DNA from: a virus
Virus record (IMG/VR): IMGVR_UViG_3300005613_000319
Coordinates: 1-28,992 of that record
Reading direction: 5' to 3' (one strand)
DNA: 28,992 nucleotides
Part shown: piece by piece, positions 1-28,992 of the stretch
Position numbering within the stretch: the first letter of the stretch is position 1
Layout: each line of letters opens with the position of its first letter
The notes under the pieces: model-generated
Database searches by the model: none
What the model was told of the DNA's origin: nothing
What the model saw: only the letters and a program-made list of their open reading frames with translations
Program-made: the position numbers and the translations under genes

Positions 1-88
1 ACGCCCGACGAAATACGAAGTTTCTATTAGAGAGGTGACTAATGATTTGGAAGATCAGTACAACGAATTTAAATTGGGATTGATCTAA
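1..88 (+). CDS. partial small protein, C-terminal end only
   Basis: An open frame enters from the left edge and ends at TAA 86-88, giving a 28-residue tail (RPTKYEVSIREVTNDLEDQY and onward). The stop shares one base with the ATG of the next gene (TAATG), the same tight coupling used throughout this operon. No family is recognisable from so short a piece. It is accepted as real mainly because it continues the packed same-strand layout. Confidence 0.6.
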   Translation, partial: RPTKYEVSIREVTNDLEDQYNEFKLGLI

Positions 89-381
89 TGGATATACAAA
101 AATCAAGAATACTTCATGCCGAGTTAAAGAACGGAAGTAATTACAAATATCTATGGCTAGGCAACGATCATTTTGCAGACTTATTTAATTCTTGGGATTT
201 TGAAAGTAATGAGGGCAAATATGAGGGAATGTTAGATTTTGATTATACAGTTTCTTTTACAATTGAAATGGACGAGATTAAAGACGAGAAATCAATTATA
301 GGTATGTCTTTTGATGAGGGACTAGAAGATTCAGAGATAGTAGATTTTACACTTGAAGATATTAATTGGGAGAATAACTAA
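88..381 (+). CDS. small acidic phage protein, unknown function
   Basis: A 97-residue protein with 24 Asp/Glu against 7 Lys/Arg by hand count, so strongly negative. No signal peptide, membrane segment or known motif is visible. It is coupled to both neighbours by one-base TAATG overlaps, so it is probably translated from the same message. Strong acidity in an early phage array is compatible with a DNA-mimic or other inhibitor of host proteins, but nothing here shows that, and I do not recognise the family. Confidence 0.75.
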   Translation: MDIQKSRILHAELKNGSNYKYLWLGNDHFADLFNSWDFESNEGKYEGMLDFDYTVSFTIEMDEIKDEKSIIGMSFDEGLEDSEIVDFTLEDINWENN

Positions 382-824
382 TGGATAAACGACACTATGT
401 AATGCCTAAATGGTCTGTATTTATAGTTGAGAGTTATGGAAATGGCTCAGCAATTTTTGAGTGCAAAAGAGCAACAGTAAATTTATATGACCTAGAAGAT
501 TTATGGCAAGACGGACAAACTTTCGGTGAATGTACCCCAGAAGAAAACAAGCAATTTGGTGGTGGTCAATGGTATAGCATTTTTGGTTTCTTTTTGGACG
601 GGTGGGAAACAGGTTCAAGAACCTTAACCTTTCAAGATAAAGAAACTGAAAAAAGATTTTATGAGATTGAAAAAGAAACTTATTTAGACCCAGATGAAAT
701 ATTTGCTCAAATGGGTGGCGGTATAGAAACAGAATTATTTTTCAGATTTAAAAGAAAAGATGAAATGTACGATTGGGATATAACCAAAGACTTTGAAAAG
801 TATTTTGAGGAGAACGCCAAATGA
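381..824 (+). CDS. aromatic-rich phage protein, unknown function
   Basis: A 147-residue cytoplasmic-looking protein rich in Trp, Tyr and Phe and in acidic residues, with a Gly-rich stretch FGGGQWYSIFGFFLDGWE around residues 59-76 and another at MGGG. No domain is recognised. The start overlaps the stop of the previous gene by one base and the end overlaps the next start as ATGA. It is one of the larger proteins of the left small-gene array, so it is a good candidate for structure prediction. Confidence 0.78.
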   Translation: MDKRHYVMPKWSVFIVESYGNGSAIFECKRATVNLYDLEDLWQDGQTFGECTPEENKQFGGGQWYSIFGFFLDGWETGSRTLTFQDKETEKRFYEIEKETYLDPDEIFAQMGGGIETELFFRFKRKDEMYDWDITKDFEKYFEENAK

Positions 825-1132
825 TTATCTATACAATTCAAGTACAGGACGGAGAGCATACATATACTGAATGGGGATATTACGAAACATTTACATTAGA
901 GCAATATGAAAACGGAGAATTATCAGATCAAGAAATACTTTCCGAATTTTATAATATTCAATTTGAAGATACCGATATTATCGGCTATGACTTTGAAACT
1001 AGCAAAGAACCTATTACTGCATTTCTATCTAACAATAGAGAAAGTTATTGGGTGGATAATGCAATCGTTGAGATTGATTCAGTTAAAGAAATAACCCCAG
1101 AACATTTAGAAATAATCCAGAGGTACTTATGA
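821..1132 (+). CDS. small acidic phage protein, unknown function
   Basis: A 103-residue acidic protein starting MIIYTIQVQDGEHTYTEWGY. The ATGA overlap with the preceding gene fixes the start at 821, and another ATGA overlap links it to the next gene. An internal out-of-frame ORF at 906-1094 looks like a shadow. No family was recognised. The alternating hydrophobic and polar N-terminus suggests a beta-rich fold (inference). Confidence 0.75.
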   Translation: MIIYTIQVQDGEHTYTEWGYYETFTLEQYENGELSDQEILSEFYNIQFEDTDIIGYDFETSKEPITAFLSNNRESYWVDNAIVEIDSVKEITPEHLEIIQRYL

Positions 1133-1329
1133 AAATAAAATTATATGTTGTAGAAAAATTCTATTACGAAATAGAAATGAAAGATGTTGAGGATTTTGAA
1201 GATGCTCAGGAGAAGTTTTATGAAGATGCTGACAAAATCATGCAAGAGCAAATTCCAGATAGATCAGATTGGAATGATTACGCTATAGAAGTTTACGATA
1301 GAGATTACCAAGAATGGGAGAGAACTTAA
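1129..1329 (+). CDS. small acidic phage protein, unknown function
   Basis: A 66-residue protein starting MKIKLYVVEKFYYEIEMKDV, rich in Glu, Asp and Tyr. The start overlaps the previous stop as ATGA. Residues 19-44 (roughly VEDFEDAQEKFYEDADKIMQ) look helical. A beta strand followed by a helix recurs in several products of this array (compare 2079, 2858 and 3057), suggesting a related small alpha/beta fold. No function can be named. Confidence 0.72.
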   Translation: MKIKLYVVEKFYYEIEMKDVEDFEDAQEKFYEDADKIMQEQIPDRSDWNDYAIEVYDRDYQEWERT

Positions 1330-1330
1330 T

Positions 1331-1873
1331 ATGTGCCAAGTAATAGAAACAATAAAAACCAAGAACTATGTTGCAGAAATTATCAATGACGAGGACGGTT
1401 ATAACCCTAGAGAATGGAATGATAATTTTGGAACACTTATAGCATTTCATTCTAGATACAATTTATCAGACAAAGATAATTGGGATATAGAAGAACTTAA
1501 AGACCATGTAAAACGAAAAGATGTCTTAGCCTTGCCCGTATATATGTATGAACATTCCGGAATTGCTCTTTCAACAAGTGCATTTTCTTGCAAATGGGAT
1601 AGTGGTCAAATAGGTTATATCTTTGTTTCTTACGAAGATATTATCAAAGAATACGGAAAGCTAGATATTGAAACTGCTACTAAAGTTATTGAGTATGAGA
1701 TAGAGGAATATTCCCAATATCTCAATGGGGAATGTTATGGCTACATCATTTATGCAAAGGACAAAGATTCCCAAGATCATTCAGAGTCTTGTTTTGGATT
1801 TATAGGCTATGACTATATAGAAGAAGAAGTTAAATCCATTCTTAAACATTTAGAACAACAGGGGGTAGCCTAA
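1331..1873 (+). CDS. conserved phage/plasmid protein of unknown function
   Basis: A 180-residue soluble protein. From memory it resembles a widespread uncharacterised phage family with an N-terminal ENPR..WDN.GT...FH.RY.LGD pattern (here NPREWNDNFGTLIAFHSRYN, residues 25-44) and a central HSGI..ST..FSC.WDSGQ.G.I pattern (here HSGIALSTSAFSCKWDSGQI, residues 75-94). Conserved His, Cys, Trp and Asp in the central block could form an active or binding site, but the role is unknown. The start lies one base after the previous stop, with GGGAGAG upstream as ribosome site. Confidence 0.85.
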   Translation: MCQVIETIKTKNYVAEIINDEDGYNPREWNDNFGTLIAFHSRYNLSDKDNWDIEELKDHVKRKDVLALPVYMYEHSGIALSTSAFSCKWDSGQIGYIFVSYEDIIKEYGKLDIETATKVIEYEIEEYSQYLNGECYGYIIYAKDKDSQDHSESCFGFIGYDYIEEEVKSILKHLEQQGVA

Positions 1874-1932
1874 TGGATATCGGCAACTTGAATGTTTAAC
1901 CAAAGATGAAAAACAATTTTTAAAGGAGAAAA

Positions 1933-2082
1933 ATGATGAAGAATGAATATAAATATGTTGTATGGGTAGGTGGTTGTGATGACTACTACACTACATACGA
2001 GAGAGCAAAGGAACATTATGATGAATGGATTGAGCAAGGATATGATGGCGTACATTTATTAAAAATAGGAGAAGAAAAATGA
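1933..2082 (+). CDS. small protein, unknown function
   Basis: A 49-residue ORF (MMKNEYKYVVWVGGCDDYYT at its start). It has a clear SD, AAGGAGAAAA, directly before ATG 1933, and its end overlaps the next ATG (2079). A second in-frame ATG at 1936 is possible. The pattern is a short beta strand, then a helix (YERAKEHYDEWIEQGYDG), then a strand, as in other members of the array. The 60 bases before it, 1874-1932, hold only a 9-codon frame and are probably noncoding. Confidence 0.65.
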   Translation: MMKNEYKYVVWVGGCDDYYTTYERAKEHYDEWIEQGYDGVHLLKIGEEK

Positions 2083-2294
2083 AATATATGGTTGAACTAC
2101 ATATAACCCAAATCCATGATGTGGAAATACAAGCCAATGGTTATGAAGATGCAAGGAACAAAGCCTTAGAACAATATAATAAAGGTTTGGTTCAAGTTAA
2201 CTCAATTGGAGTAGAGGAATCAGCGAAAGTTGTTAGCTTTATGTCCATGCCAACAATAGAAGAAATACTAGGAGAAGAAAATGCAAAAAGTTAG
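2079..2294 (+). CDS. small protein, possible DpnD/PcfM-like fold
   Basis: A 71-residue protein. Its N-terminus, MKYMVELHITQIHDVEIQAN, followed by GYEDARNKALEQY resembles the generic beta-beta-helix pattern of small DpnD/PcfM-like phage and plasmid proteins, in which a strand ending in V.A.. precedes an EEA..KA helix. This is a weak match made by eye. Its own SD, AGGAGAAGAAAA, lies in the tail of the preceding gene. The 3-prime end overlaps the next gene by 14 bases. Confidence 0.7.
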   Translation: MKYMVELHITQIHDVEIQANGYEDARNKALEQYNKGLVQVNSIGVEESAKVVSFMSMPTIEEILGEENAKS

Positions 2295-2409
2295 CGATAG
2301 AGAGATTGTCCAATACTATGGGCAGATATGGGCGAATGTGAAACATATGAAATCATTTATAAAAGAACTTAGAGAAAGATATGCAAAAGAAATGGGGGTG
2401 AGCAAATGA
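2281..2409 (+). CDS. duplicated 42-residue basic protein, copy 1
   Basis: A 42-residue protein containing EIVQYYGQIWANVKHMKSFI, mostly helical and net basic, unlike its acidic neighbours. A close paralogue lies at 6343-6468, with 32 of 39 aligned residues identical by hand. The SD is AGGAGAAGAAA in the preceding gene. The stop overlaps the next ATG (AAATGA), and the other copy shows the same arrangement. Function unknown; the basic helices could bind nucleic acid or an acidic partner (inference). Confidence 0.75.
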   Translation: MQKVSDREIVQYYGQIWANVKHMKSFIKELRERYAKEMGVSK

Positions 2410-2639
2410 GTACAGAAAAACAATTAATTAAAGCTACTAATTTTGTGGGTGTAACTTGCGAATTAGCAGATGAGATAATGCAAGATCGTCTAGGAAGATC
2501 ATACGAAGATTATCTTTTGGGCAATGACAATGACGGATATTCTTTTACAGAAGAAGGACAAGATATATTTAATGGAATATTAGATCATGTTGAATATATA
2601 TTTAGAACCAACGGACTTGTTCACGAGGATAGGGGGTAG
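2406..2639 (+). CDS. small acidic protein, unknown function
   Basis: A 77-residue protein (MSTEKQLIKATNFVGVTCEL at the start), helical and acidic. It is coupled to the preceding duplicated gene by an ATGA overlap. GGGGGTGAGC just upstream provides a strong ribosome site. The gene in the same place after the second copy, 6465-6659, is not similar in sequence, so only the upstream gene is duplicated. No known domain is seen. Confidence 0.7.
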   Translation: MSTEKQLIKATNFVGVTCELADEIMQDRLGRSYEDYLLGNDNDGYSFTEEGQDIFNGILDHVEYIFRTNGLVHEDRG

Positions 2640-2668
2640 TTAATTACCCAAAACAATGGAGAAGAAAA

Positions 2669-2845
2669 ATGGCTAGAGTAATAACTAATTTCGGCAACGA
2701 AAGATTCGAGGGAACTAGTGAAGAATTTAGAGAAGTGCTAAAAACTAAATTAGCTGCACCCGACCAAAAACTAAATTTCCAGATAGATAACCTATCTGAA
2801 AAAACCAAGGATAACTTAATCGAGTTATTTAAACCTAAATTTTAA
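2669..2845 (+). CDS. small protein, unknown function
   Basis: A 58-residue ORF starting MARVITNFGNERFEGTSEEF, with GGAGAAGAAAA as SD five bases before ATG 2669. The same GGAGAAGAAAA-ATG start box precedes the genes at 2079 and 2281. The C-terminal half is Lys-rich and probably helical. It has short intergenic gaps on both sides, unusual for this packed stretch. Confidence 0.62.
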   Translation: MARVITNFGNERFEGTSEEFREVLKTKLAAPDQKLNFQIDNLSEKTKDNLIELFKPKF

Positions 2846-2857
2846 AGGAGACTGCAA

Positions 2858-3064
2858 ATGAAAACATTTAAAGTAATTAGAAGTTGGACGGGATTTTCAG
2901 AAATAACTGTTCAAGCTGAAAACGAAGAACAAGCCAAGCTGTTAGTTGAAGAAGGTGAATACGATACCGATAACGAAGTCTTAACAGGCAACGGATTAGA
3001 TTATGGTTATAACAACGAAGAAACTATTGATATTCAAGCAATAGAGGAGAATGAAAATGTATAG
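2858..3064 (+). CDS. small acidic protein, DpnD/PcfM-like pattern
   Basis: A 68-residue protein. MKTFKVIRSWTGFSEITVQA then ENEEQAKLLVEEGEY fits the strand-strand-helix pattern of the small DpnD/PcfM-like family better than the other array members do; this is judged by eye. A clear SD, AAAGGAGACTGCAA, precedes ATG 2858. The C-terminus IQAIEENENV is encoded by DNA that also carries the SD of the next gene, and the same tail recurs in the gene at 3178-3399. Confidence 0.72.
   Translation: MKTFKVIRSWTGFSEITVQAENEEQAKLLVEEGEYDTDNEVLTGNGLDYGYNNEETIDIQAIEENENV
3032..3059 (+). repeat. gene-junction repeat, copy 1
   Basis: A 28-base junction beginning ATTCAAGCAATAGAGGAGAA and ending in an ATG start. 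It encodes the C-terminal IQAIEENEN of one gene and at the same time the SD and start codon of the next. Copy 2 at 3367-3394 matches in 27 of 28 bases. A shorter relative (TCAATAGAGGAGAACGAAG) precedes ATG 3540. Confidence 0.8.
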
Positions 3065-3185
3065 AGTAATTATAGAATTAGAATTTGATGATAAGCCGAC
3101 TGATGCAGATGTTTACAATTATCTGAATGAGTTAATGAATAACGATTGTTTGGGATATGAAATCAAGGAGAACGGAAATGAGTAA
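3057..3185 (+). CDS. small protein, unknown function
   Basis: A 42-residue ORF starting MYRVIIELEFDDKPTDADVY. The start overlaps the previous stop by 8 bases and is set by the GAGGAGAATGAAA box. The end, IKENGNE, again overlaps the next gene and carries that gene's AAGGAGAACGGAA ribosome site. Strand-then-helix pattern; no family recognised. Confidence 0.68.
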   Translation: MYRVIIELEFDDKPTDADVYNYLNELMNNDCLGYEIKENGNE

Positions 3186-3399
3186 TTTAGATGTTAGAAA
3201 TTGCGAAGTATGTAAAACAAACTTTGATTGGAATAATGAATTAGCTGGTTGTTTAGATATAGAAGAAATACTTGACTGTTCAGATACTCAAATAAATAAA
3301 TGGCAAGAACAAAATAAGAATATTGATTTACAAAGTTATTTTTGTTCTGAATGTGCAGATAAAACTATTCAAGCAATAGAGGAGAACGAAAATGAGTAA
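3178..3399 (+). CDS. small zinc-ribbon-like protein
   Basis: A 73-residue protein. Two cysteine pairs, CEVC near residue 8 and CSEC near residue 58, with two further cysteines between them, suggest a zinc ribbon or treble clef (inference from spacing). I chose ATG 3178 over the longer frame from 3157 because AAGGAGAACGGAA sits at the usual distance from 3178 and the 8-base overlap matches the other junctions. The C-terminus IQAIEENENE is the repeated junction tail. Confidence 0.72.
   Translation: MSNLDVRNCEVCKTNFDWNNELAGCLDIEEILDCSDTQINKWQEQNKNIDLQSYFCSECADKTIQAIEENENE
3367..3394 (+). repeat. gene-junction repeat, copy 2
   Basis: Second copy of the 28-base junction, differing from 3032-3059 by one T-to-C change in the spacer. 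It joins the zinc-ribbon-like gene to the gene starting at 3392. This marks a duplication or recombination point within the small-gene array. Confidence 0.8.
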
Positions 3400-3553
3400 G
3401 ACTTATATATTATCCCTAGAGGGTATTTGCGTTGGCGAAGATGAAATAGAAAATACTACAATACATATTTGTAGAAATGGCGAATGGTGTGAAATACATT
3501 TTGATATAGATGATATTGTTTCAATAGAGGAGAACGAAGATGAACCTAAGTGA
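3392..3553 (+). CDS. small protein, unknown function
   Basis: A 53-residue ORF starting MSKTYILSLEGICVGEDEIE and containing HICRNGEWCEIHF. The start is set by junction repeat 2 (GAGGAGAACGAAA-ATG). The tail IEENEDEPK encodes a third variant of the same junction. Cysteines at residues 13, 27 and 33 with His residues could bind metal, but no motif is certain. Confidence 0.65.
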   Translation: MSKTYILSLEGICVGEDEIENTTIHICRNGEWCEIHFDIDDIVSIEENEDEPK

Positions 3554-3692
3554 AAAAGTAGTACAGCAAATTAAAGAAGATTTTAAATCTTCAGATGAAA
3601 CTGCTATATATGAAATGTTTAGATTGATAGAAAAAACTAAAGGTAAACAATATTTAACAGGCTATTTAGCCGAGGATAATGAAAATGAATAA
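3540..3692 (+). CDS. small helical protein, unknown function
   Basis: A 50-residue ORF starting MNLSEKVVQQIKEDFKSSDE, mostly helical. It overlaps the previous gene by 14 bases, with SD GAGGAGAACGAAG. It ends AEDNENE, overlapping the next start and carrying a weakened junction (GAGGATAATGAAA). Function unknown. Confidence 0.66.
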   Translation: MNLSEKVVQQIKEDFKSSDETAIYEMFRLIEKTKGKQYLTGYLAEDNENE

Positions 3693-3924
3693 TATGATAA
3701 AAGTAAATTGGCAAGACGAGGAACTAGATATCTATTACAGAAAGAATGGCTATCCTAAATCCGTATGGCAAGACAACGAGGGGAAACCTTTTGGCATTTA
3801 TGGCTATGCTAGTCAAGAAGATATGAACAATGGCTATGATGTTGTTGATGTTGAATGGTTTGCTACCGAACAAGAAAGAGATCAATCTTTTAAGGAGAAT
3901 CAAGATGACAATACTAATATATAA
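3685..3924 (+). CDS. small acidic protein, unknown function
   Basis: A 79-residue protein from ATG 3685; in-frame ATGs at 3679 and 3694 are alternatives. I prefer 3685 because the GAGG..AATGAAA spacing equals that of the other junctions. It contains WQDEELDIYYRKNGYPKSVW and an FGIYGYASQEDM segment. The C-terminus KENQDDNTNI overlaps the next gene and encodes AAGGAGAATCAAG, its SD. Confidence 0.68.
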   Translation: MNNMIKVNWQDEELDIYYRKNGYPKSVWQDNEGKPFGIYGYASQEDMNNGYDVVDVEWFATEQERDQSFKENQDDNTNI

Positions 3925-4120
3925 AACAGAAGAACAAATTATGTTTGAAAACTTTGATACTAATGAAAGATTAGAAGAAGTTATTCAATGGATTACAAAT
4001 GACTTTTGGAATGAATTATCTAATGAAAGCAAAGTTAGAGTTATAAAACAATTAGGATATATGAATTATCCTACAGAAGATTTAATAAAAGATTTAAAGG
4101 AGAATCAAGATGACACTTAA
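3905..4120 (+). CDS. small acidic helical protein, unknown function
   Basis: A 71-residue protein starting MTILIYKTEEQIMFENFDTN. ATG 3905 is chosen over the longer frame from 3830 because AAGGAGAATCAAG lies directly before it and the earlier start has no SD. The C-terminus KENQDDT repeats the KENQDDN tail of the previous gene, since the junction AAGGAGAATCAAGATGACA is reused at 4110. No family recognised. Confidence 0.7.
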   Translation: MTILIYKTEEQIMFENFDTNERLEEVIQWITNDFWNELSNESKVRVIKQLGYMNYPTEDLIKDLKENQDDT

Positions 4121-4286
4121 CGATATTGATTATCAAAAACTAGAATGTATTCATGTTGCTCTACAAGACTTGCAGAACAAATATTCAATTCCAGAAGATG
4201 ACTCTGATCTTGATGATGCTTTTAAGTTTGTAGAGGATATTAGAGATAAATATTTAAAGGAGACCGAAATTGAACCAGCTCAATAG
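4110..4286 (+). CDS. small acidic protein, last gene of the left array
   Basis: A 58-residue protein starting MTLNDIDYQKLECIHVALQD, acidic and helical, with SD AAGGAGAATCAAG. Its tail again contains a junction-like AAAGGAGACCGAAA followed by TTG, but no gene follows, so this may be a decayed start site of a lost next gene. The stop TAG 4284-4286 is followed eight bases later by a short GC hairpin. Confidence 0.66.
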   Translation: MTLNDIDYQKLECIHVALQDLQNKYSIPEDDSDLDDAFKFVEDIRDKYLKETEIEPAQ

Positions 4287-4294
4287 TTCCTCCA

Positions 4295-4311
4295 GGGGGT
4301 GCAAGTCCCCC
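4295..4311 (+). other. GC hairpin in the 3-prime untranslated region
   Basis: GGGGG (4295-4299) and CCCCC (4307-4311) enclose the 7-base loop TGCAAGT, a perfect hairpin just after the last gene of the array. No U-tract follows, so it is not an intrinsic terminator. It may protect the 3-prime end of the message. The rest of 4312-4395 shows nothing I can support. Confidence 0.5.
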
Positions 4312-4395
4312 ACCTATTTACATTCCGGGACGCAGATGTTAATGTTCGCACATGTCTATTTTCATAGATTAGTTTTTCTCCAAAAAAACAAATAC

Positions 4396-4425
4396 AAGGG
4401 AGGCCGCAAGGCTTCCCTTTTTTTT
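4396..4425 (+). terminator. intrinsic terminator of the left array
   Basis: AAGGGAGGCC (4396-4405), loop GCAA, then GGCTTCCCTT (4410-4419) pair along ten positions with one G-U pair, followed by an eight-T tract (4418-4425). The GCAA loop is a stabilising GNRA tetraloop. It ends transcription of the 1-4286 operon. Confidence 0.9.
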
Positions 4426-4447
4426 ATATTTCGTGTGCAATTAATGA

Positions 4448-4476
4448 TTGGATCTTGTGTTTATTTCATGTATAAT
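4448..4476 (+). promoter_or_regulatory. sigma70-like promoter for the structured RNA
   Basis: TATAAT at 4471-4476 is a perfect -10 box. TTGGAT at 4448-4453 is a moderate -35 box with a 17-base spacer. TG directly precedes the -10 box. Transcription would start near 4482-4484, which is exactly where the long-range pairing of the downstream RNA begins. Confidence 0.7.
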
Positions 4477-4481
4477 CATAT

Positions 4482-4743
4482 GGTAGGTTGGAGAGTGAGC
4501 CTTATAAAATCCTTTGGATTCCATTATAAATCCTAGATTAAATTCGGGGACATGGAAAACATCAAGGTTAGGCTAAAAGTAAATGAGAACTAAACCACCA
4601 TGCACCAACCTACATGGGCAAGATCCTGAATGGCGGATCTAAATTCATAAGGCCGAATCTGTGAAGTCCAACTCATCAGCACCTAGAGTATGAGTATAAA
4701 TTTAGATTAGGTGTAGGTTGGTAGTCCTACACAAAAAACTACC
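4482..4743 (+). ncRNA. candidate structured leader or small RNA
   Basis: No convincing ORF is present, but perfect complementary segments are dense. They are 4483-4491 with 4605-4613 (GTAGGTTGG/CCAACCTAC), 4498-4502 with 4570-4574, 4508-4512 with 4516-4520, 4637-4645 with 4699-4707 (ATCTAAATT/AATTTAGAT), 4671-4676 with 4690-4695, 4711-4717 with 4726-4732 (GTGTAGG/CCTACAC) and 4720-4725 with 4738-4743. The last two together form an H-type pseudoknot with an A-rich linker. A second GTAGGTTGG at 4713-4721 could compete for 4605-4613, as could AGATCC 4621-4626 for 4635-4640. This looks like a switching leader of the gene at 4839 or a discrete small RNA. I matched it to no known class. Confidence 0.6.
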
Positions 4744-4745
4744 AC

Positions 4746-4809
4746 GTGAGTAGAATCTTTAGCATTCACCGAAGTATAATGGGTGGCATATTTTCTACTC
4801 ACACTTTTT
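4746..4809 (+). terminator. terminator or attenuator ahead of the 4839 gene
   Basis: GTGAGTAGAA (4746-4755) and TTCTACTCAC (4793-4802) form a perfect 10-bp stem around a 37-base loop, followed by A, C and five T (4805-4809). It lies between the structured RNA and the ribosome site at about 4829. It would therefore either end a small RNA or attenuate the downstream gene. The loop also contains TATAAT at 4775-4780, but no good -35 box stands 16-18 bases upstream of it. Confidence 0.6.
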
Positions 4810-4838
4810 AACTAACTATCAAAACCATAGGAGGATAT

Positions 4839-5138
4839 ATGATAGATTTAAACTTTAACCTAGACCGCACCTTTCCGCCCACACGCAAGGTTGCAACGCT
4901 AAGACGCGGCAACATTGAGTGCTATGACATCGGCGATCATTACATCTTCAACACCTATCTGGTGGATAAGATGGGAATCCCGGACACCAGGGCGCCCAAG
5001 CTTGGCCGAGCTATATCGGATCTGCATCACGCGGTTGCATACTGTGATGATGTTTACGCAGACAAGCTGTCAGCCATGACAGTTGGTGAGCTGCTCAACA
5101 TCTTCGGCGAAGCCGAGGAATTAAGGACTGGCTTTTAG
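4839..5138 (+). CDS. GC-rich orphan protein, unknown function
   Basis: A 99-residue soluble protein starting MIDLNFNLDRTFPPTRKVAT, with a strong SD, AGGAGG, before ATG 4839. Its base composition differs sharply from the neighbours: by hand, 4861-4920 is 57% GC, while 3961-4020 is 25%. It stands alone between two terminators and behind a long structured leader, so it is probably a separately regulated and perhaps recently acquired gene. A hairpin (5125-5133 with 5137-5145) overlaps the stop codon. No family recognised. Confidence 0.75.
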   Translation: MIDLNFNLDRTFPPTRKVATLRRGNIECYDIGDHYIFNTYLVDKMGIPDTRAPKLGRAISDLHHAVAYCDDVYADKLSAMTVGELLNIFGEAEELRTGF

Positions 5139-5154
5139 CCGGTCCCATCCACCG

Positions 5155-5181
5155 AAGCCCGGCTTAGTCCGGGTTTTTTTT
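5155..5181 (+). terminator. intrinsic terminator after the GC-rich gene
   Basis: CCCGG (5158-5162), loop CTTAGT, then CCGGG (5169-5173), extended by A-T and G-T pairs and followed by eight T (5174-5181). This closes the single-gene unit 4839-5138. Confidence 0.85.
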
Positions 5182-5203
5182 GTCCCGGAATCCGGGAGCT
5201 CTC

Positions 5204-5310
5204 ACGCGCTGGCACGCAAGTGCACGCACAAGGACGCAAAAACATGGCGCTAGAACGAACCAGGACGCAATAGGACGCAAAAGAAACAAAAGAGTACGCA
5301 AAAGGACGCA
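5204..5310 (+). repeat. helically phased 10-bp iteron-like array
   Basis: The core ACGCA, often within AGGACGCAAA, starts at 5214, 5224, 5234, 5265, 5275, 5296 and 5306, with related cores ACGCG at 5204 and ACGAA at 5255. Spacings are 10, 21 or 31 bases, so all copies lie on about the same face of the helix. No other feature occupies 5182-5413; ORFs on both strands over the array have no SD and look spurious. The array could be an iteron origin, an operator array or a site for a multimeric protein. Confidence 0.75.
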
Positions 5311-5413
5311 AAAATGTGGGGGTTCTCTCTGTAAGAGGGGGTTAATGCAAATAATCATATGTTTTCTAAAGTTTTTTTTATCGCTATTTATCAATCGATG
5401 TAGTAATTTGTTA

Positions 5414-5441
5414 TTGAATGTATGTTTAAAGGGTGTATAAT
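5414..5441 (+). promoter_or_regulatory. sigma70-like promoter of the 5468 operon
   Basis: TTGAAT (5414-5419) and TATAAT (5436-5441) are separated by 16 bases, and TG directly precedes the -10 box as in the promoter at 4448. The start would be near 5448, giving a leader of about 20 bases with AAAAGGAG before ATG 5468. Confidence 0.75.
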
Positions 5442-5467
5442 GTTTATATAAAAAGGAGAACGTTAAC

Positions 5468-5704
5468 ATGGATAAAAATAACATTGAAAACTTAAGAAGA
5501 ATAACTCTTCAAGAAATGGATAGATATAACCGCCATTATTTTGAACATGATCATGTCGAATTGATTTTTGTTTTTGATATGGAATGCTGGCTACATCTTG
5601 ATTTTAAAACTCATGAATTTAAATCTGGTGATCTAGATGACATGATTGAGTTGTTATCAGTTGAAGCCATGCTTGAATTTTGCGAAGAGGTATTTGCCGC
5701 ATGA
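5468..5704 (+). CDS. small acidic protein, unknown function
   Basis: A 78-residue protein starting MDKNNIENLRRITLQEMDRY, with HDHVELIFVFDMECWLHLDF in the middle. First gene of the second small-gene operon, behind a good promoter and the SD AAAAGGAG. The end overlaps the GP88-like gene as ATGA. No family recognised. Confidence 0.75.
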   Translation: MDKNNIENLRRITLQEMDRYNRHYFEHDHVELIFVFDMECWLHLDFKTHEFKSGDLDDMIELLSVEAMLEFCEEVFAA

Positions 5705-6330
5705 ATAAAATACAAGCAAAAGAAATCATTGGCGGAGATCTATCCGCCACAACTAAGATGCCATGCAAAAGTTTTAACTTACCCGCATGGGAATGCAAAA
5801 CCGGGAGCAAGCTTGCGAAGATTCCGGGAACTGTTTGCCATGGTTGTTATGCCATGAAAGGAAATTACACAAGATTCCCATCAGTTAAAAAAGCACAGTA
5901 TAAAAGACTTGATCAATTATTTAATCCAGCATGGGTTGATACCATGGTTTTTATGATTGAGAGAGAAAACAATCCATATTTTAGATGGCATGATGCGGGG
6001 GATATTCAAAGTGCCCAGCACTTAAAAAATATTTGTGATGTTGCACGCAAAACACCATCAATAACTCATTGGATACCAACAAGGGAACATAAGATTGTTA
6101 ATGACTTTGTGAATCAGGGCAACACCATTCCAAAGAATTTAATCATACGCATTAGCGCAACTAACATCGATGGCAAGCCACCCAAAAATGCAAGCCATAC
6201 ATCAACAGTTCATTCTAAAAGTGATGCTATCGGTTTTGAGTGCGTAGCACCTAAACAAGATGGCGCATGCTTAGATTGTAGGGCGTGCTGGAATCCCGGC
6301 ATAAAAAACATTTCATATAAACAACACTAG
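5701..6330 (+). CDS. GP88-family phage protein
   Basis: A 209-residue protein resembling, from memory, the mycobacteriophage Gene product 88 family, which is spread through many phages and whose biochemical role is unknown to me. Matching features are CKSFNLPAWEC (22-32), TVCHGCYAMKGNY (45-57), a helix with V..A...R, RWHDAGD (95-101) and HWIPTRE (123-129). It carries nine cysteines, including C46xxC49 and C190xxC193xxC196, so a metal or Fe-S site is likely (inference). The start at 5701 is fixed by the ATGA overlap; a longer frame from 5680 has no SD. It lies in an operon with the duplicated gene and XseB. Confidence 0.85.
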   Translation: MNKIQAKEIIGGDLSATTKMPCKSFNLPAWECKTGSKLAKIPGTVCHGCYAMKGNYTRFPSVKKAQYKRLDQLFNPAWVDTMVFMIERENNPYFRWHDAGDIQSAQHLKNICDVARKTPSITHWIPTREHKIVNDFVNQGNTIPKNLIIRISATNIDGKPPKNASHTSTVHSKSDAIGFECVAPKQDGACLDCRACWNPGIKNISYKQH

Positions 6331-6342
6331 GAGAAAAACAAT

Positions 6343-6468
6343 ATGAATATAACTGATAAAGAAATCGTTCAATACTATGGGCAAATATGGGGCAATGTTA
6401 AACATATGAAGTCATATATCAAAGAACTTAGAGATAGATATAAAAAAGAAATGGGGGTTAGTAAATGA
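6343..6468 (+). CDS. duplicated 41-residue basic protein, copy 2
   Basis: A 41-residue protein (MNITDKEIVQYYGQIWGNVK at the start), paralogous to 2281-2409 with 32 of 39 aligned residues identical and clear DNA-level similarity. The SD is TAGGAGAAAAACA. The stop overlaps the next ATG at 6465, as in copy 1. The substitutions are mostly conservative (R/K, E/D, F/Y), suggesting that both copies are under selection. Confidence 0.78.
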   Translation: MNITDKEIVQYYGQIWGNVKHMKSYIKELRDRYKKEMGVSK

Positions 6469-6659
6469 ATATCAATGATGACTTAGTCAAAGACTGGCTA
6501 GATAAATTTGACAGCAACAATGAAATAACTTTGTTGACTGAGATCGCAAACAATAACATATGCGTATCAGGAATGATTGACTCCATTCTTGCATACCATG
6601 TCGGAGAGGTTGAGATCGCAAAAGATTTTTACAAAAGAATGTGGAGATCGCAATCATGA
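6465..6659 (+). CDS. small protein, unknown function
   Basis: A 64-residue helical, slightly acidic protein starting MNINDDLVKDWLDKFDSNNE. It is coupled to the duplicated gene by an ATGA overlap with GGGGGTTAGTAA upstream. The end overlaps the next gene as ATGA. No family recognised. Confidence 0.7.
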   Translation: MNINDDLVKDWLDKFDSNNEITLLTEIANNNICVSGMIDSILAYHVGEVEIAKDFYKRMWRSQS

Positions 6660-6778
6660 GTAATCACAGAAACGAAATAATTCTTGAATCTTTATATCAA
6701 AAATATATAGACCTTGGATATGAGGACGCAGAGGCGCAAGAACTAGCGGCAAAAGAGTTTGAAGAAAATAGTAATTAG
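6656..6778 (+). CDS. small helical protein, unknown function
   Basis: A 40-residue ORF starting MSNHRNEIILESLYQKYIDL, followed by GYEDAEAQELAAKEFEE, which suggests two helices. The start is given by the ATGA overlap, with GTGGAGATCG as upstream ribosome site. Short helical proteins of this kind are common in phage early operons; function unknown. Confidence 0.65.
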   Translation: MSNHRNEIILESLYQKYIDLGYEDAEAQELAAKEFEENSN

Positions 6779-6811
6779 GTGTATATTAATTGTCGAGAGA
6801 TAGGAGAGACC

Positions 6812-7102
6812 ATGACTGAACACACGCACAAAGTAATCCGCCAGGATAAAATAAATAGGTTAGCCAAGTGGCGCAAAGGTATCAAGTACATACTAGGAGA
6901 AAAGAAAAGTGATGCTCCCGGAAGTGTGGTTGTACATCGCACAGTTTATAAAGATGACAGCGAAAAAATAGAATACCTTAGATCTAAAAAGAAAGACGAA
7001 TTCATACCCAGTCCATACACAGATGACGAACTCATTGACACAATGGAAAGGGAGAATCACGAGGGACACAGATTTTTATTTGGTAGGAGTGGCAAAATAT
7101 GA
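6812..7102 (+). CDS. basic small protein, unknown function
   Basis: A 96-residue Lys/Arg-rich protein starting MTEHTHKVIRQDKINRLAKW. ATG 6812 is preceded by TAGGAGAGACC; a GTG at 6779 in the same frame lacks an SD and is not used here. The C-terminus overlaps the next gene as ATGA. The basic middle (EYLRSKKKDEF) could bind nucleic acid, but no domain is recognised. Confidence 0.7.
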   Translation: MTEHTHKVIRQDKINRLAKWRKGIKYILGEKKSDAPGSVVVHRTVYKDDSEKIEYLRSKKKDEFIPSPYTDDELIDTMERENHEGHRFLFGRSGKI

Positions 7103-7392
7103 GCGAACTTCCACCAATAGAAGATAGAATGCCAGAATGTGAATGGGTATTGGTTATCAAGTATGGAGATCCATACACCAACACACCATTAACAACTGGC
7201 TTCGGTCCTTTCAAAACAAAAGAAGAAGCAGATGATTTCAGAGCGCAGTATTACTATGACCAAATTGTCATAGCAGATATTGTCCCAATCAATGCAGTCT
7301 TACCCCAAAGCGCAACTGAATTAGACATTGACTTTATTCCTGAAGGAAAGGTTGTTGATATCAGTAGCAAAATTAATCCACATAAACACTAG
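7099..7392 (+). CDS. conserved-looking small protein, unknown function
   Basis: A 97-residue soluble protein with EWVLVIKYGDPYTNTP near residues 15-30, then FGPFKTKEEADDFRAQYYY and a hydrophobic strand IVIADIVPINAVL. The strand, helix with KEEAD, then strand order recalls small domains that take up a sequence-processing or SPOR-like fold (weak inference). It is coupled to the previous gene by ATGA. Confidence 0.7.
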   Translation: MSELPPIEDRMPECEWVLVIKYGDPYTNTPLTTGFGPFKTKEEADDFRAQYYYDQIVIADIVPINAVLPQSATELDIDFIPEGKVVDISSKINPHKH

Positions 7393-7400
7393 GAGAAACC

Positions 7401-7619
7401 ATGGATTTTAAAATAGAAAAGAACATACCAGTTCGCACATTCAACTCACCTTTTTGTGAAGCTTTAGATCAATTAGAGATAGGCGATAGCATAGGTAATC
7501 TAACCAAAAAAGAAGTCTACAAGTACAGACCAAACTTCTATACGCCAACCTTTAGAGATCGCAAGTTCACATTCAAAAAAGAAAGTGGAAGTATGTATCG
7601 CATATGGAGGATAGCTTGA
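7401..7619 (+). CDS. small phage protein with EIGDS motif
   Basis: A 72-residue protein. IPVRTFNSPFCEALDQLEIG followed by DSI resembles a small phage family I remember with an N-terminal IP.....YP...ME.GDSF pattern and a basic C-terminus ending in an R.WR segment; family function is unknown. The SD is TAGGAGAAACC before ATG 7401. It ends in the ATGA-type overlap with the next gene. Confidence 0.72.
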   Translation: MDFKIEKNIPVRTFNSPFCEALDQLEIGDSIGNLTKKEVYKYRPNFYTPTFRDRKFTFKKESGSMYRIWRIA

Positions 7620-7747
7620 TGGACTTATCAGATATAAGTCTTGTTGAATTATCACAAACTCCAATAGAGCCAATCTTAAACGCAGCAATAGCTGTTGGAA
7701 TATTTATGTTGATTGCGCTAATCGTTATATGGAATTCAACAAGATGA
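7619..7747 (+). CDS. single-span membrane micro-protein
   Basis: A 42-residue ORF with one hydrophobic segment, ILNAAIAVGIFMLIALIVIW, at residues 19-38 and a short polar NSTR end. It would sit in the inner membrane. It is coupled to both neighbours by ATGA overlaps, with TGGAGGATAGC as SD. A holin-like, superinfection-exclusion or accessory membrane role is possible, but with one span and no other hallmark none can be chosen. Confidence 0.72.
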   Translation: MDLSDISLVELSQTPIEPILNAAIAVGIFMLIALIVIWNSTR

Positions 7748-8010
7748 ACAAGTGCATCGTTAAGGGAATGTTCTTTATGCAAGACGCAATACTCTTAGAA
7801 CAAGATGACTTGGTTAAAGAGTTTGAACGCAAAGTCAGAGACAAGAAAATATTCTTTGAAGTTATAAACCCTGGCGAAACTGAGTCTAAGGGTGTAGACA
7901 TTCAAGCCATGCTTGAAGAAAACAATAAACTAAAATCAGAACTACGCATCTTTAAAGATATTGTAGATCATAGCATCACAGCAGATGCGAGGAGAGGATT
8001 CGATGTCTAA
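7744..8010 (+). CDS. small coiled-coil protein, unknown function
   Basis: An 88-residue protein from ATG 7744, where the ATGA overlap fixes the start; an in-frame ATG at 7729 is less likely. The segment MLEENNKLKSELRIFKDIVD has heptad-like Leu/Ile spacing and probably forms a coiled coil. No family recognised. Confidence 0.7.
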   Translation: MNKCIVKGMFFMQDAILLEQDDLVKEFERKVRDKKIFFEVINPGETESKGVDIQAMLEENNKLKSELRIFKDIVDHSITADARRGFDV

Positions 8011-8137
8011 GACATGGGTTAAAGAAAAAATACAAAGCATCAAAAAGAAAACATCCATCGGTGATTCTAGATTAAGCAATGGGTCTGGCACTAACAAGCG
8101 CAAGACGCGTAAGAAATACCGGGGGCAAGGCAAATGA
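8003..8137 (+). CDS. small, very basic protein
   Basis: A 44-residue ORF starting MSKTWVKEKIQSIKKKTSIG and ending NKRKTRKKYRGQGK. The high Lys/Arg content suggests nucleic-acid binding (inference). GGAGAGGATTCG precedes ATG 8003 and the gene overlaps the previous one by 8 bases. Its own stop overlaps a tiny following frame. Confidence 0.68.
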   Translation: MSKTWVKEKIQSIKKKTSIGDSRLSNGSGTNKRKTRKKYRGQGK

Positions 8138-8208
8138 TTAACTATCCATGTGGCTGGTTCGATGTCGAGCAACTCCCTGGTGGTTCTGGCACTGAGTCAG
8201 AAGACTGA
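8134..8208 (+). CDS. possible 24-residue leader peptide ahead of xseB
   Basis: A 24-codon frame (MINYPCGWFDVEQLPGGSGT at its start) begins in an ATGA overlap with the previous gene and stops one base before the likely xseB ATG at 8210. xseB has no SD of its own, so translation through this frame followed by re-initiation could supply it. The peptide itself is not recognised. Confidence 0.35.
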   Translation: MINYPCGWFDVEQLPGGSGTESED

Positions 8209-8209
8209 T

Positions 8210-8485
8210 ATGAGTTTTGAGAAAGGACTCGCTGAACTTGAACGCATCGTTGCTAGGCTTGAGTCTAATGAAATAGATCTTGAGACAGCACTCGCAGACT
8301 TTGAGCAAGGCATGAAGATCCAACAATACTGCAAAAATAAATTAGACGAAGCTACTCTTCAAGTAAATCGTCTTCTTCAAGATGGGAAGCTGAAGCCTCT
8401 GAAAGATCTTCCTCATCATCAAGCAGCGCGTCCTCAACAATCTCTTGACCCAGATGATTCTCTAGACTTTTCTGATCTAGAATAA
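8210..8485 (+). CDS. xseB: exodeoxyribonuclease VII small subunit homologue
   Basis: A 91-residue protein. Residues 2-55 follow the XseB pattern closely: SFEKGLAELERIVARLESNE, then a helix DLETALADFEQGMKIQQYC and KKLDEA-like NKLDEATLQVNRLL. XseB normally binds several-fold to XseA to form ExoVII, which degrades single-stranded DNA in both directions. No XseA is in the window. Bacterial XseB is usually about 70-85 residues; here an extra Asp-rich tail (DPDDSLDFSDLE) lies over the 3-prime end of terS on the other strand. I place the start at ATG 8210 because the homology begins there; an upstream in-frame GTG 8150 and ATG 8162 also exist. Confidence 0.85.
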   Translation: MSFEKGLAELERIVARLESNEIDLETALADFEQGMKIQQYCKNKLDEATLQVNRLLQDGKLKPLKDLPHHQAARPQQSLDPDDSLDFSDLE

Positions 8486-8957
8486 CATCCTCTTCCTCTA
8501 CCTCTTCCACTTCCTCTGCATGGCCTAAGACAATCTGATGTTCTTGCACGAGTTCCTTGAGCCGATTCTCTAACTGGTCCCGGCTCATGCTATCGATCTT
8601 ATGTATCTTCAACTCCTTCTTATCAATCATGAGCCCAGCAAGTTTCGCTCTCGCAATCTCTGCTGTCACAGCCGGACCATATGAGCCATCCGCCAATGCC
8701 ACATCACGAATGTCTGCTAGCTTACTTGCGATGCCCTCAAAAGTAATCTCATTCTTCCTGCGCTGAATCGCTTTCAGAGATCTAATCCTTTCTTGCACAT
8801 GCTCATACTCTTTGTGATTCAACAACCTCGTTGCTGCCACCCCTGGATTTTCATACCCAGCCAAGTGAGCACACTTCGTCTGCTTATAATCCTGATACAC
8901 CATAAGATCCACGAAGGCCTCTTGTCGTTTCGTTAGTTTCTTTTTAGTTTCACTCAT
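8352..8957 (-). CDS. terS: terminase small subunit (TerS-like)
   Basis: A 201-residue protein. The N-terminal part LTKRQEAFVDLMVYQDYKQT (8-27) followed by HLAGYENPGVAATRLLNH matches the HTH region of Terminase_2-type small subunits, which bind the packaging site and load the large subunit. The central part is helical with KLAGLMIDKKELK, and the C-terminus is very acidic (EEVEEVEEEDVIL and LDDEED). The large subunit is not in this window, which is unusual. The last 134 bases overlap xseB on the opposite strand. A repeat-rich 340-base gap lies just upstream and could be its binding site. Confidence 0.8.
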   Translation of the reverse strand: MSETKKKLTKRQEAFVDLMVYQDYKQTKCAHLAGYENPGVAATRLLNHKEYEHVQERIRSLKAIQRRKNEITFEGIASKLADIRDVALADGSYGPAVTAEIARAKLAGLMIDKKELKIHKIDSMSRDQLENRLKELVQEHQIVLGHAEEVEEVEEEDVILDQKSLENHLGQEIVEDALLDDEEDLSEASASHLEEDDLLEE

Positions 8958-9299
8958 GCAAATATTCTACCTTAAATTATTGTTTAAAATTTGTTTATCC
9001 TTTGTAGCTCTAGAGAACCTATCTCTATCAAAGATTGGGTGCGTCTAGCTACCCATCTATAGTTCTCTATAGAGATGCACAACCGCACAACTGCACACCC
9101 TTGTAACCATGCGCCTTTCAGAGGTGCATGTGCGCATGTGCAGGCATGTGCAATTGCACAACCGCACAGACCCCTAAATCGCATAAGAATGCACCTTCCC
9201 AAGGGGTATGTGCAATTTGCCCTTTTCCCATTGCACAGGCGTTTACACACATCGATCATGCATTCATACATACATCTGAATATACATTCATCCCATGAT
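8958..9299. repeat. noncoding gap with GCACA/TGTGC array and palindromes
   Basis: Between terS and the methyltransferase there is no credible gene. GCACA occurs at 9077, 9085, 9093, 9156, 9164 and 9233, and its complement TGTGC at 9129, 9137, 9147 and 9209, often 8 bases apart; TGCACAACCGCACA occurs twice (9076-9089 and starting 9155 as TTGCACAACCGCACA). A 12-base palindrome TCTCTATAGAGA lies at 9064-9075, and the imperfect inverted arms TAGAGAACCTAT (9011-9022) and ATAGTTCTCTA (9059-9069) flank it. The position beside terS makes a packaging (pac/cos) or origin site plausible, but that is inference. Confidence 0.65.
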
Positions 9300-10631
9300 T
9301 TATTTAGTAACATTTGTTCTCTTCTCCTCTTCTAAGATAGCAAGACCAATGTTATAGATCACTTGAGGCACGATAGAATTACCCAGTGCCTTGAGTCGAT
9401 TGACGCGTTCAGGGATGCCTGTTGCTACTCTTGGGATGTTGGGCTCTCGCTCGAATCCGTAATGTCCGTCCAACCTGGCGGATACCCCATCAGCCATTCC
9501 ACCCACTCCGGGTTCAATGTGCCCTTGCCCGGTTTGTCCTTGACTGCCATCGTCAGTCCCACTTGCTTGCCCTTCGCTAGCCTTCGCTGTATTGCTGGGT
9601 CGCTCATGTTCCCCCTGTCCCTGTTGTCCGAGGCGTTCGGTGTCGGCCACATCTTCTGCTCGATTGCCACTCGCTCCTCCAAGTTCCCCTTGTAGCCCCT
9701 GTCGTTGTTGTCCATCGCCTTGACCACTGTGTCCATTGTCATCGACATCCCTATCGAGCTCCTTGGCGTGGGATACATCTCGCTCTTGACTGCGCCTGCC
9801 AGTTTGCTCTTCTTGGCTAGCTTCTCGTAGTCCGTGTTCTCCCCTGTGTCCTTGTAGTCCCTGGCCGCTGGAGTTGGGAACATCTTTTGTTGATACTTCA
9901 CTGCTGCATCGAGTGTCAGACCCCACTTGGTGTTGCTGTTCTTCGCTTCTCGATAAGGCTTGCCATTCTTGTCCTCCTTGATTGTCCCCGGAGATCCTCC
10001 CTTCCAGTCCCTCGCTTGTGGCGTGGGCCACATCACTTGCTCCCTTAGATTCGAGCATCCTCCCTTCTTCGCTTTGTCTGACAGCTCCTCCTTCTTTCTC
10101 ACTTGATTCACTCTCAGTCCGTCCATCGCTTGAGGTGTTGCCCACATTTTTTCCGAGGATCCAGATTCGATCTCTTCTGTGGGGAGCTTCGACACTGCAA
10201 GCTGGAATAATAAACGATTGCGTGGCGTAACCTTGGGTTTCCAAGTCAAGACACACATCATCGAGTGCCACATTGACGAAGCCACCAACGTTTTCGACAA
10301 TGACCCAAGTGGGTTTTTTGTATTTAATAATTTCATACATGTACGGCCAGAGGTGTCTATCATCTTCCTTGCCTTTTTTCTTGCCTGCGACACTGAACGG
10401 TTGGCATGGGATGCCTCCGCAGATGAGGTCGAAGTCTTGAATAATTCTTTCTGGTTCATTGCCTATCTCCTTTAGATCTTTATAGATTGGCACGTCTGGC
10501 CAATGTTTATTTAATACTTTACGACAGAAGTCATCAAACTCACAGAAAGCAACAGTGTCAAAACCACCTGTTGATTCTAATCCTAAGCTGAATCCTCCTA
10601 TCCCGGAACAGATATCTAGTATCCTAATCAT
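9300..10631 (-). CDS. DNA (cytosine-5) methyltransferase
   Basis: A 443-residue C5 methyltransferase that would move a methyl group from S-adenosylmethionine to cytosine in DNA, probably to shield phage DNA from restriction. Visible motifs are I, DICSGIGGFSLGL (6-18); IV, PCQP (75-78) with catalytic C76; VI, ENV (113-115); VIII, RRDRIWILG (152-160); and IX/X, RVNRLKALGNSIVPQ (from 409). The variable target-recognition part (about 162-400) is Gly/Gln/Glu/Ser-rich and low in complexity, with recurring VANT-like units (NVGNTS, DVAHAT, DVPNSS, DVSHAK, DVADTE). A second full reading frame runs through residues 58-402. GGAGGGAAATAA precedes ATG 10631. Confidence 0.92.
   Translation of the reverse strand: MIRILDICSGIGGFSLGLESTGGFDTVAFCEFDDFCRKVLNKHWPDVPIYKDLKEIGNEPERIIQDFDLICGGIPCQPFSVAGKKKGKEDDRHLWPYMYEIIKYKKPTWVIVENVGGFVNVALDDVCLDLETQGYATQSFIIPACSVEAPHRRDRIWILGKNVGNTSSDGRTESESSEKEGGAVRQSEEGRMLESKGASDVAHATSEGLEGRISGDNQGGQEWQALSRSEEQQHQVGSDTRCSSEVSTKDVPNSSGQGLQGHRGEHGLREASQEEQTGRRSQERDVSHAKELDRDVDDNGHSGQGDGQQRQGLQGELGGASGNRAEDVADTERLGQQGQGEHERPSNTAKASEGQASGTDDGSQGQTGQGHIEPGVGGMADGVSARLDGHYGFEREPNIPRVATGIPERVNRLKALGNSIVPQVIYNIGLAILEEEKRTNVTK
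9425..10459 (-). CDS. nested gene inside the methyltransferase, WPTP-repeat protein
   Basis: A 344-residue frame, shifted by one base and lying wholly within the methyltransferase gene. ATG 10459 has a textbook SD, AAAGGAGATAGGCA, seven bases from AGGAG to ATG, inside the host gene. It carries five units: KMWATPQAMDG, MWPTPQARDWKG, MFPTPAARDYKD, MYPTPRSS and MWPTPNASDNRDRG. The N-terminal part has WHSMMCVLTWKPKVTPRNRL with LLFQLAVSKLPTEE, and the C-terminus is LNPEWVEWLMGYPPGWTD. I remember such WPTP..RD and LNP.WVEWLMG.P.GWT segments in proteins annotated beside or within phage cytosine methyltransferases. The same DNA thus encodes recognisable repeats in both frames. Function is unknown; a partner or target-recognition subunit is possible. 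Confidence 0.72.
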   Translation of the reverse strand: MNQKELFKTSTSSAEASHANRSVSQARKKARKMIDTSGRTCMKLLNTKNPLGSLSKTLVASSMWHSMMCVLTWKPKVTPRNRLLFQLAVSKLPTEEIESGSSEKMWATPQAMDGLRVNQVRKKEELSDKAKKGGCSNLREQVMWPTPQARDWKGGSPGTIKEDKNGKPYREAKNSNTKWGLTLDAAVKYQQKMFPTPAARDYKDTGENTDYEKLAKKSKLAGAVKSEMYPTPRSSIGMSMTMDTVVKAMDNNDRGYKGNLEERVAIEQKMWPTPNASDNRDRGNMSDPAIQRRLAKGKQVGLTMAVKDKPGKGTLNPEWVEWLMGYPPGWTDITDSSESPTSQE

Positions 10632-10848
10632 TTATTTCCCTCCCTTTAAACCACATGCGTGTGCAATATCTTCTGATGATTGCTACCACTGTTAATAAGC
10701 TAGCTTGTGCTATTGATATGATCAATGCATTTTCTGTAAACATTAAGCAGACTGTTAGCACCAACCACACCAAAGGTAGATTGATTGCTGTGCCCATAAA
10801 CGTATCAGCCATTGATTCTTTGAGCGCTGCTTTGTCTAGCTTATACAT
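10624..10848 (-). CDS. two-span membrane protein
   Basis: A 74-residue protein from ATG 10848 (MYKLDKAALKESMADTFMGT at its start). Two hydrophobic segments are visible, INLPLVWLVLTVCLMF and ALIISIAQASLLTVVAII, followed by a basic end RRYCTRMWFKGRE that would stay in the cytoplasm. It resembles small DUF7220-type phage membrane proteins in layout (from memory, weak). A longer frame from 10875 is open, but ATG 10848 overlaps the preceding stop by eight bases as is usual here. Its stop lies just before the methyltransferase start. Confidence 0.75.
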   Translation of the reverse strand: MYKLDKAALKESMADTFMGTAINLPLVWLVLTVCLMFTENALIISIAQASLLTVVAIIRRYCTRMWFKGREIND

Positions 10849-11110
10849 CTGACTCATCATTAACATATAAAGCAATCATTGCGTAATGAATGATCTTTAA
10901 TAAATCAGATCGTTGCTTACCATTTTTCTTACCATAGCGCATGGCATACTTCATGATGTTGCCAATACAAAAACCTTCTCCATACCCGGAGTCAATGATC
11001 ATATCAGTTGCTTGATACTTACCATTGGCATAATGCTGATCATAAGTTTGATCAATATATTTTTTTAACTCATTAAGAGTTATGTCTTCTTTGAACTTAT
11101 AATTAATCAT
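10841..11110 (-). CDS. DUF3310-like protein
   Basis: An 89-residue soluble protein. The helix with ELKKYIDQTYDQHYANGKYQ, then GFCIGNIMKYAMRYGKKNG and DLLKIIHYAMIALY, matches the DUF3310/SaV-like pattern (GN..KY..R...K.G..DL.KA..Y) and looks very like cyanophage homologues I remember. The family is sometimes annotated as nucleotide kinase, a name with little support. It overlaps both neighbours by eight bases, in an operon with replication and DNA-modification genes, which suggests a nucleotide-related role. Confidence 0.78.
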   Translation of the reverse strand: MINYKFKEDITLNELKKYIDQTYDQHYANGKYQATDMIIDSGYGEGFCIGNIMKYAMRYGKKNGKQRSDLLKIIHYAMIALYVNDESDV

Positions 11111-11948
11111 GACAAAAACAAGTCATCTGTTCATCGAACATGTCTTGCTCCTCATAGTTAGGTTGCTTGCTTATATCTAGAAGCTTGATGTAGTTATCGC
11201 TGTCCTTCCTGAAGGTAGCGCCAGCATCTTTGCCAAACTTCTGTTCTTGTTTGATCCACCAGTCTGCCATCTCTGGTCTTTCCTTTAAGAGTTTGATCTT
11301 GGTATCCTTGCCTTTGAGAAAACATAAGTCACAGTTACCAGCCAATGTTTTGCCGCTGAAGTTTGTTAGATTCAAATCAAAGTTTTGTTTCTCCCAGAAA
11401 TCTGTCACATCTTTTACATCATGCTTGGCATGATACATAGGCAAGACATTTTCCCATGGGTTATTTTGATTCATAGCGCTTGACACTCTTCGAGGCTCAT
11501 CGTATCTAAGGCCTATCACGTTGTACCAAGTCTTGTGTCCTTTTAACTTACGCATAAACCTTGACATGACTTTGACCTTGAGTTCACTGGTGCAGAACCT
11601 GGCCACAGGATTAGGTAGGTATTGTCTTCTATCAATCAAAGCTTCAAAGGGTTCACCGTTTCTGCTTGCTGTTTCATAAGTAACTTCTTTGGTGCGATAG
11701 ACTGGACGCTCTTCACCAAAGTACAACTCTAACCAATGTATCTTTACGCCCCACTTTTGTTCTATCTCATGTACAAAGTCCAATGTCTCCGGGGCTTCCT
11801 TGCCTGTGTTGGCAAAGGTAACGTATACATCTTCAGGCAACGTGCCACCATGCGCTTGAATAATATTCCATAGCATGAACCCGGATGTTCTACCACCACT
11901 AAAGCTAATCAAAGCTGGTCCTTCTATCTTGTAAGGATTAGACTCCAT
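11103..11948 (-). CDS. PAPS-reductase-like PP-loop ATPase
   Basis: A 281-residue protein of the phosphoadenosine-phosphosulfate reductase/ATP-pyrophosphatase superfamily. The PP-loop SFSGGRTSG (15-23) binds ATP, and TFANTGKEAPETLDFVHEIE is the typical strand-helix that follows. RFCTSEL (118-123), GLRYDEPRR (146-154), GNCDLC (204-209) and a terminal CFC supply cysteines. Such genes are frequent in phages; known relatives take part in sulfate reduction (CysH), DNA phosphorothioation (DndC) and base modification. Lying in the same operon as a cytosine methyltransferase, it may act in nucleic-acid modification (inference). The start overlaps the previous gene by 11 bases. Confidence 0.85.
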   Translation of the reverse strand: MESNPYKIEGPALISFSGGRTSGFMLWNIIQAHGGTLPEDVYVTFANTGKEAPETLDFVHEIEQKWGVKIHWLELYFGEERPVYRTKEVTYETASRNGEPFEALIDRRQYLPNPVARFCTSELKVKVMSRFMRKLKGHKTWYNVIGLRYDEPRRVSSAMNQNNPWENVLPMYHAKHDVKDVTDFWEKQNFDLNLTNFSGKTLAGNCDLCFLKGKDTKIKLLKERPEMADWWIKQEQKFGKDAGATFRKDSDNYIKLLDISKQPNYEEQDMFDEQMTCFCHD

Positions 11949-12177
11949 AGATTCTCTCCACTTGTCCCATTAAATCTTCATGTGCATCGTGCAAAAATTT
12001 CCACTGCTCATTAAAGTTTTTATTTGTTTCTTTTGTTTTTGCAAGTTGTCTTTGCAGTCTTCTAATCGCTTTAACTAAATCAAGTTTCTTATCAGCAACC
12101 ACTGCAAGCTGATGTTTGACCATCAACTCCAAGACCTCCTCAATCGGATCTGTTATTGTCTCTAAGTTATCCATCAT
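11938..12177 (-). CDS. coiled-coil small protein, unknown function
   Basis: A 79-residue helical protein. ELMVKHQLAVVADKKLDLVK followed by AIRRLQRQLAKTKETNKNF shows heptad spacing, and the protein probably forms a coiled coil. ATG 12177 or 12174 (both in frame) overlaps the end of the primase-polymerase gene by about ten bases. An accessory factor for the replication protein is possible from position only. Confidence 0.68.
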   Translation of the reverse strand: MMDNLETITDPIEEVLELMVKHQLAVVADKKLDLVKAIRRLQRQLAKTKETNKNFNEQWKFLHDAHEDLMGQVERIYGV

Positions 12178-14113
12178 CTTCCCAAGGTTTTCTCATCTCG
12201 TTATCTGCTAAGTAATACCATGCGTTCTTACCTGGCACACTGTGAGTCTTGACTCTCTCTGCTAGATACTTCTGCACATGTGATACTGCGTACCTTGCGG
12301 CTCTCTCTCCTGAAGCCATGTCGCTTTCCTTCAATGCTTGTCTTGCTAGCAGTTCGAGTTCTTGTCTTGTATAAAACTTGCGCCTGTCCATTGCCGCGGC
12401 CACCACTCTCGCTATCTCTACTTCGTCTGGTGAATCTGATGCATCCACCACTCTAAAGAAGCCACGATCAAAATCAAAGTAGGCTAAGTGTTGATCTGGT
12501 TCTCTTGCGTTCCTTGCCTCGTAAAAGATATCGATGTTAGGTTTCTTACCAGACAGCTTGATACCAGAATCCATCCAACCAGCGAAGGCACTACCACCAC
12601 GCGCTGACATGAATGACAGATCATCTGCTCGTTCTTTACCAGTGTGATGAGCAATGATGACAGCAACACCAAAGAGTTCTATCAGCTTATCGACACGCGA
12701 TAACATCTCGTGGATCTCTGAGTTAGAGTTCTCTTCTCCACTAAAGAAGTTAATCACTGGATCGATCATGACAATATCAGGTTTGTGATAGTCAATACTT
12801 GTAGCTATTTCATCTATGTCTTTATCTCTCATGATGTTCTTTCTTAATCTTCCAGAAGCTATTAGGTTTGACTTACCAAGATCTAACATCTCTCTGTCAT
12901 GAATGAAAGGCTGATAGTACATGTCGATTCTTTTCTTTAAGAACTCATGAATGATCTCTGCTTGTAACCACATAACCTTTAAAGGTCTATTGAATTGTTT
13001 GCCCATAAACTCTGTGCCTGTTGTAGCGGCAGCAGCGAATGCACCCAACCAATGTGACTTACCAATCTTTGGTTTACCCAAGAGCAAGACTCTTGATTGT
13101 TCAAAGATAAATGCATCACCCCAAAACTGTTCGATGCGATCTGAGTCCATGCCATCCCAAAAAGGATCGCCAAATGTTTTGAGACCAAGTGGATCTCTTT
13201 CAGGTCTTTCTTTTTTCTTTTGCTGTTCGATAGGATCTTCTTGATCCATGATCTCTTTGAGTTCATCTGTTAGTTGTATCTGCCACTGACTTGTCTTCCA
13301 CTCTGTGATACCAGCTACATCGTCTGGGTTTCTTTTCAAGTGCCCAGTGCAAATACTGTTTACTGTTTGCAATACTTCTTGCACGCTCATGGGTGGGTTG
13401 TTTGTTTGATTCCAATCCAAAGCTTTGATGATGACTTCACGCATACCCCAACCTTCGAGAATCCACTTGCCTACCAATCTTGCAAGCGTATCGTTTCTCA
13501 TGCCACTGCCAACACCATCCATTGATAGCGGTGTTTTTAAGTCTGAGTTCGATCTGCCTACATTATTAAAGTCATAAATGATATTCATGTCTTGACTTGT
13601 AAGTATGGGCAAGTCATCCATGTCGCTTGGCCCAACACCGTCCACGCTTTCAAACATGTAATGGTCCGAAGGTGAGACCATGACATAGCCACCTTCTCCT
13701 CTGACATCAAGTCTGCCTGTGGTGTTTCTTATTTTTAGTTCAGGGTTGATAGCATAGAAATAATGATAGCCACCTCTTGGTGTTTTTTGTTTGAGTGTTG
13801 TTCTTGTGATCTGTCCTGATTCACAAAAGTCACAAGCTTCTTGTGTGTCTGCATCAAGCACCACAAAATTAATTCCTGTGACAGCTGCCCAATTACAATT
13901 TGGAAATTGTAAGTACCATTGTTTAATTTCTTTTAAGTGTGCTTGCTTTTGAATGTAGTCTGCCCACTTAACTCTTGGTGTCTTAGCCCAGCGCTTAACC
14001 AACACATCATCATCTTCATAAGGATGTCTTGTTTTAAAGTAATCTGGTATGACGTCTGTCTTAGATCCACAAGGTATTAAATGAAAGTTGTTCTCATAAA
14101 AAGAAACCAACAT
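12167..14113 (-). CDS. primase-polymerase/AAA helicase fusion
   Basis: A 648-residue replication protein. The N-terminal half is an archaeo-eukaryotic-type prim-pol domain, with VVLDADT (84-90, metal-binding Asp), RGGYHYFY (113-120) and RLDVRGEGGYVMVSPS (134-149). A PriCT-like helical domain (GSGMRNDTLARLVGKWILEG, 202-221) links to a RepA-like AAA ATPase, with Walker A GKPKIGKS (346-353), Walker B IVMIDP (447-452) and AHHTGK (488-493). A winged-helix-like end follows. It would unwind DNA and make primers at the phage origin. I chose ATG 14113. A frame extends to a TTG at 14209 overlapping the HTH gene, and AAGGAG near 14130 would suit a non-ATG start, so the start is uncertain. Confidence 0.9.
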   Translation of the reverse strand: MLVSFYENNFHLIPCGSKTDVIPDYFKTRHPYEDDDVLVKRWAKTPRVKWADYIQKQAHLKEIKQWYLQFPNCNWAAVTGINFVVLDADTQEACDFCESGQITRTTLKQKTPRGGYHYFYAINPELKIRNTTGRLDVRGEGGYVMVSPSDHYMFESVDGVGPSDMDDLPILTSQDMNIIYDFNNVGRSNSDLKTPLSMDGVGSGMRNDTLARLVGKWILEGWGMREVIIKALDWNQTNNPPMSVQEVLQTVNSICTGHLKRNPDDVAGITEWKTSQWQIQLTDELKEIMDQEDPIEQQKKKERPERDPLGLKTFGDPFWDGMDSDRIEQFWGDAFIFEQSRVLLLGKPKIGKSHWLGAFAAAATTGTEFMGKQFNRPLKVMWLQAEIIHEFLKKRIDMYYQPFIHDREMLDLGKSNLIASGRLRKNIMRDKDIDEIATSIDYHKPDIVMIDPVINFFSGEENSNSEIHEMLSRVDKLIELFGVAVIIAHHTGKERADDLSFMSARGGSAFAGWMDSGIKLSGKKPNIDIFYEARNAREPDQHLAYFDFDRGFFRVVDASDSPDEVEIARVVAAAMDRRKFYTRQELELLARQALKESDMASGERAARYAVSHVQKYLAERVKTHSVPGKNAWYYLADNEMRKPWEDDG

Positions 14114-14172
14114 TTCTTTTCTCTTGTTGCCAAGAATCTCTTCTCCTTTTTTATTTAAATGTAATTCCAAGA

Positions 14173-14367
14173 CTAACTCTCTTCTACTGCACCATAAATA
14201 CTTTCCCAATCAAGAGCATGCCCGGTCATCTTGATTAATTTCTTAGCCTGGTTTACAGAAGGCTGTCTTGTGTTGTATCTCCAAGACCTAATGGTGGACA
14301 CTGAGACCTTGAGTTCTTTTGCAAGACTCTCTTCTCCACGTTTTTCTATGTAATCTTTTAGTTCCAT
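14173..14367 (-). CDS. Cro/CI-like HTH regulator
   Basis: A 64-residue DNA-binding protein. ESLAKELKVSVSTIRSWRYN is a helix-turn-helix of the Cro/C1 type, followed by TRQPSVNQAKKLIKMTG as the supporting helices. It is the first gene of the leftward replication operon and faces the rightward operon at 14453, the classical place for a lytic switch regulator. CAAGGAGAGAA precedes ATG 14367. The inverted repeat at 14385-14445 is its likely operator (inference). Confidence 0.85.
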   Translation of the reverse strand: MELKDYIEKRGEESLAKELKVSVSTIRSWRYNTRQPSVNQAKKLIKMTGHALDWESIYGAVEES

Positions 14368-14384
14368 TTCTCTCCTTGTTAGGT

Positions 14385-14445
14385 GATGCGCTTCTAAAAA
14401 AGGAGGACGTCAACCTTTTGGGGGGGAAGACGAATGAAGCGCATC
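14385..14445. promoter_or_regulatory. inverted-repeat operator pair between divergent operons
   Basis: GATGCGCTTC (14385-14394) and GAAGCGCATC (14436-14445) are perfect inverted 10-mers whose centres are 51 bases apart, close to five helical turns. They flank the only intergenic gap between the two divergent operons. Between them lie TTGACG on the minus strand, a possible -35 box with no good -10 box, and a G7 run (14420-14426). This fits looping or cooperative binding by the Cro-like protein. Confidence 0.6.
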
Positions 14446-14452
14446 GAAGTCA

Positions 14453-15001
14453 ATGATAAGGGACATGATACAAAAAGTAAAGAAGATTGTTGACAAAGTT
14501 TTGATAATCATTATGATGGTATTTGTATTTGTTATTGGAGACAAACTTATGGAAGATAAAACTAACTATGAAGCTTATGGTCTGGTAGATTTATTGAAGC
14601 TTAAAAAAGCAAATCTATCTAACCAATCAAAACTGCGTGAAGAATCAAAACTTTTAGACGAGGCCATTGCTCAATGTCCAGAAGTTGTTGAGGTCACCAA
14701 ATCATTATCAAACTCTGGTGGATCTAAAAGGGTGCAGCTAAACGGTTTGATACCTAAAGATTTAAGAGTTCAATACAAGGTCACCAAGTCATGGGACCAA
14801 GACTTCTTAAATGATTTATCAAAAGAACTACAAAACTTTCCATTTACTAAACAGTATGTGGAAGATACTCGTGCAACCAAGAAACTTCAAGACGAAGATC
14901 CAAAGGCTTGGGAGTACATTGAAAAAGGTTTGACAACTAAGATCAATGAAAGACCTTATGTCACATTTATTGATCCATTAAAAGGAGGAAGTCATGAGTA
15001 A
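14453..15001 (+). CDS. membrane-anchored protein, unknown function
   Basis: A 182-residue protein. A basic N-terminus is followed by one hydrophobic segment (about 16-29, VLIIIMMVFVFVIG), so it is probably anchored in the inner membrane by an N-terminal signal anchor. The remainder is charged and helical with no recognised domain. First gene of the rightward recombination operon. No strong SD precedes ATG 14453; ATG 14465 is a possible start but AAGGG lies too close to it. A 19-codon frame at 14435-14494 overlaps this start. Confidence 0.72.
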   Translation: MIRDMIQKVKKIVDKVLIIIMMVFVFVIGDKLMEDKTNYEAYGLVDLLKLKKANLSNQSKLREESKLLDEAIAQCPEVVEVTKSLSNSGGSKRVQLNGLIPKDLRVQYKVTKSWDQDFLNDLSKELQNFPFTKQYVEDTRATKKLQDEDPKAWEYIEKGLTTKINERPYVTFIDPLKGGSHE

Positions 15002-15200
15002 GATAGGAGATTTTTTAATCGGTTTAACTGAGGATGCTGAGTATGTTATTGGAAGCTGTGAAGATTTTGAACAGTTCTGTAGCAAAATGCAAAAATTAAA
15101 TGATATGTATTTACCAAGCAGTTTGGTAGACATATGGGAAGAACATGTTAGTTCCCAAGAAGATCTAAACGTTAACCATTATATAAGGAGAGCAAGGTGA
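14994..15200 (+). CDS. small acidic protein, unknown function
   Basis: A 68-residue helical protein starting MSKIGDFLIGLTEDAEYVIG. A strong SD, AAAAGGAGGAAGTC, precedes ATG 14994, which overlaps the previous gene by eight bases. It ends four bases into the next gene. It lies directly before the Sak4-like ATPase and could be an accessory protein, but no family is recognised. Confidence 0.72.
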   Translation: MSKIGDFLIGLTEDAEYVIGSCEDFEQFCSKMQKLNDMYLPSSLVDIWEEHVSSQEDLNVNHYIRRAR

Positions 15201-15970
15201 GTCTATTGGATACCATAGAAACAGGCATCAAAGTGCCAGCAATAAAAATAAATGTAGCAGGAACTGATGGGATAGGTAAGACTACCTTTGCATCTAATGC
15301 ACCTAGGCCTGTATTCGTTAAGACAGAGGAAGGAACTAACTTCTTAGATGTATCTTCCTTTCCATTGTGCAAGTCATACGATGACATTGTTAAACAATTA
15401 CAAACTCTTTATGAAGATAAACATGATTACAAAACTGTGGTTTTTGATACCACTGACTGGGCTGAGAAACTTGTGCAACAAAAAGTTTGCGACATGCATT
15501 CAGTTAAGTCCATTGAGTCATTAGGTTTTGGTAAAGGTTACACAGAGTCCGCTGAGTTATATAGGCGGATACTTAAAATGTTTGATTTGCTACTTGAGAA
15601 AAAGATGAATGTCATCTTGCTTTCTCATGTGGCTATCAGAACTTTCAATGATCCAGAGCGTGAGCCCTATGATCGTTGGGAGATGAGTCTACACAAGAAG
15701 GTATCATCGATGATCCGGGAATGGGTAGACTTCAACCTGTTTGCTAACTACGAGGTATCAACTCGTACTAGTGGCCAGGGTTTTAATGAAAAGACCAGAG
15801 CAGTGTCATATGGCAAGCGAAAGTTATTTCATAAATTCACCGCAGCCTTCGATGCAAAGAGTCGAGTTGACTTGGGTAACGCCCCATTAGATCTTGACTT
15901 CAACGCATTCATGACTGCTTTCAAAGAATCTTTAAAATCTAAAATGAAGGAGAAGAAAAATGTCGGATGA
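15197..15970 (+). CDS. Sak4-like RecA-fold annealing ATPase
   Basis: A 257-residue ATPase of the AAA_24/Sak4 type. Walker A is GTDGIGKT (22-29), Walker B is TVVFDTTDW (80-88), and VILLSHVAI is the sensor-like strand. Members are RecA-related single-strand annealing proteins of phages, usually encoded beside a DUF669 single-strand binding protein, exactly as here. The start is a GTG at 15197 with TAAGGAGAGCAAG upstream; no ATG lies nearby. It would promote homologous recombination and repair during replication. Confidence 0.85.
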   Translation: MSLLDTIETGIKVPAIKINVAGTDGIGKTTFASNAPRPVFVKTEEGTNFLDVSSFPLCKSYDDIVKQLQTLYEDKHDYKTVVFDTTDWAEKLVQQKVCDMHSVKSIESLGFGKGYTESAELYRRILKMFDLLLEKKMNVILLSHVAIRTFNDPEREPYDRWEMSLHKKVSSMIREWVDFNLFANYEVSTRTSGQGFNEKTRAVSYGKRKLFHKFTAAFDAKSRVDLGNAPLDLDFNAFMTAFKESLKSKMKEKKNVG

Positions 15971-16472
15971 TTTATTTAATCTAAACTTAACTGATGTCGA
16001 AGAAGACACTGGTTCAATTGGGCCTATGCCTGCTGGAGACTATGAAATGGTTGCAGCATCATGGGAAAGTAAAAACAGTAAAGCCACAGGTCATAGGATG
16101 CTGAGTGTAACTTATGAAGTTGTGGGACCGAAGTACCAAGGTAGAAAAGTTTGGGAAAACTTTATGCTTGAGGGCAACGGACTAAACGTCTCTAAAGGAA
16201 AGCTTCGTAACTGGAGAAAAGCCATGGGCATGGATCCTGATATGGAAGCTTTCGGTTTAGAGGATCTTGAAAGCATGATGAGTGTCCCTTTCAATGCCAA
16301 CCTTCGTATTGAAGAAGGCAGAGATAAGGGTGATGGTACGAAGTGGGAAGATAAGAATGTTATCGCTAAGTTTTTAGCTGGCGGTTCGTCTGCAACGTCT
16401 TCCCCTTCCCCAGCTCCAGCACCTAGTGCTAATGCTTCAACAGAAGAAGATCCTTTTGACTGGGATAAATAA
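15960..16472 (+). CDS. DUF669 single-strand DNA-binding-like protein
   Basis: A 170-residue protein. The opening with PAGDYEMVAASWESKNSKAT and GHRMLSVTYEVVGPKYQGRK, then a KLRNWRKAMG helix, matches the DUF669 family. That family neighbours Sak4 genes and is thought to serve as a phage single-strand DNA-binding protein. A Ser/Pro/Ala-rich linker leads to a short acidic tail, EEDPFDWDK, like the partner-docking C-termini of bacterial SSB. SD GAAGGAGAAGAAAA overlaps the Sak4 gene by 11 bases. Confidence 0.85.
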   Translation: MSDDLFNLNLTDVEEDTGSIGPMPAGDYEMVAASWESKNSKATGHRMLSVTYEVVGPKYQGRKVWENFMLEGNGLNVSKGKLRNWRKAMGMDPDMEAFGLEDLESMMSVPFNANLRIEEGRDKGDGTKWEDKNVIAKFLAGGSSATSSPSPAPAPSANASTEEDPFDWDK

Positions 16473-16691
16473 ATGATTTTCACCATGACATTGCAACAGG
16501 TCGACCTATTAAAAGGAGAGAGTGATGTTGTTGGTGAAATCCTCGAGCGAGTAACTAAAGCTATGAATGACCTGAACCTTGCTTTGGTTACTCCTCGCCT
16601 TTTTATTATAACTAAACCGGGAATAATATTCCCATCTTTTTTGGAGAAAAGATATGATGATAGACAAAAGAGAGGCCAACAACCTCATTAA
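16473..16691 (+). CDS. doubtful small ORF
   Basis: A 72-codon frame begins directly after the DUF669 stop. No proper SD precedes its ATG 16473 or the inner ATG 16485. Its sequence resembles nothing known, and its last part overlaps a possible terminator and the start of the next gene. It may be a real coupled gene, or 16473-16653 may be noncoding. Confidence 0.35.
   Translation: MIFTMTLQQVDLLKGESDVVGEILERVTKAMNDLNLALVTPRLFIITKPGIIFPSFLEKRYDDRQKRGQQPH
16619..16642 (+). terminator. possible weak intrinsic terminator
   Basis: GGGAA (16619-16623), loop TAATA, then TTCCC (16629-16633), followed by ATC and six T (16637-16642). The stem is short. It could partly end the Sak4-DUF669 message before the helicase group, or be chance within the doubtful ORF that spans it. 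Confidence 0.4.
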
Positions 16692-16842
16692 CGTAATGGA
16701 ATCTTTGTTGAATTCTTTGGACAAAACATTTGATAGTTTGCCAACTGACATCGACCAGAAAGTAAAAGATGCTAAACTAACTTTATTAAATGTGGAAAGA
16801 CAAAATGACAGACAAAGAAAATTCTTTAGATTCTTTAGATGA
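16654..16842 (+). CDS. small coiled-coil protein, unknown function
   Basis: A 62-residue helical protein containing NLINVMESLLNSLDKTFDSL, with TTTGGAGAAAAGAT as SD. ATG 16657 is one codon downstream and equally possible. It overlaps the next gene by 38 bases. No family recognised. Confidence 0.65.
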   Translation: MMIDKREANNLINVMESLLNSLDKTFDSLPTDIDQKVKDAKLTLLNVERQNDRQRKFFRFFR

Positions 16843-17098
16843 AAAAACTTGTGATCAAGTAATGCATGATTTACATATGTGCATTGATGATTGGTCTAGA
16901 CAAGACTTAGATACTAAAGCAGCTGTAGTTACTCTTGCAAGATTCTGTGTTGAATTGTCTTTTAAATTTTCACACACACCTTATGACGCTATGCAATTAC
17001 TATCCACGGTAGTAATGGATAACCTCGAATCTTATGAACATGAAGAGTTAATGCAGCTTTTGATACAACCTCGTGATCAAAAGAAAGTCATTCATTGA
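16805..17098 (+). CDS. small helical protein, unknown function
   Basis: A 97-residue acidic, helical protein from ATG 16805 (MTDKENSLDSLDEKTCDQVM); an in-frame ATG at 16790 is an alternative. The SD is weak (GGAAAG). It overlaps the helicase start as TTGA. No recognised domain. Confidence 0.68.
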   Translation: MTDKENSLDSLDEKTCDQVMHDLHMCIDDWSRQDLDTKAAVVTLARFCVELSFKFSHTPYDAMQLLSTVVMDNLESYEHEELMQLLIQPRDQKKVIH

Positions 17099-18759
17099 AA
17101 CTTAGATACTACCAACGCAACGCTATAGATGCTCTTCACTCTTGGTTTGATACCAAGCCTGAGGACCCAGCGCTTATTGCCTTACCAACAGCGGCTGGTA
17201 AGACCATTATATTTTCACACTTTATTAAAGAAGTCTTTCACAAAAACCCTAAGGCCAGGTTTCTTATCATGGCTCATAGAAAAGAGTTGGTTGCTCAAGC
17301 TGAAAGCAAACTAAAGTCTGTGTGGCCAGATGCCCCGGTGGGTGTACTCGCTGCTGGTATGAAACGCTTTCAACACAATGCACAAATTCTAGTTGCCAGT
17401 CGCGATACCTTGGCTTCGCCCAAGAGATTAGAAAAGGTTGGCAAGTTTGACTACATGATTATTGATGAGGCACACAACGTGCCACCTAGTTCTTTGACTC
17501 GCTACAAGAAGATCATTGACACTCTATCAGAACGCCAGTCCATGAAGGTCATGGGTTGTACTGCAACACCTTATCGCATGGGTCAAGGCTACATCTATGG
17601 CAATCGTAAAGATCATTTCTTTAAAGGTCTTGCCTACAGTGTATCGATACCAGAGTTAATACAAGCAGGTTACTTGTGCCGATTGTCTGCCTTTGCTGTT
17701 AACGACAATGCCATCATTGATGCTGGCAAAGTTAGTTTAAAGTTCAAAGGTGGAGACTTCCGGGAAAAAGAATTAGAAGACATAGCGATGGTAGATGAAA
17801 CCATCATTGAAGTTATAAGTGATTGGATTGATAACGCCTATACAAAAGGCAGAACAGCCTCGGTGTTTTTCTGTGTTTCCGTTCTCCATGCACAGAAGAT
17901 GACTCAGTACCTAAAGCAACATGGAATTAATGCTGCTGTGGTTACAGGGGAGACGCCCAACCAAGACCGGGATAAGATTCTTGCGGACTTTGAGTCTGGC
18001 AAGCTTCATGCCCTTTGCAATGTTGGGGTTTTAACCGAAGGCTGGGACGCCCCGCGAACAGATTGTATAGCATTGCTTAGACCAACGCAAAGTGTTGGAC
18101 TCTATGTGCAGATGTGTGGACGTGGCATGCGATTGCATGATAACAAAGAGAACTGTTTGCTACTTGACTATGGTGAGAACGTAGCTAGACATGGCTGTCT
18201 AGATGAGGTAGAGCCTGGCGAAAGTCTGCCCGGAAGATACAAGCCTAAGATTTGTGCAAGTTGTAATGCTATCAACTCACCTTCTGCTAAAGAATGTATT
18301 GAGTGCGGCCAAGTGTTTGAGTCAACACAATCAAAAGTTCTTTGGACCAAAAAGGAAAGGGAAGTAGCAAGGCGTACCAAGGCTGATAGGCAAGCTGTTT
18401 TATCAGATGAAAGAAAAGCATCAGCCCCTAAAAATAAACCCATCACGGACATCTACGCGTCTGTGGTGAAGTCTAAAAATGGCAGTGAGTATTGTCAGGT
18501 AGTCTTTACAGTTAAGGATGAGTTCTTTCCCAAGAAGATGCCACTAATGTTTGGTCATCCTACTGCACATAATATGGCAGTGCGTAAGTGGAAAAAAATT
18601 ACTACCAAGTGGGGATCACCAAGTCAACCATGGATGGCTGCTGAATTAATTAACAGCGGTGCATTTGATACAATCTCTGAGATCATTGTGCAAAAGCAAG
18701 GTAAGTATGAGAACGTTGTTGGAATTAAAACCAAACAAAATGAGAATATAGATCTATGA
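17095..18759 (+). CDS. superfamily 2 DEAD/DEAH helicase with zinc ribbon
   Basis: A 554-residue SF2 helicase. It has a Q-like N-terminus, LRYYQRNAIDAL; Walker A PTAAGKT (31-37); DEAH (124-127); TAT (156-158); TEGWD (314-318); and motif VI QMCGRGMR (339-346). After the two RecA-like domains a zinc ribbon CASC (387-390) and CIEC (401-404) follows, then a basic region and a C-terminal domain. It probably unwinds or branch-migrates DNA in recombination. The start is a TTG at 17095 overlapping the previous TGA, with no strong SD, so coupling is likely. Confidence 0.9.
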   Translation: MKLRYYQRNAIDALHSWFDTKPEDPALIALPTAAGKTIIFSHFIKEVFHKNPKARFLIMAHRKELVAQAESKLKSVWPDAPVGVLAAGMKRFQHNAQILVASRDTLASPKRLEKVGKFDYMIIDEAHNVPPSSLTRYKKIIDTLSERQSMKVMGCTATPYRMGQGYIYGNRKDHFFKGLAYSVSIPELIQAGYLCRLSAFAVNDNAIIDAGKVSLKFKGGDFREKELEDIAMVDETIIEVISDWIDNAYTKGRTASVFFCVSVLHAQKMTQYLKQHGINAAVVTGETPNQDRDKILADFESGKLHALCNVGVLTEGWDAPRTDCIALLRPTQSVGLYVQMCGRGMRLHDNKENCLLLDYGENVARHGCLDEVEPGESLPGRYKPKICASCNAINSPSAKECIECGQVFESTQSKVLWTKKEREVARRTKADRQAVLSDERKASAPKNKPITDIYASVVKSKNGSEYCQVVFTVKDEFFPKKMPLMFGHPTAHNMAVRKWKKITTKWGSPSQPWMAAELINSGAFDTISEIIVQKQGKYENVVGIKTKQNENIDL

Positions 18760-19847
18760 AAGATATAAACCATTTGTTAGATGATGTTGAACTGCAACAA
18801 AAAAGACATCAAAGATTTTATTTAGGTATCAGTCAAATAGGTAATCCTAATCAGCGTTTACTTTGGATGCGTTGGCGCTGGCTTATGCCTGATGATATGC
18901 CTGCTAGAGTCTTAAGGCTTCTTGATCTAGGCAACGTGGTTGAGGATGATCTTATTAAAAAACTTAGAAAGATTCCTGGTGCTCAGATCTTTGACGTTGC
19001 TCGCAATGGTAAACAGTTTGAGACAGAGACATTGGGAGGTCACGTCAAAGGCCATATCGATGGCGTAGGGCAAAACTTTCCGGGGATTGATACCAAGGAT
19101 CCATTTTTATTAGAGTTCAAGACAGCTAACGACAATCGCTTTAACAACCTAGTAAAGCTTGGTAGTTATTGTGATTGGTCAGAAGAGTATGCTGCCCAGT
19201 TACATTTATACATGGGCTTGTTTAAATTTACTCAATGCATTGCAATTGTTTATAACAAAAATAACTCAGACTTATATACTGAAATCATTCAGTATGATAG
19301 TGATGCTTTTGATTCTTTGATAGAGAAAGCAAAAAGTATTTTACTAGCAGAAGCACCACCAGATAACTACATACCAGAAACAGATTACCGAATCAAAAGC
19401 TACATGACACCAGCGCAGCAAGCCTGTTATCTAGGTAGAGCACTGCCACCTAAGATTCATTGTAGATCTTGTAGGTTCGCTAAGGTTGATATTGAGAAGG
19501 GAGATGCACATTGGCATTGCACCCAGCACGATAGAAAGATTAGTGAAGACAGACAAACCAAAGGTTGTGCAAGACATAACTTTATACCTGAGTTAATACC
19601 AGCTCATGTTATGGAAAAGGATGACGATATGGTTTTGTATGAGAAGGACAAGATTAGATTTGTTAACGTAGCCGAGAACCTTAACACGCCGGGCGAAAAC
19701 TTTTTTTCTAGCAAAGAATTAATTGAAGTTGTAAACAGTGGATTCCCAGAAGAGATCTTGGAGACTTGCGATAAAGTTAAGAAAGTATTTAATGGCGCTT
19801 CTATTAAAGAGATCAGACCTTGGATTGAAACTAGGCCATCAACCTAA
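18756..19847 (+). CDS. Cas4/RecB-like PD-(D/E)XK nuclease
   Basis: A 363-residue nuclease. The PD-(D/E)XK core is visible as GHIDGVGQ (99-106, D102), LLEFKTA (118-124, E120 and K122) and the QLHLYMGL helix (148-155). A cysteine set C236, C239, C255 and C271 may hold a zinc or an Fe-S cluster as in Cas4/AddB-type nucleases; the usual extra N-terminal Cys is not evident. It would resect DNA ends for the Sak4/DUF669 pair. It overlaps the helicase as ATGA and the RusA gene as TAATG. Confidence 0.85.
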   Translation: MKDINHLLDDVELQQKRHQRFYLGISQIGNPNQRLLWMRWRWLMPDDMPARVLRLLDLGNVVEDDLIKKLRKIPGAQIFDVARNGKQFETETLGGHVKGHIDGVGQNFPGIDTKDPFLLEFKTANDNRFNNLVKLGSYCDWSEEYAAQLHLYMGLFKFTQCIAIVYNKNNSDLYTEIIQYDSDAFDSLIEKAKSILLAEAPPDNYIPETDYRIKSYMTPAQQACYLGRALPPKIHCRSCRFAKVDIEKGDAHWHCTQHDRKISEDRQTKGCARHNFIPELIPAHVMEKDDDMVLYEKDKIRFVNVAENLNTPGENFFSSKELIEVVNSGFPEEILETCDKVKKVFNGASIKEIRPWIETRPST

Positions 19848-20227
19848 TGCAAATCAAACTACCTTTGGATGTTTACTATTCAAAGAAAAAAAAATTTATT
19901 TTAAATCTTAACAACTATAGAAACGCACACTATAGAGTTTTATCTACAGCAAAAAAAATATACTCAGAAGATCTCGTAGAAAAAATACAAGACTTACCTA
20001 AGTTTAGTGAGCCAGTTAGATTGACTTACACCTACTATGCTAGGAGTAATCGAAGACTTGACATAAGCAATCCATGTTCAGTCATAGATAAGTTCGCTTG
20101 TGATGCTTTGGTTAAAGCCGGGATTATACAAGACGATGACTTCAAACAAGTAAAGGAAGTTGTTTATAAGTTTGGTGGGGTAGATAAAGATGATCCCAGA
20201 TGTGAACTGGTTGTTGATATATTCTAG
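19847..20227 (+). CDS. rusA: RusA-like Holliday junction resolvase
   Basis: A 126-residue protein fitting RusA. NYRNAHYRVLSTAKKIYSE lies near the N-terminus, RRLDISN (69-75) carries the first catalytic Asp, DKFACDALVKAGIIQDDDF (81-99) the later acidic pair, and a closing strand CELVVDI. RusA dimers cut four-way junctions into packable DNA. It is the last gene of the recombination operon. Its stop codon shares the palindrome CTAG with the stop of the opposite-strand virion gene. Confidence 0.9.
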   Translation: MQIKLPLDVYYSKKKKFILNLNNYRNAHYRVLSTAKKIYSEDLVEKIQDLPKFSEPVRLTYTYYARSNRRLDISNPCSVIDKFACDALVKAGIIQDDDFKQVKEVVYKFGGVDKDDPRCELVVDIF

Positions 20228-23200
20228 GGTCTGCCTGTTAATACTTTATTTATCTCTTCTTGTCTAAGTACTTCAGAAGCTGTTGTTTGTTGACCAGTCA
20301 AAGTATTATCAGCTGTGTTTAAAACTTCAGGGGATATAAGAGGTTTAGAAACTTGTTCTGCATATATTTTTGCAATCTCTCCAAAAGGAATTGCTTGAGA
20401 AACTTTATTTTTTTCTTCCATCAAGGCTCTAGATAAAACTTCTGTGCTTGGAAAAGATGGCATAAACATGTTGCTCATAATCATCCCTGGCTCAGGAACA
20501 TTTGCTCTTTGTAATTCTACAGCTATTTGGCCATCGTTTAATCCAAGTTTTCTTGCATCTTCTACTGCTAGTCCTAAATCTCTAAGAGCTTTAAATCTAG
20601 CTTCATTAGAAAGTAAATATGCATTGGTTAGTTCTTTAGCTGTTCTTGGATCTCTGCTTTTTGCAACTCTGTTAAATAAGTTAGCAGAAGATCTAACATC
20701 GTTTGTTGCTTCAAACCCTCGGTATCTTAAACCAACATCAATTTGAGGTTTTACTGTTTTAAATCCAGTAAATGCTTGCACTAACTCTTCAGCCATATCT
20801 AATGGTTGACCAGACCTTGAGTAACCAGCTTCATCTCCCAAGGCTCCTGTGCTAACAAGCACAGATTTAGGAAAGTCTTTAAATCTAGGTTTTATATATA
20901 AAGGAAGACTGCTCCCCGGATCTGCAGACAAACTAACAGGATTGACACCGGGGTTTAATGTTTCTATTAAATGAGCAAAAGTGGTTCCAAATTTAAAACC
21001 AAGAGTATCTCCTTCGCTGTATAGTTTTTTTCCTGTTTCTGTTTCTCCCCTCAAAACATCTACAGTTGCTTGAGTAACAATTGATGGTGCAAAGAAAGGT
21101 TCAAACAATTGATTGACTCCCTCCCCCATTGAGAACATAGCAGCAGATAGCAAGTCCTCATCTTTAGCCATGCCTTCATTCCATCTAACAGCAACACCTC
21201 TAAAAGGTCTTGTTAAAAAGTCATATGGATTTGTATAAGTAAAATTATAAAACTCAGTTGCATTACCATTTTCATCTGATGCTATTGGTATAAGAGTAGA
21301 TGCTCTATCCCAAGGAGCAGCAAAAGATCTTTGGTATGCATCAATTTGTTCTTGATCTACGCCAGTTAAAGCTCGACCTGCCGCTTGAGCAGCTGGAGCC
21401 AAAGCTCCTCCTGTAACCATGCCGCCCATTAATCTTTGCATCCCATATTCTCTGATTAATGGATTGTCACTGCTTAGTTCAGCAATGGATCTACCTAAAA
21501 CATTGCCAGAAGTTCTAACTATTTCAGATGGAAATGAAACAAAGTTACCTATTGGTAATTGTCTTAAACCTTTTACAAAAGGAGAGACTCGTGAGTAGTT
21601 AGGTATATTGTCTGCAACAACGTTTGCTGCTTCTTTTTTTAATATAGAATTTTTTGCATCTTCTATAGTAAAACCTTTTTCTCCCTTTCTTACTTTTTGT
21701 AAGTTAGCTGCCCCAAGTTTAGTATCAGCAGAGCTAGGTTTTCCAAGAAAATCTAATAAATCTTTTTCATAGTTTGGAGATTGTTTAAATGTTTGTAATG
21801 CTTGGTCTAATTGTTTTTGGTTAATGCCAGCTTTAAATATTTTTTCTGTTCCAATATTATTTAATGCATTGATTCTATTTAAAAACAAAAGATTGTCAGT
21901 AACATAAATAGGAATATTTTTATCGTTGTATTTTGTAAATGCTTTAGATAATTTATCTAGTTCAACGTTGTAATTATAAAGTTTCCAAATATCATCACCA
22001 GCAACATAAAGTTTTGACATCATGCTATTTTTTACTGTGTCATCTATTTTTCTACCAACAGCTCTAGCGCCCGGTATTTTTTGAGTCATTTGAGCATAAA
22101 CTTTAGATGAGTCATCAAGCAAACCTTCTATCTCTCTGAAAGCAGCACTGCTGTTAATAACATTTAATTCAAGGGCTTCTTGTAAAACTTCTCTTTGTTG
22201 TGGTTTTGTTAGTTTGCTTCCAATAGGCCCCATAACTGTTACAAAAGAATGACCAAAATCTCCAGTTCTTCCTAAATTTCCATTCATAGCAGTAAAGAAA
22301 AAACCACCAGCAGCATTTCTAACTTGAGTAATTGGAGAGAATACTGTTTTGGCTAAAGCAGAAGCACCTTTTGCACCAAGGAAAGCTTTATACATTGGAG
22401 ATAAAAATCCCGGTAAACTTTCAGAAATAATTTTTTGTTGTCCTTCTAATGCTGCTTTAACCTCAGGTCTAACATAATAACCTTGCAACACACCCATGTT
22501 TTTATCAGTAATTTTTTCGTAGGCTATACCATCTCTTACAACTCTAGGATCTGTTGCATCATCAAATGTTTTTAAGAAAGGAGTTAACCCTAATTCAGTT
22601 GCTTGTTGATCAGCAAGAACCATTTTTTCAAATGATTTAGCTTTGCCTGTTAATGCCGCCATTCTGTTTGTTGTAATACTTGTGGCTAAAGCTGTATTGG
22701 CTAATATTTCTGATGCATCTTTTTTTCCAAAACCAGTTATTTCACCCAAAGCCTCTCTAACTGCTGGCATGCTATCTAGTTTTTTTCCTTTTAAAATTCC
22801 TGTTTCAAATTTTTCTAAAGCTATTGGTTTATCAAAAGTGTAAGCACCAAAATAATTACCTTTTGCCATTTCGTCAAATATGTCATTGGCTCTTACTTCA
22901 GCTTCAATAACATCTTCAACATCTACCATCTTTTTTATTTCGTCTATTGCCTTCTGTCTTACTTCAGCTGTAGGTGTCCATGCATTTTCTTCTAATGCTC
23001 TAAAAGCTCTAGCCCCATATAAAGATTCATATTGTTTAACAGTGTTTCTCATTTCTTCAGAAACAAGAACTGCGTCTCTGCCTTGTGGGTTTTTGATTCC
23101 TTTTGAAACAACTCTACCAGGGTCTGTTAAATCATATATTTCATTAGATAATCCAGTAATCATATTTCTAGTTTCATCAACATTTTTAACAAAACCATTT

Positions 23201-24261
23201 GTTGATAATTCTTTGGCTAAATCTTTTTGACCAGATTTATTAAGTAAATTAATAATTTGTTTTTCTGAATTAATTAAATCTTTTTTAGCAACATTTTGTA
23301 TTTCAGTTGCAAGTGTTAATTTAGATGCATCTAGATTTTCTGGCAACTCATAGATTGCTCTATCCAATGGCCTTAAATAATCTTGAATAGATTTAGCAAG
23401 GGCTATTTCATCATCTTGGTTTAAGACCCCTGTTCTTTTTACTTTAGTTAGTAAAGTGTTTACGTTTTGAAAGTTTTGTTCTACGTTTAAAACTCTTGCA
23501 GCAACATTACCATTTTTTGCTGCTTGCGCCATAAATACAGCTTGATTAGGAAGACCTCCTTTTGCTGAAAGTTTGCTGGACATATAGTTAAATAATTTTC
23601 CTGAAGTTCCTTTATTTGTTTTTAATCCATTGATAGCTGTATTAGAGATATCTGATAAAACATTTGCAGACTCTTTTACTCCGGGAATTTTAGACAAAGC
23701 TCCGGCACCAGCACCTACACCACGAGCTCCATACTTTATTGCTATTGGAGTTCCAGTTACTATTAAAGCAGCCTCTGCTCCAATTTTTAATCTGTCTATT
23801 AAATTTTCTGCTGCTGATTCAGAACCATTAATTCTTTTCATCATTTCTTCATTAGACATGGGGCCTAAAAAAGTATCTGTAAGTGGCTCTATGTCATTTG
23901 TCGCAAATGCAAAATCTGTCGCGGCTGATGCGCCTATTAAGTTAACGGTGTTAAGTTTTCCAGCTTTAGATAAAACCCCTGCAGCTCCTAGGCCAGGGAC
24001 TCCAAACTGTGTTGCGTATTTAAAAAAGTCTCCGACTTTTGTTGTAGTCTCTGGTTTGTATTGTTCAAAAAATTCAGTAACGTTTTGAGTGGTATCTTCA
24101 TCAGACAACAAGTCGTATGCAGTAGCTCCTAACTCTGCAATACCTTGGGGTATGCTAACAAGACCAGCGCCAATACCTTTTCCTATTTCACCTAGGGTAC
24201 TAACTTGTTCTTGTTTTTTTCTTTTTTCTTCTTGCTTAAGAAGATCTGCAAGAGTGGCCAT
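20224..24261 (-). CDS. large internal virion/ejection protein (putative)
   Basis: A 1345-residue protein, by far the largest here. The N-terminus is charged (LLKQEEKRKKQEQ) and followed by a Gly/Ala-rich amphipathic stretch (about 28-51) and more such segments (GARGVGAGAGAL and similar). Long helical stretches follow. Size, composition and place in a minus-strand virion block suit the large internal or ejection proteins of short-tailed phages, which form a channel for DNA entry. No lysozyme or transglycosylase motif is evident. A tape measure is less likely because hallmark repeats are absent. It starts three bases after the previous gene, without a clear SD. Confidence 0.7.
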   Translation of the reverse strand: MATLADLLKQEEKRKKQEQVSTLGEIGKGIGAGLVSIPQGIAELGATAYDLLSDEDTTQNVTEFFEQYKPETTTKVGDFFKYATQFGVPGLGAAGVLSKAGKLNTVNLIGASAATDFAFATNDIEPLTDTFLGPMSNEEMMKRINGSESAAENLIDRLKIGAEAALIVTGTPIAIKYGARGVGAGAGALSKIPGVKESANVLSDISNTAINGLKTNKGTSGKLFNYMSSKLSAKGGLPNQAVFMAQAAKNGNVAARVLNVEQNFQNVNTLLTKVKRTGVLNQDDEIALAKSIQDYLRPLDRAIYELPENLDASKLTLATEIQNVAKKDLINSEKQIINLLNKSGQKDLAKELSTNGFVKNVDETRNMITGLSNEIYDLTDPGRVVSKGIKNPQGRDAVLVSEEMRNTVKQYESLYGARAFRALEENAWTPTAEVRQKAIDEIKKMVDVEDVIEAEVRANDIFDEMAKGNYFGAYTFDKPIALEKFETGILKGKKLDSMPAVREALGEITGFGKKDASEILANTALATSITTNRMAALTGKAKSFEKMVLADQQATELGLTPFLKTFDDATDPRVVRDGIAYEKITDKNMGVLQGYYVRPEVKAALEGQQKIISESLPGFLSPMYKAFLGAKGASALAKTVFSPITQVRNAAGGFFFTAMNGNLGRTGDFGHSFVTVMGPIGSKLTKPQQREVLQEALELNVINSSAAFREIEGLLDDSSKVYAQMTQKIPGARAVGRKIDDTVKNSMMSKLYVAGDDIWKLYNYNVELDKLSKAFTKYNDKNIPIYVTDNLLFLNRINALNNIGTEKIFKAGINQKQLDQALQTFKQSPNYEKDLLDFLGKPSSADTKLGAANLQKVRKGEKGFTIEDAKNSILKKEAANVVADNIPNYSRVSPFVKGLRQLPIGNFVSFPSEIVRTSGNVLGRSIAELSSDNPLIREYGMQRLMGGMVTGGALAPAAQAAGRALTGVDQEQIDAYQRSFAAPWDRASTLIPIASDENGNATEFYNFTYTNPYDFLTRPFRGVAVRWNEGMAKDEDLLSAAMFSMGEGVNQLFEPFFAPSIVTQATVDVLRGETETGKKLYSEGDTLGFKFGTTFAHLIETLNPGVNPVSLSADPGSSLPLYIKPRFKDFPKSVLVSTGALGDEAGYSRSGQPLDMAEELVQAFTGFKTVKPQIDVGLRYRGFEATNDVRSSANLFNRVAKSRDPRTAKELTNAYLLSNEARFKALRDLGLAVEDARKLGLNDGQIAVELQRANVPEPGMIMSNMFMPSFPSTEVLSRALMEEKNKVSQAIPFGEIAKIYAEQVSKPLISPEVLNTADNTLTGQQTTASEVLRQEEINKVLTGRP

Positions 24262-24263
24262 TT

Positions 24264-25364
24264 TTATTCAAGAATTATTCTTAAAGATTCAGTAACAGGA
24301 AAATTCTTATCTCTTAGTAATGCAGAAAGACCAAGCAACATATTGTCACTTATTTCTGATCCTACTTTAAATTCATTGTTTGGATCTTGTTTTAAATCTC
24401 TAATAATTTTAAGACCTTCTTCTGTAAGAATAGGTTGTCTATCAACAATATTTAAAGTTGCTTTTAAAGTTTGAGGAACTGTAAGTATATTACCAAGTTT
24501 TGTAGATCCTTCTAAAATCATAGTGCCAAAATCATCACCTCGTAATTTTTGAAGTTGAGCTTCCAGTTGAAGTTGTGCTAATTGTTTTGCTTGTTGTGCT
24601 TTTTCTTCTTCTTTAAATCCTTTGTAGAATTGACCAGTACCTGTTGTTGGTACAATTCCCGGAGTAGACTCTGTCATTCTTATTGATCCAGCTAAGAACT
24701 TATCTCTAAAATCAGGATCATCTTGAAGTTTTTTAAACAACGCCCCTGGTGCATCTCTTAAAGTTTCAAAGAAACCTTTTTGAACATCTGGAGCTTTCAC
24801 TTGTGTTACTTCTACATCTTTTTTTTGTCCTTCTGTTTCACCAGTTTCTTCACCTTCAGGCAAAGCTTTGACCGCCTCTCCAATAATTGGAGGCACAGCA
24901 GTTAAACCTACGCCTTTACCAATTGTTCCTGCTACTTTTTTTCCTTGTGCAACATCACTAAGTATTCTACCTTGATCTCTTTTAGGGCCTGTTGTTCTTT
25001 TTGATACTTTGCCTAAAGATCTAAATGCTTCATTAATAGCTTTCTGTACAGGTGCACTTGTAAGTGCTTTTCTTCCAAGACCATAAGCTCCTCTAGCAAG
25101 CAAACCCGCTGTTCCGAAACCGGGGACAATCATTGCAAGATCAAAGGGGTCAGTATAATCAAAGAAGTAATCTTCTCCTGCTCCAAAATACTTTTGTCCA
25201 GCATCGCCACCTTCTTGAAAAGAAGCTATGCCACCATTTTTCTTTTTGATAACGCCTTTGCCAATTAAAATATCTTTTTGAGTTATTTGGCCATCTCCGC
25301 TTAAATCTGGAAAGCCTCCATCTTTTAATCTTATTGGCTCTAAGCCTGACATTATTCCCGGCAT
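24264..25364 (-). CDS. virion protein with EF-hand-like loop
   Basis: A 366-residue protein. Residues 20-31 (DLSGDGQITQKD) fit a calcium-binding EF-hand/dockerin loop, with acidic or polar residues at positions 1, 3, 5, 9 and 12. A hydrophobic Gly-rich part, LAMIVPGFGTAGLLARGAYG, and a Lys/Gln-rich helix follow. From memory, the KDGG..DL.GDG.ITQ.D pattern occurs in other marine-phage virion proteins. ATG 25364 shares one base with the previous stop (TAATG), with CAAGGTGATGTA as SD. It is probably a structural or internal protein. Confidence 0.7.
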   Translation of the reverse strand: MPGIMSGLEPIRLKDGGFPDLSGDGQITQKDILIGKGVIKKKNGGIASFQEGGDAGQKYFGAGEDYFFDYTDPFDLAMIVPGFGTAGLLARGAYGLGRKALTSAPVQKAINEAFRSLGKVSKRTTGPKRDQGRILSDVAQGKKVAGTIGKGVGLTAVPPIIGEAVKALPEGEETGETEGQKKDVEVTQVKAPDVQKGFFETLRDAPGALFKKLQDDPDFRDKFLAGSIRMTESTPGIVPTTGTGQFYKGFKEEEKAQQAKQLAQLQLEAQLQKLRGDDFGTMILEGSTKLGNILTVPQTLKATLNIVDRQPILTEEGLKIIRDLKQDPNNEFKVGSEISDNMLLGLSALLRDKNFPVTESLRIILE

Positions 25365-26920
25365 TACATCACCTTGCTATAATCTACAGCGTAGTAACCG
25401 TCTTTTACTGTGACTGCATCTGGTTTAACCTCTAAAACTTCTTGAGCTAATACACCTTCAGCTGGAGTTGCATCAGCACCAATAGCTTTTCCTTTTTCAT
25501 TCCAATCCCATGTATACCAACCAACACCAGGTTCTAATTCGCCAATTTTTTTAATGTTATCTTTTAACTCAGCATCAGATGGAATCATAGAAGCAAGAGC
25601 AGCAATCTGCCCTGCTGTTCCAACAGCTTGAGAAAATCCGCTAGGTTGCTGATAACTTTGTGGTTGATATGATTGACCTTGTGTGCCACCGCTAATTTGA
25701 CCTGCTGGCATACCAGCAAGTAACTGTTGACCTTGTAATAGTCTTTGCATTGGTTCACCAGCCAATTGTTGAGCACCAGCAAATTGTCTTGATAGTGCTG
25801 CTTGTTGAGTAGCTTGGCCTTGCTGACCTAATTGATTTAACATCCCTATTTGTGCACCTAGTTGACCTTGAGCTTGTTGACCTAGTCCTGCTAGCCCACC
25901 GCCAATCTGTCCAAACTGTCCACCCATGCCAGCAGCTAACTGTCCAAGCCCACCAAGTTGTTGGCCGCCTTGCATAATATTAGTACCAAAACCACCTAGT
26001 GCTTGGCCTCTTTGAACTTGTTGTTGACCTAATCCAGCCATCTGACTTCCCAAGGCTGCTTGCTGTCCACCAATAGACGCTTGTTGTCCACCCAATCCTG
26101 CTTGCAATGATGCAAGTCCTTGTTGAGCACCACGTTGTTGTTCAAATGCTTGTTGTGCTTGTTGTTGAGCTCTGCCAAATCCTTGGCTTCTAATTCCAGA
26201 AACAGCTTCAGCTGCTCCACGTCCTGTTTGACGTGCTAATTCTTCTTGAGTAATTCTACCTCTAGCGCCACCAAAGGCTCCAGCTGATACAGCTCTATCC
26301 CTAAGACCTATGTCTTGTTGTGCAGACTGTCTGCTTATATCTTCTAATGTTTGCTGTACTACTGCCTGTTCATATGGATCATAAAAACCTTGCGCCATAG
26401 ATGGATCGTACATCCCTGTAGTACCCATTCCTGTTTGTTCTGCTCTTTGCAATGCACCAAGGCCACCAGCAACAGTACCTGCTCCAGTGCCTATCATTCT
26501 TTCTGCTGCTTCTGAGAACCTTCCAGCGCCTCTGGCTAAATCAGAACCCTCTCTTTGAAATCCCATGCCTTCTTCAACAGCAGATCTAGCACCCGGTAAA
26601 TATCCAAAAGCTTCATCTAAAGCTCTTTCTTGTCTACCGAAGAGTCGACCAGCTTCAGTTAGATAAGGTTGATATTCTCCTAGTCGGCCTGCTTGTTGTC
26701 GAGCTTGGATTTGTAAAGGAGTAAGCCCAGCAGTTTGCTCGATAGGAATATCTCTGGGTCTAGATATAAGACCTTCGTATTCACCAGGTGCGCCAAAATA
26801 AGATGATAATAATCTTCTTGAATAATCTTCTACATATGGTTGAACAAAAGAATAACCTGTTTGAGGCGCAGTAATAACTTGAGCTTCTGGACCTTGTTTT
26901 GTTTTACTGTTGAAACACAT
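25364..26920 (-). CDS. Gln/Gly-rich virion protein with S74-like tail
   Basis: A 518-residue protein. Residues about 210-400 are Gln/Gly/Ala-rich with heptad-like units (AGLGGQQASIGGQQAALGSQ) likely to form a long trimeric coiled coil. The last 71 residues match the Peptidase_S74/endosialidase chaperone pattern: SDAELKDNI (S448, K453), GVGWYTWDW, GVLAQEV, PDAV and GYYAVDYSKV. In that family Ser and Lys five residues apart cut the chaperone off after trimer folding; both are kept here, although the domain is shorter than usual. Fibre, tail or internal-core roles are possible. Confidence 0.8.
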   Translation of the reverse strand: MCFNSKTKQGPEAQVITAPQTGYSFVQPYVEDYSRRLLSSYFGAPGEYEGLISRPRDIPIEQTAGLTPLQIQARQQAGRLGEYQPYLTEAGRLFGRQERALDEAFGYLPGARSAVEEGMGFQREGSDLARGAGRFSEAAERMIGTGAGTVAGGLGALQRAEQTGMGTTGMYDPSMAQGFYDPYEQAVVQQTLEDISRQSAQQDIGLRDRAVSAGAFGGARGRITQEELARQTGRGAAEAVSGIRSQGFGRAQQQAQQAFEQQRGAQQGLASLQAGLGGQQASIGGQQAALGSQMAGLGQQQVQRGQALGGFGTNIMQGGQQLGGLGQLAAGMGGQFGQIGGGLAGLGQQAQGQLGAQIGMLNQLGQQGQATQQAALSRQFAGAQQLAGEPMQRLLQGQQLLAGMPAGQISGGTQGQSYQPQSYQQPSGFSQAVGTAGQIAALASMIPSDAELKDNIKKIGELEPGVGWYTWDWNEKGKAIGADATPAEGVLAQEVLEVKPDAVTVKDGYYAVDYSKVM

Positions 26921-26927
26921 CTTTTAT

Positions 26928-27401
26928 TTATTCCCTATAATACATACCACCTATTTGGTGAAAGCCTTTTTTGTCAAAAAGTTTCTTAGCTCTTTCTACA
27001 CCTTTTAGGTTAAAAATGCCAAGAATCAAAGGCTTGTCTTGCTCTTTAGCATATTCTATTACTGCATCTATTAAAAGATGTGACGGTGGTATTTTATTTT
27101 TTAAGTTCCTGTATTCAGGCAAAACATAAAACCAACCATCTCTAACGTATTGTTCTGCTGACCACCAATAATCATCTGGTCCTGCAGCAATACTACCAAT
27201 GATTGTATCACCATCTAGTACATTATACACAATACCCTCAAACAAGAAATGATTTATGTGAGAGGATGCTCTGCCCCATTCAATGGGTGGAGATCCTTCG
27301 CCTGAAAGAGAATGTTCTGCCCAAAAGTGTTCTGCTAAAAAATCAGCTATACGCTTACCATTTTCTGGTGTAGGTTCTACCTTTTCTAAGGTTAGATTCA
27401 T
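26928..27401 (-). CDS. GNAT-family N-acetyltransferase
   Basis: A 157-residue protein with the GNAT order: an N-terminal FLAEHFWAEH helix, strand TIIGSIAAG, strand RDGWFYVLPEYRN where the acetyl-CoA loop is expected, helix LLIDAVIEYAKEQ, strand PLILGIF, and RAKKLFDKKGFHQIG at the end. Substrate unknown. Such genes are common among phage virion genes. It overlaps the 27398 gene by four bases as ATGA. Confidence 0.82.
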   Translation of the reverse strand: MNLTLEKVEPTPENGKRIADFLAEHFWAEHSLSGEGSPPIEWGRASSHINHFLFEGIVYNVLDGDTIIGSIAAGPDDYWWSAEQYVRDGWFYVLPEYRNLKNKIPPSHLLIDAVIEYAKEQDKPLILGIFNLKGVERAKKLFDKKGFHQIGGMYYRE

Positions 27402-28675
27402 ACAAGTTGTTTAGCTATTTGTTCTCCAAACTTTTGCATCTTGTACATTTCACGAGCGCCTAATAGTCTTTGCTCGTATTCATCGTTAGGATCTGCGCCA
27501 GCCGCTATACCCATGCCTCTTACTGCTGCTGAGTTAGTTACAAACTCGCCATCGCTTAACATGGCTGGGATCTGATCACCTCTTTCTCCACCGGGGCCAG
27601 TGACAAGCTGATCTCTTTCTACGAAAGTACCATCTTTAGCATACAACTGACTGGCTATTCGCCTAGGCTGTAGATCATCTATAAAGGTAGCTTCTCTTGG
27701 AGGCGCTACTAATGGGGAGAAAGGTACGCCTTTGGCTTGTGCATAAATTTTAGATACTTCAGATGGGTAGAATCTATAAACATCTGGTGTTGTGTCTTTA
27801 GCATCAATGCTAATACTAGCGCCAGGTGTTGTATCTCTGTAACCCATTGATCTAGCGTAAGCTCCTATGCCTTCTGAAGGTGCACCATATGCTCTAGCAA
27901 GAGCAGTGGCCATATCTTCTTCTGTGGCTTCGCCTGTATCTATGCCTAAAATATTTTCTAGATAATCGTTAATATCAAAATCTCTAAAATCAAAACCAGC
28001 TATACCACCATATTGAAATCTTTGTATTTGAGGTATGCTTGCTTGAGATCCTTTTATTATTTGACCACCAACTAAAGGAGCGAAATCATTAGAGGCTCCA
28101 ACCATCTCTAGCATTTCTCCAAGAATTTCCATTTTTTCTTTTGGTGTTTTTTTATTTTTTATAATTTTTGCTATCTCTTTAGGATTTCTAGTTTTTGCAT
28201 CAATACCACCTTCTAGTATTTCTTCTTCAATCTCATCAAGATTAAATTCATCTAAATCTTCTTGAGCTTCATCTTGTGCATCTTTGTCAAATACATCACT
28301 GAAATCAATATCTTGACTTGTGCTTATATTAGGAGTATTAATCATCATAGATGGTATGCCACCACCGGGTACTAAAGCTTTAGGTCCGTAAACAGAATCG
28401 CCTGAAGAAAAACCTTGAACCTCTTCTTTGGTTTTTGTGTGGTAAGGTTTGCCCATAAACTCAAAAACATCATCGCCTCTTTCTCTAGCACGTTTAAACT
28501 CTATCTCAAACATTTCTCTAATGCTCATATCAGCTTGTGCTTGACGCTCATCAAACCCTTCTGGTTTAAGGATATCACGCATGTATTCTTGTGTTGGACC
28601 AAGACCTGACATAGGAGAACCAATTCCACCTCTGATTGCTTCGTAAATTTTTCTAAGGTTACTTTTATCTTGCAT
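27398..28675 (-). CDS. virion-associated protein with LSDGEFV motif
   Basis: A 425-residue protein. The C-terminal part GPGGERGDQIPAMLSDGEFV (360-379) and TNSAAVRGMG match a short motif that recurs in tail-length and internal proteins of many phages, where it reads SD.IPA.LS.GE.VV.. (from memory). The middle is acidic (DEAQEDLDEFNLDEIEEEIL). FQYGGIAGF resembles Gly motifs of marine-phage virion proteins. Its start lies 11 bases inside the small gene at 28665-28793. Exact role in the particle unknown. Confidence 0.7.
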   Translation of the reverse strand: MQDKSNLRKIYEAIRGGIGSPMSGLGPTQEYMRDILKPEGFDERQAQADMSIREMFEIEFKRARERGDDVFEFMGKPYHTKTKEEVQGFSSGDSVYGPKALVPGGGIPSMMINTPNISTSQDIDFSDVFDKDAQDEAQEDLDEFNLDEIEEEILEGGIDAKTRNPKEIAKIIKNKKTPKEKMEILGEMLEMVGASNDFAPLVGGQIIKGSQASIPQIQRFQYGGIAGFDFRDFDINDYLENILGIDTGEATEEDMATALARAYGAPSEGIGAYARSMGYRDTTPGASISIDAKDTTPDVYRFYPSEVSKIYAQAKGVPFSPLVAPPREATFIDDLQPRRIASQLYAKDGTFVERDQLVTGPGGERGDQIPAMLSDGEFVTNSAAVRGMGIAAGADPNDEYEQRLLGAREMYKMQKFGEQIAKQLV

Positions 28676-28793
28676 TTTCTTTTTGTTTTTTTAGTTCTCG
28701 TTCTTGCATTAATATTTTTAATTCATGCCAACGATAAAATCGTTTATTGACATCATCCCAGAACCAGCCTTTATAATCGTATAGTCCTTCCAT
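28665..28793 (-). CDS. small Trp/Lys-rich protein in the virion operon
   Basis: A 42-residue ORF containing YDYKGWFWDDVNKRFYRWHE, ending in a basic helix. It overlaps the next gene by 11 bases and follows the partial gene at the window edge by 12 bases, with no good SD. From memory, similar short frames sit between tail genes in marine phages. Function unknown. Confidence 0.62.
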   Translation of the reverse strand: MEGLYDYKGWFWDDVNKRFYRWHELKILMQERELKKQKENAR

Positions 28794-28805
28794 GTGGTTA
28801 ATTTA

Positions 28806-28992
28806 TCATAAAGTTAAGGTGATATCACCATTTGTTTGAATACTAATAACTCCTAATTGTGCATTGGCCTGGTAGCCATGAGGGCTAACAGGAGTATGTA
28901 GTTGTAACCACGCGTTGCCAGTGTAAACCTGTAGTACACCAATAGATGTATTCCATATCACATCGCCAGCGTTAAAAGCAAGCGTGCTTATC
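28806..28992 (-). CDS. partial virion protein, C-terminal 61 residues
   Basis: A minus-strand frame enters from the right edge and ends at TGA (28806-28808). It contains NAGDVIWNTSIGVLQVYTGN and ends ANAQLGVISIQTNGDITLTL. The VY.GNAWL pattern, as in repeats of the V.QVYDGSAW type, is common in phage tail and fibre proteins (from memory). A tail-fibre or structural protein is likely; the rest lies outside the window. Confidence 0.65.
   Translation of the reverse strand, partial: ISTLAFNAGDVIWNTSIGVLQVYTGNAWLQLHTPVSPHGYQANAQLGVISIQTNGDITLTL

Follow-up and report, generated by a model that had tools for sequence, protein, structure and literature searches.

Our analysis of a virus contig of 28,992 bases (hereafter the window, meaning this whole stretch of DNA) revealed a gene-free, helically phased block of CGCA-type boxes that is probably a protein-assembly site, at which replication starts or early genes are switched on. 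Origin-like features (a single copy, bent and AT-rich DNA, and a phage with a primase-polymerase [Prim-Pol] and helicase) coexist in this block with promoter-coupling features (a fixed spacing to the -10 element). We favor a promoter-coupled iteron-type origin over a purely transcriptional control region, and it is possible that one site serves both origin and transcription control. For abundant uncultured marine phages, hardly any origins or regulatory hubs have been mapped, and the module described here is a concrete cis-acting candidate in a phage family dependent on Prim-Pol/helicase.

A helically phased array and its module

The array comprises seven exact ACGCA cores (at 5214, 5224, 5234, 5265, 5275, 5296, and 5306) and two near matches (ACGCG at 5204 and ACGAA at 5255); direct listing thereby confirmed the count that an earlier note on this DNA had given for positions 5204 to 5310. 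With the near matches included, the box-to-box steps are 10, 10, 10, 21, 10, 10, 21, and 10, i.e., 102 bp over 10 turns (10.2 bp per turn). The spacings of 10 and 21 bases claimed in that note stood, and its spacing of 31 results from passing over the near match at 5255, between 5234 and 5265. The phasing had also been called rare by chance, and consistently, 500 shuffles of the window reached at most 3 ACGCA per 97-bp span, versus 7 in the real array; TRF scored the array at period 10. Relative to the TTATC pair located downstream, the phase coherence of the window's boxes was 0.99, so the proposal that all boxes lie on one face of the helix held in the window, and in relatives only partly (0.24 to 0.96). 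As claimed, the array is situated between a terminator-like hairpin (5154-5177, with a T run) and a promoter-like site (TTGAAT-16-TATAAT at 5414-5441) and is free of genes, as the two mechanical ORFs that span it show no sign of being genes. Same-orientation direct repeats in noncoding DNA, as found in iteron origins, are present.

The array opens a module of ~250 bp, in which it is followed by a G-rich spacer, an AT-rich segment with TTATC-N5-TTATC, and a sigma70-type promoter. The features of the module and its flanks are as follows.

4839..5138, + strand: 99-aa ORF, an insertion left of the module in the window's lineage; absent in L004/L096
5154..5184, + strand: intrinsic terminator of the upstream gene, the module's left border; terminator-like hairpin with T run
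5202..5313, + strand: array: nine CGCA-type boxes in helical phase at 10.2 bp per turn; unit consensus ~AGGWCGCAAAA
5312..5344, + strand: G-rich, C-poor spacer (13 G and 3 C per 33 nt); G-rich in most relatives
5345..5442, + strand: AT-rich (77% AT) low-stability segment, by composition and predicted stability
5346..5352, + strand: TGCAAAT block; present in many, not all, relatives
5378..5392, + strand: TTATC-N5-TTATC pair; beside the array in every collected module, having been a collection criterion
5414..5441, + strand: sigma70-like promoter sequence, TTGAAT-16-TATAAT (10/12 match)
5468..5704, + strand: 78-aa ORF immediately 3' of the module; other genes take its place in relatives
5701..6330, + strand: GP88-family gene (PF17338), by family match

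Conservation in related phages

A 20-base piece of the array matched five other viral contigs, and further contigs were found via the flanking ORF and the GP88-family gene. The module occurs in related marine phages, mostly uncultured, of approximately six lineages; its collection required a TTATC pair and at least three boxes, and modules without either stay hidden. All close-group contigs extending to the region carry the array, as do more distant relatives (L103/L005, L099, L104, L106, the L043 group, L058/L214, and G001/G002/L070/L080), in which it often precedes different genes, several of them joined just 3' of the ribosome-binding site. No such array was found upstream of more distant GP88 genes (~50% identity), and a scan of viral contigs for ACGCA triples yielded, among the matches listed, mostly unrelated contigs. 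In L004/L096, the 99-aa ORF is missing and the terminator directly adjoins the array; judged by this comparison, the ORF is an insertion. In several relatives, the array directly adjoins a different terminator. In G001, opposite-strand genes seem to have entered the array or its immediate surroundings and left secondary boxes behind; the same probably happened in G009 and G005.

The elements came in one order throughout: boxes, then the G-rich spacer, which is weak in L104, then the AT-rich segment bearing the TTATC pair, and last the promoter. More specifically, the last box is 72-73 bp from TTATC in most lineages, 81 bp in L066/L106, and 95 bp in the G001/G002 group (some members of the L043 group have an additional box 60 bp from TTATC), and TTATC is 58-61 bp from TATAAT in most relatives and 37 bp in L066/L106, with no TATAAT in the L058 and L214 modules. 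These exceptional spacings deviate by roughly one or two helical turns. Because the spacers between TTATC and the -10 element are mostly 30-50% identical between modules, their constant length is not simply a matter of recent copying. Measured from TTATC, the 67 boxes of ten modules show a periodicity of 10.3-10.4 bp with a coherence of 0.62, which none of 5000 random box placements matched, although the modules share ancestry and relatedness remains in this null. Per relative, phase coherence was 0.90-0.96 in some and 0.24-0.68 in others, L104 being among the weakly phased, and boxes of the G001/G002 group occur as ACGCA-N5-TCGCA pairs, mostly 15-18 bp apart, so that this subgroup retains the 10-bp pairing but lacks phasing across the whole array, which is therefore not general. 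Regarding loss of the phased array in relatives, which the earlier note had set against its own proposal, the array itself was never lost, whereas that subgroup is without whole-array phasing.

As a counterweight to the collection criteria, searches of 20 records bearing Prim-Pol with two independent patterns arrived at an identical set of 6. Each of these, among them contigs of 56.6 and 73.9 kb, has a single TTATC pair and a single main array locus; the total of 20 takes in contigs regardless of whether they extend to the region. CsrA-like GGA repeats were considered and rejected, as GGA is less conserved than CGCA, for which invariance is built in as the search core.

Predicted curvature, stability, and folding

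In a wedge model, the strongest predicted curvature of the window fell in the 120-bp stretch 5289-5408, from the array end to the AT-rich part. Near the array, all nine tested sequences had curvature within the highest 0.12% of their 120-bp windows, in four of them the maximum, and nearest-neighbor prediction placed the AT-rich window of eight of the nine among approximately the 2% least stable. An adjoining AT-rich unwinding element, as in iteron origins, is present as far as predicted stability goes. As a single strand, the array was unusually unstructured (z +1.97; it folded worse than 197 of 200 shuffles), and a stem-loop origin of the pRN1 type at the array was therefore rejected. No Rfam family matched at the gathering threshold, and no tRNA was found. 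GC skew was uninformative about an origin because it tracks gene orientation, and inspection by eye found no convincing DnaA box, the TTATC pair matching only its first half.

Candidate binding proteins and known systems

Two adjoining genes on the opposite strand encode candidate readers of the array.

12167..14173, - strand: Prim-Pol / PriCT-1 / AAA_25 (RepA-like helicase) protein, by domain matches; candidate array reader
14173..14367, - strand: 64-aa HTH protein of the Cro/XRE type, whose gene overlaps that of Prim-Pol; second candidate array reader

The Prim-Pol protein probably starts later than its mechanical ORF. Its C-terminal end is highly conserved, with three predicted helices suggestive of a winged helix, in models of low confidence for this region (mean pLDDT 53) and of poor quality at full length (41.6). 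For related proteins, a role of the C-terminal WH domain in origin recognition has been proposed (PMC5862659). The HTH protein was found in 87 loci, overlapping records partly among them. A sequence search of solved structures gave nothing useful.

Plasmid iteron origins (RK2, P1, R6K, and others) resemble the module in having direct repeats in helix register beside an AT-rich element with short repeats, but their iterons measure 17-22 bp, whereas the array core has 5-8 bp at 10-bp steps, and no DnaA box was found in the module. The oriV of RSF1010 is laid out as iterons followed by a GC-rich and then an AT-rich stretch, an order resembling that of the module. RSF1010 also has a RepA-like helicase and an AEP-type primase (PMC4234260), which resemble the phage's domains; in contrast, no RepC homologue or ssi hairpins were found for the phage, in which primase and helicase form one protein. 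At the ori of phage P4, one primase-helicase (alpha protein) acts, and its winged helix reads short repeats (PMC4234260), but its primase and helicase are of other types and its repeats differ in sequence, and array binding by the protein studied here is a candidate function. The plasmid pRN1, with ORF904, likewise has a small DNA-binding protein gene beside the Prim-Pol-helicase gene, i.e., a small repressor gene paired with the replication-protein gene (PMC4234260), but it carries a large stem-loop, unlike the phage array, which is less structured than shuffles. CRP-810-type phages (PMC11288001) share gene blocks, Prim-Pol plus AAA_25, a small gene upstream of the Prim-Pol gene, GNAT, and recombination genes, although their Prim-Pol is only ~24% identical to the phage's; the first 50 kb of CRP-810, a distant cultured relative, contain no such array and no TTATC pair.

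A one-strand tract of the array motif

The motif of the array recurs downstream of it, dispersed over several genes.

5460..8352, + strand only: dispersed CGCA-motif tract; 26 observed versus 4.8 expected, with the peak in the half nearest the terminase gene

In every contig tested, GNWCGCAA was ~3.5-7-fold enriched on a single strand over the 1.5-5.5 kb from the array to the terminase small-subunit gene. The tract lies on the + strand and runs to this convergent gene, also inside coding sequence. Under a null of synonymous codons with genome codon usage, observed/expected counts were 26/4.8 in the window, 19/3.5 in G001, 18/4.3 in G002, 14/3.6 in G005, 20/4.7 in G007, and 9/2.3 in G009, and the excess persisted, more weakly, under permutation of the zone's own codons. 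The reverse-complement motif was not clearly enriched in the tract (largest value 8/4.0, in the window). Twelve later-tested contigs gave 9-34 observed versus 1.5-6.6 expected; among them, two (L043 and L058) duplicate the records G009 and G005, and several others are close to the window, leaving about six independent lineages. CGCA is the most over-represented of the 256 tetramers in the tract (z 17.3), and its flanks there (G at -3, A/T at -1, A after) agree with the array unit. Other regions of the window were without comparable enrichment, and the motif is scarce left of the array (observed/expected 0/4.1 in the window and 1/4.3 in G001/G002). The excess peaks in the genes adjoining the terminase gene, within borders that were set after the pattern was seen and with crude ORF calling. 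The terminase gene has a mild excess on the same genome strand (21 versus 11.7), Dcm and Prim-Pol have a mild one on the opposite strand, and no genome-wide polarity switch of the motif was seen.

Readings of the tract as arising from the sense-strand mRNA or from the DNA strand both stand. It is possible, if rather doubtful, that the array forms the densely packed head of a strand-polar GNWCGCAA system that would orient a phage machine along the tract from array to terminase, candidates being the primase-helicase, another translocase, or a nuclease. Such a system would be akin to Chi, KOPS, or primase recognition sites, but is here confined to one tract of a few kilobases. A one-strand tract within genes that shares the array's motif is new here, unexpected in a phage, and directly testable.

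Origin or control region

We tentatively read the array as the protein-loading part of a single-copy, iteron-type phage replication origin that contains a promoter, and give this reading somewhat less than an even chance. It is supported because the module persists despite gene replacement and insertion in its interior and on either flank; because there is one module per record in 6 of 20 records, long contigs included; because array, G-rich spacer, and AT-rich segment keep a fixed order; because predicted curvature is extreme and the AT-rich window is of low stability; and because the phages encode Prim-Pol, PriCT-1, and a RepA-like ATPase with a conserved helical C-terminal region. A phage protein, with Prim-Pol/helicase and the small HTH protein as candidates, would occupy the GNWCGCAA boxes in a head-to-tail row along one helix face, wrap the DNA or sharpen its intrinsic bend, and open the adjoining AT-rich segment; transcription from the built-in promoter would assist, and Prim-Pol/helicase would load at the opened module. 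What the sequences show is the module's anatomy and conservation, its single copy in the longest contigs, and a predicted bend and low stability; from these we infer that replication starts at the module, which protein binds, in what order the steps follow, and how transcription takes part. The cooperative multi-site binding proposed in the earlier note gained support from conservation, 10-bp spacing, and register with downstream elements, while both options that it named, iteron origin and multi-site operator, are plausible. For plasmid Rep proteins, separating iterons by half a turn abolishes cooperativity (PMC4980987). Against an origin, AT-rich curved DNA is also common at promoters, the constant 58-61 bp between TTATC and -10 across diverged spacers points to transcription, and a simple iteron origin would not account for the motifs scattered downstream.

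A plausible alternative, to which we give somewhat lower confidence, is an enhancer-like control region of the early/middle operon promoter that has no replication role, in which a regulator may bind the TTATC direct repeat at approximately -63 (approximately -42 in L066/L106) and the phased array upstream could add cooperative binding and bend the DNA toward RNA polymerase. An activator-like site does stand at a fixed helical distance from the -10 element, mostly 58-61 bp and two turns less (37 bp) in L066/L106, and these distances agree with class I and class II activator positions; their length is kept even though the spacers have mostly diverged to 30-50% identity. The distance from last box to TTATC (72-73 bp mostly, 81 in L066/L106, and 95 in one subgroup) and the retention of promoter and ribosome-binding site before differing genes likewise suit transcriptional control. 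Yet there is a single module per long contig, the secondary arrays in G009 and G001 abut terminators of inserted genes without the promoter part, and the HTH protein's own promoter in the window has no array. It is unlikely that the region is a terminase recognition (pac) or Chi-like site whose motif marks DNA for packaging or cut-end handling: the one-strand tract peaks in genes adjoining the terminase small-subunit gene, and its motif orientation would suit a nuclease entering from the terminase side, but 1.5-6 kb and many genes separate the main array from it, and the array keeps a register with the promoter that packaging does not need. Neutral, functionless slippage of tandem repeats is highly improbable; copy number does differ among relatives by 10-bp steps, but position and register are kept across lineages despite diverged spacers, the observed phase coherence arose in none of the 5000 random placements (with relatedness remaining in that null), and the same motif is enriched in coding DNA.

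Additional observations

The gene order of G002 (56,596 bases) seems continuous across its ends (Dcm-like to terminase gene), with no end overlap found, and this contig may be a complete, circularly permuted genome. L305, a contig binned as Neomarinimicrobiota, contains the replication block of these phages, with 65% Prim-Pol identity, which could be due to either host or misbinning. Adjoining the terminase small-subunit gene, positions 8162-8485 encode a small protein that resembles the exonuclease VII small subunit (XseB) by eye and has a weak phrog exonuclease match. A noncoding stretch of 339 nt at 4482-4820, located 3' of a TATAAT that resembles a promoter, has a more stable predicted fold than its shuffles (z -3.42) and is a candidate structured RNA; a piece of it, GGATCTAAATTCATAAGGCCG, recurs before the arrays in L271/L274. 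Finally, a conserved element at 4330-4420, consisting of CGCA boxes, a TCTAT/ATAGA hairpin, CTCCAAAA, and a terminator, is also present in L099, L104, G009, G005, and, in part, G002.

Follow-up and report, generated by a model that had tools for sequence, protein, structure and literature searches.

The stretch of viral DNA analysed here (28,992 nucleotides; hereafter the window) contains a C5-cytosine methyltransferase gene, within which a second long open reading frame runs on the same strand in the +1 frame. The question that this locus raises is whether the inner frame is a gene in its own right and, if so, how its product relates to the methyltransferase inside whose gene it is encoded.

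Layout of the locus

The outer gene (9300–10631; this and all other features in this section are on the minus strand) encodes chain A, a protein of 443 residues comprising motifs I–VIII of the C5-cytosine methyltransferases, a linker, and motif X; it matches PF00145 over residues 2–229 (E = 2.7e-43) and phrog_363 over residues 1–438 (E = 1.8e-71). The inner gene begins 172 nt inside the outer one, in the +1 frame, and occupies exactly 9425–10459, in agreement with the initial annotation, which had described a nested 344-codon gene in another frame of a cytosine methyltransferase. Its product, chain B (344 residues), consists of an N-terminal domain (N-domain), five WPTP-type units, and a motif IX-like end; it matches phrog_1008, labelled ‘DNA methyltransferase’ (E = 2.5e-45), and a Pfam search assigned it to no family.

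The internal start of the inner gene (10457–10473) comprises a Shine–Dalgarno (SD) sequence, AAAGGAG, at 10467–10473, which had also been recognised initially, followed by a spacer and the ATG (10457–10459). As an in-frame TAG (10463–10465) lies two codons upstream, the inner frame opens exactly at its ATG. Across related loci, the position of the inner start relative to motif IV is the same in 85 of 143, and an ATG is present in 133 of 143; the AAGGAG codon pair is found at the SD in 24 of 33 distinct loci (9.1 expected), and the closest upstream in-frame stop lies two codons before the inner start in 29 of 35 distinct loci.

In the outer frame, motif IV (GGIPCQPFS; 10392–10418) contains the catalytic cysteine, with P75, C76, Q77, P78, F79 and S80 invariant in diverse phages, and the motif VIII region (EAPHRRDRIW; 10158–10202), in which H151, R153 and R155 are invariant, is the final conserved catalytic motif before the linker. 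The inner N-domain (residues 1–105; 10145–10459) lies over motifs IV–VIII, where the substitution pattern indicates constraint on both frames. It is followed by unit 1, beginning WATPQAMDG (residues 106–143; 10031–10144), unit 2, beginning WPTPQARDWKGG (residues 144–193; 9881–10030), unit 3, beginning FPTPAARDYKD (residues 194–228; 9776–9880), unit 4, beginning YPTPRSSIGM (residues 229–270; 9650–9775), and unit 5, beginning WPTPNASDNRDRGN (residues 271–314; 9518–9649). The lead motifs are, in order, WATP, WPTP, FPTP, YPTP and WPTP, which bears out the five units first described, and they are followed by LNPEWVEWLMGYPPGWT. In the outer frame, the DNA of these units encodes a low-complexity ‘VANT/VADT’ linker (9462–10145), characterised by its substitution classes. 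The motif IX-like segment of chain B, LNPEWVEWLMGYPPGWTDI (9461–9517), was assigned from a pattern in relatives and its near-invariant columns; motif X (RVNRLKALGNSIVPQVIYNIGLAI; 9336–9407), assigned from conserved columns, is encoded by the outer frame past the stop codon of the inner gene.

Selection on the two reading frames

Synonymous shuffles (1000) were made with the outer amino acids and codon usage fixed and also, in reverse, with the inner protein fixed. With the outer protein fixed, the inner frame contained a mean of 10.5 stops and was open in none of the 1000 shuffles, and the inner profile score was 47.6 ± 11.7 bits (maximum 90.6), compared with 225.8 bits for the real sequence. 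With the inner protein fixed, the outer frame was open in 0 of 1000 shuffles and the outer profile score fell from 305.8 to 150 ± 15. A weak control is provided by the ordinary C5-methyltransferases on L137, L261 and L262, whose +1 open stretches cover just 133–181 of 322–415 codons.

In this overlap, the third position of an outer codon is read as the second of an inner codon, and the first outer position as the third inner one. Divergence from the related locus L107 at outer positions 1, 2 and 3 was 0.14, 0.04 and 0.42 upstream of the inner gene, 0.07, 0.00 and 0.11 over motifs IV–VIII, 0.10, 0.04 and 0.02 over the repeats, and 0.12, 0.10 and 0.40 downstream of the inner gene; the pattern thus changes frame exactly at the nested region, with constraint on both frames where the catalytic motifs lie and control by the inner frame in the repeats. 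Overlap-aware rates agreed with this; for the motif IV–VIII overlap they were 0.071 for changes non-synonymous in the inner and synonymous in the outer frame, versus 1.03 for those synonymous in both (few sites). In the repeats, changes that are synonymous in the inner and non-synonymous in the outer frame occurred at 3.6 times the rate of the opposite class (0.124 versus 0.034 per opportunity per pair). The view of the initial annotation that both frames look selected stands for the motif IV–VIII overlap but not for the repeats, where selection acts mainly on the inner amino acids, and on the outer frame for openness only.

The inner ORF is a real gene. A chance ORF is ruled out by the synonymous shuffles together with the substitution pattern; selection on both frames, along with an initiation signal belonging to the inner frame, marks the two as a dual-coding gene pair.

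Relatives and co-occurrence of the two frames

A tblastn search with the inner protein identified 90 phage records. In eight diverse phages (of Paenibacillus, Gordonia, Lacticaseibacillus, Bacteroides, a cyanophage, Erwinia, Klebsiella, and one unassigned) the inner frame was in each case (8/8) the +1 frame of a C5-methyltransferase. The +1 relation held for 156 of the 157 classified loci found via the inner protein; the outer frame was stop-free across the inner ORF in 144 of these 157, and the third frame contained 5–47 stops. As the sampled loci are related, such counts do not represent independent events.

A search with the catalytic half alone gave a sample of 80 loci that were not chosen by way of the inner frame. 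All 80 have the +1 inner partner: homologous methyltransferases with a broken inner frame had been proposed as a check on the inner gene, and none of this kind lacking the inner frame was found in the sample, so the gene survives that check. A single interruption of the inner frame does occur, in L029. The +1 arrangement is also present in most of 80 bacterial and plasmid loci, and no free-standing inner gene was found among the inner-selected viral, bacterial and plasmid loci, in which it always overlaps, or is fused with, a catalytic half.

More complex arrangements were also observed. L083 (132–1952) has two overlapping methyltransferase/WPTP pairs in tandem, the second catalytic ORF being without its N-terminal part, and on L137 an ordinary single-chain C5-methyltransferase adjoins a split one of the nested family (14–1259 and 1969–3485).

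Distribution of the methyltransferase motifs

Chain A has the features of a C5-methyltransferase (PF00145), with motifs I–VIII, including PCQ and ENV, and motif X (RLKALGNSIVPQ). It had been described initially as keeping all of the motifs of these enzymes; this proved incorrect for motif IX, which is absent from the outer frame, a IX-like segment being present at the C-terminus of chain B. Between motifs VIII and X, chain A contains neither a target-recognition domain (TRD) nor motif IX, and it is chain B that carries a TRD-homologous region and the IX-like segment; chain A alone is thus an incomplete C5-methyltransferase. The layout matches that of the M.EcoHK31I type, with motifs I–VIII and X on the large chain, motif IX on the small chain, and the small chain nested in an alternative frame. 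In the sample obtained with the catalytic half, the motif IX-like pattern was found on the inner chain in 68 of 80 loci and on the outer chain in none (0/80). Motif X was on the outer chain in 68/80 and, by pattern, on the inner chain in 4/80, three of which passed a stricter check; the IX pattern on the inner chain occurred together with X on the outer chain in 62/80.

Approximately 20 mycobacteriophages (DLane gp65 and kin) inform on the identity of chain B, as in these one chain runs from motifs I–VIII through LPTP units and EWMMGWPxGW to motif X. The inner profile matches the region from the LPTP units to EWMMGWPxGW in these fused chains (E = 1.5e-14 to 2e-5), and an hhalign comparison of the inner profile with that region gave 96.4% (E = 1.3e-9). 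Ovechkin (L256) has the split, +1 version of the gene that is fused in DLane and kin. In DLane itself (L243; 2341–2736) the +1 frame of the fused gene remains open for 132 codons across the linker and encodes two LPTP units there; this is likely a relic of the nested arrangement.

In a structure model of the fused L263 chain, confidence is high for the catalytic part and the IX/X end, with the repeats at pLDDT < 50; the model aligns end to end with residues 12–324 of M.HhaI (Z 24.0, 212 residues, rmsd 2.6). For chain B by itself, AF2 gave a poor model (pLDDT 58.9, pTM 0.26), a search of the PDB with the inner profile returned nothing useful, and nothing in the fused chains corresponds to the N-domain. 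By pattern and position, and with weak profile support, the inner segment LNPEWVEWLMGYPPGWT may occupy the place of motif IX in canonical enzymes (compare RRLTPIECERLQGFPDNYT in the ordinary C5-methyltransferase on L137); a search of the PDB with a IX–X profile gave no significant match, the best methyltransferase having E = 0.47.

In nine loci (L003, L046, L126, L137, L237, L256, L351, L352 and L373) it is the inner ORF that ends with motif X. In all nine, the outer frame stops soon after motif VIII and has 2–22 stops within the inner span, with the fewest in GC-rich phages; in loci with motif X on the outer frame, that frame is kept open. Because the outer frame is closed where motif X is on the inner chain, and open where it is on the outer, we read the outer VANT/VADT stretch as a linker, the simplest reading being that it would be translated with reaching motif X as its main constraint. 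The capacity of chain B to take over the essential motif X argues that it is part of the same enzyme.

These comparisons make it most likely that chain B serves as the DNA-recognition subunit of a methyltransferase built from two subunits, to which it would contribute the TRD together with motif IX. The initial annotation had located the specificity region of the methyltransferase in the shared DNA; as a refinement, the recognition region is assigned to the inner frame, the outer VANT stretch being a weakly constrained linker. Its suggestion that the specificity region may be the coding space of a co-encoded partner finds support in the frame-specific selection, the co-occurrence of the two frames, the in-frame fusions, and the migration of motif X with decay of the outer frame.

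Exchange of WPTP-type units

In total, 454 units were identified in 124 inner proteins, with 1–8 in each and a median length of 42 residues. Near-identical unit pairs are found at different positions in 465 of 881 cases, and 47 such pairs occur in proteins with N-domains that are < 65% identical. Unit 5 of the window has a near-identical unit in L018, with an N-domain identity of 44%; the window and L093 share their repeat-region DNA almost exactly, despite differences at 40% of the third positions in their 5′ parts. Mixing and matching of units is seen in the fused mycobacteriophage enzymes as well. These patterns indicate that the inner units are exchanged between phages, as specificity modules behave. 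We consider it possible, at rather less than even chance, that every WPTP-type unit recognises DNA as a module of its own and that the second-frame array is reshuffled by recombination to match the restriction of new hosts, with the linker of the catalytic chain having only to be stop-free. In L022 (2119–2350), an extra last WPTP unit with its motif IX-like end follows the inner ORF directly and in frame, as a cassette duplication might leave it.

Neighbouring features

Upstream of the methyltransferase are two small genes, followed by a gene encoding a PAPS-reductase domain (11103–11948, minus strand; PF01507, E = 6.8e-6). Of 148 related viral loci, 30 have a relative of the latter in the flanking sequence analysed, and a PAPS reductase is annotated near the methyltransferase in phages C72C1 and BKO1-TP3; a functional link between the two is possible. 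On the other side, a gene for the exonuclease VII small subunit, XseB (8150–8485, plus strand; PF02609, E = 1.3e-16), unusual in a phage contig, runs antisense into a terminase-small-like gene (8352–8957, minus strand; PF03592, below the curated cutoff). The non-coding region directly downstream of the methyltransferase (9067–9250) contains clustered ATGCACAACCGCACA / GTGCAATTGCAC repeats, both direct and inverted, which are possible binding sites or a possible origin.

Proposed mechanism and alternative explanations

We think it very probable that a single stretch of DNA here specifies both chains of a C5-cytosine DNA methyltransferase, with the nested chain B carrying target recognition. Chain A would start normally and provide motifs I–VIII (SAM binding, the catalytic cysteine, and ENV), the long linker, and motif X. 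Chain B would initiate at its own SD and ATG inside the chain A gene, giving two initiations on one mRNA, and would bring the target-recognition region (1–8 WPTP-type cassettes of ~42 residues) and the motif IX-like segment. The chains are predicted to associate as an active split C5-methyltransferase in which chain B chooses the sites to be methylated, perhaps by cassette-specific recognition, and which may serve in self-protection against host restriction; the VANT/VADT stretch of chain A would have no recognition role, being open so that the ribosome reaches motif X.

Alternatively, ribosomes could undergo programmed +1 frameshifting once past motif VIII, which would join the catalytic half to the WPTP region and yield a fused enzyme beside chain A, leaving the inner ATG unused. 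Single-chain fusions do exist in mycobacteriophages, and in the loci with motif X on the inner chain such a shift would give back a complete enzyme (a 379-residue product for L126). However, the outer stop of those loci lies at varying distances from motif VIII, and in loci with motif X on the outer chain a shift would lose it. Furthermore, ~100 codons of open, constrained inner frame precede any point at which a shift would be useful, and this frame begins exactly at a conserved, SD-preceded ATG with a stop immediately before it; these features make a frameshift product unlikely.

It is similarly improbable that the inner protein, though genuinely encoded, has a function of its own (e.g. anti-restriction or regulation) and nothing more than DNA in common with the methyltransferase: an N-domain without a match in the fused enzymes and a protein without a Pfam family would suit such a gene, but the C-terminal two thirds of the inner protein are homologous to the TRD region of fused C5-methyltransferases, the sampled loci never contain it without an overlapping or fused catalytic half, and it takes over motif X in the nine loci described above. 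As for an untranslated by-product of outer-frame composition and conserved motifs, the conservation of the inner N-domain is in part dictated by outer motif VIII (PAC.VGAPHRRD); yet the failure of every shuffle to leave the inner frame open, the inner-dominated substitution pattern, and an inner frame that is open in loci with a decayed outer frame render this explanation extremely improbable.

Relation to known systems

The two-chain reading would place the locus within a known kind of enzyme, as M.EcoHK31I is a precedent for nested two-polypeptide C5-methyltransferases. Work by Lee et al. in 1995 is said to have found that the small chain of M.EcoHK31I is read from an alternative frame within the gene for the large one. 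M.AquI and M.EcoHK31I are natural two-polypeptide C5-methyltransferases; in M.EcoHK31I, motifs I–VIII and X, and by assignment the TRD, are on the large chain and motif IX is on the small chain, and in M.AquI motifs I–VIII are on one chain with part of the variable region and motifs IX–X on the other (PMC3404938). Compared by description, M.EcoHK31I (YGGCCR; also M.EaeI) resembles the present locus in having two chains, with IX on the small and I–VIII plus X on the large, but differs in that its TRD is in the large chain, whereas in the present locus it is the small chain that carries the TRD-homologous region. This suggests that it may be worth re-examining which chain of M.EcoHK31I holds the TRD. 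We know of no report of variable tandem cassettes, phage-wide spread or a motif X swap for M.EcoHK31I. M.AquI (CYCGRG), with motifs I–VIII on one chain, resembles the loci with motif X on the inner chain; its variable region is divided between its chains, whereas here one full chain is nested in the frame of the other.

Among phages, the actinophage methylase pairs Upyo gp54/gp53 and DrYang gp77/gp78, and the fused DLane gp65, belong to the same family and have the same unit type, but have motif X on chain B or are single chains, with an outer frame that is not kept open. Both chains are present as ‘DNA methyltransferase’ families (PHROG 363 and PHROG 1008), and nesting is annotated for Paenibacillus phage Diva gp49/gp50 (‘g49 internal gene’), but in these records the chains are not read as subunits of one enzyme. 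The multispecific phage C5-methyltransferases SPR, phi3T and rho11 are single chains with tandem recognition modules of ~40 residues; the WPTP units, as candidate recognition modules, resemble these in their tandem arrangement and size, but are here on a second chain. In the open-access literature we found no description of a nested phage methyltransferase family, of the recognition region as a nested chain, of its cassettes, or of the frame-switching forms, and the passages found in the GeneTack frame-transition paper make no mention of a nested methyltransferase case. The phage-wide spread, the cassette TRD and the frame-switching forms therefore appear to have been undescribed so far.

In most database entries, one of the two frames is named methyltransferase and the other is dropped or mislabelled; the enzyme class is consequently read as complete, with its recognition half in a hidden frame. 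If the two-chain reading is correct, the annotated gene, when cloned alone with recoded codons, is predicted to give a dead enzyme. Among dual-coding pairs of phages, the two chains would then be one of the longer and more widely distributed, and their nested, split and fused forms would constitute natural experiments on how overlapping genes form and dissolve.
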